Of a stretch of DNA of 64,000 bases, positions 1-64,000 are shown piece by piece. Under the pieces are notes generated by a model. The model searched no databases. It saw only the letters and a list, made by a program, of their open reading frames with translations, and was not told where the DNA came from. Numbering within the stretch: position 1 is the first letter of the stretch; each line of letters begins with the position of its first letter. Position numbers and translations under genes: made by a program. Source of the stretch: Egicoccus sp. AB-alg6-2 (lineage in GTDB: Bacteria; Actinomycetota; Nitriliruptoria; Nitriliruptorales; Nitriliruptoraceae); NCBI RefSeq assembly GCF_041821025.1, contig NZ_JBGUAY010000003.1:62001-126000 (forward strand). Direction: 5' to 3'.

Positions 1-367
1 GCCGGTGCCACGTCGCGGACGGGATCGCCTCGCCGACGCTGGAGCCACCCGCGGGCACGAGCTCCTGCTCGCGGGCGCGGTCCTGCGCGACGGCGTGGGC
101 CTCGAAGACCTGGTCGCCGACCGGCGGCAGCCGCTCGTCGAGCGGCGACATGCCCTTGATACGCACGAAACCGCCGAGCGGGAACGCCTTGACCCCGTAC
201 TCGGTCTCGCCGCGGTGCGTCGACCACAGCGTCGGGCCGAAGCCGAGGAAATAGCGGTCGGCCCGCATGCCGAACCAGCGGGCCGTGAGGAAATGGCCCA
301 GCTCGTGGATCATGATCGCCACGACGATGCTGACGACGAACACCACGATGGCGGTGGTCCCGCTCAT
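1..367 (-). CDS. rseP: RIP site-2 metalloprotease, N-terminal part (cut by window edge)
   Basis: Membrane-embedded zinc metalloprotease of the M50 family, which cleaves anti-sigma factors and other substrates within the membrane. About 122 residues are visible. They begin with a hydrophobic helix carrying the zinc motif HELGH near residues 22-26, followed by the typical ARWFGM and GFGPTLWS stretches and KAFPLGGFVRIKGM. The ATG at 367 overlaps the dxr stop (ATGA), so the two genes are translationally coupled. The dxr-site-2 protease pair is also found in mycobacteria (Rip1). The PDZ domain and second catalytic half lie outside the window. Confidence 0.92.
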   Translation of the reverse strand, partial: MSGTTAIVVFVVSIVVAIMIHELGHFLTARWFGMRADRYFLGFGPTLWSTHRGETEYGVKAFPLGGFVRIKGMSPLDERLPPVGDQVFEAHAVAQDRAREQELVPAGGSSVGEAIPSATWHR

Positions 368-1581
368 TCGACCCCTCCGTTGACGCGCGCGGTGGTGACG
401 GCGCCGGCGCCGGGCGCCCCCGTCAGTGCCTCGGCGGCATGGCGTCGCGCCCAGGCGTCGGCAGCTAGGACGTCCGAGAGGTCGCGCGGGTTGCCAGGAT
501 GTTCGGACTCCCACGCCGCGAGGGTGCGCTCGACCACCTCGGCGATGTCGAGGAAGCCCAGTCGCCCGTCGAAGAACTGGGCGACCGCGACCTCGTTGGC
601 CGCGTTGAGCACGGCCGGCCAGGTGCCGCGTCGGCGCCCGGCGAATTCGGCGAGGTCCAGCGCCCGAAACGTCGCGCGGTCCACCGGCTCGAACGTCAGC
701 TGCGACATCTGGGTCCAGTCGCAGGCCACGAACGCGTGCGGCAGACGTCGCGGCCAGGCCATGGCGAGCTGGATCGGCAGGCGCATGTCGGGCGGCGAGA
801 GCTGGGCGATCGTCGAGCCGTCGACGAACTCGACCATGGAGTGCACGACGGACTGCGGGTGCACGACGACGTCCAGCCGGTCCCACGGCACGTCGAACAG
901 CTCGTGGGCCTCGATCAGCTCGAGGCCCTTGTTCATCAGCGTTGCCGAGTTGCAGGTGACGACCGGTCCCATCGCCCACGTCGGGTGCGCCAACGCCTCG
1001 TCGACGCCGACCTCGACCAGCTCGGCCGCCGAGCGGCCACGGAAGGGGCCCCCGCTGGCGGTCAGCACCAGCCGGCCCACCTCGTCGCGTCGCCCGCCGC
1101 GCAGGCACTGCGCCAGGGCCGAGTGCTCCGAGTCGACCGGGATCAGGTGGGACTCGCGGCCTCCGGCGGCCTCGGCGGCGGCAACCACGAGGTCCCCACC
1201 GACGATCAGGCTCTCCTTGTTGGCCAGGGCGACGGGCGTACCGCGCTGCAGGGCCGCGAGCGTCGGTTCGAGCCCGACCGCCCCCGTGATGCCGTTGAGG
1301 ACCAGGTCGGCGTCCATCCGTGCCAGCTCGACGACGCCGTCGGTGCCGTCGAGCACCTCGAGGTCTGGGCGCTGCGAGCGCAGCTCGGCGGCCGCGGCGC
1401 GATCGCCCAGCGCGACCGTGGCCACCCCGAATTGCGCCGCCTGTGCCGCGAGGGCGCCGCCGTCCCGTCCCGCGGCGAGCCCGACCACCTCGAATCGGTC
1501 CGGGTGGGCGCGTACCACCTCGAGCGCCTGGGTCCCGATGGAACCCGTCGCGCCGAGCAGCACCAGCCGGCGGCGCCTCAT
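364..1581 (-). CDS. dxr: 1-deoxy-D-xylulose 5-phosphate reductoisomerase
   Basis: Cytosolic enzyme that makes 2-C-methyl-D-erythritol 4-phosphate from DXP, using NADPH and a divalent metal; the committed step of the MEP isoprenoid pathway. The 405-residue product has the NADPH loop GATGSIG at residues 9-15, the metal and substrate motif PVDSEHSA, the LTASGGPF loop and NSATLMNKGLE. The chosen ATG at 1581 opens directly on the dinucleotide-binding strand (RRRRLVLLG). It overlaps the rlmN stop by ATGA, and the gene ends in another ATGA overlap with the site-2 protease. Longer upstream readings only add low-complexity Arg-rich sequence. Confidence 0.96.
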   Translation of the reverse strand: MRRRRLVLLGATGSIGTQALEVVRAHPDRFEVVGLAAGRDGGALAAQAAQFGVATVALGDRAAAAELRSQRPDLEVLDGTDGVVELARMDADLVLNGITGAVGLEPTLAALQRGTPVALANKESLIVGGDLVVAAAEAAGGRESHLIPVDSEHSALAQCLRGGRRDEVGRLVLTASGGPFRGRSAAELVEVGVDEALAHPTWAMGPVVTCNSATLMNKGLELIEAHELFDVPWDRLDVVVHPQSVVHSMVEFVDGSTIAQLSPPDMRLPIQLAMAWPRRLPHAFVACDWTQMSQLTFEPVDRATFRALDLAEFAGRRRGTWPAVLNAANEVAVAQFFDGRLGFLDIAEVVERTLAAWESEHPGNPRDLSDVLAADAWARRHAAEALTGAPGAGAVTTARVNGGVE

Positions 1582-2744
1582 CGCTGCACCCCGGGATCGA
1601 CCTGGAGCAACTCGACCCGCTCGGCCGCACCGATGGCGGCCGGCAGCCGGGTCCCGGCACCGAGCGTGTAGCTGGCCAGCAGCTGCCCGCACGCGGCGTC
1701 GGCGTCGCGGCCACGCGTGTCCCGCAGCGTGATCTCGACCCCGCCCCGCTGGACCCGTTCGACGAAGGCGCGGGTCCGGCGCTTCGACGGTTCCTTCCAA
1801 CGCACCCCCGGCGTGGGGTTCATCGGGATGACGTTGACGTGCGCGCGCAGCCGCCGTGCGATCTTGGCGAGCTCGTCGGCCTGTTCGTCGTCGTCGTTGA
1901 CGTCGCCGATGAGGCACCACTCGATGCTGACGCGACGATTGGTGCGCTCGCGGTACTCGCGGACGACGGCCTCGAGCTCGGCCAGAGGGTGGCTGACGTT
2001 GATCGGGACGAGTTCATCGCGCAGCGTGTCCGTCGCCGCGTGGAGGCTGACGGCGAGCGTCAGCGGCAGCCCGAGATCGGCGAGCTTGCGGATCCCTGGG
2101 ACCAGCCCCACCGTGGAGACGGTGATGCCCCTGGCCGAGAGGTTGAAGCCCTCCGGGTCGTGCAGCCAGCGCACCGTGGCGAGCGTGGCCGGCAGGTTCG
2201 CCAGCGGCTCGCCCATACCCATGAACACGACGTTGGTGATGTGGTCGGGGGCACCGTCGGGAAGGTGCGCGCTGCCGATGTCGCCGCTTCGGAGGGCCGC
2301 GTCGGCGACCACCACCTGGCGGACCACCTCGCCGGCCGTCAGCTGGCGGCGGAATCCGGCCTGACCCGTCGCACAGAACGGGCACCCCATCGCGCAACCG
2401 GCCTGGGTCGAGATGCAGACCGTTGCCCGCTTCGGGTACAGCATCAGGACGGTCTCGATCGCCTCGCCGTCCGGGTAGCGCAGCAGCAGCTTGTGGGTGT
2501 GCCCGTCGTCGGCGACCCGGTGGGCGACGAGTTCGGGACGGGCCGGCGCGAAGCGTTCGGCGAGGGCAGCACGCAGGGCGGCCGGCAGGTCGGTCATCTC
2601 CGCGGGATCGTCGACCCCGCGGACCAGCCACGCGTGCAACTGGTCGGCCCGGTACCTGGGCTGGTCCAGTTCGGCCATCAGGGCGGTCAACTCGTCGCGC
2701 GAGAGCGCGTACGGGTCGACGACCGCGGCGGGCTGGGAAGACAA
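1578..2744 (-). CDS. rlmN: dual-specificity 23S rRNA/tRNA (adenine-C2) methyltransferase
   Basis: Radical-SAM enzyme methylating C2 of A2503 in 23S rRNA and A37 in some tRNAs. It shows the N-terminal helical domain (residues 10-70), the iron-sulfur motif CAMGCPFC (Cys117, 121, 124), the GMGEPL glycine motif and a late Cys in ADAACGQL that would carry the methyl-relay chemistry. I start at TTG 2744 because GAGGTG lies about 8 bases upstream. A GTG at 2759 would add five residues but has no ribosome-binding site. The product is 388 residues, normal for the family. It forms an ATGA overlap with dxr. Confidence 0.93.
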   Translation of the reverse strand: MSSQPAAVVDPYALSRDELTALMAELDQPRYRADQLHAWLVRGVDDPAEMTDLPAALRAALAERFAPARPELVAHRVADDGHTHKLLLRYPDGEAIETVLMLYPKRATVCISTQAGCAMGCPFCATGQAGFRRQLTAGEVVRQVVVADAALRSGDIGSAHLPDGAPDHITNVVFMGMGEPLANLPATLATVRWLHDPEGFNLSARGITVSTVGLVPGIRKLADLGLPLTLAVSLHAATDTLRDELVPINVSHPLAELEAVVREYRERTNRRVSIEWCLIGDVNDDDEQADELAKIARRLRAHVNVIPMNPTPGVRWKEPSKRRTRAFVERVQRGGVEITLRDTRGRDADAACGQLLASYTLGAGTRLPAAIGAAERVELLQVDPGVQR

Positions 2745-2847
2745 GCGGGAACACCTCACGGGTGGCACGAGCGGCTGGCGTCGCGGGGCGGCGACGTGTG
2801 TGCCGACCGGCAAGGGTACGACAGCCCGTCGTGGCCGGCGCGCCGCT

Positions 2848-2899
2848 GGTGACCACGCCAGGCGCCGGACGCCGGTGACCACGCCAGGCGCCGGACGCC
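2848..2899. repeat. 26-bp tandem repeat, two perfect copies
   Basis: Two identical 26-base units (2848-2873 and 2874-2899), each starting GGTGACCACGCC, followed by a third GGTGACC at 2900 and a fourth at 2917 that begins the adjoining inverted-repeat element. The array lies in the 237-base gap between the cdsA end and the rlmN start. No gene is visible in that gap. Confidence 0.85.
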
Positions 2900-2910
2900 G
2901 GTGACCGCTG

Positions 2911-2976
2911 GCCGCCGGTGACCGTTCCGATGCGCCAAGCGCCGAGGCGCGCGACCGGCAGCAGGAACCGGCGGCC
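2911..2976. repeat. 66-bp inverted-repeat element, copy 1 (cdsA 3' end)
   Basis: Left arm GCCGCCGGTGACCGTTCC (2911-2928) and right arm GGAACCGGCGGCC (2964-2976) are inverted copies except for a five-base GACCG insertion in the left arm. The right arm ends five bases from the cdsA stop codon. Near-identical arms at the same spacing recur at 32731-32796 and 60004-60070. It may act as an RNA hairpin at the end of the cdsA transcript. Confidence 0.75.
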
Positions 2977-2981
2977 AGAAG

Positions 2982-3875
2982 TCAGACGAGGAGTTCGACC
3001 ACGTAGTAGCCGACCGGCAGCGCGAGCAGGATCCCGTCGACGCGGTCGAGGACGCCGCCGTGGCCGGGCAGCACGTCACCGAGGTCCTTGATCCCGAGAT
3101 CGCGCTTGAACATCGACTCGGTGAGGTCGCCCACGAAGGAGGCGACACCGCAGGCGAGGGCCAGGGCCGCCGCGGTGGCCGGGCTGAACGTGTCGCCGAA
3201 GCGGGGCAGGAGGAGCGCCAGTGCCACGACGGCCAGCAGGAGTCCGCCGGTGAAACCCTCCCAGGTCTTGTTGGGGCTCACGGAGGGGGCGATCTTGTGC
3301 CGGCCGAAGGCGACCCCGAACCCGTAGCCGCCGACGTCGGTCAGGACGGCCGCCAGGATCACGGCGAACACCGCGAGCGGGCCGGCGGACGGGCGGTTGA
3401 TCAGCAGGACCCCGAAGGAGGCCAGGAACCCGACCCACAGGCCGAACAGCGTCGTGATGGCCAGCGTGCGCACCACGTCGCTGCGGTGCCCGTCGCTGAG
3501 CTGCGACAGGATGCCGCCGAGCACCAGGACCGCCACACCGACGGCCTGCCCGGCGTGACGGGCCTGGTAGGCGCCAAAGAGCATGACGAGGGTGGCGACG
3601 ACCGCCACCGCGACCTCGAGACGCAGCCCGATGGTCCGCAGGACGCGACCTGCCTCGACGTAGGCGATCACCGTCAGCAGCGCGATGAGGACGGCGAACG
3701 CCATCGGGTGCCAGACCACCGAACCGATGAAGACGCCGGCGAGCACCACCCCGACCGCGATGGCCAGCGGCAGGTTGCGGCCGCCGACCATGCGCCGGCT
3801 TCCGGAGGCACCGCCGACCACGCCACCGTCGGTGACCGGAGCCTGGTCGCGGGCCGGATCGCCGGCGTCGGACAC
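2982..3875 (-). CDS. cdsA: phosphatidate cytidylyltransferase (CDP-diacylglycerol synthase)
   Basis: Integral membrane enzyme turning phosphatidic acid and CTP into CDP-diacylglycerol, the precursor of all phospholipids. The 297-residue product has a polar N-terminal tail of about 30 residues, then about eight hydrophobic helices. The C-terminal family signature is present: S-MFKRDLGIKDLGD followed by GHGGVLDRVDG, with the metal-binding Asp residues. The GTG start lies four bases after the frr stop, with GAGG overlapping that stop, so it is probably read from the frr transcript. It is one of three genes in the window followed directly by the 66-bp inverted repeat. Confidence 0.95.
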   Translation of the reverse strand: MSDAGDPARDQAPVTDGGVVGGASGSRRMVGGRNLPLAIAVGVVLAGVFIGSVVWHPMAFAVLIALLTVIAYVEAGRVLRTIGLRLEVAVAVVATLVMLFGAYQARHAGQAVGVAVLVLGGILSQLSDGHRSDVVRTLAITTLFGLWVGFLASFGVLLINRPSAGPLAVFAVILAAVLTDVGGYGFGVAFGRHKIAPSVSPNKTWEGFTGGLLLAVVALALLLPRFGDTFSPATAAALALACGVASFVGDLTESMFKRDLGIKDLGDVLPGHGGVLDRVDGILLALPVGYYVVELLV

Positions 3876-3879
3876 GTCC

Positions 3880-4440
3880 TCAGACCTCGAGCAGGTCCTT
3901 TTCCTTCTGTTCCAGCAACTTGTCGATCTTGGCGACGTGCTTCGCCGTCAGGTCCTCGAGCTGCTTGGCGTAGCGGTCGTGCTCGTCCTTGCCGACCTCG
4001 CCGTCGTCCTCGAGCTTCTGCATCTGGTCGCGGGCACTGCGCCGGACGTTGCGGATGGCGACCTTGCCATCCTCGGCCGCCGCCTTGGCCATCTTGATGA
4101 AGTCCTTGCGCCGCTCCTCGGTGAGCTCGGGGAAGACGCAGCGGATGGTGCCACCGTCGGTCGACGGGTTCAGTCCGAGGTCGGACTCGCGAATGGCCTT
4201 CTCGATCTGGTTGACCGAGCCCTTGTCGAACGGGTTGACCAGCAGGATCCGGGGTTCGGGGACGGCGAAGTTGGCCAGCTGCTGCAGCGGGGTCGGCGCC
4301 CCGTAGTAGTCGACCACGATCTTGTTCAGCAGCTGCGGATTCGCACGGCCGGTGCGGATCGACCCGAAGTCCTGGCTCACCTTCTCGACCGCCTGGTCCA
4401 TCCGGTGCTCGGCGTCGATGGCGACGTCGTCGAGGCTCAT
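3880..4440 (-). CDS. frr: ribosome-recycling factor
   Basis: Releases post-termination 70S ribosomes from mRNA together with EF-G. The 186-residue length is the family norm. Visible signatures are the RTGRANP motif near residue 30, the PEPR and NPFDKGS segments of the hinge and second domain, and the three-helix bundle with NVRRSARDQ. I start at the ATG at 4440 (MSLDDV), which has AGGGG six bases upstream. An ATG five codons earlier would place the start within the ribosome-binding region. The neighbours cdsA (4 bases downstream) and pyrH (84 bases upstream) follow the conserved bacterial order. Confidence 0.96.
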   Translation of the reverse strand: MSLDDVAIDAEHRMDQAVEKVSQDFGSIRTGRANPQLLNKIVVDYYGAPTPLQQLANFAVPEPRILLVNPFDKGSVNQIEKAIRESDLGLNPSTDGGTIRCVFPELTEERRKDFIKMAKAAAEDGKVAIRNVRRSARDQMQKLEDDGEVGKDEHDRYAKQLEDLTAKHVAKIDKLLEQKEKDLLEV

Positions 4441-4482
4441 GGCTGTTCCCCTCATGTCGAATCCGGGCGTGGTGCCCTGGGT

Positions 4483-4488
4483 AGCGTA
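4483..4488 (-). promoter_or_regulatory. -10-like box for frr-cdsA
   Basis: TACGCT on the minus strand, about 42 bases before the frr start in the pyrH-frr gap. It matches the TA(G/C)(G/C)NT pattern found ahead of many operons here. No convincing -35 was seen. Confidence 0.4.
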
Positions 4489-4524
4489 GGCGGGTGCGTC
4501 GGCGACGCCGGCGGCGGCGACCGG

Positions 4525-5268
4525 TCAGTCCGCGAGGTTCTTGTCGGCGGTGACCAACGTGCCGACGGCCTCGCCCCGCACGACGCGGCGGATGTTGCCC
4601 TCACGCAGCAGTTCGAACACCACGATGGGCAGGCCGTTGTCCATGCACAGCGAGATGGCCGTGGCGTCCATGACCCCGAGACCCTGGTTGAGCACCGACA
4701 GGAAGTCGATCTCCTCGTAGCGGGTGGCGTCGGGGTTGCGCTTCGGGTCGCTGTCGTAGACGCCGTCGACCCCGGTGCCCTTCAGGATCGCCTCGGCATC
4801 GATCTCGAGTGCGCGCTGAGCGGCGGTGGTGTCGGTCGTGAAATACGGCGCACCGAGGCCCGCGGCGAAGATCACGACCAGCCCCTTCTCGAGGTGGCGG
4901 ACCGCGCGGCGACGGATGTAGGGCTCGGCGACCTCCTGCATGGCGATCGCGGTCTGCACGCGGGTGTCGACGCCTTCCTTTTCCAGGGCGTCCTGCAACG
5001 CGAGGGCGTTGATCACCGTGGCGAGCATGCCCATGTGGTCGGCCTGCGAGCGGTCCATGCCGGTCGCCGAGGGCGAGTTGCCGCGGAAGATGTTCCCACC
5101 GCCGACGACGATGCCGATCTCGGTGCCGTCCGACGCCTGCAGTTCGGCGATCTCGCGCGCGACCTGCCGCACGATCGTCGGGTCGATACCGCCCTTGACC
5201 TCGGGGTCGGAGAACGCCTCACCGGACAGCTTCAGGAGCACGCGGCGGAAGGGGGTGCGGCTGGTCAC
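4525..5268 (-). CDS. pyrH: uridylate kinase
   Basis: Bacterial UMP kinase of the amino-acid-kinase fold; phosphorylates UMP to UDP with ATP and is allosterically controlled. The 247-residue product starts with the KLSGEAF phosphate-binding segment. It then has VGGGNIFRG and the UMP-binding region [20 protein letters not shown], and [11 protein letters not shown] near the ATP site. GTG at 5268 has GGGAG six bases upstream; the longer reading would run into repeats. It is separated from tsf by 411 bases holding a hairpin, a repeat array and its own -10-like box, so it looks uncoupled from rpsB-tsf. Confidence 0.95.
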
Positions 5269-5306
5269 GAAGGGCTCCCGGTGGGGCGGTACTCGGCCGG
5301 GGCGAG

Positions 5307-5312
5307 AGCCTA
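5307..5312 (-). promoter_or_regulatory. -10-like box for pyrH
   Basis: TAGGCT on the minus strand, 38 bases before the GTG start of pyrH and downstream (in the reading direction) of the direct-repeat array. It is one of the recurrent TAGGCT boxes of this window. Confidence 0.45.
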
Positions 5313-5375
5313 GCGACCCCCGCCGATGCCCCCTCACCCCCGCGCGCCCCCACCCGCATCCCCCACATTCGTGCA

Positions 5376-5562
5376 CCGGCACGAACGTGGACCCGCCCGC
5401 GCCCCGCCGGCTGACCGCCCCGGTTCACCTTTCGGTTCCCGGCACGAACGTGGACCCGCCCGCTCTCCTCCGCTTGGCCGCCCCGGTTCACTTTCGGTTC
5501 CCGGCACGAACGTGGACCCGCCCGCGCCCCGCCGGCTGGCCGCTCCGGTTCACTTTCGTGTC
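5376..5562. repeat. three tandem 62-63 bp direct repeats between tsf and pyrH
   Basis: Units begin at 5376, 5439 and 5501, each opening with CCGGCACGAACGTGGACCCG and closing with a GGTTCACTTTCG-like segment. A degenerate fourth opening (CCCGAGACGAAAG) follows. Each unit contains the near-palindrome CACGAACGTG. Just before unit 1, TTCGTGC and GCACGAA form a 7-bp inverted pair around four bases. The 411-base stretch 5269-5679 otherwise holds the tsf hairpin and the pyrH -10-like box. I see no gene in it. Confidence 0.88.
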
Positions 5563-5594
5563 CCGAGACGAAAGATGCGTCGGTCGAGGACGGC

Positions 5595-5622
5595 GACGCC
5601 CCCGGCCGGGGCCGGGGGCGTC
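5595..5622 (-). terminator. hairpin terminator after tsf
   Basis: Perfect 13-bp stem (GACGCCCCCGGCC and its complement) with a two-base centre, 58 bases past the tsf stop. No U-tract follows, as is common in high-G+C actinobacteria. It would end the rpsB-tsf transcript before the repeat array. Confidence 0.7.
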
Positions 5623-5679
5623 GTGGTCGTGCCGTGGCGCGCGACGAGGCGGGCACGCGCGCCCAGGTGGTGCGAGCGG

Positions 5680-6291
5680 TCAGGCGCCGACTTCGTAGCG
5701 GGCGAAGCGGGCGACCTCGATCTTCTCGCCCAGGATGCCCTGGACGTCGATGATCTTCTGCGCGACGGTCTTGTCGGGGTCGAGCACGAAGGGCTGGTTG
5801 AGCAGGACCCAGTCCTCGTAGACCTTCTTGACCTTGCCCTCGACGATGCGGTCGATGATGTTCTCGGGCTTGCCCTGCTCGATGGCTTCCTTACGGGCGA
5901 ACTCCTTCTCCTTCTCGAGGAGGGCCGGGTCCACCTGGTCCTCGCGGACCACCATCGGCTTGACCGCCGCGATGTGCATCGCGAGGTCCTTCGCCAGCTT
6001 CTGGAACTGCTCGTTCTTGGCCACGAAGTCGGTCTCGCACGACAACTGCAGCATCACGCCGACCTTCGGCGGCATGCCGGGGGTCGGGGTGTGCAGGTAG
6101 GCGTGGACGAAGCCCTCGGACGCGGTGCGCTCGGCGGCGCGGGCGTCCATCTTCGCACCGGTGCGCTCGCGCACCAGTTCGGCGGCCTTGTCGAAGTCGC
6201 CGTCGGCGTCGTCGAGCGCCTTCTTGCAGGCCATCATCGGCGCGTTGGTCAGTTCACGCAGCTTCTTGACGTCAGCAGCGGTCACGGCCAC
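5680..6291 (-). CDS. tsf: elongation factor Ts
   Basis: Guanine-nucleotide exchange factor that recycles EF-Tu from GDP to GTP form. The 203-residue length is the short type lacking one core subdomain. Present are the N-terminal UBA-like segment LRELTNAPMMACKKAL, the EF-Tu contact motif CETDFVAKNEQF, and C-terminal IDRIVEGKVKK with the motif LLNQPFV. GTG at 6291 is preceded by GAGGAGG seven bases away, which settles the start. It lies 116 bases downstream of rpsB in the classic rpsB-tsf arrangement. Confidence 0.96.
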   Translation of the reverse strand: MAVTAADVKKLRELTNAPMMACKKALDDADGDFDKAAELVRERTGAKMDARAAERTASEGFVHAYLHTPTPGMPPKVGVMLQLSCETDFVAKNEQFQKLAKDLAMHIAAVKPMVVREDQVDPALLEKEKEFARKEAIEQGKPENIIDRIVEGKVKKVYEDWVLLNQPFVLDPDKTVAQKIIDVQGILGEKIEVARFARYEVGA

Positions 6292-6407
6292 GGTGATCCT
6301 CCTCGTGGAGCGTCGGTCGCGCCGGGCGGGGCGGACCGGAATGGGAACGGGTCTTCGACGCGCCGGTGTCCGCACCCGAAACGGATGCGGTCACCGGCAG
6401 GTTCGGC

Positions 6408-7337
6408 TCAGGCCTCGGACGGCGCGTCGGCGGCGGCAGCCTCCGACGGGGCGGCATCGGCGGGGGCCGCCTCGGCAGGCGCTTCGGCCGGGGCATCGCC
6501 GCCGCTGGCCTTGGTCGCCTGCTCCTGTGCCTGCTGACGCTCGAGCTCGATCTCCCACTCGGCCTTGGGCTCGGAGACGTCGAGTCCACCACCGGCGGAC
6601 GCGGCCGCCTGCATGGCCTGCACGCGCAGTTCCTCGTCGGGCGAGCGTGATGCGCGGAGCAGCAGCCCGTCGGCGCAGGCGTCGGCGATGATGCGGGTCA
6701 GCAGCGCCGAGCTGCGGATCGCGTCGTCGTTGCCCGGGATCGGGTACTGGACCATGTCGGGGTCGCAGTTGGTGTCGAGGATGCCGATGACCGGGATCTT
6801 GAGGCGGTTGGCCTCCTTGACCGCGATCTCTTCGATGACGGTGTCCACGACCCAGATGGCGTCGGGCAGCTTGCCCATCTCGCGGATGCCGCCGAGGTTG
6901 GTCTGCAGCTTCTCGTGCTCACGGTTGAGCTGCAGGACCTCCTTCTTGGGCAGCAGTTCGAAGGTGCCCGAGGACTCCATGGCCTCGAGTTCCTTGAGCC
7001 GGGCGACACGGCCCTTGATGGTCTGGAAGTTGGTGAGCATGCCGCCCATCCAGCGTTCCGTGACGTAGGGCATGCCGACGCGGTTGGCCTGCCACTCGAT
7101 GGTTTCCTGGGCCTGCTTCTTGGTGCCCACGAACATCACGGTCCCACCCTTGGCGACGAGGTCGCGCGTGAAGGTGTAGGCCCGCTCGATGTAGCCAACG
7201 GTCTGGCGCAGGTCGATGACGTAGATGCCGCTGCGCTCGCCGTAGATGAAGCGACGCATCTTGGGGTTCCAGCGCCGGGTCTGGTGTCCGAAGTGGACAC
7301 CGGCCTCGAGCAGCTGGCGCATGGTGACGACGGCCAC
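6408..7337 (-). CDS. rpsB: 30S ribosomal protein uS2
   Basis: Small-subunit protein bound near the 30S head and needed for uS1 association where present. The 309-residue product starts [19 protein letters not shown] (GTG at 7337, AGAGGA seven bases upstream). It carries the two family signatures, the N-terminal [11 protein letters not shown] and the central P-(D)AIWVVDT with later PVIGILDTN. After about residue 250 there is an Ala/Pro/Glu-rich tail typical of high-G+C actinobacteria. The leader back to the likely promoter at 7539 is about 190 bases, long enough for the autoregulation known for rpsB leaders. Confidence 0.96.
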
Positions 7338-7538
7338 GAAGAGTCCTCTCTCGGATTCGGTTCGGCCTCCGCTCGCGTCGTCCGGGACCGACGTCGGCGC
7401 GTGGGCGCCACGGCGGCGAACGGATCTCGACCCACCCCTGTCGAAGCAGGGGCACCGGGGTCGCCCGTCGGCGAGCGTGTGGATTCTCGGGAACAAACGA
7501 AACGGCGGATCCACCGCGAGGTGGACCCGCACGCGCAG

Positions 7539-7544
7539 AGCGTA
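7539..7544 (-). promoter_or_regulatory. -10-like box for rpsB-tsf
   Basis: TACGCT on the minus strand, about 200 bases before the rpsB start. The 241 bases between rpsB and the next gene hold no other coding signal, so this is probably the leader of the rpsB-tsf operon. Confidence 0.4.
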
Positions 7545-7578
7545 CCCGCTGCGGACCGGAGGCGTCCACCGGCGCAGC

Positions 7579-9132
7579 TCAGCGACCCGGCACGGTCGGT
7601 GGCGTCGCGCGATTGCCAAGCACGCGTCGCGCCAGGCCGACGGCATCGTGCAGCTGCAGACCGTGGCCCGCGACCTGCAGGAGTGTGCCCGTTGCCCACC
7701 CGTTGAGGATCGGCAGGTGCCCCGGGCTCTCCGGAACCTCGTCGCCCGCCAGGAAGCGGTAGGTCACCTCGCGGACGGCCTGCGTGTCGAGCACGCCGGA
7801 GTGGTGGCCGGGCAGCACCCGGTGTGGCTGGACGACTTCGGCTTCTCCGTCGCTCGGCGATCGTGCCCGATGCGCCCCGACAACGGGATCGACCGTCCCG
7901 CCGACCGTGAGCACACGGGTTCCGGTGGACAAGGGCCCGGCGACACCGGCGTCGACGGTCGCCTGCCAGTCCTGCGCAAGTCCGCCGAGCAGGTCGGAAC
8001 CGACCCGCAACTCGTCCAGTGGCGTCCCCACCATGCCGGCGACGCGGCGCCCCTGGCGGTCGGCGAGGTGGAGGCCGCCGGCGAGGGCGGTACCGAGGAC
8101 GGTGTGCTCACGCGCGGCACGGCCGAGGCTGGCGAGGTCCGAGCCGCGGTGTGGGGACGCGATCGTGACGACGCTGCCGATCCCCGGCAGCGTCGGATCG
8201 TGGGGATCGTGGTAGTTGGCCAGGTAGTGCAGGATGACGACGCCGCCCTGGGAATGTCCGACCAGGTCGACGGGCCGGTGTGGCTGGCGGCGCTGCTGTG
8301 CCCGCAGGTGCTCAGCCAGGCGACGGGCGGCGAGATCGACGCCGCCCCAGGTGTCGGCCGGGCCGTAGGGCTTCGGTCGGCCGCGCTCGTCGAGCCCGGC
8401 GTAGGAGAATCGGGTGGCGCTGTCGTCGCCGTAGCCGAGGTGGTCCGGGTCGATCAGTCGCGTGCCGGTCGCCGAGTTGAGGCCACCCACCGAGACGAGA
8501 TGGTTGGCGTTGGGCGGCACCGCGAAGCCGGGGCGATCGGCGACCGGACTGCCACGCGGTTCCAGACCGCCGAAGCGGCTGCCCGCCCAGGGCTCGTAGG
8601 GGGTGACGTCGAAGTCGCGGAACTCCCACCCGCCGGGTCCGACCAGTGACGGCAGCTTGGCCGGCCCGAGCAGGGTCAGGGGATCGACGTAGACGCCGCC
8701 GCGACGGGCGCCCCAGTGCAGGCCGTGATCGTCGCCTGCGGGGCCGTGCCCGCCAGCAGCCACCACGCCGAGCCGCTGACCGCCGGTCACCTCCTGGCCC
8801 GACCTGACCGCGATGGCGGTCAGCGGTCCGTAGGAGGTCGTCACGCCGTCCGGGTGGGCCACCGTGACCCAGGTGGTGCCAGCGACGTCGCCGGCGTGGG
8901 CGACCACGCCGTCGCCGGCACTGACGACCACGTCGCCTGGTGCGGCCGCCAGGTCCACACCGCGGTGCCCGGCACCGAACTCGTGCACCGGTGCCGCGAA
9001 GCCACGCACCACCTCGAGGTCGACCGGTGGGCGGTAGTGCACCGGTTCGGCGGCCGCTCCCTCGGCAGGCACGAGGGCGGAGGCGATGAGCAACAGGGCG
9101 GCGAGCGCAGCACGCCCGGCACGACGCGGCAT
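7579..9132 (-). CDS. secreted M23 peptidase fused to a lipase-like alpha/beta-hydrolase
   Basis: 517-residue exported protein with two catalytic modules. Residues 1-28 form a signal peptide ending in an Ala-rich cleavage region. Residues 40-155 match the LytM/M23 fold, with metal ligands His56 and Asp60 (GHRGVD) and the HGLHWG motif (His136, His139), implying peptidoglycan cross-bridge cleavage. Residues 205-470 resemble triacylglycerol lipases: GHSQGG with the nucleophile Ser294, then [14 protein letters not shown] Streptomyces M23 gene is known between rpsB and whiG, so the position is conserved. The lipase extension is unusual, and its substrate cannot be read from sequence. Confidence 0.85.
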
Positions 9133-9174
9133 GTCGTATGCGCTTTCCCGCCCCCGCCGGTCAGCAACGTCCGC

Positions 9175-9180
9175 ACCCTA
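9175..9180 (-). promoter_or_regulatory. -10-like box for the M23-lipase gene
   Basis: TAGGGT on the minus strand, 42 bases before the ATG. It lies in the 98-base gap after whiG as read on this strand. Confidence 0.4.
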
Positions 9181-9230
9181 CGCCCCTCAGCCCCCGCCCA
9201 CGCCCGCATCGCCGCCGGCGCTGTGGATGC

Positions 9231-10013
9231 TCAGTTGTGGCCGCTGCGGTCCAACAGCTTCGTGCGCAGCGAGAGCACCGCCTTGGTGTGGATCTGGCAC
9301 ACCCGCGACTCGGTCACGCCGAGCACGTCACCGACCTGCGCGAGCGTCATGCCCTCGAAGTAGTACAGGCCGAGCACGGTCTGCTCGCGGTTGCTCAGCC
9401 GGGTGATCGCCTGGCGAAGCAGTTGCTTGGTCTCGACGTCCTCGTAGGAATCCTCCGGCTGGGCCGCCGAGAGGTCCTGCAGGGTGTCGACCAGCGAGAT
9501 GCGATCGCCCTCCCCGACGTCGAGCGCCTCGTCGAGCGCCGCGACCGAGGTCATCGAGATGCGCAGCAGGGTCTGCTGCAGCTCCTCGACACTGATCTCG
9601 AGGTGTGCGGCCAACTCCTCCTCCGAGGGGCTGCGGTGCAGCTCCGACTCCAGCGCCTGCATGGCCGTCTCGATGCGACGCGCCTTCGACCGCACCGACC
9701 GCGGCACCCAGTCCACCGAACGCAACTCGTCGATGATGGCGCCGCGGATACGCGTGATCGCGTAGGTCTCGAACTTGAAGCCCTTCGTGACGTCGAACTT
9801 CTCGATCGCATCGAGCAACCCGAAGATGCCGTACGAGACGAGGTCGGCATGGTCGACGCTGGCCGGCATACCGACCGCGACACGCCCGGCGACGTACTTC
9901 ACCAACGGCGAGTAGTGCAGGATCAGCCGTTCGCGGATGCCTGGATCCGGCGCTTCGCGATAGCGCTCCCACAGCGCCTGCACGTCGCCGTCGACCCCAC
10001 GCCCCGTCCCCAT
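9231..10013 (-). CDS. whiG: RNA polymerase sigma factor, WhiG/FliA type
   Basis: Sigma-70 family group 3 factor. In Streptomyces WhiG commits aerial hyphae to sporulation; FliA homologues control motility. The 260-residue product has region 2 (LVKYVAGRVAVGMP, DLVSYGIFGLLDAIEKFD, KFETYAITRIRGAIIDELR), region 3 (SPSEEELAAHLEIS) and region 4 with the helix-turn-helix LAQVGDVLGVTESRVCQIH. No flagellar genes are nearby, and the rpsB-M23-whiG order copies Streptomyces, so WhiG is favoured. I use ATG 10013 because a TAGGAT box at 10042-10047 overlaps the only earlier in-frame ATG. Its real regulon in this organism is unknown. Confidence 0.88.
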   Translation of the reverse strand: MGTGRGVDGDVQALWERYREAPDPGIRERLILHYSPLVKYVAGRVAVGMPASVDHADLVSYGIFGLLDAIEKFDVTKGFKFETYAITRIRGAIIDELRSVDWVPRSVRSKARRIETAMQALESELHRSPSEEELAAHLEISVEELQQTLLRISMTSVAALDEALDVGEGDRISLVDTLQDLSAAQPEDSYEDVETKQLLRQAITRLSNREQTVLGLYYFEGMTLAQVGDVLGVTESRVCQIHTKAVLSLRTKLLDRSGHN

Positions 10014-10041
10014 CGTGCGAGCCTTCCCCGGCTGGCCGCCC

Positions 10042-10047
10042 ATCCTA
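10042..10047 (-). promoter_or_regulatory. -10-like box for whiG
   Basis: TAGGAT on the minus strand, 28 bases before the chosen whiG start, overlapping the end of xerC. It suggests whiG can be expressed apart from xerC. Confidence 0.4.
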
Positions 10048-11034
10048 CTGACCGTCGCGTGAAGATCGGCCCGTTCGGGCACGGGGGTGGGCCATGGCAT
10101 GGACCTCACGCAACCGGCCACGGGAGAGGTGGGTGTAGCGCTGGGTCGTGGCCAGTGAGGCATGGCCGAGCAACTCCTGCACCACGCGGATGTCGGCGCC
10201 GCTCTCGAGCAGGTGCGTGGCGAACGAATGTCGCAGCGTGTGCGGCGTGACGTGGCCGACACCGGCCGCGGTCGCCGCCCGTTCGACAGCGCTGCGTGCG
10301 TCCCGGGTTCCGAGCCGGCCACCGCGACCGTTGAGCAGCAACGCATCCTCGGCGCGCTCGCCCGCCAGGGCGGGGCGGGCCGTGGCGAGATAGGCACGGA
10401 GGGCGTCGACCGCCGGTTCGCCGATCGGGGCGATGCGTTCCTTGTCACCCTTGCCGTACAGGCGGACCTGGGCCTGGGGCAGGTCGACCGCGCCGACGTC
10501 CAGGCCGCACGCCTCGCCGACGCGGGCACCGCTCGCATAGAGCAGCTCGAGCAGGGCGCGGTCACGCAGCCCGACCGGCGTTCCCGGGTCGGGCGCGTCG
10601 AGGAGGCGATCCACCTCGTCCGTGCGGAGCACGCGGGGCAGGTGGCGGCCCTGCTTCGGGGACGCGAGCAACGAGGCGGGGTCCACCGCGATCACGTCAC
10701 GACGCTTGAGCAGGGCGAACAGGCTTCGCACGACGCTGGCACGACGCGCGATCGTCGAGCGGGCGTAGCCGCGTTCGCTGGACGTCGCGAGGTAGCGCCG
10801 CAGCGTCAGCAGCTCGACCTCGCCCGGATGCCGGAGGCCCCACCCCGTGCAGGTTCGCGCGAGGTCGCGCGCGTCGCGTCGGTAGGCATCAACGGTGTGC
10901 TCGCCCCGGCCGCGCTCGAGCTCGAGGTGGTCCACGAACATCTCGACCGCGGCGCGCCAGGCGGGTGACAGGTCGTCGGGTTCACCCTCTGCCGGTGGTG
11001 GCGCGGGCTCGACGTCGGATCGCGACCTGGTCAT
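10045..11034 (-). CDS. xerC: tyrosine site-specific recombinase XerC/XerD type
   Basis: Resolves chromosome dimers at dif with its partner and FtsK. The 329-residue product has an N-terminal SAM-like core-binding domain (about 30-115, DHLELERGRGEHTVDAYRRD) and a C-terminal catalytic domain with Arg in SGARVGE, the HTLRHSFATH motif, and LLGHASLATTQRYTH with the nucleophile Tyr. The tail is about 20 residues longer at each end than usual. The ATG at 11034 lacks a ribosome-binding site, so the real start may be internal. XerC versus XerD cannot be settled from one gene. It lies 31 bases upstream of whiG. Confidence 0.9.
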   Translation of the reverse strand: MTRSRSDVEPAPPPAEGEPDDLSPAWRAAVEMFVDHLELERGRGEHTVDAYRRDARDLARTCTGWGLRHPGEVELLTLRRYLATSSERGYARSTIARRASVVRSLFALLKRRDVIAVDPASLLASPKQGRHLPRVLRTDEVDRLLDAPDPGTPVGLRDRALLELLYASGARVGEACGLDVGAVDLPQAQVRLYGKGDKERIAPIGEPAVDALRAYLATARPALAGERAEDALLLNGRGGRLGTRDARSAVERAATAAGVGHVTPHTLRHSFATHLLESGADIRVVQELLGHASLATTQRYTHLSRGRLREVHAMAHPRARTGRSSRDGQ

Positions 11035-11106
11035 CGAGGCGAAGCGTGGTGGTCAGGCCACGCAGTGTCAAGCTCCTGCGACGGACGCCGGCCGTGACGC
11101 TCGGCC

Positions 11107-12285
11107 TCAGGCAGCCGGCACGGAGAACGAGCGCTGCAGGAAGCTGGCCATCTGCGCCCGGGTGACCGGTTCGGCGGGACGGAACGCGCCGTTCGAGCCG
11201 AGGACGATCCCGGCATGGTGCAGCGCCGAGATCGCCGGCGCGTGCACGGAGGCCGGGTCGACGTCGCTGAAGGGCGTGGCCGACGCGGAGGTGAGGGCGT
11301 CCCCGCGGGCGGCCGTGAGCAGGCTCGCCATCTGTTCGCGGGTCACGGCCCGGTTGGGACCGTAGCTGCCGTCGGCCGCGCCCCTGGCGATGCCGGCGGC
11401 GTGCACACGTGCGATCGCATCGGCGTGCGTGTGGGTCGACGGCACGTCGACGAAGGGGGTCGGGTTCGCGGCGGGGGGCAGGGCGAGTGCGGAGGCGAGG
11501 AAGCGTGCCAGCTGCCCGCGGGTCACCTGGTCCGCCGGGCAGTACCGGCGGGCGCCGCAGCCGCTGGTGATGCCGGAGTCCGCGAGCCAGACGATGGCGT
11601 CGTGGTGGGCGAGGGTGGCGGGGACGTCGAGGAACCGCCGGCCGTCCAGCGGCAGGTCACCCCGCTCGCGTGCGGCCACGAGGCTGGGGTAGGGATTCAT
11701 GCGGTGCGTGCCGTAGGGATCGGTGACGCGAGGGTCCTCGATCTCGAAGTGCAGGTGCGGCCAGGACGGCGACGCGTTGCCGGAGTAGCCGAGGAAGCCG
11801 ATCCGTTGACCGCGCTGCACCCGCGTGCCGCGGACGATGCCGTGCGCGTACGCCTCGGTGGGCGGGCCGTCCTGCCGGCCGAGGTGCATGTAGCTGTAGC
11901 GACGGCCGTCGTCGCCACTGACGGTGATGGCGTAGCCCGCGGTGGCGTGGGGTGCCGCACCGTCGAGGCCGGTGATCCAGGTGACGGTGCCCCCGTAGGC
12001 GGCATGGATGGGCAGCCCGTACGCGTTGGCGCCGCCGAGGTCGGCCGCCTTGTGCCACCGGGTGCCCCCGCCGCGCGGGTCGTGGTAGGAGTCGCCGAGG
12101 CTGACCGGCCCGTCCACGGGGAACGTCAGGTCGATGACCGCGTCGTAGGGCGGGCCGGGTACGGGCTCGGCCGGTACCGGCGTCGGGGACACCGGATCGG
12201 AGGTGTCAGCGTGGGCGGCGGTCGCGAACGAGGAGACCGCCACGAGGGCGAGCGCAACGGCGAGCGGGCGGGTACGTCGCGACAT
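11107..12285 (-). CDS. secreted M23 peptidase with three SLH repeats
   Basis: 392-residue wall hydrolase. Residues 1-26 form a signal peptide (cleavage after AHA). Residues 50-200 form an M23 domain with His78 and Asp82 (RWHKAADLG) and the WPHLHFE motif (His177, His179). Residues 215-392 hold three S-layer-homology repeats, each with the F-DV-----H--AI spacing and a TR-QMA-type helix (VTRGQLARFL, VTREQMASLL, VTRAQMASFL). SLH domains usually tether proteins to pyruvylated secondary wall polymers, so this enzyme is probably retained at the cell surface. The Gly-Ser-rich context and two Cys in repeat 1 resemble the SLH-Rpf protein at 40876. Confidence 0.88.
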   Translation of the reverse strand: MSRRTRPLAVALALVAVSSFATAAHADTSDPVSPTPVPAEPVPGPPYDAVIDLTFPVDGPVSLGDSYHDPRGGGTRWHKAADLGGANAYGLPIHAAYGGTVTWITGLDGAAPHATAGYAITVSGDDGRRYSYMHLGRQDGPPTEAYAHGIVRGTRVQRGQRIGFLGYSGNASPSWPHLHFEIEDPRVTDPYGTHRMNPYPSLVAARERGDLPLDGRRFLDVPATLAHHDAIVWLADSGITSGCGARRYCPADQVTRGQLARFLASALALPPAANPTPFVDVPSTHTHADAIARVHAAGIARGAADGSYGPNRAVTREQMASLLTAARGDALTSASATPFSDVDPASVHAPAISALHHAGIVLGSNGAFRPAEPVTRAQMASFLQRSFSVPAA

Positions 12286-12426
12286 GCATCATCCTCGGTC
12301 GGCCCGGCACGGCGGGCGGAGGTCCCTCGATGTCATCGGCCGGTGGCCCGAAAACTGCAGCATCGATGCGCGGCATGCTCATTCTGGCCGGCGACGCCGC
12401 GAAGACCGGGCATTTCGCGCCTGCGG

Positions 12427-13596
12427 TCAGACGTCCCCGGCGGGCGGGCGCCGCAGACGCACGCCGTCGGCGGACTCCGCGACCAGGCCGGCGACCCGCG
12501 CCCGGGTCAGGGCGGCGAGGAGGCGCCCGGGGGCGAGTCCACAACGGTCGGCGAGGACGTCGACCCGCACCGGTCGCGGCCAGCTGCGGGCGAGCACGTC
12601 GTGGACGGCCGCCGGGAGCATGCTGACCGGATCGACGGGTGCCGCGGCGTCGCGGTCCTCGACGTGTGGACGCTCCGCACCGAGGCACTGCAGCAGGTCG
12701 GCCGGGGACGTACAGGGAGCGGCACCTTCGCCGAGGAGGCGGTGCGGCGCCGCCGAACCGCCGGCCCGCACGTCTCCCGGTACCGCGAGCACGCCGCGCC
12801 CCAGGTCGGCGGCCGCACTGGCCGTCAGCAACGCACCGGAGTGCTCACCCCCCTCCACGACGACCACGACGTCGGCGAGGCCGGCGACGATGCGGTTGCG
12901 CGCGCGGACCGTGCCGGGATGCACCGCCTGGTGCGGCAGCAGTTCGGCGACGATCGTGCCGCCATGGTCGACCACGCGGTCGAAGAGGCCGCCGGGCCTG
13001 GCGTGTGGGCGGGGGTAGTCCACGGCATGCCCGCAGCCGAGCACGACCGTCGTGCCGCCGGGTTCCTCGAGGGACGCCTCGTGGGCCGCGGCGTCGACGC
13101 CGGTCGCCCCGCCCGAGACGACGCGGGCCCCGGCCCGCGCCGCGGCTTCGGCGAGCCAGGCGGCGACCCCGCTGCCGTAGCCGCTGGCACGCCGGGCGCC
13201 GACGATCGCCACCGCAGGCCCGTCACCGGGCGGCGTGCCACGCCAGGCCAGCAGTGTCGGTGCATCGGTGTGCGGCCAGCCGTCGGCGAGCCGCCGCGGG
13301 TAGGCGGGGTCGCCGACGAGGGCGACCCGGACCCCGAGTCGCCGCCACACGGCCGCGACGTCGGCGGCAGGCGCGAGCAGGTCCGTCGCGGGGCCGCCGG
13401 CGGCCGCCGCCACGGCCCGGGACGGCGAGGTGTCCGGGTCCGTCGGTTCGCGGTCCCGGGCCTGGCGGCGCAGTGCGTCGAAGCTGTGGCGCGGACGCAG
13501 CGCCCAGCACACGACGGCCAGGACGTCCGCCGGGTCGGTGCCTTCGGCAGCCACCGTCGCGAAGGCGCCGACCGCATCGTTGCGGGCGCCCGTCAC
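12427..13596 (-). CDS. dprA: DNA-processing protein DprA
   Basis: Loads RecA on incoming single-stranded DNA in transformation and is widely conserved outside competent species. The 389-residue product has a helical N-terminal part, then the Rossmann-like domain with AIVGARRASGYG, SGGATGVDAAAHEASL and the RNRIVAGLAD motif with ALLTA-SAAADLGR. A C-terminal winged-helix region (about 310-380) ends it. The usual ARG in SGGARGID is replaced by ATG, a mild variation. The GTG start overlaps the yifB stop (GTGA), so it is the last gene of yraN-yifB-dprA. Confidence 0.93.
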   Translation of the reverse strand: MTGARNDAVGAFATVAAEGTDPADVLAVVCWALRPRHSFDALRRQARDREPTDPDTSPSRAVAAAAGGPATDLLAPAADVAAVWRRLGVRVALVGDPAYPRRLADGWPHTDAPTLLAWRGTPPGDGPAVAIVGARRASGYGSGVAAWLAEAAARAGARVVSGGATGVDAAAHEASLEEPGGTTVVLGCGHAVDYPRPHARPGGLFDRVVDHGGTIVAELLPHQAVHPGTVRARNRIVAGLADVVVVVEGGEHSGALLTASAAADLGRGVLAVPGDVRAGGSAAPHRLLGEGAAPCTSPADLLQCLGAERPHVEDRDAAAPVDPVSMLPAAVHDVLARSWPRPVRVDVLADRCGLAPGRLLAALTRARVAGLVAESADGVRLRRPPAGDV

Positions 13597-15119
13597 ACGC
13601 TCACCGCCTCGACCAGGCGGTAGGCAACCGCTTCCTCGACGTGTTCGACCGTCACGGTCGCGGCCCCGTCGAGGTCGGCGATGGTGCGTGCGACCCGCAG
13701 CGCGCGCTCGAAGGTGCGTGCCGACAGCCCCAGCTCCTCGACCGTGCGGGCCAGCGTCCGCAGGGCGGCGGCGTCACTGGTCGCCCGCAGCGCCTCGCCG
13801 GGAGCATCACGATTGAGCCGGATCCCGCCCCAGCGCCGCATGGCCACCTGCCGGGCGGCCAGCACCCGGGCCGCGACGGTGGCGGTGTCCTCGCCGTCGG
13901 CGGGCCCCGACAGTTGCTCGCGTTCGACCGGGCGCAACTCGACCTGCAGGTCGAGACGGTCGAGCAGCGGCCCCGACAGCCGCGACCGGTACCGCTCGAT
14001 CCGGTCCGGCCGGCAGGTGCAGGCTCGGGCCGAGCTGCCGAGGTAGCCGCAGGGACACGGGTTGGTGGCGGCCACCAGCAGCACGGAGGCCGGATAACGC
14101 ACGGCCGCCCGGGCGCGGGTGATCACCACCTCCCCGCGCTCGAGCGGCTGCCGCAGTGCGTCCAGGACCCAGCGCGGCGTCTCGAGCAGTTCGTCGAGCA
14201 GGAGCAGGCCACGGTGCGCGAGTGACAGCTCGCCAGGGCGGGGGATGCCGCTGCCGCCACCGATCAGCCCGGCTGCCGACACGGAGTGGTGCGGTTCGCG
14301 AAGCGGCGGCTGCAGGCTGAGGGGATCGTCGGCCGCCCGCTCCCCCGCCAGCGACGCGATCGATGCCACCTCGAGGGCGTGCGGCAGCGTCAGTGGTGGC
14401 AGCAGGCCGTGCAGGCGGCGGGCGAGCATGGTCTTGCCGCAGCCGGGCGGACCGGCCAGGAGCAGGTGGTGCCCTCCCGCGGCCGCGAGCTCGACGGCCC
14501 GCCGCGCAACGGCCTGGCCGCGGACGTCGCGCAGGTCCGGCCCCGCCGGGCCGAGGTCGCACGGTGCCGCCACGGCCGCTCGCATCGACTGCTCGCCCCT
14601 CAGGACGGCGGCGAGTTCGGCCAGGTCGCGCACCGCGACCACGCGCAGCCCCTCGACCAGGGCCGCCTCGGGTGCGGCGGGGTCGCCCACCACCAAGCGT
14701 TCGGCGCCGGCGGCGCGGGCGCCGGCCGCGGCCGCCAGCACGCCCGGAACGGCACGGACGTTGCCGTCGAGCCCGAGTTCGCCGAACGCCCACATCCCCT
14801 CGAGCGCCGACTCGGGCGCCTGGCGTGTGGCGACGAGTACCGCCGCCGCGATGGCCAGGTCGAACCCGCTCCCGCCCTTGGGAAGATCGGCCGGGGCCAG
14901 GTTGACGACGATGCGCTCCTTGGGCCAGTCGAGCCGGCAGCGGGCGAACGCGGTCCGCACCCGGTCCCCCGCTTCGCGAACGGCCGCGTCGGGCAGTCCG
15001 ACCAGGCGCAGGCCCGGGATCCCGGGCGCGAGGGCACACTCGACCCGGACCGTTCGTGCCCGTAATCCGACCAGCGCGAGCGCGTGGGCGACGGCCAGGA
15101 CGCCGTGCGGACCACTCAC
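13593..15119 (-). CDS. comM: YifB/ComM family Mg-chelatase-like AAA+ ATPase
   Basis: Hexameric AAA+ protein; ComM of Vibrio promotes branch migration during natural transformation. The 508-residue product has an N-terminal Lon-protease-like fold with PADLPKGGSGFDLAIA, the Walker A motif GPPGCGKTMLARRL near residue 225, Walker B region LLLLDELLETPRWVLDALRQPLE, and a Cys-rich insertion CPCGYLGSSARACTC. The final helical lid carries LSARTFERALRVARTIADL. It overlaps both neighbours by GTGA (yraN upstream, dprA downstream), forming a DNA-processing operon. Confidence 0.93.
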   Translation of the reverse strand: MSGPHGVLAVAHALALVGLRARTVRVECALAPGIPGLRLVGLPDAAVREAGDRVRTAFARCRLDWPKERIVVNLAPADLPKGGSGFDLAIAAAVLVATRQAPESALEGMWAFGELGLDGNVRAVPGVLAAAAGARAAGAERLVVGDPAAPEAALVEGLRVVAVRDLAELAAVLRGEQSMRAAVAAPCDLGPAGPDLRDVRGQAVARRAVELAAAGGHHLLLAGPPGCGKTMLARRLHGLLPPLTLPHALEVASIASLAGERAADDPLSLQPPLREPHHSVSAAGLIGGGSGIPRPGELSLAHRGLLLLDELLETPRWVLDALRQPLERGEVVITRARAAVRYPASVLLVAATNPCPCGYLGSSARACTCRPDRIERYRSRLSGPLLDRLDLQVELRPVEREQLSGPADGEDTATVAARVLAARQVAMRRWGGIRLNRDAPGEALRATSDAAALRTLARTVEELGLSARTFERALRVARTIADLDGAATVTVEHVEEAVAYRLVEAVSV

Positions 15120-15538
15120 AGCGCGTCCCGGACGTGGTGGAGCACGGGGCGACGCCCGAGGTCGATGGCGATCAGGTCCAGCCGGGCGTGCGGCAGCCCG
15201 AGCGCGCTCTGCCTGAGGAAGGCACCGGCCAGGGCCCGCAGCTTCGCGCGCTTGCGTGGTGAGACGGCCTCGAGCGCGCCGCCGAACCGCTGCGCGTCGC
15301 GACGGGTCTTCACCTCGCAGATCACGACGGTGCCCGAGTGCCGGTCCACCGCGACGACGTCGAGCTCACCGCGCAGTTCGCCGGTGGTCAGACGCCAGTT
15401 GCGCGCCACCACCTCGAGTCCGTCGTCGACCTGCAGGTGGTGGGCAGCGAGGTCCTCACCGAGCCGGCCGATGGTTCGCGTTCCGCCGTCGAACTCGGTG
15501 CGTGGCAGGGGGCGCGTGCAGTGTCCGTTGGTGTCCAT
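15116..15538 (-). CDS. yraN: UPF0102 family YraN, endonuclease-like fold
   Basis: 140-residue protein with the Holliday-junction-resolvase/restriction-endonuclease-like core: GRLGEDLAAHHL, then GELDVVAVDR--GTVVICEVKTRR, giving the E-(x)-D...ExK arrangement of metal-dependent nucleases. Biochemical function is not established for the family. First gene of yraN-yifB-dprA. Its ATG at 15538 has no Shine-Dalgarno; instead TAGCGT lies six bases upstream, so the transcript may be leaderless. Confidence 0.9.
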   Translation of the reverse strand: MDTNGHCTRPLPRTEFDGGTRTIGRLGEDLAAHHLQVDDGLEVVARNWRLTTGELRGELDVVAVDRHSGTVVICEVKTRRDAQRFGGALEAVSPRKRAKLRALAGAFLRQSALGLPHARLDLIAIDLGRRPVLHHVRDAL

Positions 15539-15544
15539 GGCCAG

Positions 15545-15550
15545 ACGCTA
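15545..15550 (-). promoter_or_regulatory. -10-like box directly before yraN (leaderless candidate)
   Basis: TAGCGT on the minus strand, followed by six bases and then the ATG of yraN. Transcription would start at or next to the start codon. Confidence 0.5.
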
Positions 15551-15611
15551 CGAGCGTGGCCGCCACCAGCCGCCGAGGAGTTCGCGAGGACCTGGGGAAA
15601 ACCCGGACGGA

Positions 15612-15728
15612 TCAGAACACCCCGAAGGCCCACAGCAGGGCGCCGCCGACGACGACCCCGGCCACCACGAGCAGCCAGATGTCGTTGTTCTTGCCGTCGC
15701 GGTACCGACGCGTCGCGTTGAAACCCAT
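15612..15728 (-). CDS. small membrane protein, 38 residues
   Basis: Starts MGFNATRRYRDGKNNDIWL and continues as one hydrophobic helix (about residues 17-36) ending WAFGVF. A basic N-terminus before the helix predicts an N-inside single-pass membrane protein. It begins 16 bases after the DUF2469 gene on the same strand, so it is probably co-transcribed. The ribosome-binding site is weak (GGGCGG). I do not recognise the family. Support is the position, the clean helix and a stop before the next promoter; it could still be chance. Confidence 0.5.
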   Translation of the reverse strand: MGFNATRRYRDGKNNDIWLLVVAGVVVGGALLWAFGVF

Positions 15729-15744
15729 GTCCGCCCGATGCGTG

Positions 15745-16053
15745 TCAGTCGAAGGCCGGGACGTCGGCCTCGTCGTGGACCAGTTCCTCGACGTTGACGT
15801 CACGGAAGGTCAGCACCCGGACCTCCTTGATGAACCGGGCGGGGCGGTACATGTCCCACACCCAGGCGTCCCTGAGGCGCAGCTCGAACCACAGGTCGCG
15901 GCCCTCGTGCGGCACGACGTCGACCTCGTTGCAGAGGTAGAACCGGCGCTCGGTCTCGACCACGTAGGTGAACATGCGGACGACGTCGCGGTACTCGCGG
16001 TACAGCGACAGCTCGAGGTCGGTCTCGTAGGCGTCGAGGTCGTCGGGGTTCAT
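15745..16053 (-). CDS. DUF2469 family protein
   Basis: 102-residue soluble acidic protein of an actinobacterial family with no established function. It starts MNPDDLDAYETDLELSLYREYRDVV, with the recognisable VETERRFYLCNEVD segment and a Trp-rich middle (DLWFELRLRDAWVWDMYRP). ATG 16053 has GGGAG upstream. The longer reading is a shadow of rnhB. The family is typically next to rnhB and lepB in actinobacteria, as here, where it is divergent from rnhB. Confidence 0.9.
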   Translation of the reverse strand: MNPDDLDAYETDLELSLYREYRDVVRMFTYVVETERRFYLCNEVDVVPHEGRDLWFELRLRDAWVWDMYRPARFIKEVRVLTFRDVNVEELVHDEADVPAFD

Positions 16054-16200
16054 GGGACTCCCAGGAACAGGGGTGCCGGTGGCCGCGGCGTCGGTTGGCG
16101 TCGCCCGGCGGCAGCGTACCGGCCGCTCCCGGTGCGGCCCGGGGCGCCCACGGTGCGCCCGGGGACACGCGTCCGCGCCGGGCGGTGGGAGGCACTTGGG

Positions 16201-16206
16201 TACGGT
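16201..16206 (+). promoter_or_regulatory. -10-like box directly before rnhB (leaderless candidate)
   Basis: TACGGT, then six bases, then the GTG start of rnhB. No Shine-Dalgarno is present between them. Confidence 0.5.
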
Positions 16207-16212
16207 CCCGGC

Positions 16213-16905
16213 GTGTCCACGACCACCACCACTCCGCCCACCGACGCCTCGCCGTCGCGAGCCCGGCGCAAACGCCGGGTCGCGGTACCGGGCGTGCGGT
16301 TCGAACGCCCACACTGGGACGCGGGCGTCGTCGTGGCCGGGGTCGACGAGGTCGGCTGCGGGGCATGGGCCGGTCCGGTCACCTATGCGGCCGTCGTCCT
16401 GCCGAGGGACCGGCGCATCTACAAGCTCCGTGACTCCAAGGTGCTGTCCCCCGCGGAACGTGAGCGGCTCGCGGATCGGCTGCGTGGCTTCGCCCTCGGC
16501 ATCGGCGTCGGACACGCGGGCAACGACGAGATCGACCGCCTCGGACTGAGCGAGGCCCGGCGCCGGGCGGCCCGCCGCGCGGTCGACGCGCTCCCGCTCC
16601 GTCCCGACGTGCTGCTGCTCGACGGCAACTGGGACTTCCTGGCCGGCTACGGCACCCGCAACGAGCGCCTGGTCCGCGGCGACGGTCGGTCGGTGTCGAT
16701 CGCGGCGGCGTCGATCGTGGCGAAGGTCACCCGCGACGCGCTGATGGCGGACCTCGATCCCGGGCATCCGGCGTACGGGTTCACGTCCAACAAGGGCTAC
16801 CCCTCGCCCGACCATGTCGCCGCGCTGCGACGACACGGGCCGTGCGACCTCCACCGCCACAGTTGGGCGCCGATCGCCGGCCGCAACCAGCTCCGCCTGT
16901 TCTAA
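16213..16905 (+). CDS. rnhB: ribonuclease HII
   Basis: Cleaves RNA in RNA-DNA hybrids, including single misincorporated ribonucleotides. The 230-residue product has AGVDEVGCGAWAGPV with the first catalytic Asp-Glu pair near residue 40, LRDSKVLSPAERE, VLLLDGNWDF with the next Asp, and the SIAAASIVAKVTRD and KGYPSPDH motifs. The N-terminal 25 residues are a Thr/Pro- then Arg-rich extension. It is the only plus-strand gene between 1 and 20 kb. It is divergent from DUF2469 and overlaps the lepB end tail to tail by four bases. Confidence 0.95.
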   Translation: MSTTTTTPPTDASPSRARRKRRVAVPGVRFERPHWDAGVVVAGVDEVGCGAWAGPVTYAAVVLPRDRRIYKLRDSKVLSPAERERLADRLRGFALGIGVGHAGNDEIDRLGLSEARRRAARRAVDALPLRPDVLLLDGNWDFLAGYGTRNERLVRGDGRSVSIAAASIVAKVTRDALMADLDPGHPAYGFTSNKGYPSPDHVAALRRHGPCDLHRHSWAPIAGRNQLRLF

Positions 16906-17714
16906 CCCGCGGGCTCGGCGGCCTCCGGAGCGGTGGCGGCGACGTCGTGGTGGACGCCCGTCAGGCGCCCGGCATGGTCCGCGGGCCAGATGATCACCAC
17001 GGCACGGCCCACCACGTGGTCGGCCGGCACCATGCCCAGCGACCGGCGGGAGTCCGACGAGTTCGGGCGGTTGTCCCCGAGGAAGAACAGATGGTCCTCG
17101 GGAACCGAGACCGGGCCGTAGTCCGACAGGTCGGGATAGACCACGTAGGGCTCGTCGAGCGCCTGCCCGTTGACGTAGACCTGCCCCTCCTCGATCACGA
17201 TCTCGTCGCCGGGAACGCCGATGACACGCTTCACGAAGTCACGGGCGTTGGCGGGCACGACTCCGAGGAACTGTCCGACGCCGCGCACGACCCGGGCGCC
17301 GGTGCTGCGGTCGAGCGCCGGATCCTCGAAGTTCACGCCCTCGAAGACCACGATTTCGCCGCGTCGGGGCTCACGGGCGAGATAGGTGAGCTTCTCGACG
17401 ACCATGCGGTCGTCGATCTGCAGGGTCGGCGCCATGGAGGTGGAGGGGATGTAGAACACCTGCAGCACGAACGTGCGCAGGAGGAAGGCGAGCACGAAGG
17501 CGATCAACAGCAGCACCGGCAGCTCGCGGAAGAACGACCCACTGCCGCCGCCGGTGCCGTGCCTGGTGTCGTCGCTGGCCGCCGCAGACGTGTGCGCGGC
17601 GTCCGACGAGCCACCGGGGGCGGGCACGGGCACGTCGGGCCCCCGACCGCCGAAGAGGTTCTCCGAGGTGTCGTCCGGGGCGCCGTCGGCGGGAAAGGAG
17701 TCGCGGTCAGCCAT
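16902..17714 (-). CDS. lepB: signal peptidase I
   Basis: Membrane serine protease that removes signal peptides from exported proteins. The 270-residue product has a disordered Gly/Ser/Asp-rich N-terminal tail (about 1-62), one membrane helix (LPVLLLIAFVLAFLLRTFVL), then the catalytic Ser in IPSTSMAPTL and the general-base Lys in KRVIGVPGD, with GDNRPNSSDSR closing the active site. Start is the ATG at 17714. TAGGCT lies nine bases upstream and there is no Shine-Dalgarno, pointing to a leaderless transcript. A strong hairpin separates it from rplS. Confidence 0.95.
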   Translation of the reverse strand: MADRDSFPADGAPDDTSENLFGGRGPDVPVPAPGGSSDAAHTSAAASDDTRHGTGGGSGSFFRELPVLLLIAFVLAFLLRTFVLQVFYIPSTSMAPTLQIDDRMVVEKLTYLAREPRRGEIVVFEGVNFEDPALDRSTGARVVRGVGQFLGVVPANARDFVKRVIGVPGDEIVIEEGQVYVNGQALDEPYVVYPDLSDYGPVSVPEDHLFFLGDNRPNSSDSRRSLGMVPADHVVGRAVVIIWPADHAGRLTGVHHDVAATAPEAAEPAG

Positions 17715-17723
17715 GAAGCGGCA

Positions 17724-17729
17724 AGCCTA
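17724..17729 (-). promoter_or_regulatory. -10-like box directly before lepB (leaderless candidate)
   Basis: TAGGCT on the minus strand, nine bases before the lepB ATG. A transcript starting the usual 6-8 bases downstream would have almost no leader. Confidence 0.5.
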
Positions 17730-17809
17730 CCGCCGGCAGCGGCACGACCCGGCGGGCCGACCCCTCCGCTGCGCGCACCGCAGACGACGACCTACGAGAC
17801 GAGGACACA

Positions 17810-17844
17810 CGACGAGGGTGCCGCGCGAAGCGGCACCCTCGTCG
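17810..17844 (-). terminator. hairpin terminator after rplS
   Basis: Perfect 15-bp stem (CGACGAGGGTGCCGC and complement) with a five-base loop, 46 bases past the rplS stop. It is the strongest hairpin in the window and has no U-tract. Confidence 0.8.
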
Positions 17845-17889
17845 AAGTGGTGGTACGAGCCGGGCTCGTGGCGCAGGGACGCGGAGGGC

Positions 17890-18240
17890 TCAGATGGCCT
17901 CGCGCTTCTCCTTGATGCGGGCCTTCTTGCCGACCCGGTCGCGCAGGTAGTACAGCTTGGCGCGCCGGACCTTGCCCCGTCGGGTCACCTCGATCTTCTC
18001 GATGACCGGGCTGTGGACCGGGAAGGTGCGCTCGACGCCGACGCCGAACGAGATCTTGCGGACCGAGAAGGTCTCGCGCAGGCCGCCGTTCTTGCGGGCG
18101 ATCACGACGCCCTCGAAGACCTGGATCCGGGAGCGGGTGCCCTCGACGACGCGGACGTGGACCTTCACGGTGTCCCCGGGCGCGAAGTCGGGCACATCGT
18201 CGCGCAGACGCGACTTCTCGACGACGTCGACCTTGTTCAT
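17890..18240 (-). CDS. rplS: 50S ribosomal protein bL19
   Basis: Large-subunit protein at the 30S-50S interface. The 116-residue product starts [13 protein letters not shown] and includes [32 protein letters not shown] and the conserved block [28 protein letters not shown]. The ATG at 18240 gives the normal length. It sits downstream of trmD as in most bacteria, but 210 bases away with its own TATCCT box, so it can be expressed separately. Confidence 0.96.
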
Positions 18241-18424
18241 GGCTTGTTTCCCGTCGGTGTGGTGGGTGGCGCGGCACGCTGGCGTTGGCACCGATCCGAG
18301 ACCCGGTGGCAGCCACCGGTCGGTGGTGGAGAGGTCGCTCCCGGCGGTGACGCGACGGAGGTCGACGATGCGTCGGGGCGTCCGCGAGCGCGGTCGGACG
18401 AGCCAGCATGCGCTGCGAAGCGCG

Positions 18425-18430
18425 AGGATA
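18425..18430 (-). promoter_or_regulatory. -10-like box for rplS
   Basis: TATCCT on the minus strand, about 185 bases before rplS in the trmD-rplS gap. The rest of the gap shows no gene and could be a regulatory leader. Confidence 0.35.
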
Positions 18431-18450
18431 CGGTCCCTGTCCGCGATCGG

Positions 18451-19239
18451 TCAACCCGCCGCGTGCCCGCCGGTCGGGGGTCCCTCGTCGGCGAGCAGGT
18501 CAGGACGCCGGGCACGGGTCAGCGCCCGGGCCTGCTCGGTGCGCCAGCGCTCCACGGCGCCGTGGTCACCCGAGGTCAACACGTCGGGCACTCCCCGCCC
18601 CCGCAACTGCGCCGGTCGGGTGTAGTGCGGGTACTCGAGCAGCCCCGAGGTGAACGACTCGTCCCGGGGCGACGCCTCGTTGCCGACCACGCCGGGCACC
18701 AGCCGGGTGACCGCCTCGATGACGACGGCTGCCGCGACCTCGCCGCCGAAGAGCACGTAGTCGCCGATGGAGACCTCGTCGGTGGCGACGAGGTCGTGCA
18801 CGCGTTCGTCGATGCCCTCGTAGCGTCCGCAGCACAGCACCAGACGCGACTCGTCGGCCAGTTCCCGTGCGTACGCCTGTGTCAGGGGGCGACCCCGCGG
18901 TGTCAGCAGCAGCGTGCGGGGGCGCGCTCCGCCGGCGACGTACACGGCGTCGGGTGGCGGTTCGGTCGCGCCTGCGGTCGTCGCCAGCGGCAGATCGTTC
19001 CAGACCGCCTCGGCCGCGTTGACCCACACGTCGGCGCGCATGACCATGCCGGCGCCACCGCCGTAGGGCGTCGCGTCCACGGTGCGGTGGCGGTCGCGCG
19101 TCGCCTCGCGAAGGTCATGCACCCGCAGGTCGAGGGTGCCTCTTGCCGCGGCCTTGGCCAGCAGCGACGTGGTCAACGGCCCCGCGAACCACTCGGGGAA
19201 GATGGACAGGATGTCGATGCGCAGGACCGGGTCGTTCAC
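18451..19239 (-). CDS. trmD: tRNA (guanine-N1)-methyltransferase
   Basis: Makes m1G37 in tRNAs, which prevents +1 frameshifting. The 262-residue SPOUT-fold protein starts with [14 protein letters not shown]. It has the trefoil-knot region [13 protein letters not shown] and [31 protein letters not shown] and the C-terminal EYPHYTRP motif. GTG 19239 overlaps the rimM stop (GTGA), which fixes the start. It is the last gene of rpsP-khpA-rimM-trmD. Confidence 0.95.
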
Positions 19240-19778
19240 GCGTCGTCCGGCCGGGCGACGTCGGCCTCGCCGTGGACCAGGCCTTCGGGCGGATCGACCA
19301 GCCGGAGACATTCGGTGCCGTCGGGCCCGTCGTCGACCTCCACGTAGTCGTCGACCGCGGGCAACAGCCAGGTCGTGCCGTCGCCGCGGACCACCTCGAG
19401 CAGGTCGTAGCCGGCCGCCTCGGGCAGTTCGATCAGCGCCTGGACGGTGCCGAGATCCGCGCCGTCGTCGCTCACCACCGCCATGCCGACGAGTTCGTGG
19501 GCGTAGTAGGTCTCCTCGTCGGAGACGTCGGCGGCCGGCGCCTGCAGCTGCGAGCCGCGCAGCAGCTCGGCGGCGGTGCGGTCGGCGACCCCCTCGAAAC
19601 GCACGAGCAGCCGCCCCTGGTGGGGGCGGCTGCTGGCGATCGTGCGCGGTTCACCGGCGAGCACGACGGTCTGCCCACCGTCGAAGCGACCCGGCACGTC
19701 GGAGAGCACGTCGACGACGACCTCACCGCGGATGCCGTGGGCCTTGATCACGCGCCCGACGACCACGAGGTCGGCCAT
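19236..19778 (-). CDS. rimM: 16S rRNA processing protein RimM
   Basis: Assembly factor for the 30S head that binds uS19. The 180-residue product has the N-terminal RimM barrel ([18 protein letters not shown], the family opening) and a C-terminal PRC-barrel with [18 protein letters not shown] and the YVEVDD end region. The ATG at 19778 lies two bases after the khpA stop, so the genes are read together. Confidence 0.95.
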
Positions 19779-19780
19779 AC

Positions 19781-20017
19781 CTAGTCGACGATCTCGACGG
19801 TGACGTTCTCGTCGTCGAGGGAGCCGGCGGCCTTCACGAGGCTGCGCAGGGCCTTGGCGGTGCGACCACGCTTGCCGATGACCTTGCCGAGGTCGTCCTC
19901 GTGGACGTGCAGCTCGAGCACGACCTCACGGTCGTCCTCGTCCACCTCGATCCGCACGTCGTCGGGATAGTCCACCAGCTGCTTGGCGACGAACTCGAGG
20001 ACCCGTTCGGCCCTCAC
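19781..20017 (-). CDS. khpA: KH-domain RNA-binding protein KhpA (UPF0109)
   Basis: 78-residue single KH domain. The RNA-binding loop is [15 protein letters not shown] (GxxG = GKRG), preceded by the beta strand [11 protein letters not shown]. KhpA with KhpB acts as a small RNA-binding chaperone in Gram-positives, and its gene is typically between rpsP and rimM as here. The GTG start overlaps the rpsP stop by GTGA. Confidence 0.94.
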
Positions 20018-20427
20018 TCGCCGCCCTCCGTGGCCTCCTCGGGCGCGTCGGCAGCAGAGGAGGCAGCAGCCTCGGCCGCGGCTTCGGCGGCCTCGGCGGC
20101 CTTGGCCCGGGCCTTCTTCGACAGCTTGGGCTCGCTGGCCGCGGCCGTCCGGTCGCGCTTGCGCTCGTCGCCCGGCTTGAACTCCTCCCAGGCGCCCGAG
20201 ATCCGCAGCAGCTGTTCGACGGCCTCGGTCGGCTGGGCACCGTTGCGCAGCCAGTGCAGGGCGCGCTCGTTGTCGATGTCGATGCCCGAGGGGTCCTCGA
20301 GGGGGCGGTACTGCCCGATGATCTCGATGAAGCGGCCGTCGCGCGGCGAGCGCGAGTCGGCCGCGACGACGCGGTAGAACGGACGCTTGGTGGTGCCTTC
20401 GCGGCGCAGGCGGAGCTTGACGGCCAT
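20014..20427 (-). CDS. rpsP: 30S ribosomal protein bS16
   Basis: Small-subunit assembly protein. The 137-residue product has the conserved core [39 protein letters not shown] and a Lys/Ala/Glu-rich C-terminal extension (about 95-137) common in actinobacteria. The ATG at 20427 has AGGAA about eight bases upstream. First gene of rpsP-khpA-rimM-trmD. Confidence 0.96.
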
Positions 20428-20597
20428 GGAACGGTTCCTGTCGGTGTGGCCGGGCGCGCGTCGGCGCTCCGGCGGTCGGGGGACGATCCGGACCCTCGCG
20501 GACCGACGCGTCGTGTGCGTGCGGGCGGCGGGGCGGAGATCGCCTTCGAGATCGGGCGCGACAGGAACCAAGGGTTCGAGTCGCGCGCACGGTGCAG

Positions 20598-20603
20598 AGG
20601 CTA
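20598..20603 (-). promoter_or_regulatory. -10-like box for rpsP-khpA-rimM-trmD
   Basis: TAGCCT on the minus strand, about 170 bases before rpsP. A plus-strand box for the small protein at 20689 lies 33 bases away, so the two units diverge from one region. Confidence 0.35.
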
Positions 20604-20636
20604 CCGCAGCACCGGCCCGGGTGGCGACCCCACCGC

Positions 20637-20642
20637 TACGGT
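20637..20642 (+). promoter_or_regulatory. -10-like box for the 46-residue membrane protein
   Basis: TACGGT, 46 bases before the ATG at 20689. Confidence 0.35.
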
Positions 20643-20688
20643 GCGCTGTCGACGGACGGGCCCGTCGACCCGACATGGGAGGCCACGC

Positions 20689-20829
20689 ATGGCGCTCGGG
20701 ATCGTGGCCGTCCTGGTCGTGCTGCTCGGCCTGCTCATGGCCGGCATGCTCGTGGGCGGCCTGTGGCTCAACCGCCGACACCGGCGGGAGGACGAAGGTC
20801 GCGCGCGCGACCGCATCAACGGCCCCTGA
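20689..20829 (+). CDS. small membrane protein, 46 residues
   Basis: Starts [19 protein letters not shown], a single membrane helix of about 24 residues beginning right at the N-terminus, then a strongly charged tail ([14 protein letters not shown]) on the cytoplasmic side. A near-ideal ribosome-binding site, GGGAGG, lies six bases before the ATG, and a -10-like box lies further upstream. It stands alone between rpsP (divergent) and ffh (convergent, six bases away). I do not recognise the family; the signals make translation likely. Confidence 0.65.
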
Positions 20830-20835
20830 CGCCGG

Positions 20836-22299
20836 TCAGCGGCGCTTGCCCTTCTTGGGGGACGGTTGCAGTCCCGCGAAGCCACCCATGCCGCCGCCAC
20901 CACCGAGCCCGGGCATCCCGCCGGGCAGCCCACCTCCCGATTGCAGCTGCTTGAGCGCCGCGGCCTGGGCCTTCGCGCCCTTGACCCCCTTGGGCTTCAT
21001 CCCCTGCATGCCGGCCATCTTCGACGCCGACTTCATGAGCTTCTGCACCTCGGCGAACTGTTTGACGAGCCGGTTGACCTCCTGGACCGAGGTGCCGGAG
21101 CCGGCCGCGATCCGCTTGCGCCGGCGACCGTTGAGGAGCTTCGGCTCGCGCCGCTCCTTGGGGGTCATGGACTGGATGATCGCCTCGATGCGGGCCACCT
21201 GGCGGTCGTCGACGTCGACGTCCTTCAGCTGCTTGCCCATCCCCGGCATCATCCCGAGCAGCCCCTGCAGCGGCCCCATGCGCTTGAGCATCTGCATCTG
21301 CTGCAGGAAGTCCTCGAGGGTGAACTCGCCCGACAGCAGCGCCTGTTCGGCCTGTGCCGCCTCGTGCTCCGAGTAGGTGGCCTCCGCCTTCTCGATGAGC
21401 GTCATCACGTCGCCCATGCCGAGGATGCGCGACGCCATGCGGTCGGGGTGGAAGGCCTCGAAGTCCTCCATCTTCTCGCCGATGGAGGCGAACTTGATCG
21501 GCTTGCCCGTGACCTCGCGCACCGACAGGGCGGCACCGCCGCGGGCGTCGCCGTCGAGCTTGGACAGGATGACGCCGTCGAACCCGACACTGTCGAGGAA
21601 CGCCTTGGCGACGTTGACCGCCTCCTGACCGATCATCGCGTCGATGACGAACAGCGTCTCGTCGGGCTGGACCGCCTCGCGGATCGCGGCGGCCTGGCCC
21701 ATCAACTCCTCGTCGACGTGCAGACGACCGGCGGTGTCGACGATGACGACGTCACAGCCGGTCTCGCGCGCCTTGGCGATGGAGTCCCGCGCGACCGGCA
21801 CGGGGTCGCCGGAGGTGACGGGGGCGTAGACGTGGACGCCGACGCGGTCGGCGTTGATCTTGAGCTGTTGCACCGCGGCGGGACGCTGCAGGTCGCAGGC
21901 CACCAGCATGGGGTGGCGGCCCTTCGACTTCAGCAGTGCCGCCAGCTTGCCGGCGGCGGTGGTCTTTCCCGATCCCTGCAGGCCGGCGAGCAGGATGACG
22001 GCCGGCTTGCCCTTGAGCTCGAGACCGGCAGACGCGCCGCCCAGGGCGCGCTCGAGCTCGTCGCTGACCGCCTTGATGACCTGCTGCGCCGGGTTGAGCG
22101 CCTTCGACACCTCTTCGCCGACCAGCCGCTCCCGCAGCCGTTCGACGATGCCTTTGACGACCTTGAAGTTGACGTCCGCCTCGAGCAGCGCGAGCCGGAT
22201 CTCCTTCAGGGTCGCGTCGACCGTGGCCTCGTCGAGCCGGCCGCGGCCGCGCACGCGGTCGAGGGCGGCTTCGAGCTTGGTGGACAGCGCGTCGAACAC
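20836..22299 (-). CDS. ffh: signal recognition particle GTPase
   Basis: SRP54 protein: binds signal sequences and 4.5S/6S RNA and docks with FtsY. The 487-residue product has the N domain (1-85), G domain with GLQGSGKTT, DLQRPAA, DTAGRLHVD and KLDGDARGG, and a Met-rich M domain (from about 300: LQQMQMLKRMGPLQGLLGMMPGM) with the RNA-binding GSGTSVQEVNRL. The tail is Gly/Met-rich and basic. GTG 22299 follows the family N-terminus (FDALSTKLEAAL); the longer reading is not homologous sequence. Confidence 0.96.
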   Translation of the reverse strand: MFDALSTKLEAALDRVRGRGRLDEATVDATLKEIRLALLEADVNFKVVKGIVERLRERLVGEEVSKALNPAQQVIKAVSDELERALGGASAGLELKGKPAVILLAGLQGSGKTTAAGKLAALLKSKGRHPMLVACDLQRPAAVQQLKINADRVGVHVYAPVTSGDPVPVARDSIAKARETGCDVVIVDTAGRLHVDEELMGQAAAIREAVQPDETLFVIDAMIGQEAVNVAKAFLDSVGFDGVILSKLDGDARGGAALSVREVTGKPIKFASIGEKMEDFEAFHPDRMASRILGMGDVMTLIEKAEATYSEHEAAQAEQALLSGEFTLEDFLQQMQMLKRMGPLQGLLGMMPGMGKQLKDVDVDDRQVARIEAIIQSMTPKERREPKLLNGRRRKRIAAGSGTSVQEVNRLVKQFAEVQKLMKSASKMAGMQGMKPKGVKGAKAQAAALKQLQSGGGLPGGMPGLGGGGGMGGFAGLQPSPKKGKRR

Positions 22300-22344
22300 G
22301 GGCGGCCTCGTCTGGCAGGATTGGTGGCGGGTCTTCGGGCGCCG

Positions 22345-22350
22345 AGGGTA
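22345..22350 (-). promoter_or_regulatory. -10-like box for ffh
   Basis: TACCCT on the minus strand, 45 bases before the ffh start, in the 100-base gap shared with the divergent oxygenase gene. Confidence 0.35.
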
Positions 22351-22399
22351 GCGGTCGCGCTCCACCCTCCCGGGGCCTCCCTGAGCGAAAGCAGACCGC

Positions 22400-23254
22400 G
22401 TGCCTGACATCGACGGCCTCCATCTCGACGAGGCGACGATCGAGGACTTCCGTGCCGACGGCGCCGTGGCCGTCCGCGGTGTGGCGACGCCCGACGAGGT
22501 GGCGTCGCTGCGCGCCGGCATCGAGCGCAACCTCGCCGAACCGGGTCCGCTGTTCGGCGTCGCCAGCCCCGATGACGACACCGGCCGCTTCGTCGAGGAC
22601 TTCTGCAACTGGGATCGCATCCCCGAGTACGGCGCCTTCGTCCGCCACTCGCGTGGCGCCGCCATCGCCGGGCACCTGATGGGGGCGCAGGAGGTCCGGC
22701 TCCACCACGACCACATGCTGGTGAAGGAGCCGGGAACACGGCAACGCACGCCGTGGCACCAGGACCAGCCCTACTACAACATCGACGGGACGCAGACCTG
22801 CTCGATGTGGCTGGTGCTCGACCCGGTGGACCGTGGCTCGACGCTCACGTTCGTCGCCGGCTCCCACCGTGGACCGTGGTTGATGCCCCGGACCTTCCTG
22901 AGCGAACAGGCCAAGTGGTTTCCCGAGGGCAGCCTCGCCGACCTGCCCGACGTCGACGGCGACCTCGCACGCGATCCTGCCGCCCATCGGATCCTGGGCT
23001 GGCCGCTCGAGCCCGGCGACGCGGTGTTCTTCAGCATGCTCACGCTGCACGCGGCCGGCGGCGTCGAGGGCCCCAGCCGCCGACGCGCCTTCTCGGTGCG
23101 CTACGTCGGCGACGACGTCCGACACGCGCCGCGGCGGTGGCGCACCTCACCGGAGTTCGAGGGACTGCACGACGAGCTGCCGGCCGGCGCACCCCTGGAC
23201 CACCCACGCTTCCCGGTGCTCTGGCGGCGGAAGCGGCTCGGCGTCAGCGGGTGA
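22400..23254 (+). CDS. phytanoyl-CoA dioxygenase (PhyH) family oxygenase
   Basis: Fe(II)/2-oxoglutarate-dependent oxygenase, 284 residues. Iron ligands are predicted in TPWHQDQPYY (His-x-Asp) and the distal His in LTLHAAGG; an Arg in RRRAFSVRY would bind 2-oxoglutarate. The HHDHML and GSHRGPW segments fit the family. Substrate is unknown: the neighbours give no pathway, and PhyH members act on acyl-CoAs, antibiotics and compatible solutes. The GTG start has a poor ribosome-binding site. The 3' end overlaps the ArsA-like gene tail to tail by 11 bases. Confidence 0.82.
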   Translation: MPDIDGLHLDEATIEDFRADGAVAVRGVATPDEVASLRAGIERNLAEPGPLFGVASPDDDTGRFVEDFCNWDRIPEYGAFVRHSRGAAIAGHLMGAQEVRLHHDHMLVKEPGTRQRTPWHQDQPYYNIDGTQTCSMWLVLDPVDRGSTLTFVAGSHRGPWLMPRTFLSEQAKWFPEGSLADLPDVDGDLARDPAAHRILGWPLEPGDAVFFSMLTLHAAGGVEGPSRRRAFSVRYVGDDVRHAPRRWRTSPEFEGLHDELPAGAPLDHPRFPVLWRRKRLGVSG

Positions 23255-24185
23255 CCAGTGCCGCGACCTGACGCTGCACCTCGGCCAGGCTGTCGGGATC
23301 GGCGACGTCGCGTGGCAGTTGGGCCACCTGGAGCCGGTCGCGATCGGCGAAGCGACGGTCGATCTCGTCGAGGTAGTCGCGCTGCTGTGCCCGCCGTTGG
23401 GCGAGGAAGTCGCCGTCGGCGTGTTCGGGCAACACGCGATTGACGACCAGGGTGCCCACGCTCAGTCCGGCGTCGTCGAGCGCGAGCAGGGTGCGGTCGG
23501 TCTCCTCGATCGGGAGCCGCTCGGGAATGAGGACGAGGTGGACCCGTGCGCGCTCGTGCAGCAGTTCGCGGAGGCGGACCAGGCGGTGGCGCTGGGCCTG
23601 GAGGCGCTCGAGCACGGGATCGTCGGCGGGCGTCTCGTCCCCCGCGAGATTGCGCAGCATCCGGTCGACGCCGCGGGCTTTCTCCCGTTGACGAACCAGG
23701 CCCTGGACCCAGCCGGCAAGCAGTTCGGGCATCGCGAGCAGGCGCAGGGTGTGCCCCGTCGGCGCGGTGTCGACGACGATGCGGTCCCACCGCGTGCCCG
23801 CGCCATCGAGCAGGTCCGCCAGACGATCGAGCAGTGCAGACTCCAACGTGCCGGCGGCCCGGCTCGCGAGGTCGAGATGGCGGTCGACGGTCGCTCGCAC
23901 CTCGGGGCTGACCGCCCGGTGCACGTCGTGGCGGACGGCCTCGACATAGGCATCGGCGGCGGCCTGCGGGTCGATCTCGACCGCCTCGAGGTCGTCCGCC
24001 ACCCCGACCGGGTCGCCGCCGAGCGGACGACCGAGCAGATCACCGGTGGAGTGCGCCGGATCGGTCGACACCAGCAGCGTGCGCTGCCCGGCGGCCGCCA
24101 TGGCCGCGGCGAGCGCCGCCGACACGGTCGTCTTGCCCACGCCACCCTTGCCACCGACGAAGCAGATCGGTCGCGCCGCGCTCAA
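23244..24185 (-). CDS. ArsA/GET3-family ATPase
   Basis: 313-residue soluble P-loop ATPase of the MinD/ArsA class, with the deviant Walker A GGKGGVGKTT near residue 12, the STDPAHS switch, the DTAPTGHTLRLL motif and a family-typical AERLPIEET-like segment (IPERLPIEETDR). Members pump arsenite with ArsB or insert tail-anchored membrane proteins; neither partner is visible. The TTG at 24185 overlaps the stop of the CC-tail gene (TTGA), and the sequence from there starts at the first beta strand. Last gene of the cstA / CC-tail / ATPase module, so a role with that transporter is inferred. Confidence 0.85.
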   Translation of the reverse strand: MSAARPICFVGGKGGVGKTTVSAALAAAMAAAGQRTLLVSTDPAHSTGDLLGRPLGGDPVGVADDLEAVEIDPQAAADAYVEAVRHDVHRAVSPEVRATVDRHLDLASRAAGTLESALLDRLADLLDGAGTRWDRIVVDTAPTGHTLRLLAMPELLAGWVQGLVRQREKARGVDRMLRNLAGDETPADDPVLERLQAQRHRLVRLRELLHERARVHLVLIPERLPIEETDRTLLALDDAGLSVGTLVVNRVLPEHADGDFLAQRRAQQRDYLDEIDRRFADRDRLQVAQLPRDVADPDSLAEVQRQVAALVTR

Positions 24186-24514
24186 CAGCAGACACCGGTC
24201 GTCGGAAACCGGTCGTGCCCCTCGCGCTGGTGCCAGCGGTGGAACGCCTCGACCATCTCGGCGGTCAACGGCAGCGTGTGGAAGGCGGCGGGGTCGTCGA
24301 TGCCGTAACTGGACAGCAGCAGCAACGCGAGGAAGTCGTCCTCCTGGCGCCTCGCCTCGCGCTGCAGCCCCGACCGCCACTTCGACAGGAACAGCTGGTC
24401 GTGGCCGTCGGCCAGCCGCCGCAGCGCCCGCCGGAACCGGCCACCACGCCCACCGGGCACCGCCCGGACCGCCGCAGCGGCCGAGGGTGCCCGGTGGGGT
24501 ACGGCTGGGGTCAC
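24182..24514 (-). CDS. small protein with C-terminal Cys-Cys (cory-CC-star type)
   Basis: 110-residue soluble protein ending in TTGVCC. Its middle is helical (FRRALRRLADGHDQLFLSKWR, then a hydrophobic DDFLALLLLSSYGI) and it closes with TAEMVEAFHRWHQREG. The terminal Cys pair and the position between cstA and an ArsA-like ATPase match, from memory, the family named cory-CC-star; I cannot check that. GTG 24514 overlaps the cstA stop (GTGA), and its own stop overlaps the ATPase start (TTGA), so the three are tightly coupled. The Cys pair could bind metal or act in redox; this is inference. Confidence 0.75.
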   Translation of the reverse strand: MTPAVPHRAPSAAAAVRAVPGGRGGRFRRALRRLADGHDQLFLSKWRSGLQREARRQEDDFLALLLLSSYGIDDPAAFHTLPLTAEMVEAFHRWHQREGHDRFPTTGVCC

Positions 24515-26271
24515 GAGGAGATGGTCTCATCGATCGTGGCGCGGTCCTCGCGGGCCTTCTTCATGCCGAGGAACGCCTCGACGATGAGCCACCCGGCCAG
24601 GACCAGGATGATCGCGTCGAGCGGCGCGAGCAGCCAGTCGCCACGTTCGACGAAGTCGATCAGGTTGACGATCAGCGCCCACACGGTCATCACGAGCAGG
24701 AAGCTCAGGGGTACCAACTGCGCCACGGCACTGCGCCCCTGCTTGGTGACGTAGACCGCGATGACGGCCAGCGCGAGTCCGGCGGTGAGCTGGTTGGTGG
24801 TCCCGAACAACGTCCACAGCCGGCCGAAGGCGAAGCCCTGGGCCTCGGCGTCCCCGCGGCCGGGCATCAGCGCGAGCCCCAGGGGCACGATCACGGCCAG
24901 CGCCGTGACGGCGGTGAGGTTGTGCGTCACCCGGCGGAAGGCGCCGCCCGCTCCACCGCGCTCCCGACCATCCGCGGTCGTACCCACCATGTCCCCGATC
25001 TCCTGCAGGATGTAGCGCTGCAGTCGGACACCGGTGTCCATCGTGGTGGCGGCGAACGAGATCACGACCACGGCCGCGAAGATGCGGCCCAGGTCCTCGG
25101 GCACCCCGAGGTGGCTGGCGAAACCCGCGATCCCGGCGACGAAGTTGCCGACCGCGCCGGCACCGGCCGCCCCGAAGTCGACGTAGAGCTCCTCCCAGTT
25201 CAACCCGACCGCCGTGATGCCTGCCGTGGTGGCCAGGATGGCGCCCATCGCCAGCGAGCCCTCGCCGACCGCGCCGAGGTAGCCGACGTGGCGGGCGTCG
25301 GACTCCTTGTCCAACTGCTTGGAGGTCGTGCCGGACGCCACGAGGGAGTGGAAGCCCGAGATGGCGCCGCACGCCACGGTCACGAACAGGAACGGGAAGA
25401 ACGACGGCGAGCCGTCCGGTACCGCGGTGTTGATCGCGGGCGCGGCGATCCGGTCCAGCCCGATGATCAGGCCCAGGAAGATCACGCCCAGCGCGATGAA
25501 CAGCTGGTGGCTGTTGATGTAGTCGCGCGGCTGGAGCAGGATCCACACCGGGATGCGGGAGGCGACGAACGCGTACAGGAACAGCAGCAGGATCCACAGG
25601 GTCCGCGGGCCCATGCCCAGCATCTCGGCGGCGCCGTCGAGTTCGATGGGGAACTGACGCCCGACCAGGATCAGCGCGTACAGCGCGACCACGCCGACGA
25701 TCGAGGGAATCAGGGCGCTGGTCTTGGTGCGGTAGATGTAGGCGCCGATGCCGATGGCCAGCGGGATCTCGGCCACGATCGGGATGACGGCCCCGGGGTT
25801 GGCGACGAACAGGTTGCCGATCACGACCGCGAACACGGCGTTCACGAGCGTGAGCAGGAAGAAGATGATGACCAGGAACAGGGTGCGCGACCGCGGGTTG
25901 AGCACCGACTTGGTCAGCGTGCCGATGTTCTGGGCGCGGTTGCGCACCGACACCACCAGCGAGCCGAAGTCGTGGACGCCCGCCGCGAAGATGGTGCCGA
26001 GCACGACCCAGATCAGCGCCGGCAACCAGCCCCAGAAGACCGCGATGGCCGGTCCGACGATCGGTGCGGCTCCCGCGACCGAGGTGAAGTGGTGGCCGAA
26101 CAGGACGTGCTTGTTGGTCGGGACGTAGTCCACGCCGTCGTTGAGCGTGTGCGCCGGCGTGACGTTGGCGTCGTTGAGCGCGTACACCTTCTCGGACAGA
26201 TACAGCGAGTAGTACCGCCATCCCAGGTAGAACATTCCCATGACGACGAGGAGCACCACGAGTGCGGGCAC
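24511..26271 (-). CDS. cstA: carbon starvation protein CstA, peptide/pyruvate transporter family
   Basis: Integral membrane transporter with about 16 helices; E. coli CstA and BtsT import peptides or pyruvate. The 586-residue product opens with a first helix (VPALVVLLVVMG) and the family segments TNKHVLFGHHFTSVAGAAPIVGP, GVHDFGSLVVSVR and SGFHSLVASGTTSKQL. GTG 26271 is preceded by GGGAGG six bases away and lands exactly at the family N-terminus; the longer reading adds polar non-homologous sequence. The C-terminal region (after about 520) is a shorter hydrophobic domain plus a charged tail. First gene of the three-gene module. Confidence 0.92.
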   Translation of the reverse strand: MPALVVLLVVMGMFYLGWRYYSLYLSEKVYALNDANVTPAHTLNDGVDYVPTNKHVLFGHHFTSVAGAAPIVGPAIAVFWGWLPALIWVVLGTIFAAGVHDFGSLVVSVRNRAQNIGTLTKSVLNPRSRTLFLVIIFFLLTLVNAVFAVVIGNLFVANPGAVIPIVAEIPLAIGIGAYIYRTKTSALIPSIVGVVALYALILVGRQFPIELDGAAEMLGMGPRTLWILLLFLYAFVASRIPVWILLQPRDYINSHQLFIALGVIFLGLIIGLDRIAAPAINTAVPDGSPSFFPFLFVTVACGAISGFHSLVASGTTSKQLDKESDARHVGYLGAVGEGSLAMGAILATTAGITAVGLNWEELYVDFGAAGAGAVGNFVAGIAGFASHLGVPEDLGRIFAAVVVISFAATTMDTGVRLQRYILQEIGDMVGTTADGRERGGAGGAFRRVTHNLTAVTALAVIVPLGLALMPGRGDAEAQGFAFGRLWTLFGTTNQLTAGLALAVIAVYVTKQGRSAVAQLVPLSFLLVMTVWALIVNLIDFVERGDWLLAPLDAIILVLAGWLIVEAFLGMKKAREDRATIDETISS

Positions 26272-26412
26272 GACATGCCTCCCGGACCTAGTGCCGCTGC
26301 ACCGAGTCCTGCGCTCCCGCGCGCCGGACCCCCCACCGTGCTGATGCATTGCGGCGATGTAGGGGGACCCTGCCCTAGCGTCGGGCACCCCGTCAACTAG
26401 GTGTGACACGAA

Positions 26413-27174
26413 ATGTCCAGACACCAACTGGTATCTGCATGGCGGGCGGCGCCGTTCGCCGAGATCGCGTGGATCGACGAGCACGGGCGGCTCGATGCGG
26501 CGACCGTCGTGCCGCTGACCCAGCGCGACCATCCGGCCGTCGCCCTGACCTACGACCGGGTCGAGGTGGGCCAGGCCCTGGCGCGTGCGCAGGCGGTCCT
26601 GCTGTCGGTGACCTCGCCGGTGCTGGGCGGCGGCAACACGCCGGTCAGCGCGTGGGCCCACGTCAGCGTCCACGAGGACCCGCGCGGGCAGGAGTTCCAG
26701 GAGCAACTGCTGCCCCAGGAGTTGGCGAAGCATCCCCCGGCACGACGGTTCGCCGACAGCATGCTGCTGCGCAGTGAGCACCCGTGGTACCTCCCGCGGG
26801 TGCTGATCCGCGCCACCCGTCTGGAGGAGATCCAGACGCATCCGTTCCGCGACGCGCTGGCGTTGAGTGCCCCCGGTGGGGCCGGCATGGCCACCACCGT
26901 CGACCTCGAGGGCGACGGCGAGGCGGCGGGCATCCGCTCGCCGTTGCCGGACGGGCCGGTGGTGATCCTCCAGCACGGCGCCGACCTTCCTGGACTCGAC
27001 CAGCCCTGGTGGCGACGGTGGCGCGGCGAGATCCGCGACGGCGCGCTGGTCACCGAGGAGTTCGCCGAGCGCCCCCAGCACCTCGAACCACTCGGCGTCT
27101 GGCGGCGGTGGCGCGACCAGGTCGCGTTCGAGAAGGCCTGCCGCGCCGGGATCCGTGACGCCACCGGCCCCTAG
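26413..27174 (+). CDS. hypothetical protein, possible FMN-binding split-barrel
   Basis: 253-residue soluble protein without signal peptide or membrane helix. The start (AWRAAPFAEIAWIDEHGRLDAATVVPL) and the pattern of short strands around PAVALTYDRV and VLLSVTSP resemble pyridoxamine-5-phosphate-oxidase-like barrels, but I see no decisive motif. It is Trp-rich near the end (DQPWWRRWRGE, GVWRRWRDQ). Start is the ATG at 26413 with a weak AGGTG upstream. It is divergent from cstA and convergent with ftsY. The 114 bases before ftsY hold no clear terminator. Confidence 0.7.
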   Translation: MSRHQLVSAWRAAPFAEIAWIDEHGRLDAATVVPLTQRDHPAVALTYDRVEVGQALARAQAVLLSVTSPVLGGGNTPVSAWAHVSVHEDPRGQEFQEQLLPQELAKHPPARRFADSMLLRSEHPWYLPRVLIRATRLEEIQTHPFRDALALSAPGGAGMATTVDLEGDGEAAGIRSPLPDGPVVILQHGADLPGLDQPWWRRWRGEIRDGALVTEEFAERPQHLEPLGVWRRWRDQVAFEKACRAGIRDATGP

Positions 27175-27288
27175 CTGTGTTGCGTTGCGCCGGAGCTCGG
27201 GAACCCCCGGCCGCCGGGAGTGACGGTTCGGCTCCGGAGACCATCCCGGGCTCCAGCGACCCGAGCCGAGGAACGCCCGGCAGACAAG

Positions 27289-28446
27289 TCAGAGCCGGTC
27301 GAAGAGGCCGTCCACGAACAGGTCGGGGTCGAAGGGGGCGAGATCGTCGATCTCCTCCCCGAGCCCGACCAGCTTGACCGGGAGACCGAGCTCGCGTTGG
27401 ACGGCGACCACGATGCCGCCCTTGGACGAGCCGTCGAGCTTGGTCAGCGCGATCCCGGTGACCTCCACCGCCTCGAGGAACGCCCGCGCCTGGCTGATCC
27501 CGTTCTGGCCGGTGGTCGCGTCCAGCACCAGCAGCGTCTCCTCGAGCGGGCCGGCCTGCTTCTCCAGCACCCGCTTGACCTTGCCGAGCTCGTCCATCAG
27601 TTCGCGCTTGTTGTGCAACCGGCCGGCGGTGTCGACGATCAACAGGTCGACCTGGCGCTCGGCCGCTGCGGCGTAGCCCTCGAAGGCGACGGCGGCCGGG
27701 TCGGCGCCCTCCTCCTTGCGGACCAGGTGGGCGCCGGTGCGGTCGGCCCAGATGCCGAGCTGGTCGGCGGCCGCTGCGCGGAAGGTGTCGGCGGCGGCCA
27801 GCACGACGCGACGCTCCCCGCGCTGTTCGATCGCGGCCAGCTTCCCGATGGTGGTGGTCTTGCCGGTGCCGTTGACGCCGGTAACCAGCCAGACGGTCGG
27901 GCCGTCGTCGGTGGCGCGACCGAGGGAACGGTCGGCGGTGCCGAGCGCGTCGCGAAGCTCCTGCTTGAGCAGCTCGACGACCGCCTCGGCGCTGGTCGCA
28001 CCCTCCTCACGGCTGCGGCGCTTGAGGTCCTCGACGATCTCCATCGTCGCGGTCACCCCGACATCGGCCGTGATCAACGCTTCCTCGAGGCCTTCCCAGG
28101 CTTCGTCGGTGACCCCGCGGCCGAACAGGTCGGCGACCGAGGCGCCGAGGACGTTGCGGGTGCGGCTGAGTCGCTGCCGGAACCGCTCACGCGGCGTGAG
28201 CGTCGGCGCCTCGACGAGTTCGGCGGGGGTGTCGGGAACGACGACCTCTGGCGCGGCCGTGTCCGTGTCGTCCTCGACCGGGAGCTCGAGGGTGTCGCGC
28301 TTCTTGGTCGGGGCCGGCCGCTCGTCGGTGGTGTCCGGGGCGGTGTCGTCCTTGCGACGGCGCGCCACACCGAGGCCACCGAAGAGCCCCGCCGCGACCG
28401 CGGCGAGGACGAACAGCAGTTCCGGTGACTCGGTGAGGAATTCCAT
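27289..28446 (-). CDS. ftsY: signal recognition particle receptor FtsY
   Basis: SRP receptor GTPase. The 385-residue product starts with a hydrophobic segment (LLFVLAAVAAGLFGGLGVARRR) that may anchor it, then an acidic linker (about 35-90). The NG domain has GVNGTGKTTTIGKLA, ADTFRAAAADQL, DTAGRLHNK, the TKLDGSSKGG motif and the closing GLGEEIDDLAPFDPD. It lies 66 bases downstream of smc, the usual neighbour in actinobacteria. Confidence 0.96.
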   Translation of the reverse strand: MEFLTESPELLFVLAAVAAGLFGGLGVARRRKDDTAPDTTDERPAPTKKRDTLELPVEDDTDTAAPEVVVPDTPAELVEAPTLTPRERFRQRLSRTRNVLGASVADLFGRGVTDEAWEGLEEALITADVGVTATMEIVEDLKRRSREEGATSAEAVVELLKQELRDALGTADRSLGRATDDGPTVWLVTGVNGTGKTTTIGKLAAIEQRGERRVVLAAADTFRAAAADQLGIWADRTGAHLVRKEEGADPAAVAFEGYAAAAERQVDLLIVDTAGRLHNKRELMDELGKVKRVLEKQAGPLEETLLVLDATTGQNGISQARAFLEAVEVTGIALTKLDGSSKGGIVVAVQRELGLPVKLVGLGEEIDDLAPFDPDLFVDGLFDRL

Positions 28447-28512
28447 CGACGACTTCCTGGCGGGCTCGAGGGGCGGTGACCGTCCACGCTACCTGCCGTT
28501 CCGCCACGTCGG

Positions 28513-31500
28513 TCAGCCGCGGACCGGCTCCTCGACCGCTTCGGCATCGACCACGGCCTCGGTCGGGGCATCGCTGGCGCGGTCCTCGAGCGCGGCGACG
28601 GCCGCCGGCGTCCGCAGCCGCTCGGCGACCACCTTCGTGACGGCGTCGGGCCCCATCGTGACGCCGTACAGGACGTCGGCGATCTCCATCGAGCGCTTCT
28701 GGTGGGTGACCATGATGATCTGGGCGTGGCCACGGAAGCTGCGCACGACCCGCAGGAGTCGCTGGAGGTTGACGTCGTCGAGGGCGGCGTCCACCTCGTC
28801 GAGCACGTAGAACGGGCTGGGACGGGCGCGGAAGATCGCGAAGACGAACGCCAGGACGGTCAGCGAACGCTCCCCACCGGAGAGCAGCGAGAGGCGGGTC
28901 ACCTTCTTGCCCGGCGGCCGCGCCTCCACCTCGATGCCGGTCAGCAGCAGGTCGTCGGGGTCGGTCAGGACGAGGCGACCATGGCCACCGGGGAACACCG
29001 TGGCGAAGGTGAGCTCGAACTCGCGCGCGATGTCGTCGTAGGCCTGCCGGAAGACCTCGCGGATCCGGTCGTCGACGGCGACGACGACCTCCTCGAGATC
29101 GCGTTTCGACCGGCGCAGGTCGTCGATCTGGTCCGACAGGAACGCGTGCCGTTCCTCCAGTGCCTTGAACTCCTCGAGGGCCAGGGGGTTGACGCGACCG
29201 AGCAGCCCGAGCTTGCGCACGAGCACGTCCTCGCGCTCGGTGAGCGCCGCCTCGTCGTAGTTGCCCGCATCCGGGTGCTCGGCGCGAACCTCGTCGGGGG
29301 CGAGCGAGAACTCGCTGCGAAGGCGGTCGACGACCTGCTGCAACCGGTTGGCGACGTCGGCACGGCGCAACTCGGCGGCGTGGCGGCGCTCCTTGAGCTC
29401 GTCGCGTGCGCCGGTGGCCTGCCCGACCGCGTCCCGGACCCCTGCCAACCCGCCTCGGACGCGCGACAGTTCCGCCTGCACGTCGTCGCGGTCGGTCGCG
29501 GCAGCCGCGATGGCGCGCGCCAGGGCCTCGGCGGCGTCGCGAGCGACCAGCGCCAGCTCCCCGCAGCGCACGATGCCCTGCCGGCGCGCCTCGCGGCGGC
29601 GGGCCGCGTCGGCGAGGGCGGCCTCGACCTCCTCGGCCTCCTGGCGCAACGCGTGGGCCTGCAGCTCGAGGTGACGGACCTGCTCGGTGGTGCGTTCGAG
29701 TCGCACCCGCGCCTCGAGCTCCCGTTCGCGTGCGCGCTCGACCTGTTCGTCGAGCTCGAGCGCGGTCTCGTCGGGTCCTTCGTCGACGTCGTCGTCGGCA
29801 GGGACGTCGGGTCCGCGGCTGTTGAGCTCGGACAGTGACGCCCGGTCGCGTTCGAGCACCGCGGCGAGCTCGTCGCGTTGACCGGCGACGATCCCCCGCT
29901 GGCTCGAGAGGGTGTTGAGCTCCTTGTTGAGCCGCGCGAGTCGTTCGGCCGCGCCGGTGATCGCCGCGTCGGACTCGTTGATGCGGTCGGTTGCGGCGGC
30001 CAGCTGCCCGCGCGCGTCACGAAGGGCGGCGTCGGCCGACGTCCGCTCCTCGCGCAACGCATCCAGACGGGCGCCGAGTCGGGCGGCCTCGCGCTCGGCG
30101 TCGTCAGCGGCCGTGGCGGTCAGCACGGCGGAGCGCTCGGGGGACGCGCCGCCACGGAAACCGAACGGTCCCGCGACGTCGCCGTCGGGGGTCACGAAGG
30201 TGAGATCGGGTGCGTCGGCGTGCAGGGCGACGGCACGTTCCCAGTCCGGGACCACCCACGTCCCGGCCAGCACCTTCTGGAGCGAGGCGACGACCGCGGG
30301 TGCCTCCTCGACGCCGGACGCCGGGGTCAGCAGCTCGGCGACGGCGACGGCACCGGCCGCGTCCAGCCGGGCGCGAAGGTCGGGATCGGTCGTCCCCGCG
30401 ACGGCGCCCCCCCGTGCGGCGAGGACGGTGGCCGGGCCCGGCGTCGCGTCGCGCAGCCAGGCGACGGCGTGGCGGGCAACGTCGACGGACCGGACGACCA
30501 CGGCCTCCCCGAGTGGCCCGAGCGCCGCGGCCAAGGCGGCGTCGTTCCCGCCCTCGACGCGGACGTGGTCGGCGACCTGGCCGAGTACCCCGTCGAGGTC
30601 GGCCGCGAGCAGTGCCGCGCTACCGCCGCCGGTCTCGGCGAGGGCGGCACGCAGCGCCTCGGCACGTGCCGCCTGCGACGATCGCTGGGCGTCGAGCTCG
30701 CGCATCTGCGTGGCGAGGTCGTCGACGACGGCCTCGGCCTGTGCCACCGCGGACTCGGCGGCCTCGAGGGTCGCGGTCAGTTCGACCTCGCTGACGTCGA
30801 GCTGCTGGATCTCGTCCTGGACCTGGGTGACCTCGTGCTCGGCCTCGGCCACGCGGGCGTCCAGGCTCTCGAGCGTCGAAGCGACCCGGGCGAGTTCGGC
30901 CTCGGCGGTGGCGACGGCGCCACGCAGCGCCGAGACCTCGCCCTCCCAGCGCAGTACCCGTTCCCGTTGTTCGGCCCGACGCCGACGTTCGGCCTGCACG
31001 GTCTGTTCGTGGGCGCGGCGGGCCTGCTCGGCCTCACGGCGCGCGGCGCTGGCCTCCTCGAGCCGGTGGCGGTCGGCGTCGCGTTCCTCGCCGCGCGCGT
31101 GGTGGTCGGCTTCGACCCGGTCGGCCTGGGCGCGCAGCTCGGCGGGTGGGCGGCCGGCGAGCGGCTCCTCGGTGTACTCCACCAGGTGGCGCCGCTTTGC
31201 CTCGACGAGATCGATGGTGCCCTTCAGGCGCTCCTGCAGCGACGTCAGCCGGTAGTAGGTCCGCTGTGCCTGCTCCGCCGCGGGCCCGAGGCGGGCCAGT
31301 TCGGCCTCGAGCTCGGCCTGCTGCTCACGGTGGCGAGCGAGGTCGTCCTCGGCCTCCCGCAGCTGCGCCGACGTCTCGTCGTCGTCACGGCCCTCGCTCT
31401 CCGAGAGCCGGGTGAAACGGTCGAGCTCACGGGCGGCCAGCCGCAACTTCACGTCCCGGAGCTCCGCCTGCAGCTGGGCGTAGCGGTCCGCCGCCTCCGC

Positions 31501-32154
31501 CTGCCGTTCGAGCGGGCGCAGCTGGCGTCGCAACTCGCGCAGGACGGTCTTGAGCTTGTCGATGTGCCCGTCGACCTGTTCGAGCTTGCGCAGGGCACGT
31601 TCGCGACGGCGGCGGTGTTTGAGGATGCCAGCGGCTTCCTCGATGTAGCGGCGTCGCTCCTCGGGCTTGGCGTTGAGGATCTCGTCGAGCTGTCCCTGCC
31701 CGACGATGGTGTGCAGCTCGCGGCCCAGTCCGGTGTCCGACAACAGCTCCTGGACGTCGAGGGCACGGACCTCCTGGCCGTTGATCTGGTAGCCGCTGTC
31801 GCCGTCGGCATGGATGGTGCGGGCGACGCGGACCTCGCTGAACTGCGCGGCGCTGGCGGCCGTGCCGAGGCCGGCGCCACCCAACCGGCCGTCGGCGTTG
31901 TCGATCACGATCTCGACACGCGCCTGGTTGGCCCGCGACCGCGTCGGCGAACCGGCGAAGATGACGTCGGACATCGACCCGCCGCGGACCTTCTTCGCGG
32001 AGTGGGTACCGAGCACCCATGCGAGCGCGTCGACCACGTTGGACTTGCCCGAGCCGTTGGGACCGACGATGACGGTGATGCCGGGCTCGACCTCGAGCAC
32101 GGTCTTGTCCGCGAACGACTTGAAGCCGCGCAGGGTCAGGGACCTGAGAAACAC
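28513..32154 (-). CDS. smc: chromosome partition protein SMC
   Basis: Condensin ATPase that organises and segregates the chromosome with ScpA and ScpB. The 1213-residue product has the N-terminal Walker A GPNGSGKSNVVDALAW near residue 32, two long coiled coils (about 165-500 and 665-1030), a Gly-rich hinge (about 505-660, DLDGVLGQVADHV) and the C-terminal signature LSLLSGGERSLTVLA with Walker B YVLDEVDAALDD. GTG 32154, with GGAGGA just upstream, starts the canonical FLRSLTLRGFKSFAD. The tail after the ATPase domain (about 60 residues) is acidic and variable. scpA and scpB are not in the window. Confidence 0.96.
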   Translation of the reverse strand: MFLRSLTLRGFKSFADKTVLEVEPGITVIVGPNGSGKSNVVDALAWVLGTHSAKKVRGGSMSDVIFAGSPTRSRANQARVEIVIDNADGRLGGAGLGTAASAAQFSEVRVARTIHADGDSGYQINGQEVRALDVQELLSDTGLGRELHTIVGQGQLDEILNAKPEERRRYIEEAAGILKHRRRRERALRKLEQVDGHIDKLKTVLRELRRQLRPLERQAEAADRYAQLQAELRDVKLRLAARELDRFTRLSESEGRDDDETSAQLREAEDDLARHREQQAELEAELARLGPAAEQAQRTYYRLTSLQERLKGTIDLVEAKRRHLVEYTEEPLAGRPPAELRAQADRVEADHHARGEERDADRHRLEEASAARREAEQARRAHEQTVQAERRRRAEQRERVLRWEGEVSALRGAVATAEAELARVASTLESLDARVAEAEHEVTQVQDEIQQLDVSEVELTATLEAAESAVAQAEAVVDDLATQMRELDAQRSSQAARAEALRAALAETGGGSAALLAADLDGVLGQVADHVRVEGGNDAALAAALGPLGEAVVVRSVDVARHAVAWLRDATPGPATVLAARGGAVAGTTDPDLRARLDAAGAVAVAELLTPASGVEEAPAVVASLQKVLAGTWVVPDWERAVALHADAPDLTFVTPDGDVAGPFGFRGGASPERSAVLTATAADDAEREAARLGARLDALREERTSADAALRDARGQLAAATDRINESDAAITGAAERLARLNKELNTLSSQRGIVAGQRDELAAVLERDRASLSELNSRGPDVPADDDVDEGPDETALELDEQVERARERELEARVRLERTTEQVRHLELQAHALRQEAEEVEAALADAARRREARRQGIVRCGELALVARDAAEALARAIAAAATDRDDVQAELSRVRGGLAGVRDAVGQATGARDELKERRHAAELRRADVANRLQQVVDRLRSEFSLAPDEVRAEHPDAGNYDEAALTEREDVLVRKLGLLGRVNPLALEEFKALEERHAFLSDQIDDLRRSKRDLEEVVVAVDDRIREVFRQAYDDIAREFELTFATVFPGGHGRLVLTDPDDLLLTGIEVEARPPGKKVTRLSLLSGGERSLTVLAFVFAIFRARPSPFYVLDEVDAALDDVNLQRLLRVVRSFRGHAQIIMVTHQKRSMEIADVLYGVTMGPDAVTKVVAERLRTPAAVAALEDRASDAPTEAVVDAEAVEEPVRG

Positions 32155-32271
32155 GCTTCCTCCGTCGGACGCGCGCACGGCGCCGGTCGGCTGCGGCTCA
32201 CCGTCGGCGGGCGCCGGTGAGCGCGTTCTTGGGGAAGCGCCGGCAACGACGTGCGCGGCGACGAGAGCGGG

Positions 32272-32277
32272 AGCCTA
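32272..32277 (-). promoter_or_regulatory. -10-like box for smc
   Basis: TAGGCT on the minus strand, 118 bases before the smc start, in the 192-base gap after the small coiled-coil gene. Confidence 0.45.
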
Positions 32278-32346
32278 GCCGTCAGCGGCCGTGGCGCGGG
32301 TGAGGCACGACGGTCGAGCGCGGCACGAACGCGTGACGTCGTCGCC

Positions 32347-32541
32347 TCAGGTACGTGCCGGCTCGCGCTGGTCGAGCTCGACGGCTTCGACCGCGAACTC
32401 CGACACCGTCGCGTCGCGGACCGCCTCGGCCTCGGCCAGTGCCCGTTCGAGGTCGGCGACCCGCTGACGCAGGACGCGGACCTCGTCGAGAAGCCGCAGG
32501 CTGGACGGGGACGCATGGGTGCCGAGCAGTGCCTTGCCCAT
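32347..32541 (-). CDS. small coiled-coil protein, 64 residues
   Basis: Starts MGKALLGTHASPSSLRLLDE and continues as a Leu/Val heptad helix (LRQRVADLERALAEAEAV) with an acidic then basic end (DQREPART). GGAGG lies seven bases before the ATG, a clear ribosome-binding site. No membrane helix or signal peptide. It sits alone between mutM and smc on the same strand. A coiled-coil partner role is inferred from sequence only; I do not recognise a named family. Confidence 0.75.
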   Translation of the reverse strand: MGKALLGTHASPSSLRLLDEVRVLRQRVADLERALAEAEAVRDATVSEFAVEAVELDQREPART

Positions 32542-32730
32542 GCCTCATCCTCCGGGTGCACACGGTTCGTGGCGGGGTGCGACGTCGAGGCGGCTGGTCG
32601 ATGCCGCAACTCGTACGCGCAGGCCACAATGGGCCGTCAGTGGGCCCGATGATACCGCATCCCTCACCGCACGAAAAGGGCCCGCCCGTTGCACCACCGG
32701 CCAGGAACGGCGGCAGCGAGATCGGGTTTC

Positions 32731-32796
32731 GCCGTCGGTGACGGTTCACGACGGCCAGCGACCGGTTCGCGACTCCGCCGGCCAGGAACCGGCGGC
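32731..32796. repeat. 66-bp inverted-repeat element, copy 2 (mutM 3' end)
   Basis: Left arm GCCGTCGGTGACGGTTC (32731-32747) differs at a few bases from the other copies; right arm GGAACCGGCGGC (32785-32796) is identical. The distance from the right arm to the mutM stop is seven bases. A further partial right arm (GGCCAGGAACGGCGGC) lies at about 32698-32713. The remainder of the 262-base gap 32542-32803 shows no gene. Confidence 0.7.
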
Positions 32797-32803
32797 AGAG
32801 GAT

Positions 32804-33649
32804 TCAGATCATGCACTGGGGGCAGTGGAAGGTGTAGATCCCCTTCTTGATGCGGGTGCGTGCGATCGGCTGCCGGCAGCGGTGGCACGGCAGTCCCTCG
32901 CGACCGAAGACGTGCAGGTGTTCGGCGGCCTCGCCGTCGTCGTCGACGCTGGTCTCGGCGTCGGACTCGTCGAGGCCCGAGCCCGCGGCCTTCATCGCGG
33001 CCTGCAGGACCTCCTGCATGGCGCGGTACAGGCGGCGGACCTCCTGGGTCGACAACGACGCCGAGGACCGGTCGTGGCGGAGGCCGGCCTCCCACAGGAT
33101 CTCGTCGCTGTAGATCGGCCCGATGCCCGCGATGACGCTCGGATCGGTCAGCAGCAGCTTGAGCGGCTGGTCGGCGGCCTGCAGGAAACGGCCGAACTCC
33201 ATCCAGGTCGGGTTGTCGTCGAGCGGGTCCAGCGCATCCGGCGCGACCTCGGCGACCTCGAGCGCCTCCGCGGTGGCGACCACACCGGTCCGGGCGCTGA
33301 CGTCGGCGCCGGGTTCCGAGAGGTGGATGGCCCCTCCCACCGTGAAGCTGACGGCGAGATGGGTGTCGCCGCCGGGCGCCTCGTTGGCGGTCTCGCGGTG
33401 CAGATACCCCGAGTCGCCGGGATCGATGATCCAGGTGCGTTCGTCGTCGAGGTCGAGGAACAGCACGCGCCCACGACGCCGGGCCGCCTCGACCTTGCGA
33501 CCGACGAGGGCCTTGACGAAGTCGGGACGCTTGCTGTGGAACGGCGTCACGAGCGCGGCGGTCTCGACGATGACGTCCTTGACCTTCTTGCCGACGACCT
33601 CTTTCTCGAGGTCCTTGCGCAACACCTCGACCTCGGGCAGTTCAAGCAC
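32804..33649 (-). CDS. MutM-locus Fpg/Nei-fold protein lacking the catalytic residues
   Basis: Occupies the usual mutM place beside rnc and has the family layout: N-terminal beta sandwich, helix-two-turn-helix around GIGPIYSDEILWEAG, and a zinc finger CHRC...CPQC at the end. But residue 2, the catalytic Pro of Fpg (MPELPEVE), is Leu (MLELPEVE). The Lys57 equivalent is Arg (RRRGRVLFL), the GVGNIY Asn is Pro (GIGPIY), and the zinc-finger Arg258 is Ile (GIYTFHC). GTG 33649 has GGGAGG six bases upstream, so the start is secure and Leu2 is real. It probably still binds DNA; formamidopyrimidine glycosylase activity is doubtful. It could be a known Pro-less subfamily. Confidence 0.85.
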   Translation of the reverse strand: MLELPEVEVLRKDLEKEVVGKKVKDVIVETAALVTPFHSKRPDFVKALVGRKVEAARRRGRVLFLDLDDERTWIIDPGDSGYLHRETANEAPGGDTHLAVSFTVGGAIHLSEPGADVSARTGVVATAEALEVAEVAPDALDPLDDNPTWMEFGRFLQAADQPLKLLLTDPSVIAGIGPIYSDEILWEAGLRHDRSSASLSTQEVRRLYRAMQEVLQAAMKAAGSGLDESDAETSVDDDGEAAEHLHVFGREGLPCHRCRQPIARTRIKKGIYTFHCPQCMI

Positions 33650-33715
33650 CGGGGTCCTCCCTTCTCGGCGCCCCGGGGCCGGGCGCGTGACGCGCTGCCC
33701 GGGGTCGGCCAGAAA

Positions 33716-34447
33716 CTAGCGGACGGCGTCGTGGCCGTCGGCCACGGCGCGGGCCGCCAGCCGCCGGTAGGCCTCGCGGGCGGCCGTCTGCTCGGCCTGC
33801 TTCTTGCTCCGACCGGTCCCGGAGCCGACCACTTCACCGGCGACGAGGACGGTGGCGGAAAAGGTCTTGTCGTGGTCCGGGCCGGTGTCGTGCAGCTCGT
33901 AACGCGGCAGTTGCTCGAACCGGGCGGCGGACAACTCCTGCAGGCTGGTCTTGTAGTCCAGGGCGGCGTCGCGTCCGGCGAGGTCGAGCAGGCGTCGCGC
34001 GAAGAGGCGTTCGACGAGGTCGTAGGCGGTGGCGAACCCGCCGTCGAGGTAGGTGGCGCCGAGCACGGCCTCGAGCGTGTCGGCCAGGATCGAGTCCTTG
34101 TCGGCACCGCCGGAGATCGCTTCGCCGCGCCCGAGCCGAATGAAACGTCCGAGGCCGAGGTCGCGGGCGATCGAGGCCAGCGACTCGGTCTTGACCGCGG
34201 CGGAGCGCACCTTGGCGAGCCGCCCTTCCTGCTCCTCGGGATGGGCGTGGTAGATCTCGTCGGTCACGACGAGCGCGAGCACGGCGTCACCGAGGAACTC
34301 GAGCCGCTCGTTGGGCTCGGCGTGGCCGTTCTCGAACGCCCACGAACGATGGACCAGCGCCTGCTCGAGCAGGGCCGGCTCGTCGAAGTGGACGCCGAGG
34401 AGCGCAGCGAGTTCCGCGGCGGGCGCGAACTCGAGAGGTGTGCTCAC
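33716..34447 (-). CDS. rnc: ribonuclease III
   Basis: Double-strand-specific RNase that processes rRNA precursors and regulates mRNAs. The 243-residue product has the catalytic signature ERLEFLGDAVLALVV, the second acidic site ADTLEAVLGATYLDGG and a C-terminal double-stranded-RNA-binding domain (DYKTSLQELSAARFEQ ... GRSKKQAEQTAAREAY). GTG 34447 has GGAG six bases upstream and lies 13 bases after the rpmF stop, so rpmF, rnc and perhaps mutM form one unit. Confidence 0.95.
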   Translation of the reverse strand: MSTPLEFAPAAELAALLGVHFDEPALLEQALVHRSWAFENGHAEPNERLEFLGDAVLALVVTDEIYHAHPEEQEGRLAKVRSAAVKTESLASIARDLGLGRFIRLGRGEAISGGADKDSILADTLEAVLGATYLDGGFATAYDLVERLFARRLLDLAGRDAALDYKTSLQELSAARFEQLPRYELHDTGPDHDKTFSATVLVAGEVVGSGTGRSKKQAEQTAAREAYRRLAARAVADGHDAVR

Positions 34448-34460
34448 GCGGGCTCCGGGG

Positions 34461-34640
34461 CTACTCGACGTCGAGCACCGTCCGGCCGCCGTACGTGCCG
34501 CAGGTGCCACACACGGTGTGGGGGCGGACCGGCGCCTTGCAGCGCTTGCAGCTGGCGTTGGTCGGGGCGGTCGTGCGCAGCCACTGGGCCTTGCGGTGGC
34601 GCGTACGCGAGCGCGACATCTTCCGCTTCGGGACGGCCAT
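34461..34640 (-). CDS. rpmF: 50S ribosomal protein bL32
   Basis: 59-residue zinc-finger ribosomal protein. It starts MAVPKRKMSRSRTRHRKAQW and has the C+ form with two Cys pairs (CKRC and CGTC). The C+ form implies zinc binding, and no C- paralogue is visible here. ATG 34640 has GGAGAG six bases upstream. It is preceded by DUF177, the standard partner. Confidence 0.97.
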   Translation of the reverse strand: MAVPKRKMSRSRTRHRKAQWLRTTAPTNASCKRCKAPVRPHTVCGTCGTYGGRTVLDVE

Positions 34641-34742
34641 CGGACTCTCCTGGTGGTTCTCGACCCGCACGTCGGCGGGTGTCGGTCGGTCGGGGGCGGC
34701 GTGTGGTGGTCGACACGCGACACGTCGGTTCAACGAGGGAGG

Positions 34743-35276
34743 CTACTCGGTCGGCAGATCGAGGTCGCCGAGCTTGGCCCAGCGGGGATCGGGGACGGCG
34801 TCGGGACGGTGCCCGCAGTCGGTGAGGTTGCGGTCGGTCCCGCATTCCTCGCACAACCCCTGGCAGTCCTCGCGGCAGAGCACCCGCACCGGCAGGTCGA
34901 CGAGCAGGGCGTCGCGCACCATCACCGACAGGTCGATGGCGGTGCGGTCGTCGACGAGCTCGTAACCGGGATCCTCGTCGTCGTCGTCCTCACGCTTGGT
35001 GGGGTCGACGAACAACTCGGCGACGTCGCTGTCGACGTGGACGGCCTGGGGTACCAGGCAGCGTGCGCACGGCAGCTCGAGGTCGACACCGATGCCACCA
35101 CGTACGAGGATCCCCTCGACGACGGCGTCGAGGTCGAGGTCGAGCTCGACGTCCCCGCGGAAGGCGCCCTCGGCGGGCCCCCAGGAGTCCTTGCCGAACT
35201 CCTCGACGGGCACGGCACGCGACAGCTCCCGGGTGGCACCCGGGTTGTCGACGAGCTCGGTGACGGGAACGCGCAC
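34743..35276 (-). CDS. yceD: DUF177 (YceD) family protein
   Basis: 177-residue acidic protein, always linked with rpmF and implicated in 23S rRNA accumulation in plants and bacteria. It has an N-terminal VPVTELVDNPGATRELSR strand-helix, a central LELPCARCLVP and a Cys cluster LCREDCQGLCEECG that probably binds zinc. GTG 35276 starts at the family N-terminus; the ribosome-binding site (GAGG) is distant. Its upstream neighbour would normally be SepIVA, but the IS110 element separates them by about 1.6 kb. Confidence 0.88.
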   Translation of the reverse strand: MRVPVTELVDNPGATRELSRAVPVEEFGKDSWGPAEGAFRGDVELDLDLDAVVEGILVRGGIGVDLELPCARCLVPQAVHVDSDVAELFVDPTKREDDDDEDPGYELVDDRTAIDLSVMVRDALLVDLPVRVLCREDCQGLCEECGTDRNLTDCGHRPDAVPDPRWAKLGDLDLPTE

Positions 35277-35500
35277 GGTGGTGGGACCTCGAACGGATTC
35301 GAACGGATACGCCGGGCACGCGCCGGTGTGTGGTGCGGTCCCGGAACGGGTGCGGACACCGGACACGTGGGACGACAACCCCGGCGCGACGAACGCCCAG
35401 CAGGTGCTGGGCGGCGTGGACGCGAACGTCCACGGTACCACACGAGTTCCGGACCGGTCCGCCGGGTCGGACCGCCCTAGATATCCCACGGGTGCAAGTG

Positions 35501-36718
35501 TCAAGCGGCAAGGGTGAGCCGGTGGGCCCAGGCGGTGTGTTCGTCGTAGAGGGTGTGGTGTCGTAGGCAGCCGTGGAGGATGCCCACGAGCCGGTTGCCG
35601 AGGGCGCGTAGGGCGCGGTGGTGGGTGTCACCGGCGGCGCGTCGTTGGTCGTAGAAGGTCCGTGCGCCGGGACTTGCGGTGAGGGCGGCGAATGCCGACA
35701 GGTAGCAGGCGTCGGCGAGGTGCTTGTTGCGGGCGTAGCGGGCGAGCACGACCCGGTGTTTGCCCGAGGCTTTGGTGATCGGTGACGTGCCGGCGTAGTT
35801 CTTGCGAGACTTGGCGGTGTCGTAGCGGTTCGGGTCATCTCCGAACTCTGCGAGCACCCGGGCACCGAGGATCATCCCCAGTCCTGGCAGGGAACGGATG
35901 ATCCTGGCGTCCGGGTGCATCTCAAAACGTTGGGCCAGTTCGTGTTCGAGACCGGCGATCTGGGTCTGCAACTGGCTGATGACCGCGACCGATGCGGCCA
36001 CGATCGTGCTCATCGCGTCCGCGACCAGCGGCGGCGCCTGCAACTGCTCGCTGCGTAGCGCGGTCTGGATCTCCAGCGTTCGGCGCTCGATGTTTCGTTG
36101 CCGGCCTGCGCGGCGCAGCGCCGCGGCGATCTTGGATCGCGACAGCCGTCGGCCCTGTTCAGGACAGGGAGCGATGGACAGGACCGCGAGCGCATCGGGT
36201 GAGCTCAGACTGTCGAACGCTTCGAGCGCGGCGGGGTAGAACTCGCGCAGGGTCGAGCGCAGCTGGTTGGTCTGCCGCTGGCGGGTCCACACCAGACTCT
36301 GGTGTGCCCTGGTGAGCATCTTGACCGCTTCGGCCAGCTCGCTGTCGCCAGCCACCGGACGGTGGTTGTGCCGATCGGTGCGGGCCAGATCGGCCAGCAC
36401 CTTCGCGTCGCCAGGGTCGGACTTCGCGCCCGAGGTCGAGTGCCGCTCGCGGTAGCGCGAGGTCGACTTCGGGTTGACCGCGATCACCTGGTAGCCCGCC
36501 GCGACCAGCGCCCCGACAAACAGGCCCCGGTCGGTCTCGGTCGCCACAACCACGTCGGCGGGGTCCTCGACATGGTCGGCCAGCAGCGCATGGAAACTTG
36601 CGACGCCCTCGACCCCGTCCGCCAGCCGAGCCTTGGCCAGCACACGGCCCTGGTCGTCTTGGACCTGTACGTCGTGGTGGTCCTCTGCCCAGTCGTGCCC
36701 TACGTACACCTCACCCAT
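35501..36718 (-). CDS. IS110-family DEDD transposase (bridge-RNA-guided recombinase type)
   Basis: 405-residue intact transposase. The N-terminal RuvC-like DEDD domain shows Asp9 (VGHDWAED), Glu61 (VATETDRG) and Asp101/Asp104 (SGAKSDPGDAKVLADLA). A long coiled-coil linker (about 190-265) follows. The C-terminal Tnp_20 domain carries RSLPGLGMILGARVLAEFGD and NYAGTSPITKASG, holding the candidate catalytic Ser (Ser312 or Ser318). GGGAGGA lies just before the ATG. No frameshift or stop is seen, so it looks active. Confidence 0.95.
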   Translation of the reverse strand: MGEVYVGHDWAEDHHDVQVQDDQGRVLAKARLADGVEGVASFHALLADHVEDPADVVVATETDRGLFVGALVAAGYQVIAVNPKSTSRYRERHSTSGAKSDPGDAKVLADLARTDRHNHRPVAGDSELAEAVKMLTRAHQSLVWTRQRQTNQLRSTLREFYPAALEAFDSLSSPDALAVLSIAPCPEQGRRLSRSKIAAALRRAGRQRNIERRTLEIQTALRSEQLQAPPLVADAMSTIVAASVAVISQLQTQIAGLEHELAQRFEMHPDARIIRSLPGLGMILGARVLAEFGDDPNRYDTAKSRKNYAGTSPITKASGKHRVVLARYARNKHLADACYLSAFAALTASPGARTFYDQRRAAGDTHHRALRALGNRLVGILHGCLRHHTLYDEHTAWAHRLTLAA

Positions 36719-36830
36719 CGTCCTCCCGATCGTCGTGAGCCCGAGGCGACCACCAGCGTCCTAATGGTTCAGTGCTCGCAGCACGTCATCCCACCAGCCA
36801 TCCAAGGTCAACCTCACCCACCAGCCGGTG
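36719..36830 (-). ncRNA. candidate bridge RNA region of the IS110 element
   Basis: The non-coding end upstream of the transposase. On the minus strand it contains the direct pair GGCTGGTGGG (twice, about 25 bases apart) and several short self-complementary stretches. In IS110-group elements this end encodes the RNA that pairs with donor and target DNA. Assignment rests on position only; I did not fold it. Confidence 0.35.
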
Positions 36831-36929
36831 CACGATCTAGGGCTAGAACTCGAGATTCTGTCTCGTACAGTGCTGACCGGCTGGCGGCTCGGGACCATCC
36901 TGCACGAAACAGCGGACGGTCGAACCCCA

Positions 36930-37445
36930 TTAGTCGACGATGTCGGCGTCGAGGTCCTCGGCGAGCTGGTCGGTGTCGAGTCGGCCGCGCAGCTTCTGGC
37001 GCCCCTTCTCGACGGCGGTCAGCGTCTTCTGCAGGACGACCTCGAAGTTCGCCAGCTTGGCGTCGACGTAGTCCTCGGCCTCGAGCCGCATCTGCCGGGC
37101 CTGCTCGCGGGCGTCCTCGACGATGCGTTCGGCCTCGCGCGACGCCGAGCGGACGACGTCCTGGTGCGCGACGAGCCGGGAGGCCTCGGCGCGGGCGTCC
37201 TCGACGATGTGTTCGGCGTCGGTCCTGGCCCGCTCGATGATCTCGTCGCGTTCCTTGACCACCCATCGGGCCTGGGTCAGCTCGTCCGGCAGGGCGTCGC
37301 GCACGTCCGCGACCAGACCGTCGAGCTCCGCCCGGTTGAGCATGATCGAGGCCGACAGCGGCACGGCCTTGGCCTCGGCCACCAGCCGCTCGAGCTGGTG
37401 GAGCTTGGCCTCGACGTCGAGGGGCACGCCGTGGTGGTCGGACAT
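36930..37445 (-). CDS. sepIVA: SepIVA-like DivIVA-domain coiled-coil protein
   Basis: 171-residue coiled coil. The N-terminal LDVEAKLHQLERLVAEAKAVPLSASIMLNRAEL resembles actinobacterial DivIVA-type proteins such as SepIVA (mycobacterial Rv2927c), which regulates envelope growth and septation. The long helix from residue 70 on (ERDEIIERARTDAEHIVEDARAEA) is Ala/Glu/Arg-rich. Gene order towards DUF177, rpmF, rnc and mutM matches mycobacteria apart from the IS110 insertion. ATG 37445; TACGCT lies about 30 bases upstream. Confidence 0.82.
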   Translation of the reverse strand: MSDHHGVPLDVEAKLHQLERLVAEAKAVPLSASIMLNRAELDGLVADVRDALPDELTQARWVVKERDEIIERARTDAEHIVEDARAEASRLVAHQDVVRSASREAERIVEDAREQARQMRLEAEDYVDAKLANFEVVLQKTLTAVEKGRQKLRGRLDTDQLAEDLDADIVD

Positions 37446-37475
37446 CAGACGCCTTGCACATCTCGGGTGCGGCGG

Positions 37476-37481
37476 AGCGTA
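37476..37481 (-). promoter_or_regulatory. -10-like box for sepIVA
   Basis: TACGCT on the minus strand, 30 bases before the ATG, in the 118-base gap after coaD. Confidence 0.4.
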
Positions 37482-37563
37482 GCGTCATCCATGATCGGTC
37501 CCGCCACCAGCTGCCGCGCGCCGGCAGCTGCGCACGTGCGTCGTCCCGGCCGGTTCCGACCGC

Positions 37564-38040
37564 TCATCCCAGCCGTTCGCGCAGGGCGTCCGCGACGGCC
37601 GGCGGAACGGTCCCGTCCAGCGGCCCGCCGAAGCGCGCCACCTCTTTCACCAGCGAACTCGACAGGTACGAGTGCTCCGGGGAGGTCGACATGAACACCG
37701 TCTCGACCCCGCCGATCCGATGGTTCATCTGGGCCATCTGCAGTTCGTACTCGAAGTCGCTCACCGCCCGCAGGCCCTTGCAGATGATGCCGATGCCCCG
37801 GGCGTTGCAGAAGTCGACCAGGAGGCCTTCGAAACGGTCGACCTCGAGGTTGGGAACGTCGCCGGCGACGGCGCGGATGAGCTCGAGCCGTTCGTCGACG
37901 CTGAACAGGCCCTGCTTGTTGGGATTCTCGAGGACGGCGACCACGACGCGGTCGAAGCGTGCGCACGCGCGCCGGACGATGTCGAGATGACCGAGGGTGA
38001 CGGGATCGAAGCTGCCGGGCACGACCACCGACACCGTCAT
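37564..38040 (-). CDS. coaD: phosphopantetheine adenylyltransferase
   Basis: Fourth step of coenzyme A synthesis: 4-phosphopantetheine plus ATP gives dephospho-CoA. The 158-residue nucleotidyltransferase has the HxGH-type motif PGSFDPVTLGHLDIV at residues 8-22, KGLRAVSDFEYE and the SSSLVKE motif near residue 128, with MNHRI between. ATG 38040 overlaps the rsmD stop (ATGA). Confidence 0.97.
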   Translation of the reverse strand: MTVSVVVPGSFDPVTLGHLDIVRRACARFDRVVVAVLENPNKQGLFSVDERLELIRAVAGDVPNLEVDRFEGLLVDFCNARGIGIICKGLRAVSDFEYELQMAQMNHRIGGVETVFMSTSPEHSYLSSSLVKEVARFGGPLDGTVPPAVADALRERLG

Positions 38041-38609
38041 GGGTCACTCCTGGACTCGCTCGGGCGGGGCAGTTCGGCGCGATGGAGCGCGGTGTCACCG
38101 TAGCGGCGGGGCGATCCCGGCAGCAGCGCATCGGGCCACGGCGGGTTGCCGTCGCGGGCGGCGCGTTCGATGACGACGGCCGCTCCGGGCGCCAGCTGGG
38201 CGACGAGTGCCTCGAGGACGGCACCCAGTTCGGCGGCGGGGAGGCGGTACGGCGGGTCGGCGAGGACGAGGTCGAACGGCGACCCGGGCAGTGGTGACGC
38301 GAGCGCTTTGGCCGCGTCCATCACGACGACCTCGGTCCCGGGCAGGTCGACGGTGTCGATGTTGCGCCGGAGGGCGCCGACGGCGGGCTGGGCCCGCTCC
38401 ACGAAGGTCACGGCGGCCGCGCCGCGCGACAGCGCCTCGAGACCGAGCCCTCCGGAACCGGCGTACAGATCCAGCACCCTGGCACCCGGCAGCAGCGGCT
38501 GCAGCGACGAGAACAGCGCCTCCTTCACCCGGTCGGTCGTGGGGCGCACGTCGAAGCCCTTCGGCGCGACCAGGCGCCGACCGCGGGCAGCTCCCGCGAC
38601 GATGCGCAT
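38037..38609 (-). CDS. rsmD: 16S rRNA (guanine-N2)-methyltransferase
   Basis: Methylates G966 of 16S rRNA. The 190-residue Rossmann methyltransferase opens MRIVAGAARGRRLV and has RPTTDRVKEALFSSL, the SAM-binding LDLYAGSGGLGLEALSRGA and the catalytic LADPPY. It is overlapped by coaD (ATGA), and its own ATG shares one base with the ptrB stop (TGATG). So ptrB, rsmD and coaD are contiguous. Confidence 0.95.
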   Translation of the reverse strand: MRIVAGAARGRRLVAPKGFDVRPTTDRVKEALFSSLQPLLPGARVLDLYAGSGGLGLEALSRGAAAVTFVERAQPAVGALRRNIDTVDLPGTEVVVMDAAKALASPLPGSPFDLVLADPPYRLPAAELGAVLEALVAQLAPGAAVVIERAARDGNPPWPDALLPGSPRRYGDTALHRAELPRPSESRSDP

Positions 38610-40750
38610 CAGGCCGGCGCGCCGGACAGCGGCCTGGCGTCGGGCTGGACCCGGTCGATCACGAACGCGAGCGTGCGTGCCTCGTCACGCCAGGCGTCGT
38701 AGCGCCCGGAACGCCCGGCATGACCCGCGCCCAGCTCGGTGCGCAGCAGGATCGGGCCGCCGCCGGTCGCCGTCGCACGGAGCTTGGCGACCCACTTCGC
38801 CGGCTCCCAGTACTGCACCCGCGGATCGTTGAGCCCGGCCGTGACGAACATCGCGGGGTAGTCGGCCGCCCGGACGTTGTCGTAGGGCGAGTAGCTGCGC
38901 ATGACCTCGTGATAGTCGGGGTCCTCGGGATTGCCCCACTCGTCGTACTCGATGACGGTCAGCGGGATCGACGCATCCGACATGGTGTTCACGACGTCGA
39001 CGAAGGGCACCTCGGCGACGGCCGCAGCGGCGACGTCGGGACGCAGGTTGAGCGCCGCGCCGATCAGCAGCCCGCCGGCTGAGCCGCCACGCACGGCCAG
39101 CCGGTCACGGGCGGTGATCGACTGTTCGACGAGGTGGTCGGCGCACGCGACGAAGTCCGAGAAGGTGTTGGGCTTGGCGAGGAACTTGCCGTCCTCGTAC
39201 CAGCGGCGTCCCATCTCACCCCCGCCGCGGACGTGCGCGATCGCGAACACGAAGCCGCGGTCGAGCAGCGACAGCCGCACCGGCGAGAAGCTCGGATCGA
39301 TCGAGATCTCGTACGAGCCGTAGCCGTACAACAGGCACGGCGCCGTCCCGTCGAGCGCCGTGTCCACACGACGTACGCAGCTGATCGGGACCCGCGTCCC
39401 GTCGCTCGCCGTCGCCCATTCGCGCCAGGACACGTACTGCTCGCGGTCATAGCCGCCACGCACCGGCTGCTGCTTCAGCACCGTGCGCGCGCCCGTGTCG
39501 AGGTCGACGTCGATCACCTGTGTCGGCGTGGTGAGCGAGGTGTAGACCAGCCGCAGCACGCGCGTGTCGAAGCTCGGGTTGGGACCGGTGCCGGCGGTGT
39601 AGACCTCCTCGTCCATCGCGAGCACCCCGCCCTGGCCCGTGGCGGGGTCGACGACACGCACTTGCGTCCGCGCCTCGGTGCGCTCGTGCAGGACCAGATG
39701 CGTCGCGAAGGCGTCGACGCCCTCGAGGCGCACGCCGGGACGATGGCCGACGAGGTCGCGCCAGTGCGCACGGCCCGGCGTGGAGACGGGCGCGGTGACG
39801 AGCTTGAAGTCCTCGGCGCCGTCGGCGTTGGTGACGATCAGCAAGTCCTCGCCACGGTGGTCGAGGTCGTACTCGACGCCGTGCTCGCGGGCCGCGACCA
39901 GCTGTGGCGCCGCCTGCGGGTCGTCGGCATCCAGCAGGTACCACTCGCTGGTGACCTTGCTGCCGACCGAGATGGCCAGGTACTGCTCCGAGCGCATCCG
40001 TCCGACCCCGCACCAGAACCGCTCGTCGTCCTCGCGGTGGACCACCTCGTCGGTCGCGGGGTCGGTTCCGAGCCGGTGACGGCGGACCTGATGGGGTCGC
40101 CAGGCCTCGTCGGGGACGGTGTAGAGGAACGTTTCGCCGTCACCGAACCAGGCCAGCGAGTACGCCGCCCCCACGATGCGGTCGGGCAACAGCTCCCCGG
40201 TGCTCAGGTCGCGGACGCGGATCGTGAACCGTTCGGAGCCGTCGGTGTCGACCAGTTCGGCAGCCAGGCGATGGTCGGGGCTGACGGCATAGCCGCCGAG
40301 CCGGAAGAAGTCGTGTTCGGCCGCCTCGACGTTCTCGTCGAGCAGGACGACCTCGTCCGCGGGTGGCGCCTCGGGATCGACGGGCCGCCGCAGTTCGTCG
40401 GGCAGCGCCCGGACGTCGTCGACGCCGACCGGCGCCGGACGGCGGCAGTGGATGCCGTACTGCTGACCCTCCACCGTGCGCCGGTAGTACAACCACCCGC
40501 CGTCGAGGCTCGGTGTCGACGCGTCGGTCTCCTGCACCCGACTCTTGATCTCCCCGAACAGCTGCTCGATCAGGGGTTGCAGCGGGGCGAGGTGCGCGTC
40601 GGTCCAGGCGTTCTCGGCCTCGAGGTGCGCGCGCACCGCCGGGTCCTCGCGGTCGCGCAACCAGTACCAGGGGTCGTCGATGACCTGGCCATGCCGCTGG
40701 TGCTGGTACGGGCGGCGTTCGGCGACGGGTGGCGCGGACGACTCGGACAC
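38609..40750 (-). CDS. ptrB: oligopeptidase B (prolyl oligopeptidase family, S9A)
   Basis: Cytosolic serine peptidase cutting small peptides after basic residues. The 713-residue product has an N-terminal cap helix region (DDPWYWLRDREDPAVRAHLEAEN), a seven-bladed propeller (about 80-410) and an alpha/beta-hydrolase domain with nucleophile Ser in RGGSAGGLL, Asp in GLNDPRVQYWEPAKW and His in ELGAGHAG. No signal peptide. GTG 40750 lies after an AGGTG and gives the normal length. A TACGCT box lies 38 bases upstream. Confidence 0.93.
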   Translation of the reverse strand: MSESSAPPVAERRPYQHQRHGQVIDDPWYWLRDREDPAVRAHLEAENAWTDAHLAPLQPLIEQLFGEIKSRVQETDASTPSLDGGWLYYRRTVEGQQYGIHCRRPAPVGVDDVRALPDELRRPVDPEAPPADEVVLLDENVEAAEHDFFRLGGYAVSPDHRLAAELVDTDGSERFTIRVRDLSTGELLPDRIVGAAYSLAWFGDGETFLYTVPDEAWRPHQVRRHRLGTDPATDEVVHREDDERFWCGVGRMRSEQYLAISVGSKVTSEWYLLDADDPQAAPQLVAAREHGVEYDLDHRGEDLLIVTNADGAEDFKLVTAPVSTPGRAHWRDLVGHRPGVRLEGVDAFATHLVLHERTEARTQVRVVDPATGQGGVLAMDEEVYTAGTGPNPSFDTRVLRLVYTSLTTPTQVIDVDLDTGARTVLKQQPVRGGYDREQYVSWREWATASDGTRVPISCVRRVDTALDGTAPCLLYGYGSYEISIDPSFSPVRLSLLDRGFVFAIAHVRGGGEMGRRWYEDGKFLAKPNTFSDFVACADHLVEQSITARDRLAVRGGSAGGLLIGAALNLRPDVAAAAVAEVPFVDVVNTMSDASIPLTVIEYDEWGNPEDPDYHEVMRSYSPYDNVRAADYPAMFVTAGLNDPRVQYWEPAKWVAKLRATATGGGPILLRTELGAGHAGRSGRYDAWRDEARTLAFVIDRVQPDARPLSGAPA

Positions 40751-40787
40751 GCGGCGGACACCTCGGGGACGACGGCAGGGGCGCGTG

Positions 40788-40793
40788 AGCGTA
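40788..40793 (-). promoter_or_regulatory. -10-like box for ptrB-rsmD-coaD
   Basis: TACGCT on the minus strand, preceded by T (TTACGCT), 38 bases before the ptrB start and just past the hairpin that ends the SLH-Rpf gene. Confidence 0.45.
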
Positions 40794-40825
40794 ATTGCTC
40801 CGCCGCCGGTTCCCGGTGCACACAC

Positions 40826-40858
40826 GACGGCGGCGGCGCTGTACGCGCCGCCGCCGTC
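40826..40858 (-). terminator. hairpin terminator after the SLH-Rpf gene
   Basis: Perfect 14-bp stem (GACGGCGGCGGCGC and complement) with a five-base loop, 18 bases past the stop codon. Confidence 0.75.
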
Positions 40859-40875
40859 ATGGGTGTCACCGGATG

Positions 40876-41856
40876 TCAGCGGTAGCCGAGCTTGCGGGAG
40901 CAGGCCGGCCATGCGCCCCAACCCTGGATCGCGAGCAGGCGCTCACCACGGTTGATCTGTTCCGCACGGCTGTGGTGGTGCGGGTAGCCGCTGCCACCGA
41001 CCGCACGCCACGACGACAGCGTGAACTGCAGGCCGCCGTAGTAGCCGTTGCCGGTGTTGATGCTCCAGTTGCCGCCGGACTCGCACTGGGCGAGACGGTC
41101 CCACATGGCGTCGCGCTCGTTGCGCGCGGCCTGGATGCGGGCCTCCTCCTCGGCCTTCTGCTGGGCGGCGCGCTCGGCGGCGAGCCGCTCCTGCCGTTCG
41201 CGCTCGAGCTGCTGACGCTCGGCCAGCGGGGCGATCTCGACGCGGTCGACCAGGTCGAGTGCGCGGGCCACGAAGTAGGCGACCTGCCAGCGGAGCACCT
41301 GGCCGGTCGGGCAGAAGCCACTGACGGGTGCGGTGCAGCCGGCGGCGATTCCGGCTTCGGCGAGGGCGTGGATCGCTTCCTCGTGGACGCCGCCACCATC
41401 GTCGAAGTGACGCGCGTCGGTCGCGGGGACCTCGAAGCCGTTCGCGAGCATCGTCGCCAGTGCCGCACGACTGATCGGCTCGTCGGGGCAGAAGCGCGCC
41501 GTGTCACAGCCGTTGACGACGCCGGCCGCCTCGAGTGCGGCGATGCCGTCGGCGTGGGGGTGGTCGACGGCGTCGGTGAACGGCGTGTCCGCCGGGGCGG
41601 GCAACTCCAGCGCGGCCGCGAGGATGCTGGCCATCTGCCCGCGGGTCAGCTCGTGCTCGGGATTGAAGTGACCGTTGCGGTCACCCTGGACGATCCCGCG
41701 CTGGGCGAGCGCGTCGACGGCGTCGGCGTAGCCGCGACCGCTGGTGTCGGAGAACTCCGCGGCCTCGGCCGACGGTGTCGCGGTGAAGGCGGTCGTGGCA
41801 ACCAGGGCGGCAGCCAGGGCGAGGGTGAAGGTGAAGCGGGCGCAGCGAAGCAGCAC
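40876..41856 (-). CDS. SLH-anchored resuscitation-promoting-factor-like transglycosylase
   Basis: 326-residue exported protein. Residues 1-33 form a signal peptide (cleavage near AEAAE). Residues 34-205 hold three SLH repeats (LTRGQMASIL, ISRAALATML, LRWQVAYFVA as the conserved helices). Residues 208-248 are a Glu/Arg/Ala-rich coiled coil. Residues 250-326 form an Rpf domain: WDRLAQCESGGNW with catalytic Glu259, then GYYGGLQFTLSSW and AWPACSRKLG. Rpf enzymes cleave glycan strands and wake dormant actinobacteria. The SLH module would hold the enzyme at the wall instead of a LysM or lipid anchor. It has its own terminator and a 353-base 5' region. Confidence 0.9.
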   Translation of the reverse strand: MLLRCARFTFTLALAAALVATTAFTATPSAEAAEFSDTSGRGYADAVDALAQRGIVQGDRNGHFNPEHELTRGQMASILAAALELPAPADTPFTDAVDHPHADGIAALEAAGVVNGCDTARFCPDEPISRAALATMLANGFEVPATDARHFDDGGGVHEEAIHALAEAGIAAGCTAPVSGFCPTGQVLRWQVAYFVARALDLVDRVEIAPLAERQQLERERQERLAAERAAQQKAEEEARIQAARNERDAMWDRLAQCESGGNWSINTGNGYYGGLQFTLSSWRAVGGSGYPHHHSRAEQINRGERLLAIQGWGAWPACSRKLGYR

Positions 41857-42209
41857 GGAGCGATCTCCGGGTCGGGGAAGCCGAGCGTTGGGTCGGCGCG
41901 AGCGGCGCTACGGGCCCGGGACGCTGGTGCTCGTCCCGGCGGCGCGGCGGCAAACCGTGGACCGGCGGCGCGGCGAACGCAACCGCCTCGCCCGCCGGGG
42001 GTGCGGATCCGGCAGGCGCTTGTGCGTTTGTGCGTTCGTCGCGTCGGCAACCCCACCATCTGCACGATCGGCCCCGTACGCCCGTCTGGTCGCACACATC
42101 CGGACCGGGACTAGGCCGGTCGAAGCCACCATTCGGGCCCCGTACGAACGGGCAAGCAGCCGCTCCCGGATACCAACCGTCATCCGCGCGCCGTGCGCAC
42201 GATTCTGGT
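41857..42209 (-). other. 353-base gene-free stretch before the SLH-Rpf gene
   Basis: No coding signal found. Notable are GGCCCCGTACG at 42071-42081 and GGGCCCCGTACG at 42135-42146 (direct repeat about 65 bases apart), an 8-bp stem CCGGGACG/CGTCCCGG with an eight-base loop at 41916-41939, and a GTGCGTTTGTGCGTT doublet near 42020. It is probably the promoter and leader of the Rpf gene. I looked for the cyclic di-AMP (ydaO) riboswitch known before rpf genes and did not find its conserved blocks. Confidence 0.6.
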
Positions 42210-44186
42210 TCAGTGCGTGCGCGTGGGTGCCGACGCGTACGCGTCGAGGCTCGACGGGTTGGCCATCGCGCCGGGGTTGGCGACCTGCTCCAACGGCTCG
42301 CCCTCGAGCAACCGCTTGACCGGCACCTCCATCTTCTTGCCCGAGATGGTGCGCGGCACCGCAGGCACGGCGTGGACCTCGTCGGGGACGTGACGTGGTG
42401 ACAGGCCCGCACGGATCGCCGCGGTCAGCCGCGCCCGCAGTTCGTCGTCGAGTTCGGTGCCTGGCGTGGTCACGACGAACAGCACCAGCCGGTCCGGGCG
42501 ACCGGCACGGGCGTCGAGGTGGACGACGAGGGAGTCCGCCACGCCCTCGACGTCCTCGACCACGGCATAGAACTCGGCCGTGCCCATGCGTACCCCGCCG
42601 CGGTTGAGCGTCGCGTCGGAGCGCCCCGTGATGATGCACGTCCCCCGCTCGGTGATCTCGAGCCAGTCCCCGTGACGCCAGACCCCCGGGAAGTCGTCGA
42701 AGTAGGCCTCGCGGTAGCGCCGACCGTCCGGGTCGCCCCAGAACCCGACCGGCATCGACGGCATGGGCCGGGTGATGACCAGTTCACCGCGCTGACCGAT
42801 CACGGGCCGCCCATCGGGATCGAACGCCTCCACGCGCGCACCGAGGCAGCGGCACGGGATCTCGCCGGCGTGGACGGGCAGGAGCGGCGCGGCGGCGACG
42901 AACGCCGTGCAGACGTCGGTCCCACCGGAGGCGGAGACGACCTGGACATGCGCGCCGACGGCGTCGCGCACCCACCCGAAGCCCTCGGGCGGCAGCGGCG
43001 AGCCCGTGGATCCGATCTGCCGCAGGTGCGTCAGGTCGAACCGCTCACCCGGGCGCAGCCCGGTCTTGCGGCAGGCCATCAGGAACGGGGCTCCGACGCC
43101 GAACACGTCGACGCCGGTCTCGGCGGCCAACCGCCACAACGTCGACGGGTCCGGGTGGGCCGGATCCCCGTCGAAGAGGACGACGGTGGCACCGACCGCG
43201 AGTCCGGAGACGAGGTAGTTCCACATCATCCAGCCCGTGGTGGTGAACCACGTGAACACCGATGTCTCGTCGAGATCGTGATGCAGCCCCAGGATCTTGA
43301 CGTGCTCGAGCAGAATGCCGCCGTGGCCGTGCACGATGGGCTTGGGCAGCCCCGTCGTCCCCGAGCTGTAGAGCACGTACAGCGGGTGGTCGAAGGGCAC
43401 CGCCTGCGTCACCGGCTCCTCGGCAACGGTGTCCATGAAGGTCGCCCAGGACCGCGCGCCCGGGAAGGCGTCCACGTCCGGCTCGGTCTCGAGGTAGGGC
43501 AGCACGACGGTGGCCCGCAGGCTCGGCAGGGCGTCGCGGATCGCCGCCACCTCGTCGACGCGCGACACGACACGGTCGCCGTAGCGGTAGCCGTCGACGG
43601 CGAACAGGACCTTCGGCTCGATCTGGCGGACGCGGTCCACGACGGCCTTGACCCCGAACTCGGGGGCGCACGAGGACCAGATGGCGCCGATCGAGGCGCA
43701 GGCGAGGAAGGCCACGATGGTCTCGGGCAGGTTGGGCAGGTAGCCGACGACCCGGTCACCGGTGCCGACGCCCAGGGCGCGGAGCCCGGCGGTCGCTCGT
43801 GCGACCTGGTCGCGGAGCCCCTCGCGGGTCAGGACCACGTCGTCGCGGGTCTGCGACCGGGCGACGACGGCGGGCCGGTCACCCCGCCAGCGCAGCACCT
43901 GCTCGGCGTAGTTCAGGCGGGCGCCGGGCAGCCAGATGGCGCCGGGCATGCGGTCGTCGGCGAGGATCCGCTCGTAGGGCGCGGCGAGGGGCAGGTCGAA
44001 CCACGCCACGATCGCGGCCCAGAAGTCCTCGAGGTCGTCGACCGACCAGCGCCAGACGTCGTCGTAGGTGGGCAGCTCGAGCCCGCGGGTCCGCTCGACC
44101 CACTGCACGAAGCGGCCGAGGTTGGTGCGGTCGCGCGCGTCCGCCGACGGCTCCCACAGCAACGTCCCGAGTTCGACCTCGCCCAC
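42210..44186 (-). CDS. aacS: acetoacetyl-CoA synthetase
   Basis: Adenylate-forming ligase activating acetoacetate. The 658-residue product has an N-terminal ACAS domain, the AMP-binding P-loop LYSSGTTGLPKPIVHGHGG near residue 280, HGDWLEITERG with the adenylate-binding Asp, GRSDATLNRGGVRMG and the C-terminal catalytic Lys region TISGKKMEVPVKRLL. The overall segment pattern (NYAEQVLR, GAIWSSCAPEFG) separates it from plain acetyl-CoA synthetase. GTG 44186 has GGAGG six bases upstream; TAGCGT lies 30 bases upstream. It lets the cell use ketone bodies or polyhydroxybutyrate breakdown products. Confidence 0.92.
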   Translation of the reverse strand: MGEVELGTLLWEPSADARDRTNLGRFVQWVERTRGLELPTYDDVWRWSVDDLEDFWAAIVAWFDLPLAAPYERILADDRMPGAIWLPGARLNYAEQVLRWRGDRPAVVARSQTRDDVVLTREGLRDQVARATAGLRALGVGTGDRVVGYLPNLPETIVAFLACASIGAIWSSCAPEFGVKAVVDRVRQIEPKVLFAVDGYRYGDRVVSRVDEVAAIRDALPSLRATVVLPYLETEPDVDAFPGARSWATFMDTVAEEPVTQAVPFDHPLYVLYSSGTTGLPKPIVHGHGGILLEHVKILGLHHDLDETSVFTWFTTTGWMMWNYLVSGLAVGATVVLFDGDPAHPDPSTLWRLAAETGVDVFGVGAPFLMACRKTGLRPGERFDLTHLRQIGSTGSPLPPEGFGWVRDAVGAHVQVVSASGGTDVCTAFVAAAPLLPVHAGEIPCRCLGARVEAFDPDGRPVIGQRGELVITRPMPSMPVGFWGDPDGRRYREAYFDDFPGVWRHGDWLEITERGTCIITGRSDATLNRGGVRMGTAEFYAVVEDVEGVADSLVVHLDARAGRPDRLVLFVVTTPGTELDDELRARLTAAIRAGLSPRHVPDEVHAVPAVPRTISGKKMEVPVKRLLEGEPLEQVANPGAMANPSSLDAYASAPTRTH

Positions 44187-44216
44187 GCTTGCCCTCCTCC
44201 CAGGCGCTCCACGCCA

Positions 44217-44222
44217 ACGCTA
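44217..44222 (-). promoter_or_regulatory. -10-like box for aacS
   Basis: TAGCGT on the minus strand, 30 bases before the aacS start. Confidence 0.4.
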
Positions 44223-44288
44223 GTGCGGGCGGTTCCGCGACCCGGCCCCGCCGGCGCGACGGTGCTTCGTGGTCGTCGTCCCCGCGCG

Positions 44289-46532
44289 TCAGCCGGTCTC
44301 GAGCGCCGCGAACGCCCCGAGTTCGTCCGACGCGTCGACCTCGACCACCTCGACACCGCGCCCTTCGAACCGGCGGGCCACCTCGGCCCGCAACGGCCGG
44401 TGCTCGGGCGTCTCGAGGTCGGGATCGGCCGCCACGATCGCGCGGGCACGCCGGCGTGTCTCCTCGATCAGCGGCTGGTCGGTGCGCAGGTTCGCCAGCT
44501 TGATGTCGGACTTCGCGCCCGACTGGGTACGGCCGAACAACATGCCGGTCCCCCGCAGTTCGAGGTCCTTCTCGGCGAGCGCGAAGCCATCGGTGGTGGC
44601 GGCGACGGCCTGCAGACGCTCGAGGGTGCCGTCCGGCAGCTCACCGCCGGACCAGCCGGCGAACAGCACGCAGTAGCTGGTGCCGCCTCCCCGACCGACC
44701 CGGCCGCGCAGCTGGTGCAGCTGACTGATGCCGAACCGCTCGGCGTCCTCGATCACCATGATGGTCGCCTCGGGCACGTCGACGCCGACCTCGATCACCG
44801 TGGTGGCCACCAGGACCTGGGCCTCGCCGGTCCGGAAGCGGGTCATCGCCGCATCCTTGGCGTCGGGCCGCATGCGGCCGTGGATGAGCTCGACGGTCAG
44901 GTCGGGGAAGACGTCGGCGGCCAGCCGCGCGTGCTCGGAGGTCACGTTCCTGGCCGGGAGCTCCCCCTCCTCCACCAGTGGGCACACGACGTAGGCGCGG
45001 CGGCCGGCGGCGGCTTCGTCGCGGATGAACGCGTACAGCTTGTCGCGGCGCCCCACCTGGTCCGGGGTGATGAGCTGGGTGGTGATCGGCTCACGCCCGG
45101 GCGGCAGTTCGTCGAGCACGGTCACGTCGAGGTCGCCGTACCAGGTGAGCGCGAGCGAGCGTGGGATCGGGGTCGCGGTCATGACCAGCACGTCCGGCAT
45201 GATCTCGGGCGCATCGGGATCCAGGCGCGGGCCGCCCGCCTTCTCCTTGAGCCGGACCCGTTGAGCGACGCCGAAGCGGTGCTGTTCATCGATGACCACG
45301 ACGCCGAGGTCGGCGAACCTCACCCCCTCTTCCAAGAGCGCGTGCGTCCCGACGAGGATGTCGAGCTCACCGGTCATCAGCTCCGACAGCAGCCGCCGCC
45401 TGACCTTGGTCGGCGTGGACGAGGTCAGCAGCTCGACCCGCACACCGTCGAGGACGTTGACGCCCAATGGGGCCAACAACGTGGTGAGCGTGCGGAAGTG
45501 CTGCTCGGCCAGCACCTCGGTCGGGACCATGAACGCGGCCTGGCGGCCGTGGTCCACCGCATTGAGCAGGGTCCAGACCGCCACCACGGTCTTGCCCGAG
45601 CCGACGTCGCCCTGCAGCAGGCGGTGCATCGGTCGCCGGCCGCCCAGGTCCTGGGCGAGCTCGACGAAGGCGCGCTGCTGCGCGCCGGTCGGTGGAAACG
45701 GCAGCGCGTCGAGGAACGCCTGGGCGCGCCCGTCGGGCACCGGGGCGTTGTCGAGCCCCATGACCTCGGCCTCGAGCTGTGCCCGTCGGCGCTGCACACC
45801 GAGCTGCAGGGTGAACAGTTCGTCGAACACCAGTCGCCGTCGCGCCGCCCGCCGGGTCTCGTGATCGGGTGGCAGGTGGATGCCACGCAACGCGGCATCG
45901 AAGCTCAGCAGGTCGAGCTCGTCGAGCAGCGACTCGGGCAGCCAGTCCGGCAACTCGGGCAGCTGCTCGAGGGCGGCTTCGACCAGGTTGGCCAGCTTGA
46001 ACGAAGGCCACGCCTCCGTGGCCGGATAGACCGCAAGGAGGCGCTGATGACGCAGGCGCTCGGCCGCGGCGTCGGGGTCGATCCCTGCGGCGACCCGGCC
46101 GATGACCTCGACGTCGGGGCTGGCCAGTTGCAGGTCGTTGCGGAAACGCTTCACCTTGCCGCTGAAGGCGGCCACGGTGCCAGGCGCGAGCTGATTGGCG
46201 CGCCAGGACTGGTTGAAGAACGTCACCACGAAGACCCGGCCGCTGGCCTGGCGCACCTGCCCCTCGGCGATGTCCAACGGTCGTCGCTGCCCGCGCTTGG
46301 GCACGCGACGGCGGTTCCAGCCCAGTACCTCGCCGATCAGCGTGGCCGGTTCGTCGGTGCGCACCTCGGACAGGTCGAGCACCTCGCCGGCGTCCTGGTA
46401 GCGGCGCGGGTAGTGCTCGAGCAGATCGCGGATGGTGATGATGCCGAACGCCTCGGCCAGCGCGTCGCGGGCCTTCGGCCCCACGCCGTCGAGCGCGTCG
46501 ACGCGGTCCTCGAGGGAGCGGAGCGGACTCAC
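44289..46532 (-). CDS. recG: ATP-dependent DNA helicase RecG
   Basis: Remodels stalled forks and branched DNA. The 747-residue product has the N-terminal wedge/OB region (about 1-250; GVGPKARDALAEAFGI, then a QSWRAN-containing barrel) and helicase motifs LQGDVGSGKTVVA, VVVIDEQHRFG, TATPIPRSLAL, VATTVIEVGVDVPEA and QLRGRVGRG, ending with the TRG-like SDIKLANLRTD. GTG 46532 overlaps the DAK2 gene stop (GTGA). The order rpmB (divergent)-DAK2-recG is common in Gram-positives. Confidence 0.96.
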   Translation of the reverse strand: MSPLRSLEDRVDALDGVGPKARDALAEAFGIITIRDLLEHYPRRYQDAGEVLDLSEVRTDEPATLIGEVLGWNRRRVPKRGQRRPLDIAEGQVRQASGRVFVVTFFNQSWRANQLAPGTVAAFSGKVKRFRNDLQLASPDVEVIGRVAAGIDPDAAAERLRHQRLLAVYPATEAWPSFKLANLVEAALEQLPELPDWLPESLLDELDLLSFDAALRGIHLPPDHETRRAARRRLVFDELFTLQLGVQRRRAQLEAEVMGLDNAPVPDGRAQAFLDALPFPPTGAQQRAFVELAQDLGGRRPMHRLLQGDVGSGKTVVAVWTLLNAVDHGRQAAFMVPTEVLAEQHFRTLTTLLAPLGVNVLDGVRVELLTSSTPTKVRRRLLSELMTGELDILVGTHALLEEGVRFADLGVVVIDEQHRFGVAQRVRLKEKAGGPRLDPDAPEIMPDVLVMTATPIPRSLALTWYGDLDVTVLDELPPGREPITTQLITPDQVGRRDKLYAFIRDEAAAGRRAYVVCPLVEEGELPARNVTSEHARLAADVFPDLTVELIHGRMRPDAKDAAMTRFRTGEAQVLVATTVIEVGVDVPEATIMVIEDAERFGISQLHQLRGRVGRGGGTSYCVLFAGWSGGELPDGTLERLQAVAATTDGFALAEKDLELRGTGMLFGRTQSGAKSDIKLANLRTDQPLIEETRRRARAIVAADPDLETPEHRPLRAEVARRFEGRGVEVVEVDASDELGAFAALETG

Positions 46533-48133
46533 TCGACGCCGACCCAGAAGAGCGCGGGCCGCTGGCCGGCGTCCACCACCTCGACCTCGCCGCCGGCGAG
46601 CTCGTGCACCACACCGACGGCGCCGTCACGGCTGATCTCGTCCACCTCGGCACCGACGAGCAGGGTGACCAGTTCCGCGTCGGCGACGCCCAGCGAGGAG
46701 CAGACGGCCTCGAGCGCGAGCACGGCGTCCTCGCAGGCGCGCACGACCCGGCCCTCGACGACCGCCAGCAGCTGCCCCCGCCGTACGCGCCCCACGGGGG
46801 TCTCGGCGTCGCGGACCGCCGCGACCACCTCGCCGGCACGCACGGCCTCGGCGGCCGCGGTGACGTCGGCCAGCACCCGGTGTGCCGGCGCCTGCGGATC
46901 CAGCACGGCGAGGGCGGCCAGCACCGCAGGCGGCGACGAAGCGGCCGCGACGACGTCCAGGGGGCGTCCGCCCTCGGCCGACGACACGGCGACCGCCTGC
47001 TGGGCCGCCGCGATCCCGTTGCGGTGCCCGGGCAACAGCAGGATGCGCTCCGCGACGACCGAACCGACGGCGTTGAGCAGGTCGGCGACCGAGGGCAACG
47101 CCCCCGATCGGCCCGAGACGACGGCGGCTCCGGCCTGTTCCGCGAGTGCGGTCAGCCCGTCGCCGTGGAGCACGGCGACGGCACCGACGGTCTGCGGCGG
47201 GCGCGCCGCCCGGTTCGCCGCGATCTGATCCGCGAAGTGGGTCACCTCGATGTCGCTCGGCGTGCCGAACCGCAGTCCTTCCTCGACGGCCGCGCCCACG
47301 TCATCGGTGTGGACGTGGACGTTGAGCAGGCCGCCGGCGGCCACGACCACCACCGAGTCGCCGAGCACCTCGAGCCGACGTCGCAGCGGCGCCGCGTCGG
47401 CGTCGTCGGCGTCGAGGAGGTACTGCACCTCGAACCGGTGGCTGAGCGGCCCATCGCACACCTCGGCCATGCGCGTCCGCGGGGCTTCCTCGACGACCGG
47501 CGGGTCCTCGCCGGTGAGATGGCCGTGCACGGCCGCGAGCAACACCTCGAAGCCCCGGGCGCCGGCATCGACGACACCCGCCTGCCGCAGCACCGGCAGC
47601 TGATCGCGGGTGCGTTCGACGGCGGCCCGGGCCTCGGCCACCACGCGAGCCGAAGTGGCGACCAGGTCCTCGCCGGCCGCGACCGCGGCACGGGCTTCGT
47701 CGGCTGCGCACCCGATGACCGTGAGGATGGTGCCCTCGACCGGGTCGGCCACCGCCTCGTAGGCGAGCTCACGGGCGCGCTGGAGGGCACGTGCGTACAC
47801 CTCCGCGTCGACGGCACGCTCGCCGCTGACGACCTCGACGACCGCGCGGACGACCTGGCTGAGGATCACGCCCGAGTTCCCCCGGGCGCCGCGTACCGCG
47901 CCTCGGATCACCGCCGCGGCCCGCGCATCGGCCGCCGCGTCCGCGACGGTGCGCAACGCCTCGAGCCCGGCGCGGACCGTCAGCGTCATGTTCGTGCCGG
48001 TGTCGCCATCGGGCACCGGGAAGACGTTGAGGTCGTCGATGGCGCCGCGCCGTGCCGCGAGTGCCGCGTGCACCCGCTCCAGCAGTGCCGGCAGCTCCGC
48101 CGCGGCCAGGGGCGCTCCCCCGCGCTCCGCCAC
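46529..48133 (-). CDS. DAK2-domain fatty-acid-kinase-like protein (FakA type)
   Basis: 534-residue cytosolic protein. The N-terminal DhaL-like ATP domain (1-200) has NVFPVPDGDTGTNMTLT, whose Asp residues bind Mg-ATP, and the loop GARGNSGVILSQ. A middle domain with HVHTDD and a C-terminal domain (about 330-534) follow, as in FakA, which phosphorylates fatty acids delivered by FakB; no fakB is visible. I start at GTG 48133, which has AAGGA upstream; the longest reading adds 21 Arg-rich residues. It overlaps recG by GTGA and is divergent from rpmB. Confidence 0.88.
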   Translation of the reverse strand: MAERGGAPLAAAELPALLERVHAALAARRGAIDDLNVFPVPDGDTGTNMTLTVRAGLEALRTVADAAADARAAAVIRGAVRGARGNSGVILSQVVRAVVEVVSGERAVDAEVYARALQRARELAYEAVADPVEGTILTVIGCAADEARAAVAAGEDLVATSARVVAEARAAVERTRDQLPVLRQAGVVDAGARGFEVLLAAVHGHLTGEDPPVVEEAPRTRMAEVCDGPLSHRFEVQYLLDADDADAAPLRRRLEVLGDSVVVVAAGGLLNVHVHTDDVGAAVEEGLRFGTPSDIEVTHFADQIAANRAARPPQTVGAVAVLHGDGLTALAEQAGAAVVSGRSGALPSVADLLNAVGSVVAERILLLPGHRNGIAAAQQAVAVSSAEGGRPLDVVAAASSPPAVLAALAVLDPQAPAHRVLADVTAAAEAVRAGEVVAAVRDAETPVGRVRRGQLLAVVEGRVVRACEDAVLALEAVCSSLGVADAELVTLLVGAEVDEISRDGAVGVVHELAGGEVEVVDAGQRPALFWVGVE

Positions 48134-48221
48134 GCCACGTCCTTCCCGCCGTCGTCCGAGACGCACGGGAACCGAGGCTAACGGGTGCGGGGTCACGCTC
48201 GCGCGTGCCAGGGCCGGCTGG

Positions 48222-48227
48222 TAGGCT
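48222..48227 (+). promoter_or_regulatory. -10-like box for rpmB
   Basis: TAGGCT, about 155 bases before the rpmB start. The leader between contains no gene. Confidence 0.4.
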
Positions 48228-48383
48228 CCTGCGGTCGCCCTGTCGGGTCGACACGAGACCGTTCGCGTGTGGCGCGTAGCGCGCCGAGCACGAGGACGGT
48301 CTTCTCCGGTCCCCCGGACTCATCCCGGTCGCGCCCCTGCGTGGCGCACGTTCCGGGTCCGCGCATCGAGAAGGACTTCCATC

Positions 48384-48590
48384 ATGGCCTCCGTCTGCAG
48401 CTACTGCGGCAAGAAGCCCTGGTTCGGCAAGCAGGTCAGCCACTCGCACCGTCGCTCGAGCAAGCGGTGGAGCCCCAACATCCAGCGGGTGAAGGCGTTC
48501 GTGGGCGGTCGCACCGTCAAGGTCGACGTCTGCACGGGCTGCCTCAAGGCCGGCAAGGTCACGCGTCCGCCGGTCAAGACGCCCAGCTGA
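48384..48590 (+). CDS. rpmB: 50S ribosomal protein bL28
   Basis: 68-residue ribosomal protein starting MASVCSYCGKKPWFGKQVSHSHRR, with two Cys pairs (CSYC and CTGC) that make the zinc-binding C+ form. The basic core RWSPNIQRVKAF is family-typical. ATG 48384 has AAGGA about nine bases upstream. It is monocistronic, ending in a strong hairpin. Confidence 0.96.
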   Translation: MASVCSYCGKKPWFGKQVSHSHRRSSKRWSPNIQRVKAFVGGRTVKVDVCTGCLKAGKVTRPPVKTPS

Positions 48591-48626
48591 CGCCAACGCG
48601 GGGCTGACGCCCGCACCAACGCAACG

Positions 48627-48657
48627 AACGCCGCGTCGACGTGCTCGACGCGGCGTT
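48627..48657 (+). terminator. hairpin terminator after rpmB
   Basis: Perfect 13-bp stem (AACGCCGCGTCGA and complement) with a five-base loop, 37 bases past the rpmB stop, followed by TCGTCGTGTT. Confidence 0.8.
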
Positions 48658-48718
48658 TCGTCGTGTTCCGCCCCCGAGCGGCCCGCCGTTTTCCCCGCCC
48701 CGCGAGGACGCCGGCCGG

Positions 48719-48724
48719 TAGGGT
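48719..48724 (+). promoter_or_regulatory. -10-like box for the RAM-domain gene
   Basis: TAGGGT, 32 bases before the GTG at 48757. Confidence 0.4.
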
Positions 48725-48756
48725 GCGTCAGCGGTGCGAGCGAAACGGGAGCGCGC

Positions 48757-48996
48757 GTGGTGGACGTCTCGGCCTACATCCTCATCCAGACCGAACTGGG
48801 CAAGGCGGCGGCGGTCGCGCGCGCCGTCGCGGAACTACCCGGCGTCACCGAAGCTGCCGACGTCACCGGCCCCTACGACGTGATCGTCAAGGCGTCGGCC
48901 GGCAACGTCGACGAACTCGGCCGCATGGTGGTCTCGCGGATCCAGGGCATCGACGGCATCACGCGCACGCTGACCTGCCCGATCGTCAACCTCTAG
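48757..48996 (+). CDS. stand-alone RAM (Lrp/AsnC ligand-binding) domain protein
   Basis: 79-residue protein equal to the effector domain of Lrp/AsnC regulators without the helix-turn-helix. It starts VSAYILIQTELGKAAAVARAV and includes VTGPYDVIVKASAGNVDEL and ITRTLTCPIVNL. Such stand-alone domains form oligomers that bind amino acids; a regulatory target is not visible. GTG 48757 has GGGAG five bases upstream; the second codon is also GTG. Its last 11 bases overlap the ectD end on the opposite strand. Confidence 0.9.
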   Translation: MVDVSAYILIQTELGKAAAVARAVAELPGVTEAADVTGPYDVIVKASAGNVDELGRMVVSRIQGIDGITRTLTCPIVNL

Positions 48997-49918
48997 GCAC
49001 GGGCTGCCACGTGGTGGCGGCAACGAACTGGGGGCGCCGGGACGGGGCGGCGAACGGTTCCTCGACGCCGTTGTCGACCGAGTTGTAGACCAGGAACACG
49101 TTGCTGCGCGGGTAGGGCGTCTGGTTCTCCGACGAGGCATGCATGAGGTTGCAGTCGAAGAACACCACCGACCCGGCCCGTCCGGTGAGCTGACGGATTT
49201 CGCGGCCCTGGCCGACGATGAGCTCGTGCAGGCTGTCGTGGTCGGGTGTGCCGACCTCCTGCTTCTTCAGCGACGCCTTGTAGTGGTCCTCGGGCGTGGC
49301 ACCGACGGTCGTGACGAACGTCCGGTGGGAGCCGGGGACGACCATCAACGGGCCGTTGTGCGGGTAGTTGTCGGTCAAGGTGACCGACGCCGACAGGCAC
49401 CGCATGCGTGGCATGCCGTCCTCGGCGTGCCAGGTCTCGAAGTCGGAGTGCCACCAGAAGCCCTTGCCGACGAAGCCCGGTTTGACGTTCACGCGGCTCT
49501 GGTGGATGTAGACCTCCGAACCGAGCAACTGACGCGCCACGTCGGCGACCCGGGGGTCGGCCGACAGGCGCCCGAACAGCGCATCGGACGCGTGGACCTC
49601 GAAGATCGAGCGGACCTGGTCGGATTCGAGCTCGGTGATGGTGCGTTCGTCGGCGCGGACGGCCGGGTCGGCCGCGAGCTCGTCGAGGCGGCCCCGGAAT
49701 CCGGCGATCTCGTCCGCGGAGAACACCTCCGGCAGAACCAGGTAACCGTTCTGCTCGAAGGCGTCCAGCGCCGCCTGGTCCAACGGGCCGTCGTCGACCC
49801 CGCCACGGGTGGTGGGCTCGGAGCGCTCCAGCAGTTGGGGCGTGTCGCTGACCCGGGTCGGGTAGTGATCCACGCGCAGTGCGTCGGTCCGGTCGCGGGT
49901 TGTCTCGGTCCTAGCCAT
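48986..49918 (-). CDS. ectD: ectoine hydroxylase
   Basis: Fe(II)/2-oxoglutarate oxygenase converting ectoine to 5-hydroxyectoine. The 310-residue product carries the EctD signature FWWHSDFETWHAEDGMPRMR (iron ligands His and Asp) and the distal His in NLMHASSENQTPYPRSN. The PNGP-like NYPHNGPLMVVPGSHR segment is also typical. The ATG at 49918 overlaps the end of ectC by eight bases, so translation is coupled. Last gene of ectABCD. The tail overlaps the RAM gene by 11 bases, leaving no room for a separate terminator. Confidence 0.96.
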   Translation of the reverse strand: MARTETTRDRTDALRVDHYPTRVSDTPQLLERSEPTTRGGVDDGPLDQAALDAFEQNGYLVLPEVFSADEIAGFRGRLDELAADPAVRADERTITELESDQVRSIFEVHASDALFGRLSADPRVADVARQLLGSEVYIHQSRVNVKPGFVGKGFWWHSDFETWHAEDGMPRMRCLSASVTLTDNYPHNGPLMVVPGSHRTFVTTVGATPEDHYKASLKKQEVGTPDHDSLHELIVGQGREIRQLTGRAGSVVFFDCNLMHASSENQTPYPRSNVFLVYNSVDNGVEEPFAAPSRRPQFVAATTWQPVPRG

Positions 49919-50357
49919 GAACGACCCCCCTGGTCTGGTCGTCGGTTTCGTACGTCGGCGGGGCGGTCTCGACCGCCTCCGCGGGCGGGTAGGCGCCGTC
50001 CGGTCCGTGCACCTCGCGGCCGGTCAGCGCCGGCGTGAACACGCACACCATGCGCAGGTCCGTCTCGGCGTGCAGCGAGTGCCGCTCGTGGCCGTCCAGC
50101 ACGTAGAGCGTCCCGGGCGCGATCGCATGCTCCTCCCCCGTCTCGAGATTGGTCAGCGATCCGGTGCCCGCGATGCAGTAGACGGATTCCCGGTGGTGGC
50201 GGTAGTGCATCTCGGTCGTGGTGCCGGCGTGCAGAACGGTGTCGTTGAGCGAGTAGCCCAGGCCGTCCTGCGCGAGCAGGAAGCGGCGACTGGACCAGGT
50301 CTCGGCGGTGACGTCGCGGTCGGTGCCGACCAGGTCACCGAGGCTGCGGACGATCAT
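49911..50357 (-). CDS. ectC: L-ectoine synthase
   Basis: Cupin that cyclises N-gamma-acetyl-diaminobutyrate to ectoine. The 148-residue product starts MIVRSLGDLVGTDRDVTAETWSS and includes TVLHAGTTTEMHYRHHRESVYCI with the metal-binding residues and LYVLDGHERHSL in the barrel. It is slightly longer than the usual 130 residues because of an acidic C-terminal tail. It lies 15 bases after ectB. Confidence 0.97.
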   Translation of the reverse strand: MIVRSLGDLVGTDRDVTAETWSSRRFLLAQDGLGYSLNDTVLHAGTTTEMHYRHHRESVYCIAGTGSLTNLETGEEHAIAPGTLYVLDGHERHSLHAETDLRMVCVFTPALTGREVHGPDGAYPPAEAVETAPPTYETDDQTRGVVHG

Positions 50358-50372
50358 GGGAAGCCTTTCGGT

Positions 50373-51659
50373 TCAGGCGGGCTGGGGGGCCAGCGGGACG
50401 GCCGCGGTGGCGGGGACCGCATCGACCACGGCACGGACCAACAACTCGAGGCCCTCGTCGAGCTCCTCGTCGCTGATGGTCAGCGCCGGCAGCAACTTCA
50501 CGACCTCGTCGCGCGGACCGGAGGTCTCGACGATCAGCCCGAGCGCGAACGCCGCGGCACAGATGTCGGCGGCGAATCCCTCGGCGCACGCGAGGCCCTG
50601 GACCATGCCACGTCCCCGGCGTTCCGCCTGCAGGACCGGATGGGCCGCGGCGAGCCGGTCCAGGGTCTGCGCGATGACGCCGGCCTTGCGTTCGACGTCG
50701 CGGGCGAGCCGGTCGTCCTCCCAGAACCGCAGGGCCTCGGTCGCGGTGACGAAGGCCGGGTTGTGGCCACGGAAGGTGCCGTTGTGTTCGCCCGGGTCCC
50801 ACACGTCGAGTTCGGCGCGGAAGATCGTCAGTGCCAGTGGCAGCCCGAAGCCGGACAGCGACTTGGACAGCGTCACGATGTCGGGCTGGATGCCGGCCGG
50901 CTCGAAGCTGAAGAACGTGCCGGTCCGGCCGCAGCCGGCCTGGATGTCGTCCACGATCAGCAGCACGTCGTGACGGCGGCAGACCTTCTCGAGGTCCTGC
51001 AACCACTGCATGGAGGCCGTGTTGAGGCCACCCTCGGCCTGGACGGTCTCGACGATCACGGCGGCCGGCAGGTCGAGGCCGCTACCGCTGTCGCGCAGCA
51101 GCGAGTCGAGGTAGCCGACGGTGTCGACGTCGGCGCCGAAGTAGCCGTCGTAGGGCAGGTTGGTGCCGGCACCCAGCATGATGCCGGCGCCGCCGCGCTT
51201 GCCCGCGTTCCCCGAGACCGCCAGCGAGCCGACGGTCATGCCGTGGAAGGCGTTGGTGAACCCGATGACGCGGTCACGGCCGGTCACCTTGCGCGCCAGC
51301 TTCATGGCCGCTTCGACGGCGTTGGTCCCCGTCGGGCCCGGGAACTGCACCTTCCAGTCGCCCATGCCGCGAGGCGCGAGGACCACCTCGTTGAAGCGCG
51401 CGAGAAACCGTTCCTTCGCCGGCGTGTAGGTGTCCAGCGAATGGACGACGTGGTCGCCGAGCAGGTAGTCGACGACCGCCTGCTGCATGGCGGGATCGTT
51501 GTGGCCGTAGTTGAGGGCGCCGGCGCCGGAGAAGAAGTCGAGGTAGCGGCGCCCGTCGACGTCCCACACCTGCGAACCGCGGGCCCGTTCGAAGGTCGCG
51601 GGCCAGTTGCGGCAGTAGGAGCGGACCTGTGACTCGTGCTGATCGATGATCGCGTTCAC
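50373..51659 (-). CDS. ectB: L-2,4-diaminobutyrate:2-oxoglutarate aminotransferase
   Basis: PLP enzyme making diaminobutyrate from aspartate semialdehyde, the first ectoine step. The 428-residue class III aminotransferase has ESQVRSYCRNWP near the start, YLDFFSGAGALNYGHN, PGPTGTNAVEAAMKLAR, DDIQAGCGRTG and the PLP Lys in LSKSLSGFGLP. GTG 51659 with AAGGA upstream gives the family start. It follows ectA by 110 bases. Confidence 0.97.
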   Translation of the reverse strand: MNAIIDQHESQVRSYCRNWPATFERARGSQVWDVDGRRYLDFFSGAGALNYGHNDPAMQQAVVDYLLGDHVVHSLDTYTPAKERFLARFNEVVLAPRGMGDWKVQFPGPTGTNAVEAAMKLARKVTGRDRVIGFTNAFHGMTVGSLAVSGNAGKRGGAGIMLGAGTNLPYDGYFGADVDTVGYLDSLLRDSGSGLDLPAAVIVETVQAEGGLNTASMQWLQDLEKVCRRHDVLLIVDDIQAGCGRTGTFFSFEPAGIQPDIVTLSKSLSGFGLPLALTIFRAELDVWDPGEHNGTFRGHNPAFVTATEALRFWEDDRLARDVERKAGVIAQTLDRLAAAHPVLQAERRGRGMVQGLACAEGFAADICAAAFALGLIVETSGPRDEVVKLLPALTISDEELDEGLELLVRAVVDAVPATAAVPLAPQPA

Positions 51660-51769
51660 GGGGTTCCTTGGGTGTCGGTGTGGTCGAGGGCAGTCGGTGG
51701 TCGGCGCCCGGCTCGTGCCTGCACGCGTCACGACCACCGGCGGACCGGCGGACGACGACGACGCGCCGC

Positions 51770-52270
51770 TCAGTCCGGCGGCAGCGGCCCGATGCGGAGG
51801 GCGATCTCGGGCTCGTGCGCGCCCACCTCGGCGGGAAACACCTCGGCGGGGAAGCGTTCGCGCTCCTCGCAGCGGACGCCGAGGTGGCGCGCGGTGCCAC
51901 GGAAGAGGGCGAGCGAGGCGGCGTTGGAGGGGGTGACCGTGGCGGTCAACCAGGTGGCGCCGCGGTTGCCGGGCCGGGCCAGGAAGGCCAGCAGCAGGCG
52001 GCGGCCGAGGCCGCTCCCGCGTTGGCTGGGCGCGACCGCGACCTGCCAGACGAACGCGCAGTCGGGATCGTTGGGCGGCCGGTGACCACCGACGAACCCG
52101 ATCGGCTCGGTGCCCGCGCTCGCGACGACCGTCGAGTCGGCGAAGTCGGTGCACCACAGCAGGTAGGCGTACGGGGAGTTCAGGTCCAGCGAACCGCTGT
52201 CACGCGCCAATCGCCACAGGTCCGCAGCGTCGTCGGCTGCGGGAGCGCGGAACGTGATCAGGTCGACCAT
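51770..52270 (-). CDS. ectA: L-2,4-diaminobutyrate N-gamma-acetyltransferase
   Basis: GNAT acetyltransferase, second enzyme of ectoine synthesis. The 166-residue product has LDLNSPYAYLLWCTDFADSTVV, a nearly diagnostic EctA block, then the acetyl-CoA motif VAVAPSQRGSGLGRRLL. The ATG at 52270 gives the start; the ribosome-binding site is weak. First gene of the operon. No EctR regulator or dedicated aspartokinase is nearby. Confidence 0.95.
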   Translation of the reverse strand: MVDLITFRAPAADDAADLWRLARDSGSLDLNSPYAYLLWCTDFADSTVVASAGTEPIGFVGGHRPPNDPDCAFVWQVAVAPSQRGSGLGRRLLLAFLARPGNRGATWLTATVTPSNAASLALFRGTARHLGVRCEERERFPAEVFPAEVGAHEPEIALRIGPLPPD

Positions 52271-52420
52271 GACAACCGCTGGTCTGACCGCGACGCCGTG
52301 CTTCGCACGCGTGTCCCGGCCGGGGCCGTCGGGCTGACCCCGCCAGCGTGGACTCACCTCCAGGTGTTCTCGCCAGTCGCACCGGTCGCGGGCGGAGGCC
52401 CGGCGCCTCGGTACGCGGCC

Positions 52421-52426
52421 ACCGTA
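52421..52426 (-). promoter_or_regulatory. possible -10-like box for ectABCD
   Basis: TACGGT on the minus strand, 150 bases before ectA in the 267-base gap that separates it from ddl. The rest of that gap shows no gene. Several GTACGCG-like repeats surround it; assignment is weak. Confidence 0.28.
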
Positions 52427-52537
52427 CGCGGGTACCCCCCGGGGCCCGCAAGCTCCAGGACCCCACCTCGCGGACGGGCACGGCGCTTGCATCTGCCCGC
52501 TGGCTCCACTATTCGCGCGGGCGTAGCGTTCGCTTCG

Positions 52538-53611
52538 TCACGCGTCGGTGGCCAACGCGAGGTCGAGAAGGCGGTCGACCAGTTCCGGGTAGCGGACACC
52601 CTCGGCGTCCCACAGGCGTGGGAACATCGAGTTCGGCGTGAAGCCGGGGATGGTGTTGATCTCGTTGACGAGCAGTTGCGCGTCCTCGGTGAGGAAGAAG
52701 TCGACCCGCGCCATGCCCCGACACCCGATCGCCCGGTACGCCTCGCGCGCGAGGTGGTCGATGCGCTCGGCGACGTCGTCGGCGACCTCGGCCGGCACGA
52801 CCAGTTCGGACTCGACGAGGTACTTCGCCTCGAAGTCGTAGAAGTCGTGGGACGGCCGGATCTCGCCCGGTGCCGTCACCGCGATGTCCTCGTTGCCGAG
52901 AACGCCCACCTCGAGCTCGCGGGGGGCGGCGAAGCCCTGCTCGACGATCGCCACGTCGTCGTAGCCGTACGCCTCGACGAGCGCGGCGCCGAGCTCGTGG
53001 CGCTCCCCGACGCGCCCGATGCCGATCGAGGACCCCTGGCGTGCCGGCTTGACGAACCAGGGATAGGGCAGGCGGTCCTCGAGGGTCGCCGCGACCAGTT
53101 CGGGGTCGGCATCCCAGCGGCGGCGGTGCACGGTCGCGTACGGCCCCTGCGGCAACCCGCGGGCCGCGAACGCCGCCTTCATCGCCCCCTTGTCGATCCC
53201 GATCGAGGACGCCGTGACGTCGGCTCCGACGTAGGGCACGCCCACCGTCGCCAGCAGCCCCTGCACCGTGCCGTCCTCACCCCAGGGTCCGTGCAGGACG
53301 GGGAAGGCGACGTCGATGCGTCCGACCACGCGCGCGGATTCGCCGTCCTCGTCGACCTGGATCAGGCGCGCGCCGTCCTTGCCGCCGACCAGCGCCACCG
53401 TCGGGCCCGCGTCGGCGACCTCGGGCAGTGGCCGGCCCGCCGCGGACTCGATGACGCCGTCGGTGAGCGTCCACCGTCCCTCCCGGGTGATGCCGACCGG
53501 CACCACCTCGTAGCGCGAGCGGTCGATGACGGCCAGCACGGAGCGTGCCGACAGGCACGACACCTCGTGTTCCGAGGAACGGCCGCCGTACAGCAGCAGG
53601 ACGCGCTTCAT
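52538..53611 (-). CDS. ddl: D-alanine-D-alanine ligase
   Basis: Makes the D-Ala-D-Ala end of peptidoglycan precursors. The 357-residue ATP-grasp enzyme opens RVLLLYGGRSSEHEVSCLSA. It has VFPVLHGPWGEDGTVQGLL, the PYVGADVTASSIGIDKGAMK segment, KPARQGSSIGIGRV and the metal site GMARVDFFLTEDAQLLVNEINTIPGFT. AGGAG precedes the ATG at 53611. It lies 54 bases downstream of the C-S lyase gene, probably on the same transcript. Confidence 0.96.
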   Translation of the reverse strand: MKRVLLLYGGRSSEHEVSCLSARSVLAVIDRSRYEVVPVGITREGRWTLTDGVIESAAGRPLPEVADAGPTVALVGGKDGARLIQVDEDGESARVVGRIDVAFPVLHGPWGEDGTVQGLLATVGVPYVGADVTASSIGIDKGAMKAAFAARGLPQGPYATVHRRRWDADPELVAATLEDRLPYPWFVKPARQGSSIGIGRVGERHELGAALVEAYGYDDVAIVEQGFAAPRELEVGVLGNEDIAVTAPGEIRPSHDFYDFEAKYLVESELVVPAEVADDVAERIDHLAREAYRAIGCRGMARVDFFLTEDAQLLVNEINTIPGFTPNSMFPRLWDAEGVRYPELVDRLLDLALATDA

Positions 53612-53665
53612 CGGGGGGCTCCTGACTTCTCGGTGGCCTCGTGCGAGACCGGTTGCTCCCGCGCC

Positions 53666-54874
53666 TCAGCGCGGGGGGTGGATGGCCGACAACGCCTGGC
53701 GGACGTCCGCCCGCAGGTCCTCCTCGTCCTCGATCCCGATCGCGAGTCGGATCGTTCCAGGGCCGAGACCCGCGGCGGCGAGCGACGCGTCGTCGAGCTG
53801 ACGGTGACTGGTGGAGGCCGGGTGCAACACCAGCGAGTGGGTGCCGCCGAGGGAAGCGGCGCGGGCGAACACCTCGCAGGCATCGGCGAAGCGCTCGGCG
53901 GCGTTGCGGTCGGGCAGGTCGAACGACAGCACGCCGCCGAACCCCCGCCCGCCGAACAGCTCTGCGGCGAGCGCGTGTTGCGGATGGTCCTCGAGCCCGG
54001 GATAGCGCACGACCTCCACGGCCCCGGAGTCGACGAGCGCGTGGGCGACGGCCGACGCGTTGGCACTGGCAGCGCGCATCCGCAACGGCAGGGTCTGCGC
54101 GCCGCGCACCACCAGCCACGACTCGAACGGCCCCAGCGAACCACCGAGTTCGAAGGTGTGCTCCCGCACGGCGGCCACGACGGCCTCGTCAGCCGCGACC
54201 ACCCCGGCGACGACGTCACCGTGCCCGGCGAGGTACTTCGTCGCCGACTCGACGACCGCCGTGGCGCCCAGCGCGTAGGGCCGGCACAGGTAGGGCGAGG
54301 CGAAGGTGTTGTCGACCACGAGGGCAACCCCGCGTTCGCGGCAGAGGGCCGCCATGCCGGCGACGTCGGCGACCGCCGTGGAAGGGTTGGCGATGGTCTC
54401 GACGTGGACCACCGTGTGCGACGCCTCCAGCGCATCCTCGAGCGCTTCGACGGTCAGCAGGTCGGCGTGGTCGACCTGCCACCCGGCCTCGTCGGTGAGA
54501 CGGCGGAACAACGCCCAGGTACCGCCGTACAGCCGCGAGGTCGACAGGACCCGCCCCGCGCCGCGGAGCACCGAGAGCACCGCATGGATCGCGGCCGTCC
54601 CCGACGCCAGCGACCACGCGGCCGGCGCCTCGTGCAGCGACGCCACCAGGCCGTGCAACGTGGTGGCGGTGGGGTTGTCGTAGCGGCCGTAGACGTAGCC
54701 GGGGGCGGTATCGGTCAGCAGGTCACCGACCTCGGAGGAGGTCGGCATCGCCCAGGTCGCCGAGGGCCAGATCGCCGGACCGACCGGCTTCTGCGCCACC
54801 TCGGGCACGATCGCGGCGGCCTGGACCGCCCGCGTCGCGAAGCGTCCCCTCGGGCGGGGCAGAGACGGTTCCAC
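53666..54874 (-). CDS. PLP-dependent C-S lyase/synthase (cystathionine gamma family)
   Basis: 402-residue fold-type I PLP enzyme of the Cys/Met metabolism family. Visible are YVYGRYDNPT, SLASGTAAIHAVLSVL, the DNTFASPYL region, the PLP Lys in VESATKYLAGHGDVVAG and the LGGTHSLVLHPASTSH segment. Cystathionine gamma-synthase, gamma-lyase and methionine gamma-lyase cannot be told apart here. The start is uncertain: GTG 54874 gives normal length and lies about 38 bases after a TAGGCT box. Confidence 0.85.
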   Translation of the reverse strand: MEPSLPRPRGRFATRAVQAAAIVPEVAQKPVGPAIWPSATWAMPTSSEVGDLLTDTAPGYVYGRYDNPTATTLHGLVASLHEAPAAWSLASGTAAIHAVLSVLRGAGRVLSTSRLYGGTWALFRRLTDEAGWQVDHADLLTVEALEDALEASHTVVHVETIANPSTAVADVAGMAALCRERGVALVVDNTFASPYLCRPYALGATAVVESATKYLAGHGDVVAGVVAADEAVVAAVREHTFELGGSLGPFESWLVVRGAQTLPLRMRAASANASAVAHALVDSGAVEVVRYPGLEDHPQHALAAELFGGRGFGGVLSFDLPDRNAAERFADACEVFARAASLGGTHSLVLHPASTSHRQLDDASLAAAGLGPGTIRLAIGIEDEEDLRADVRQALSAIHPPR

Positions 54875-54911
54875 GCGCGCGGACCAGACGTCGGAGGACG
54901 AATTCGCCGGC

Positions 54912-54917
54912 AGCCTA
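54912..54917 (-). promoter_or_regulatory. -10-like box for the C-S lyase gene
   Basis: TAGGCT on the minus strand, 38 bases before GTG 54874, divergent from the SDR box at 54962. Confidence 0.4.
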
Positions 54918-54961
54918 GCGAGGGCATCCGGAACGGTTCCGTCCGGTCCGTCCCACGTCGC

Positions 54962-54967
54962 TAGGGT
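54962..54967 (+). promoter_or_regulatory. -10-like box for the SDR gene
   Basis: TAGGGT, 58 bases before the SDR start. Confidence 0.4.
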
Positions 54968-55025
54968 GCGGCCGCACCGGGAGGAGCGGCGACCGGCCGC
55001 CCTCGACCAGGCAGGAGGAAGCCGC

Positions 55026-55943
55026 GTGGCCCAGATCGACTTCGATGGACGCGTCGCCATCGTCACCGGCGCCGGCGGCGGACTCGGACGCAGCCATGCC
55101 CTGCTGCTGGCCAGCCGTGGCGCGAAGGTGGTCGTCAACGACCTCGGCAGCAACCGCGCCGGCGAGGGCGGGGGCTCGGAGATGGCCGACGCGGTCGTCG
55201 CCGAGATCCGCGACGCGGGTGGCGAGGCGGTCGCCAACTACGACGGCGTCCACACCTGGCAGGGCGGCGAGGCGATCGTCGCGAGCGCCATCGACGCCTT
55301 CGGGCGCGTCGACGTCGTGGTCAACAACGCCGGCATCCTGCGCGACGTCTCGTTCGCCAAGCTCGAGGAAGCACAGCTCGACCTCGTGCTCAAGGTCCAC
55401 CTCTACGGCGGCTTCCACGTCGCCCGTGCCGCCTGGCCACACCTGCGCGAGCAGGGGTACGGGCGCATCATCAACACCACGTCCGGTTCCGGCCTGTACG
55501 GCAACTTCGGCCAGGCCAACTACTCGGCGGCCAAGCTCGGCCTCGTCGGCCTGACCCGCACGCTCGCCCACGAGGGCGCCAAGTACGGCATCACCTCGAA
55601 CGTGATCGCCCCGATCGCCGCGTCACGGATGACCGAGGACATCATGCCGCCGGAGCTGCTTGCGCGGCTCGAGCCGGACTACGTCTCCCCGCTGGTCGCC
55701 TACCTCGCCTCCGAGGCCTGCACCGACACCGGCCGGATCTACTCCGTCGGCGGCGGCTACATGGCGCGGGTCGCCATCCTCGAGGGCGAGGGCGCCACGT
55801 TCGACGGTGTGCCCAGCCCCGACGAGGTCGCGGACAAGTGGGAGGCGATCCAGCAGGTCGGACCCGGCTCGGCGGAGTTCACCCAGGGCGTCATGGAGCA
55901 GACCGGAAAGATCGTCCAGGCGCTCGGCATCTCGTTCGACTGA
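55026..55943 (+). CDS. short-chain dehydrogenase, 3-hydroxyacyl-CoA dehydrogenase-like
   Basis: 305-residue NAD(P)-dependent oxidoreductase. It has TGAGGGLGRSHALLLASRGAK at the nucleotide site, the VVNDLG strand end, NNAGILRD, catalytic Ser in TSGSGLYGN and YSAAK. The long C-terminal region with IAPIAASRMTEDIMPPE resembles the dehydrogenase half of peroxisomal multifunctional enzyme type 2, so an acyl-CoA substrate is likely. AGGAGGA lies seven bases before GTG 55026. It faces gpsA tail to tail, 19 bases apart. Confidence 0.86.
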   Translation: MAQIDFDGRVAIVTGAGGGLGRSHALLLASRGAKVVVNDLGSNRAGEGGGSEMADAVVAEIRDAGGEAVANYDGVHTWQGGEAIVASAIDAFGRVDVVVNNAGILRDVSFAKLEEAQLDLVLKVHLYGGFHVARAAWPHLREQGYGRIINTTSGSGLYGNFGQANYSAAKLGLVGLTRTLAHEGAKYGITSNVIAPIAASRMTEDIMPPELLARLEPDYVSPLVAYLASEACTDTGRIYSVGGGYMARVAILEGEGATFDGVPSPDEVADKWEAIQQVGPGSAEFTQGVMEQTGKIVQALGISFD

Positions 55944-55962
55944 GCCGCCGTTCGAGCCCGGC

Positions 55963-56970
55963 TCACATGCCGTAGATCTCCGGCTTGGCCGAGCGCTGCA
56001 ACAGCGCCTCGACCAGGTTGCCGGGATCGTGTCCGGCGTGGCAGACCGCGACCACGCCCTCCGTGATCGGCATCTCGACGCCGGCGCGTTCGGCCAGGCC
56101 GAGGATCGCTCGTGACGACTTGACGCCCTCGGCGACCATGTTCATCGAGGCGATCACGTCCTCGAGCGATTCCCCCTTGCCGAGCCGCTCGCCGACGGTG
56201 CGGTTGCGCGACTTCGGCGACGTGCAGGTGGCGACGAGATCGCCCACCCCCGCCAGCCCGGCGAACGTCAGGGCGTTGCCGCCGAGCGCCACGCCGAGGC
56301 GGACCATCTCGGCCAGGCCGCGGGTGATGACGGCGGCCATGGTGTTGTCGCCGAAGCCCATGCCGTGGGCCATCCCGGCCGCGAGCGCAACCACGTTCTT
56401 GACCGCGCCGCCGACCTCGACCCCGATCTTGTCCGGGTTGGTGTAGACCCGGAAGTAGGGCGCCATCACCGCCTGCTGCACCCGCTCGGCGCGCCGCTCG
56501 TCCGGGCTCGCGGCCACGGTGGCCGCCGGCAGACGTTGGGCGCACTCCTTCGCGAGGTTGGGCCCCGACACGACGACGACGCGGTCCGGATCGCAGTCCA
56601 GCGAGTCACGCACGACCTGGCTGGCGAACCGCAGCGACGCCACGTCCACGCCCTTGATCAGGCTCACCAGCGTGGCGTCCGAAGGGATGTACGCGCCCCA
56701 GTCGGCCAGCTGCTGCTCGATGCCGACCGACGGGACGGCGAGCACCACCACGTCGGCGTCGGCGAGTGCGGACGCGGGGTCGGAGGTGGCCTCGAGCCCG
56801 TCGGGCAGGCGCACGTCGGGCAGGTAGAGGTTGTTGGTGCGCTCCCGGGCGATCTCGCCGGCGACCGCGTCGCGGCGGGCCCAGATGGTCGTCGGCTCGC
56901 CGGCGTCCACACACATGATGCCGAACGCGGTTCCCCACGATCCGGCTCCCATGACCGCGACCTTGCCCAC
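55963..56970 (-). CDS. gpsA: glycerol-3-phosphate dehydrogenase [NAD(P)+]
   Basis: Makes sn-glycerol-3-phosphate for phospholipids. The 335-residue product starts MGKVAVMGAGSWGTAFG (dinucleotide motif GxGxxG) and has LIKGVD, SGPNLAKE, the catalytic Lys in GGAVKNVVALAAG and TFAGLAGVGDLVATC with SRNR. The TAGGGT box 45 bases upstream lies almost on top of the divergent cofC box. Confidence 0.97.
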   Translation of the reverse strand: MGKVAVMGAGSWGTAFGIMCVDAGEPTTIWARRDAVAGEIARERTNNLYLPDVRLPDGLEATSDPASALADADVVVLAVPSVGIEQQLADWGAYIPSDATLVSLIKGVDVASLRFASQVVRDSLDCDPDRVVVVSGPNLAKECAQRLPAATVAASPDERRAERVQQAVMAPYFRVYTNPDKIGVEVGGAVKNVVALAAGMAHGMGFGDNTMAAVITRGLAEMVRLGVALGGNALTFAGLAGVGDLVATCTSPKSRNRTVGERLGKGESLEDVIASMNMVAEGVKSSRAILGLAERAGVEMPITEGVVAVCHAGHDPGNLVEALLQRSAKPEIYGM

Positions 56971-57015
56971 GAAACGTCTCTCCCGTCGTCGCGCCGGGTG
57001 GCCTCCGGCCGCGAG

Positions 57016-57021
57016 ACCCTA
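57016..57021 (-). promoter_or_regulatory. -10-like box for gpsA
   Basis: TAGGGT on the minus strand. Only six bases separate it from the plus-strand TAGGCT of cofC, so the two promoters overlap. Confidence 0.45.
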
Positions 57022-57027
57022 CCGGGC

Positions 57028-57033
57028 TAGGCT
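57028..57033 (+). promoter_or_regulatory. -10-like box directly before cofC (leaderless candidate)
   Basis: TAGGCT, then seven bases, then ATG at 57041. There is no Shine-Dalgarno. Confidence 0.5.
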
Positions 57034-57040
57034 GCCGCGG

Positions 57041-57685
57041 ATGTCGTCGAACACGGTCGCTCTCGTCCCGCTCCGCGCCCCCGGAGTGGGCAAGACGCGT
57101 CTCGCGGACGCGTTGTCGCCCGAACGTCGCGCTGCGCTCGCCGGCGCGATGCTCGCCGACGTGTGCGATGCACTGGCGGTGGCCGCCGTCGACGCCCTCG
57201 TCGTCGTGGCCGGTGGCGAGGCCGCCGCGGCGGCCGCCTGCGCGCTCGGGCTCGAGGTCGTGCTCGACCCTCCCGGCTGTGACGGCCTCGACGCGGCGCT
57301 GTGGGCGGCGCAACAGCGGGTTGGGCCGGTCGGTGCGCTGCTCGTGGTGACCGCCGACCTGCCGCGACTGGCGGCCGACGACGTCACGGCCGTGCTCGAC
57401 ACCGATGCCGAGGTGGTGGTCGCACCGACCGACGACGGCGGCACGGGCGGACTGCTCCGTCGCCCCGGCGACGTCATGCCCACCGCCTACGGTCCGCGCT
57501 CTGCACGTCGCCATCGCATCGAGGCAGCGGCCCGGGGGCTGCGTGTCGCCACCTGTCACCGGCCCGGGTTCGCCACGGACGTCGACACGCTCGGCGACCT
57601 CGCATCACTGCGCACCGGACCGCTCGGGCGGGCGACCACGGCGGTGCTGGAGCGCTGGACCTACCAGGACGCCGAGACCGGCTGA
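57041..57685 (+). CDS. cofC: 2-phospho-L-lactate/phosphoenolpyruvate guanylyltransferase
   Basis: Coenzyme F420 synthesis enzyme (FbiD in mycobacteria) that activates a three-carbon acid with GTP. The 214-residue nucleotidyltransferase has VALVPLRAPGVGKTRLADALSPERR at the start, VVTADLPRLAADDV with metal-binding Asp, and the product loop APTDDGGTGGLL with FATDVDTLGDL near the end. Its presence implies the cell makes F420; the other fbi genes are elsewhere. Probably leaderless. Confidence 0.9.
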   Translation: MSSNTVALVPLRAPGVGKTRLADALSPERRAALAGAMLADVCDALAVAAVDALVVVAGGEAAAAAACALGLEVVLDPPGCDGLDAALWAAQQRVGPVGALLVVTADLPRLAADDVTAVLDTDAEVVVAPTDDGGTGGLLRRPGDVMPTAYGPRSARRHRIEAAARGLRVATCHRPGFATDVDTLGDLASLRTGPLGRATTAVLERWTYQDAETG

Positions 57686-57741
57686 ACCGGCGGTCGCGGC
57701 TATCCTCGCCGCTTCGAACCCGAGATCAGGAGCGTCCCGAC

Positions 57742-57948
57742 ATGCCCCAGGGCACGGTGCGGAACTACGACCCGGTGACCCGGACGGGCACGGTGCTCGA
57801 CGACCGGCTGCGGGAACTGCCCTACGACCAGGCGACCTTCGATGCGTCGGGACTGATGGAGCTGCGGCTCGGTCAGCGCGTCCGGTTCGAACTCGAAGGC
57901 GACGAGGACGACCCGCGCGTCACCCGCCTCGGCATCGTCTCGATGTGA
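57742..57948 (+). CDS. small cold-shock-domain-like protein
   Basis: 68-residue protein starting MPQGTVRNYDPVTRTGTVLDD, close to the first strands of CSD proteins (GTVK-F---GFGFI), then LGQRVRFELEGDEDDPRVTRLG. The RNA-binding aromatic residues of true cold-shock proteins are missing. An OB-fold nucleic-acid role is plausible but unproven. AGGAG about nine bases upstream supports translation. It lies 56 bases after cofC. Confidence 0.75.
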   Translation: MPQGTVRNYDPVTRTGTVLDDRLRELPYDQATFDASGLMELRLGQRVRFELEGDEDDPRVTRLGIVSM

Positions 57949-57970
57949 CCCTGCCGCGGAGGCGTGCGCG

Positions 57971-58774
57971 TCACGCCTTCGCGGGGAGTTCGTCCAGCAC
58001 GAGCGCGGTGCGGGCGAACAGCCCCTGGCCGTGGTCGACACCGTTCTGGTCGGACCACTCGCGGGTCTCGTCGAGCGCCGCGCGCATGGCCTGGACCGCC
58101 TCCGGCGCCGTGGCGCCGTGCTCGGCGAGGGCCGCTGAGGCCACCTTGTCGGGGTCGGTCTCGATCAGTTCGCGCACCAGGCGGTCGGGGTCTTTCTCGT
58201 CGCGCCAGGCCAGTGCACAGGCGGCCGTGAACGCCGGTGAGTCGAAGTCGCCGTCCGAGGCGATGACGGCGAGGTGCATCAGCGCCTTGGCCGAGAGCCG
58301 GTCCTCGTCGGCGACGGCGGCCACCAACGGCGCGTAGGGGCCGAGTTCGGTTTCGCCCACCAGCGGAGCGTGCAACTGCAGGTACTTGACCCGCACCGGC
58401 AGGTTCTGGTGCACCTCGAGGTCGTCCGGCGCGTCGCCTCCGTCCAGCCACTGCTTCAGCGGCTTCGCCTGCTCCCAGTACTCGGCCGGGCTGACCGACG
58501 CCCGCAGCGAGGCGGGTGCCGCCAGCGTCTTGGCCGGGTCCACGCTGTAGCTGACCAGGCCACGTCCGTACTCGTCGGCGTGCGCTTCGGCGTAGTCCCG
58601 GGACAGCCAGGCGCTGACGCGCTTGCCGTGCGCGAACGTGCCGGGCGCCGCGGCATCGAAGTCGCTGGGTGGGCCGAACAGCGTCGACAGGTCGGCGCGG
58701 GTACGCAGGCCGTCCTCCTCGATGAGGGGCAGCCGGCGGGTCGGGGTGAGGTGGAAGACGTCGACACGGGGCAC
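57971..58774 (-). CDS. hypothetical protein, N-terminus resembling ADP-ribosyltransferase-like folds
   Basis: 267-residue soluble protein I do not recognise. The opening VDVFHLTPTRRLPLIEEDGL (His-x-Thr, then a Gly-Leu) and later RVSAWLSRDYAEAHADEYG and GLVSYSVDP resemble the first strands of DarT/DUF4433-type ADP-ribosyltransferase folds, but no catalytic Glu can be pinned. Residues 90-165 are Pro/Leu-rich, and the C-terminal 80 residues are helical and acidic. AGGAG lies about 10 bases before GTG 58774. It is divergent from the GNAT gene, 65 bases apart, and convergent with the cold-shock-like gene. Confidence 0.6.
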   Translation of the reverse strand: MPRVDVFHLTPTRRLPLIEEDGLRTRADLSTLFGPPSDFDAAAPGTFAHGKRVSAWLSRDYAEAHADEYGRGLVSYSVDPAKTLAAPASLRASVSPAEYWEQAKPLKQWLDGGDAPDDLEVHQNLPVRVKYLQLHAPLVGETELGPYAPLVAAVADEDRLSAKALMHLAVIASDGDFDSPAFTAACALAWRDEKDPDRLVRELIETDPDKVASAALAEHGATAPEAVQAMRAALDETREWSDQNGVDHGQGLFARTALVLDELPAKA

Positions 58775-58827
58775 GGAAACGGCGCTCCTGGCTGGGTCGG
58801 GTGGCGGGCGCCGAGGGTAGTCGCCCG

Positions 58828-58833
58828 TAGCAT
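58828..58833 (+). promoter_or_regulatory. -10-like box directly before the GNAT gene (leaderless candidate)
   Basis: TAGCAT, then six bases, then GTG 58840. There is no Shine-Dalgarno. Confidence 0.45.
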
Positions 58834-58839
58834 GCGTCC

Positions 58840-59925
58840 GTGCCCGACGACCTGCCACCCTCCGCCCTGCCGACGCCACCAGACGGCTTCTCGCTGCGGC
58901 GCGCCACCTGGGACGACCTGTTCACCGTCGCCGGGCTGTACGCGGCGTGCTCGTTGGCGCGGGTGGGTGCCGTCACGACCCGCCCCGGCGACCTGCGGGT
59001 GCGTTGGCTGGAGCTCGGAGGACCACAGGACGTGCTGCTGGTCGAGCACCCGGACGCGTCCCCCGCGCTGGTGGCGGCGCTGGAGTTCCAGGCCGACGTC
59101 GACCCGTGGACCGACGAGCTCGACCTGCATGTCGAGGGCAAGGTCCACCCCGCGTGGGAGGGGCACGGGCTGGCCACCTACCTCCTCGACCACGCCGAAC
59201 GGCGGGCACGCCGCGAGGCATGGCTCGCGGGACGCGCGACGGCGGTGCTGCGCACGACCGTCGTCGACGGCGACGAGCGGGCGCGGTCCTTCTTCGCCCA
59301 CCGCGGCTTCGTGCCCGTCCGCCACCTGCTGCAGTTGCGGCTGGACCTGCACGCCTCGCCCCCGCAAGCGGTGTGGCCGGCGGGGGTGGGCTGCCGGACG
59401 TTCGTGCCCGGGCGTGACGAGGAGGCGCTGTGGTCGGCGCACCTGGCGGCGTTCGCCGACAACCCGGAGTTCCTGCCGCTGGAACTGCACGACTGGGTCG
59501 AGTTCCACACCCGCGACCCGGGCTTCGACCCTTCGCTGGTGCTGCTCGCCGAGGCGGACCCGGGCATCGGGGTGTCCGACGCGGACGGGCTCGATGCGCC
59601 GACGGTCGTCGGGTTCGCCTGGTGCCGGGCCGGCGCGGAAGGCGCCGCCGAGGAGGGCTGGATCCGCGACCTCGCCGTGGTCCCGGCGTGGCAGGGCCGA
59701 GGGATCGGCATGGCGCTGCTGCGGGCGGCGTTCGGCGCGTTCCGGACCCGGGGGCTGACGGGCGTGCGGCTCGAGGTCGACGACGTGACGATGGACGGCG
59801 CCGTCGGCCTGTACCGGCGCGCCGGAATGCGCATCGCGAGGCGCACCGACGTCCTCGAGCAGCTGCTGGTCACCGCCGCCAGCATCGACGACCCCGGGCC
59901 GCCACCGCTGCCCCCCGCCGCCTGA
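58840..59925 (+). CDS. double-domain GNAT N-acetyltransferase
   Basis: 361-residue protein with two GNAT folds. The first (about 15-170) has HPAWEGHGLATYLLDHAERRA; the second (about 180-345) has the better acetyl-CoA motif VVPAWQGRGIGMALLRAAFGAF, then LEVDDVTMDGAVGLYRRAGM. The tandem layout and length are like mycothiol synthase MshD, but the mycothiol-specific residues were not checked and other double GNATs exist. The C-terminal Pro-rich tail is short. It ends just before the repeat cluster 59932-60070. Confidence 0.85.
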   Translation: MPDDLPPSALPTPPDGFSLRRATWDDLFTVAGLYAACSLARVGAVTTRPGDLRVRWLELGGPQDVLLVEHPDASPALVAALEFQADVDPWTDELDLHVEGKVHPAWEGHGLATYLLDHAERRARREAWLAGRATAVLRTTVVDGDERARSFFAHRGFVPVRHLLQLRLDLHASPPQAVWPAGVGCRTFVPGRDEEALWSAHLAAFADNPEFLPLELHDWVEFHTRDPGFDPSLVLLAEADPGIGVSDADGLDAPTVVGFAWCRAGAEGAAEEGWIRDLAVVPAWQGRGIGMALLRAAFGAFRTRGLTGVRLEVDDVTMDGAVGLYRRAGMRIARRTDVLEQLLVTAASIDDPGPPPLPPAA

Positions 59926-59931
59926 CGGAAT

Positions 59932-60065
59932 GGCACGGTGCCCCGGCAGCAGGAACCGAACGGCACGGTGCCCCGGCAGCAGGAACCGGCGGGCACCGAA
60001 CTTGCCGCCGGTGACCGTTCCGGCCGCAGGAACCGAACGGCACGGTGCCCCGGCAGCAGGAACCG
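59932..60065. repeat. 30-bp repeat, three copies, in the GNAT-serB gap
   Basis: GGCACGGTGCCCCGGCAGCA followed by GGAACCG occurs at 59932-59958, 59962-59988 and 60039-60065. The first two are spaced exactly 30 bases apart; the third lies inside the inverted-repeat element. Each unit contains the palindrome GGCACGGTGCC. Confidence 0.85.
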
Positions 60066-60070
60066 GCGGC
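60004..60070. repeat. 67-bp inverted-repeat element, copy 3 (serB 3' end)
   Basis: Left arm GCCGCCGGTGACCGTTCC (60004-60021) is identical to copy 1, and the right arm GGAACCGGCGGC (60059-60070) is identical in all three copies. The right arm is followed by AAAGAAT and the serB stop; in copy 2 the matching bases are AGAGGAT. The similarity therefore runs on into the stop codon. Confidence 0.78.
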
Positions 60071-60077
60071 AAAGAAT

Positions 60078-61310
60078 TCAGACCGGCGGGGTGCCCGGAA
60101 CCGGGAGCGGCGCGTCGCGGACGAGATCGGGGTCGTTGGCGTCGGCGGCGTCCACCTCGTCGCGGCGAATGCCGAGCAGGAACAGGATCGCGTCGAGGTA
60201 GGGCACCGAGACCGCGGTGTCGGCGGCGTCGCGGACCACGGGCTTGGCGTTGAAGGCGATGCCGAGGCCCGCGGTGGCGAGCATGTCGAGGTCGTTGGCG
60301 CCGTCGCCGATGGCGACGGTCTGTTCGAGCGGGATCTGCTCGGCGGCGGCGATGCGGCGCAGGACCGCCGCCTTGCCGGCACGGTCGACGACGTCACCGA
60401 GAACGCGGCCGGTGAGGTGGCCGTCGACCACCTCGAGTTCGTTGGCGACCGCGTGGTCGAGGTCGAGGTCGTGGGCGAGCACGTCGGTGACGGCGGTGAA
60501 CCCGCCCGAGACGATCGCGACGGTGTAGCCCAGCCGCTTGAGCGTCCGCACGAACGTGCGTGCGCCGGGGGTGAGCCGCAGGCGGGCCCGGACCTCGTCC
60601 AGCGCACTGGCGGGGGTGCCGGCGAGCTTGGCGACCCGCTCGCGCAGGGAGGCCTCGAAGTCGAGTTCGCCGTTCATCGCCCGTGCCGTGATGTCGGCGA
60701 CCTCGCCGGCGCAACCGGCGACGTCGGCGAGCAGTTCGATGACCTCGTCCTGGATCAGGGTCGAGTCCACGTCCATGACCACCAGGCGCTTGGCCCGCCG
60801 TTCGAGGCTCTCCCGCTGGATGGCGACGTCGACGCCGTGCTGACGGCTGGCGGCGACCAGCGCCCGCCGCATCACCTCGACGTCGCCGTCGACGACCACG
60901 AACTCGTAGGAGACCACCGGGTAGCGCGAGAGACGCAGGATGCGGTCGATGTTGCCGTCGCCCTCGGCGATCGCGCCCGTGACCCCGGCCAGCGCACCCG
61001 GCGCAAGGGTCTGTCCGATGACGGTCACCACGAAGCGGGGCTTGGTGGCCCGCTGTGAGGTCTCCTCGACGACCTCGAACTCGAGTTGCAGCCCGTGCTC
61101 CCAGCCGTGAAAGAGCAGGTCCTTCAGGACGTCGTCGCCGGCGGTGACACCGACAAGCAGGTCGAGGGTGAGGCGTTCGCGGACCACCACCTGTTCCATG
61201 TCGTACAGGTGCGCACCGGTCGAAGCGAGCACGCCGAGCAGCCCCGTCGTGATGCCGGGGCGGTCGCGTCCGGTGCAGCGCACCAGGATCGTCCGTAGCG
61301 CCTCGTCCAT
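60078..61310 (-). CDS. serB: phosphoserine phosphatase with two ACT domains
   Basis: Last step of serine synthesis. The 410-residue product has two ACT-like domains (about 8-75 and 90-165), which bind amino acids for feedback. The HAD phosphatase follows (from about 180: VVMDVDSTLIQDEVIELLA, VSGGFTAVT, AIGDGANDLDMLATAG and the PLP-like loop AFNAKP). The C-terminal 20 residues are Pro/Asp-rich. ATG 61310 has TAGGCT eight bases upstream and no Shine-Dalgarno, so it may be leaderless. The 3' end touches the inverted-repeat element. Confidence 0.95.
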   Translation of the reverse strand: MDEALRTILVRCTGRDRPGITTGLLGVLASTGAHLYDMEQVVVRERLTLDLLVGVTAGDDVLKDLLFHGWEHGLQLEFEVVEETSQRATKPRFVVTVIGQTLAPGALAGVTGAIAEGDGNIDRILRLSRYPVVSYEFVVVDGDVEVMRRALVAASRQHGVDVAIQRESLERRAKRLVVMDVDSTLIQDEVIELLADVAGCAGEVADITARAMNGELDFEASLRERVAKLAGTPASALDEVRARLRLTPGARTFVRTLKRLGYTVAIVSGGFTAVTDVLAHDLDLDHAVANELEVVDGHLTGRVLGDVVDRAGKAAVLRRIAAAEQIPLEQTVAIGDGANDLDMLATAGLGIAFNAKPVVRDAADTAVSVPYLDAILFLLGIRRDEVDAADANDPDLVRDAPLPVPGTPPV

Positions 61311-61318
61311 GACGCGGG

Positions 61319-61324
61319 AGCCTA
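61319..61324 (-). promoter_or_regulatory. -10-like box directly before serB (leaderless candidate)
   Basis: TAGGCT on the minus strand, eight bases before the serB ATG. A plus-strand TACGCT for the aminotransferase lies 12 bases away, so the promoters overlap. Confidence 0.5.
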
Positions 61325-61336
61325 TCGACCTCCGCC

Positions 61337-61342
61337 TACGCT
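61337..61342 (+). promoter_or_regulatory. -10-like box for the aminotransferase gene
   Basis: TACGCT, 31 bases before the ATG at 61374. Confidence 0.45.
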
Positions 61343-61373
61343 CCCCGTCGCAGGCACGTGGAGGAAACGCACC

Positions 61374-62549
61374 ATGGCAACGACGAACCCGGCGCTCGAG
61401 CAGCTGGGCGGCTACCCGCTCGCGGGGTTGCAGGACCTCGCCAACGAGCTGCGGGCCGATGGCGGCCCGGTAGCCGATTTCTCGATCGGCGACCCGGACG
61501 AACCCACGCCGCCGTTCATCCGTGACGCGTTGATCGACGCGGTCGGGCCGGTCAGCCGCTATCCCACGGCGGCCGGACAGCGGGCGTTGCGTGAGGCCGT
61601 CGCGAGCTGGGTCCGGACCCGCCACGGCGTCGAGGTCGACCCCGACGTGCACGTGCTGCCGTCCGCGGGCAGCAAGGAGGCGATCTTCCACCTGCCGCTC
61701 GCCGTGCTCGATCCCCACGGGGACCGGCGGGCGGTCGTCTGGGGCGACCCCGGCTATCCGGTGTACGGGCGTGGCGCCCTGTTCGCGGGCGGGGTCTCCG
61801 ATCCGGTGCCCCTGACCCACGAGGGCGCGTGGCGCCTCGAACTGGGCGATCTCGGCGCCGACCGCCTCGCGGCCGCCTGCCTCGCCTGGGTGAACTACCC
61901 CCACAACCCCACCGGTGCGGTCGTCGACGTCGACTACTACCGCCGCCAGGTCGCAACGGCACGGGAACAGGGCCTGCTGCTGGCCTCGGACGAGTGCTAC
62001 CAGGAGGTGTGGTTCGACGAGCCGGCGCCGAGCGTGCTCGAGGTGTGCGAGGGCAACTTCACCGACGTGCTCGCCTTCGTGTCGCTGTCCAAGCGCTCGG
62101 GCATGACCGGCTATCGCGCCGGGGCGATCGTCGGCGACCCGGAGCTGATCCGTCGCCTGCGCCTGCTGCGACCCAACGTCGGCACCGCCTCGCCCGACTT
62201 CGTCCAGGTGGCGGCGACGGCCGCGTGGCGCGACCAGACCCACGTCGATGCCAGGCGGGCGGTGTTCGCCGCCAAGCGCGACGTGGTGCTCGGCTTCCTG
62301 CGTGACGCGGGCATCGAGGTGAGCGGCTCGGACGCGACCTTCTACGTCTGGTTCCGCGCCCCGGGCGGCGACGACACCGGCTACGCCGAGGCGCTGCTGA
62401 AGGAGCGCATCATCGCCTCCCCCGGGACCGCGTTCGGACCGGCCGGAGCGGGGTGGATGCGCCTGGCGCTGGTCCCGACCGTCCAAGGCTGCCGCGAGGC
62501 GGTCGAACGCTGGGCCGAAGCCATCGACGCCGGACGCCTGCCGAGCTGA
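61374..62549 (+). CDS. dapC: succinyldiaminopimelate transaminase-type aminotransferase
   Basis: PLP aminotransferase class I/II, 391 residues. Visible are PVADFSIGDPDEPTPPFI, PSAGSKEAIFHL, WVNYPHNPTGAV, the PLP Lys in SLSKRSGMTGYRAG and the Arg in MRLALVPT. The overall pattern matches actinobacterial DapC, which acts in lysine/diaminopimelate synthesis, but this class is broad and the substrate is inferred. GGAGGA lies about eight bases before the ATG. Divergent from serB. Confidence 0.85.
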   Translation: MATTNPALEQLGGYPLAGLQDLANELRADGGPVADFSIGDPDEPTPPFIRDALIDAVGPVSRYPTAAGQRALREAVASWVRTRHGVEVDPDVHVLPSAGSKEAIFHLPLAVLDPHGDRRAVVWGDPGYPVYGRGALFAGGVSDPVPLTHEGAWRLELGDLGADRLAAACLAWVNYPHNPTGAVVDVDYYRRQVATAREQGLLLASDECYQEVWFDEPAPSVLEVCEGNFTDVLAFVSLSKRSGMTGYRAGAIVGDPELIRRLRLLRPNVGTASPDFVQVAATAAWRDQTHVDARRAVFAAKRDVVLGFLRDAGIEVSGSDATFYVWFRAPGGDDTGYAEALLKERIIASPGTAFGPAGAGWMRLALVPTVQGCREAVERWAEAIDAGRLPS

Positions 62550-62665
62550 CACCGCCGTGTCACGGCTCCGCATCGATGTCGCGCCAACTCGCCACCGGTG
62601 CGTGATTGCCGCGACACCGACGACACCACGCGACATGGCGTCCGGGTGGGCGCGCGTCGTCGTCC

Positions 62666-63646
62666 TCAGGTCCGTTCGGCGACGCGCTTGCCGAGCATGC
62701 CGACGACCAGCACGATGACGAGCGCCGTCAGCCCGAGCGCGAGTGCCGTCGGCACCTCGGTGGCGACCGGGGCGCCCAGCCGCGTGTCGCCGACCCCGTC
62801 GACGCCGCTCGGCCACGGCCACAACACGCGCACCGACCCGACCATCAACCCGACGAGGGCGGCCAGGACGAGGTCGTGCCAGCGCTGCAGGAGCCAGTTG
62901 AGCAGGGTGGCGAACGACGCCAGTCCGGCGACGCAGCCAGTCCCGACCACGGCGATCACGCCGAGGTCGCGCTCGCTGACCGCGTCGATGACGTTGGTGT
63001 ACATGCCGAGCATCAGCAGCAGGAACGAGCCGGAGATGCCCGGCAGGATCATGGCGCAGACGCCGATCATGCCGGCGACGAGGAAGTGGGCCAGCGTGGG
63101 GTCGGCGACCGGCCCCGACCGTAGGCCGAGCACGACGAAGGTCAGCGCGCCGACGCCCAACACCACCAGCAGGTGGGTCCCGGAAGGTCGACGCAGTTCC
63201 TGCCAGGCCAGGACGGTCGCACCGGCGATGAGGCCCAGGAACAGCGCCGACATCGGCACGGGGTGGTGGTGCAGCAGTCCGCGGAGCAGCGTGGCAAGGG
63301 AAAAGATGGCGGCGAGGATGCCGAGCAGCAGGCTGACGACGAAGCCCCACTCGATCGCCGCGAACGCCGTCCCGGCGGCACGCAACTGCCCGCGCAGCAA
63401 CAGCGACAACGTCCGCGCCCCCTGACGCACGTTGGCGATCAGGCGGGGGTAGATGCCGGTGATCAGGGCCACGGTGCCACCGGAGAACCCGGGTACGAGG
63501 TCGGCCGTGCCCATGCCGAAGCCGACGGCCGCGGTCCCCAGCAGGTCCAACGGACGCTGCGGGGCCGTGTCCGGCGCAGCCTCTGGTGGCCGTGGCGCGA
63601 TCGGCTCGGCGTCGCCGCCCTGCGGGGCGGGGGGATGGCTGTCCAC
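62666..63646 (-). CDS. DUF368 polyprenyl-phosphate transporter
   Basis: 326-residue integral membrane protein with about 10 helices. DUF368 members (PopT) were recently shown to recycle undecaprenyl phosphate to the inner leaflet for wall synthesis. The family opening GTADLVPGFSGGTVALITGIYPRLI (near residue 40) and LPGISGSFLLLMLGMY in the repeat half are present, giving the internal twofold symmetry. The N-terminal 40 residues are polar and variable. The TAGCGT box 37 bases upstream includes the GDPD stop codon. Confidence 0.88.
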   Translation of the reverse strand: MDSHPPAPQGGDAEPIAPRPPEAAPDTAPQRPLDLLGTAAVGFGMGTADLVPGFSGGTVALITGIYPRLIANVRQGARTLSLLLRGQLRAAGTAFAAIEWGFVVSLLLGILAAIFSLATLLRGLLHHHPVPMSALFLGLIAGATVLAWQELRRPSGTHLLVVLGVGALTFVVLGLRSGPVADPTLAHFLVAGMIGVCAMILPGISGSFLLLMLGMYTNVIDAVSERDLGVIAVVGTGCVAGLASFATLLNWLLQRWHDLVLAALVGLMVGSVRVLWPWPSGVDGVGDTRLGAPVATEVPTALALGLTALVIVLVVGMLGKRVAERT

Positions 63647-63682
63647 GTGGGGTCCGGTCGGGGATCGTCTGGCGGTCGCGGC

Positions 63683-63688
63683 ACGCTA
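63683..63688 (-). promoter_or_regulatory. -10-like box for the DUF368 gene
   Basis: TAGCGT on the minus strand; its first three bases are the stop codon of the preceding phosphodiesterase gene. Confidence 0.4.
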
Positions 63689-64000
63689 CTCGTCGTCCCC
63701 GGGCGTGGCCTCCCAGCAGCCCCGCTCGGCCAGGACGTCGCGCAACAATCGGGTGCGGTCGCTGACCAGCCCGTCCACGCCGAGGTCGAGCAGTCGGTGC
63801 ATCTCGCCCGGCTCGTTCACCGTCCAGACCTGGACCGGCATGGCGGCCCAATGGGCGGCGGCGAGGAAGCGGCGGTCGACGATCGGGATCGCCCCGAAGC
63901 GCAACGGAACCTGCAGCACGTCGGCGCGCAGGCGCACCCTGCTGCCGCCGCGCCGGGTCAACGACCCGATGCGCAGGCGACGCACCTCGGCGGGGCCGGC
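63686..64000 (-). CDS. glycerophosphodiester phosphodiesterase, C-terminal part (cut by window edge)
   Basis: About 104 residues of the C-terminal end of a GDPD-family TIM barrel: VQVWTVNEPGEMHRLLDLGVDGLVSDRT is the typical last strand-loop (WTVN, then GVDG-SD). The reading frame continues past the window end. It acts on glycerophosphodiesters or related polymers; the substrate and any signal peptide lie outside. Stop at 63686; the DUF368 gene follows on the same strand. Confidence 0.85.
   Translation of the reverse strand, partial: AGPAEVRRLRIGSLTRRGGSRVRLRADVLQVPLRFGAIPIVDRRFLAAAHWAAMPVQVWTVNEPGEMHRLLDLGVDGLVSDRTRLLRDVLAERGCWEATPGDDE

Follow-up and report, generated by a model that had tools for sequence, protein, structure and literature searches.

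The 64,000-nucleotide stretch of Egicoccus sp. AB-alg6-2 DNA analysed here (the window) encodes, at 32804..33649 on the minus strand, a 281-residue protein with a GTG start, the Fpg/MutM fold and a degenerate active site, which is referred to here as pseudo-MutM. From sequence comparisons, it is proposed with good confidence that this protein is a catalytically dead Fpg/MutM paralogue, kept by selection and vertically inherited at the ancestral rnc-mutM-smc locus.

Start codon and operon setting

The second codon, CTT (33644..33646, minus strand), encodes leucine (Leu2) at the site of the Schiff-base nucleophile Pro1. A GGGAGG motif, read directly from the sequence at 33656..33661 on the same strand, is the likely ribosome-binding site for the GTG start, and between the upstream TAG, 22 codons off, and the conserved LELPEVE this GTG is the sole ATG, GTG or TTG codon. 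The first-pass annotation had held that the GTG and the GGGAGG fix the start and that Leu2 is no artefact, which is borne out, as there is no alternative start back to the TAG. A misassigned start hiding a proline was rejected on the same ground, the same-family loci that were read having the same Leu start. A sequencing error, chance or a single-strain quirk was also rejected, since the 30 same-family loci read first all start with Met-Leu-Glu-Leu-Pro, and the Leu start is also found on the contigs of 22 named relatives, which are metagenome-assembled Nitriliruptoraceae.

The upstream neighbour is rnc for RNase III (33716..34723, minus strand), 66 bases away and with a listed open reading frame whose start is possibly too long, and the downstream neighbour is smc (28513..32178, minus strand), followed by ftsY. 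This arrangement, with rnc upstream and smc downstream, is the usual position of mutM in actinobacteria, in keeping with the earlier description of the site as the standard one, and intact orthologues in related actinobacteria have the same gene order. At all Nitriliruptoria loci tested rnc and/or smc were adjacent, with both neighbours at 57 loci and one at 29, 22 of which end at a contig boundary. In the gap of about 620 bases before smc, the two open reading frames tried had no Pfam match. Upstream of the rnc region, a 405-residue open reading frame (window positions 35501-36718, minus strand) resembles, by eye, an IS110-type transposase.

Active site, fold and charge

The reference for the residue comparison was E. 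coli Fpg from NC_000913.3, in which Lys56 is the residue numbered Lys57 when Met is counted as 1. The alignment agrees with the four substitutions that the first-pass annotation had claimed. These are Pro1 to Leu2, Lys56 to Arg61, Asn168 to Pro178, in the H2TH turn GIGPI (residues 175-179; 33113..33127, minus strand), and Arg258 to Ile271, in the C-terminal zinc finger Cys255-Cys279 (32813..32887, minus strand), both sets of coordinates being computed from the start codon. Four further losses, absent from that annotation, are His70 to Asp76, Met73 to Asp79, Arg108 to Gly114 and Phe110 to Asp116. Pseudo-MutM retains Glu2, Glu5, Lys154, Tyr170, Glu173 and the four zinc Cys of the E. coli enzyme. 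The Lys to Arg change is a mild one in the window protein; across the class, loss of this lysine tells more than loss of the proline alone, because mycobacterial Nei2 requires its Lys51 for both activities (PMC11323726). That 8-oxoG chemistry has been lost in pseudo-MutM is strongly indicated by these comparisons.

The Fapy_DNA_glyco N-domain (71.2 bits, cut-off 25.5) and the H2TH domain (62.3 bits, Pfam cut-off 34.7) of pseudo-MutM both score above their cut-offs. The zinc-finger Pfam model is below its own (11.3 bits against 21.3), yet Cys255, Cys258, Cys276 and Cys279 are all there, so the reported retention of the H2TH and of the CxxC/CxxC finger stands. On the NCBIfam bifunctional Fpg equivalog, the protein reaches 168.8 bits, under the cut-off of 212. 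Its AlphaFold model has a pLDDT of 88.2, with low confidence in residues 225-241, and its best PDB match is the DNA-bound MutM 1r2y (Z 30.0, rmsd 2.4, 264 residues), a structural search that speaks to fold, not function. Pseudo-MutM thus has in common with bacterial Fpg/MutM (E. coli 1k82; Geobacillus stearothermophilus 1r2y) the full-length fold (Z 28-30, 29-31% identity), the H2TH, the CxxC...CxxC finger and the actinobacterial rnc-mutM-smc site. Unlike them, it lacks Pro1, Lys56, His70, Met73, Arg108, Phe110, Asn168 and Arg258, and it is acidic instead of basic.

The window protein has a charge of -13.7 and a pI of 5.1, versus +5.3 and 9.2 for the canonical paralogue of the same genome. The median charge and pI are -7.4 and 5.6 in the clade of dead copies described below, and +9.6 and 9.4 in the intact operon orthologues. 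Most of the lost charge maps to the capping loop, the lesion/intercalation loops and the initial half of the H2TH region, and the zinc finger remains basic in the dead clade (mean +3.3). Halophilic acidification is an unlikely source of the low pI, given that the canonical paralogue of the same genome has a pI of 9.2.

These properties bear on the sensor of the first-pass annotation, a pseudo-MutM that would bind DNA via the H2TH and the zinc finger and recognise a structure or lesion without cutting. The well-modelled whole fold that superposes on DNA-bound MutM, and the finger that is still basic with its four Cys kept, are consistent with such a role. However, the DNA- or lesion-contacting N168, R258, K56, R108 and H70 are lost, several of them to acidic residues, the median pI went from 9.4 to 5.6 while that of the same-genome paralogue is 9.2, and the DNA binding of AlkD2, a glycosylase paralogue of a comparable kind, is only weak (PMC4433238). 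The predicted acidification argues against simple lesion binding, which would be weak or none in pseudo-MutM, and a sensor is possible though rather unlikely. AlkD2 is, like the protein proposed here, a conserved glycosylase paralogue, which lost base excision and most DNA binding and kept its fold (PMC4433238); it differs in its unrelated HEAT-repeat fold and in that its loss was established by experiment, while that of pseudo-MutM is deduced.

Distribution, tree and selection

The orthologue is present in 63 of the 66 Nitriliruptoria genomes, and the three without it are 59-89% complete. Pro1 is missing in 61 of the 62 class loci read, with Leu, Thr, Ser or Met instead; outside the window's own family, residues 2-3 are mostly Thr-Gln, Thr-Tyr, Thr-Glu, Ser-His or Ser-Gln. 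The sole class locus with Pro (L074, G001:C2) belongs to the window's own family, within the Leu2 clade, and starts with MPEL, the rest of its pocket staying lost. Elsewhere in the phylum, four further family-level groups (f6, f17, f65 and f68) have dead operon copies, in which Pro1 is often kept though the pocket is lost, and part of one dead family keeps both Pro1 and Glu2 (e.g., L113, MPELPEIE). Residual AP-lyase activity is possible in the L113-type copies and in L074, because Pro1 is kept in them (in the L113 type together with Glu2). Three rnc-smc loci of family f17 (G091:C468, G077:C142 and G104:C164) have two Fpg-like genes close together, and the one that was read is dead.

When the catalytic columns are left out of the tree, the dead copies fall into two groups, one of 50 rows (SH-aLRT 91) and one of 3 rows, each lying within the intact operon orthologues. 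A single dead clade has an AU p of 0.56, so one origin is not rejected despite the two groups. Pseudo-MutM itself falls within the operon clade (SH-aLRT 98) and is separate from the clade of second-locus Fpg proteins.

In 45 intact operon orthologues, eight sites (E2, K56, H70, M73, R108, F110, N168 and R258) show little or no variation. In the 50 sequences of the dead clade, they are retained in 56% (E2), 10% (K56), 10% (H70), 0% (M73), 6% (R108), 0% (F110), 2% (N168) and 4% (R258). The other 34 invariant columns are kept at a median of 96% in the same clade (Fisher p 1.4e-6 against the eight sites), a contrast that is partly built in, as the label "dead" uses seven of the eight tested residues, while the taxonomic and tree groupings are independent of it. 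The positions of Lys56, Met73, Arg108 and Arg258 fall within the most variable 12% of columns in the dead clade. Retained there are E5 (98%), Y170 (98%), E173 (100%) and the zinc Cys (90%).

A search for dead-clade-specific residues fixed across the dead clade found none, and for this reason the sequence gives no sign of a new function and a conserved new active site was rejected. The Leu2 subgroup has ten fixed residues of its own. The "changed chemistry" of the first-pass annotation fares poorly here, since the pocket positions vary freely between species with no residue newly fixed across the dead clade. An enzyme with altered chemistry would use a different nucleophile, either the Met1 amine or, in relatives, an N-terminal Thr or Ser. 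Methionine aminopeptidase trims Met ahead of Thr or Ser, which exposes the N-terminal amine, as would be the case in relatives with these residues at position 2. The window protein also retains Glu2 and Glu5, and NEIL3 functions with Val at the nucleophile position (PMC11323726). However, Met-Leu is not expected to be trimmed, so that the amine would be out of register by one residue. In addition, the supporting Lys is variable or absent (T, R, V, K and others), many relatives have Gln, His or Tyr in place of Glu2, and there is no conserved alternative site, all of which make such an enzyme improbable. NEIL3 belongs to the Fpg/Nei proteins as well and also has another residue in place of the nucleophilic Pro; it differs in being active with Val2, while pseudo-MutM also lacks the supporting residues.

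The whole dead protein is under purifying selection, as dN/dS is 0.06-0.30 in 18 close dead pairs; in six intact pairs it is 0.06-0.27. Conservation in the dead clade is highest over the first 24 residues (MLELPEVEVLRKDLEKEVVGKKVK), which could form a docking surface. A functionless, decaying relic carried along by the operon would account for an active site that is unconstrained and has no new fixed motif. It is very hard to reconcile with the low dN/dS, the intact reading frames of near-constant length in about 60 genomes, the kept zinc Cys and the presence of the protein in 63 of the 66 class genomes, one of them small and without any other Fpg/Nei protein, and is considered highly improbable.

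Second Fpg copies and the proposed role

The first-pass annotation had suggested searching the genome for a second, normal MutM, and one was found. The host genome has five Fpg/Nei proteins besides pseudo-MutM, the best of which is a canonical Fpg (MPELPEVESVRRQL) with all catalytic residues present and 274.1 bits on the NCBIfam model. Of the 66 class genomes, 58 have a canonical Fpg that exceeds the NCBIfam cut-off, and seven of the eight without it are incomplete. In G060 (96% complete, 2.1 Mb), the single H2TH-family protein is the dead copy, and there is no other Fpg/Nei. In the other families, a second intact Fpg over the cut-off is carried by 16 of the 18 genomes whose operon copy is dead and by none of the 21 with an intact or Met-type operon copy, an association that, with few independent events, is a pattern and not a test. 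Two genomes of this comparison have the second, canonical-type Fpg only in separate pieces (G138:C6:38575-39372 and G168:C3:132573-133364), owing to a frameshift or an assembly error.

Here it is proposed that the second Fpg took over the repair of 8-oxoG and FapyG, and that the operon copy may then be viewed as having shed the lesion pocket first and the nucleophile later, an order suggested by the frequent survival of Pro1 in pocket-less dead copies. The remaining protein would work without catalysis, most likely as a docking or scaffold protein that uses its kept N-terminal helix (LEKEVVGK), H2TH core and basic zinc finger, although this scaffold mode is put forward tentatively. A bolder version, in which a class-wide, possibly essential, non-enzymatic MutM-derived protein is coupled to RNase III or SMC in a role that outweighs 8-oxoG excision, is judged unlikely.

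Non-catalytic roles have a precedent in the Fpg/Nei family in M. smegmatis Nei2, likewise an actinobacterial member, whose in vivo role in crosslink repair is independent of AP-lyase activity (PMC11323726). Unlike pseudo-MutM, Nei2 keeps Pro2, Glu3 and Lys51, is an active glycosylase/lyase and belongs to another subfamily, in the operon lhr-nei2. Fpg2 of M. tuberculosis (Rv0944; PMC2734929) is likewise an Fpg paralogue of an actinobacterium that also has an intact Fpg1, and it too lacks the N-terminal catalytic residues; however, it is a truncation at another locus, with a full-length gene in M. smegmatis and M. avium, whereas pseudo-MutM is a full-length protein that occurs class-wide and occupies the mutM site itself.

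A related clade of otherwise intact Fpgs comprises fourteen operon proteins of families f12 and f48 (L115, L118-L120, L122, L124-L127, L130, L132, L133, L136 and L137) that start with Met-Glu-Leu-Pro-Glu, Pro1 being deleted and Met1 standing in its register. In L122 and L133, for example, the codon just before the start is a stop. These proteins have K56, H70, M73, R108, N168 and R258 all intact, with F110 replaced by Leu in one, and each is the only Fpg over the NCBIfam cut-off in its genome. From their sequences, they may be active with the N-terminal Met as the nucleophile.

A search of the open-access literature found no earlier report of the dead-MutM group. Three dead copies pass the NCBIfam Fpg cut-off, and databases would label some of the dead copies as "bifunctional Fpg/AP lyase"; if these are truly dead, 8-oxoG repair is assigned to the wrong gene in these organisms. 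The question of Fpg/Nei function beyond catalysis has already been raised by Nei2 and NEIL3, and a glycosylase fold that selection maintains in a fixed operon despite the loss of its active site would offer a natural test of the non-catalytic roles of this family.
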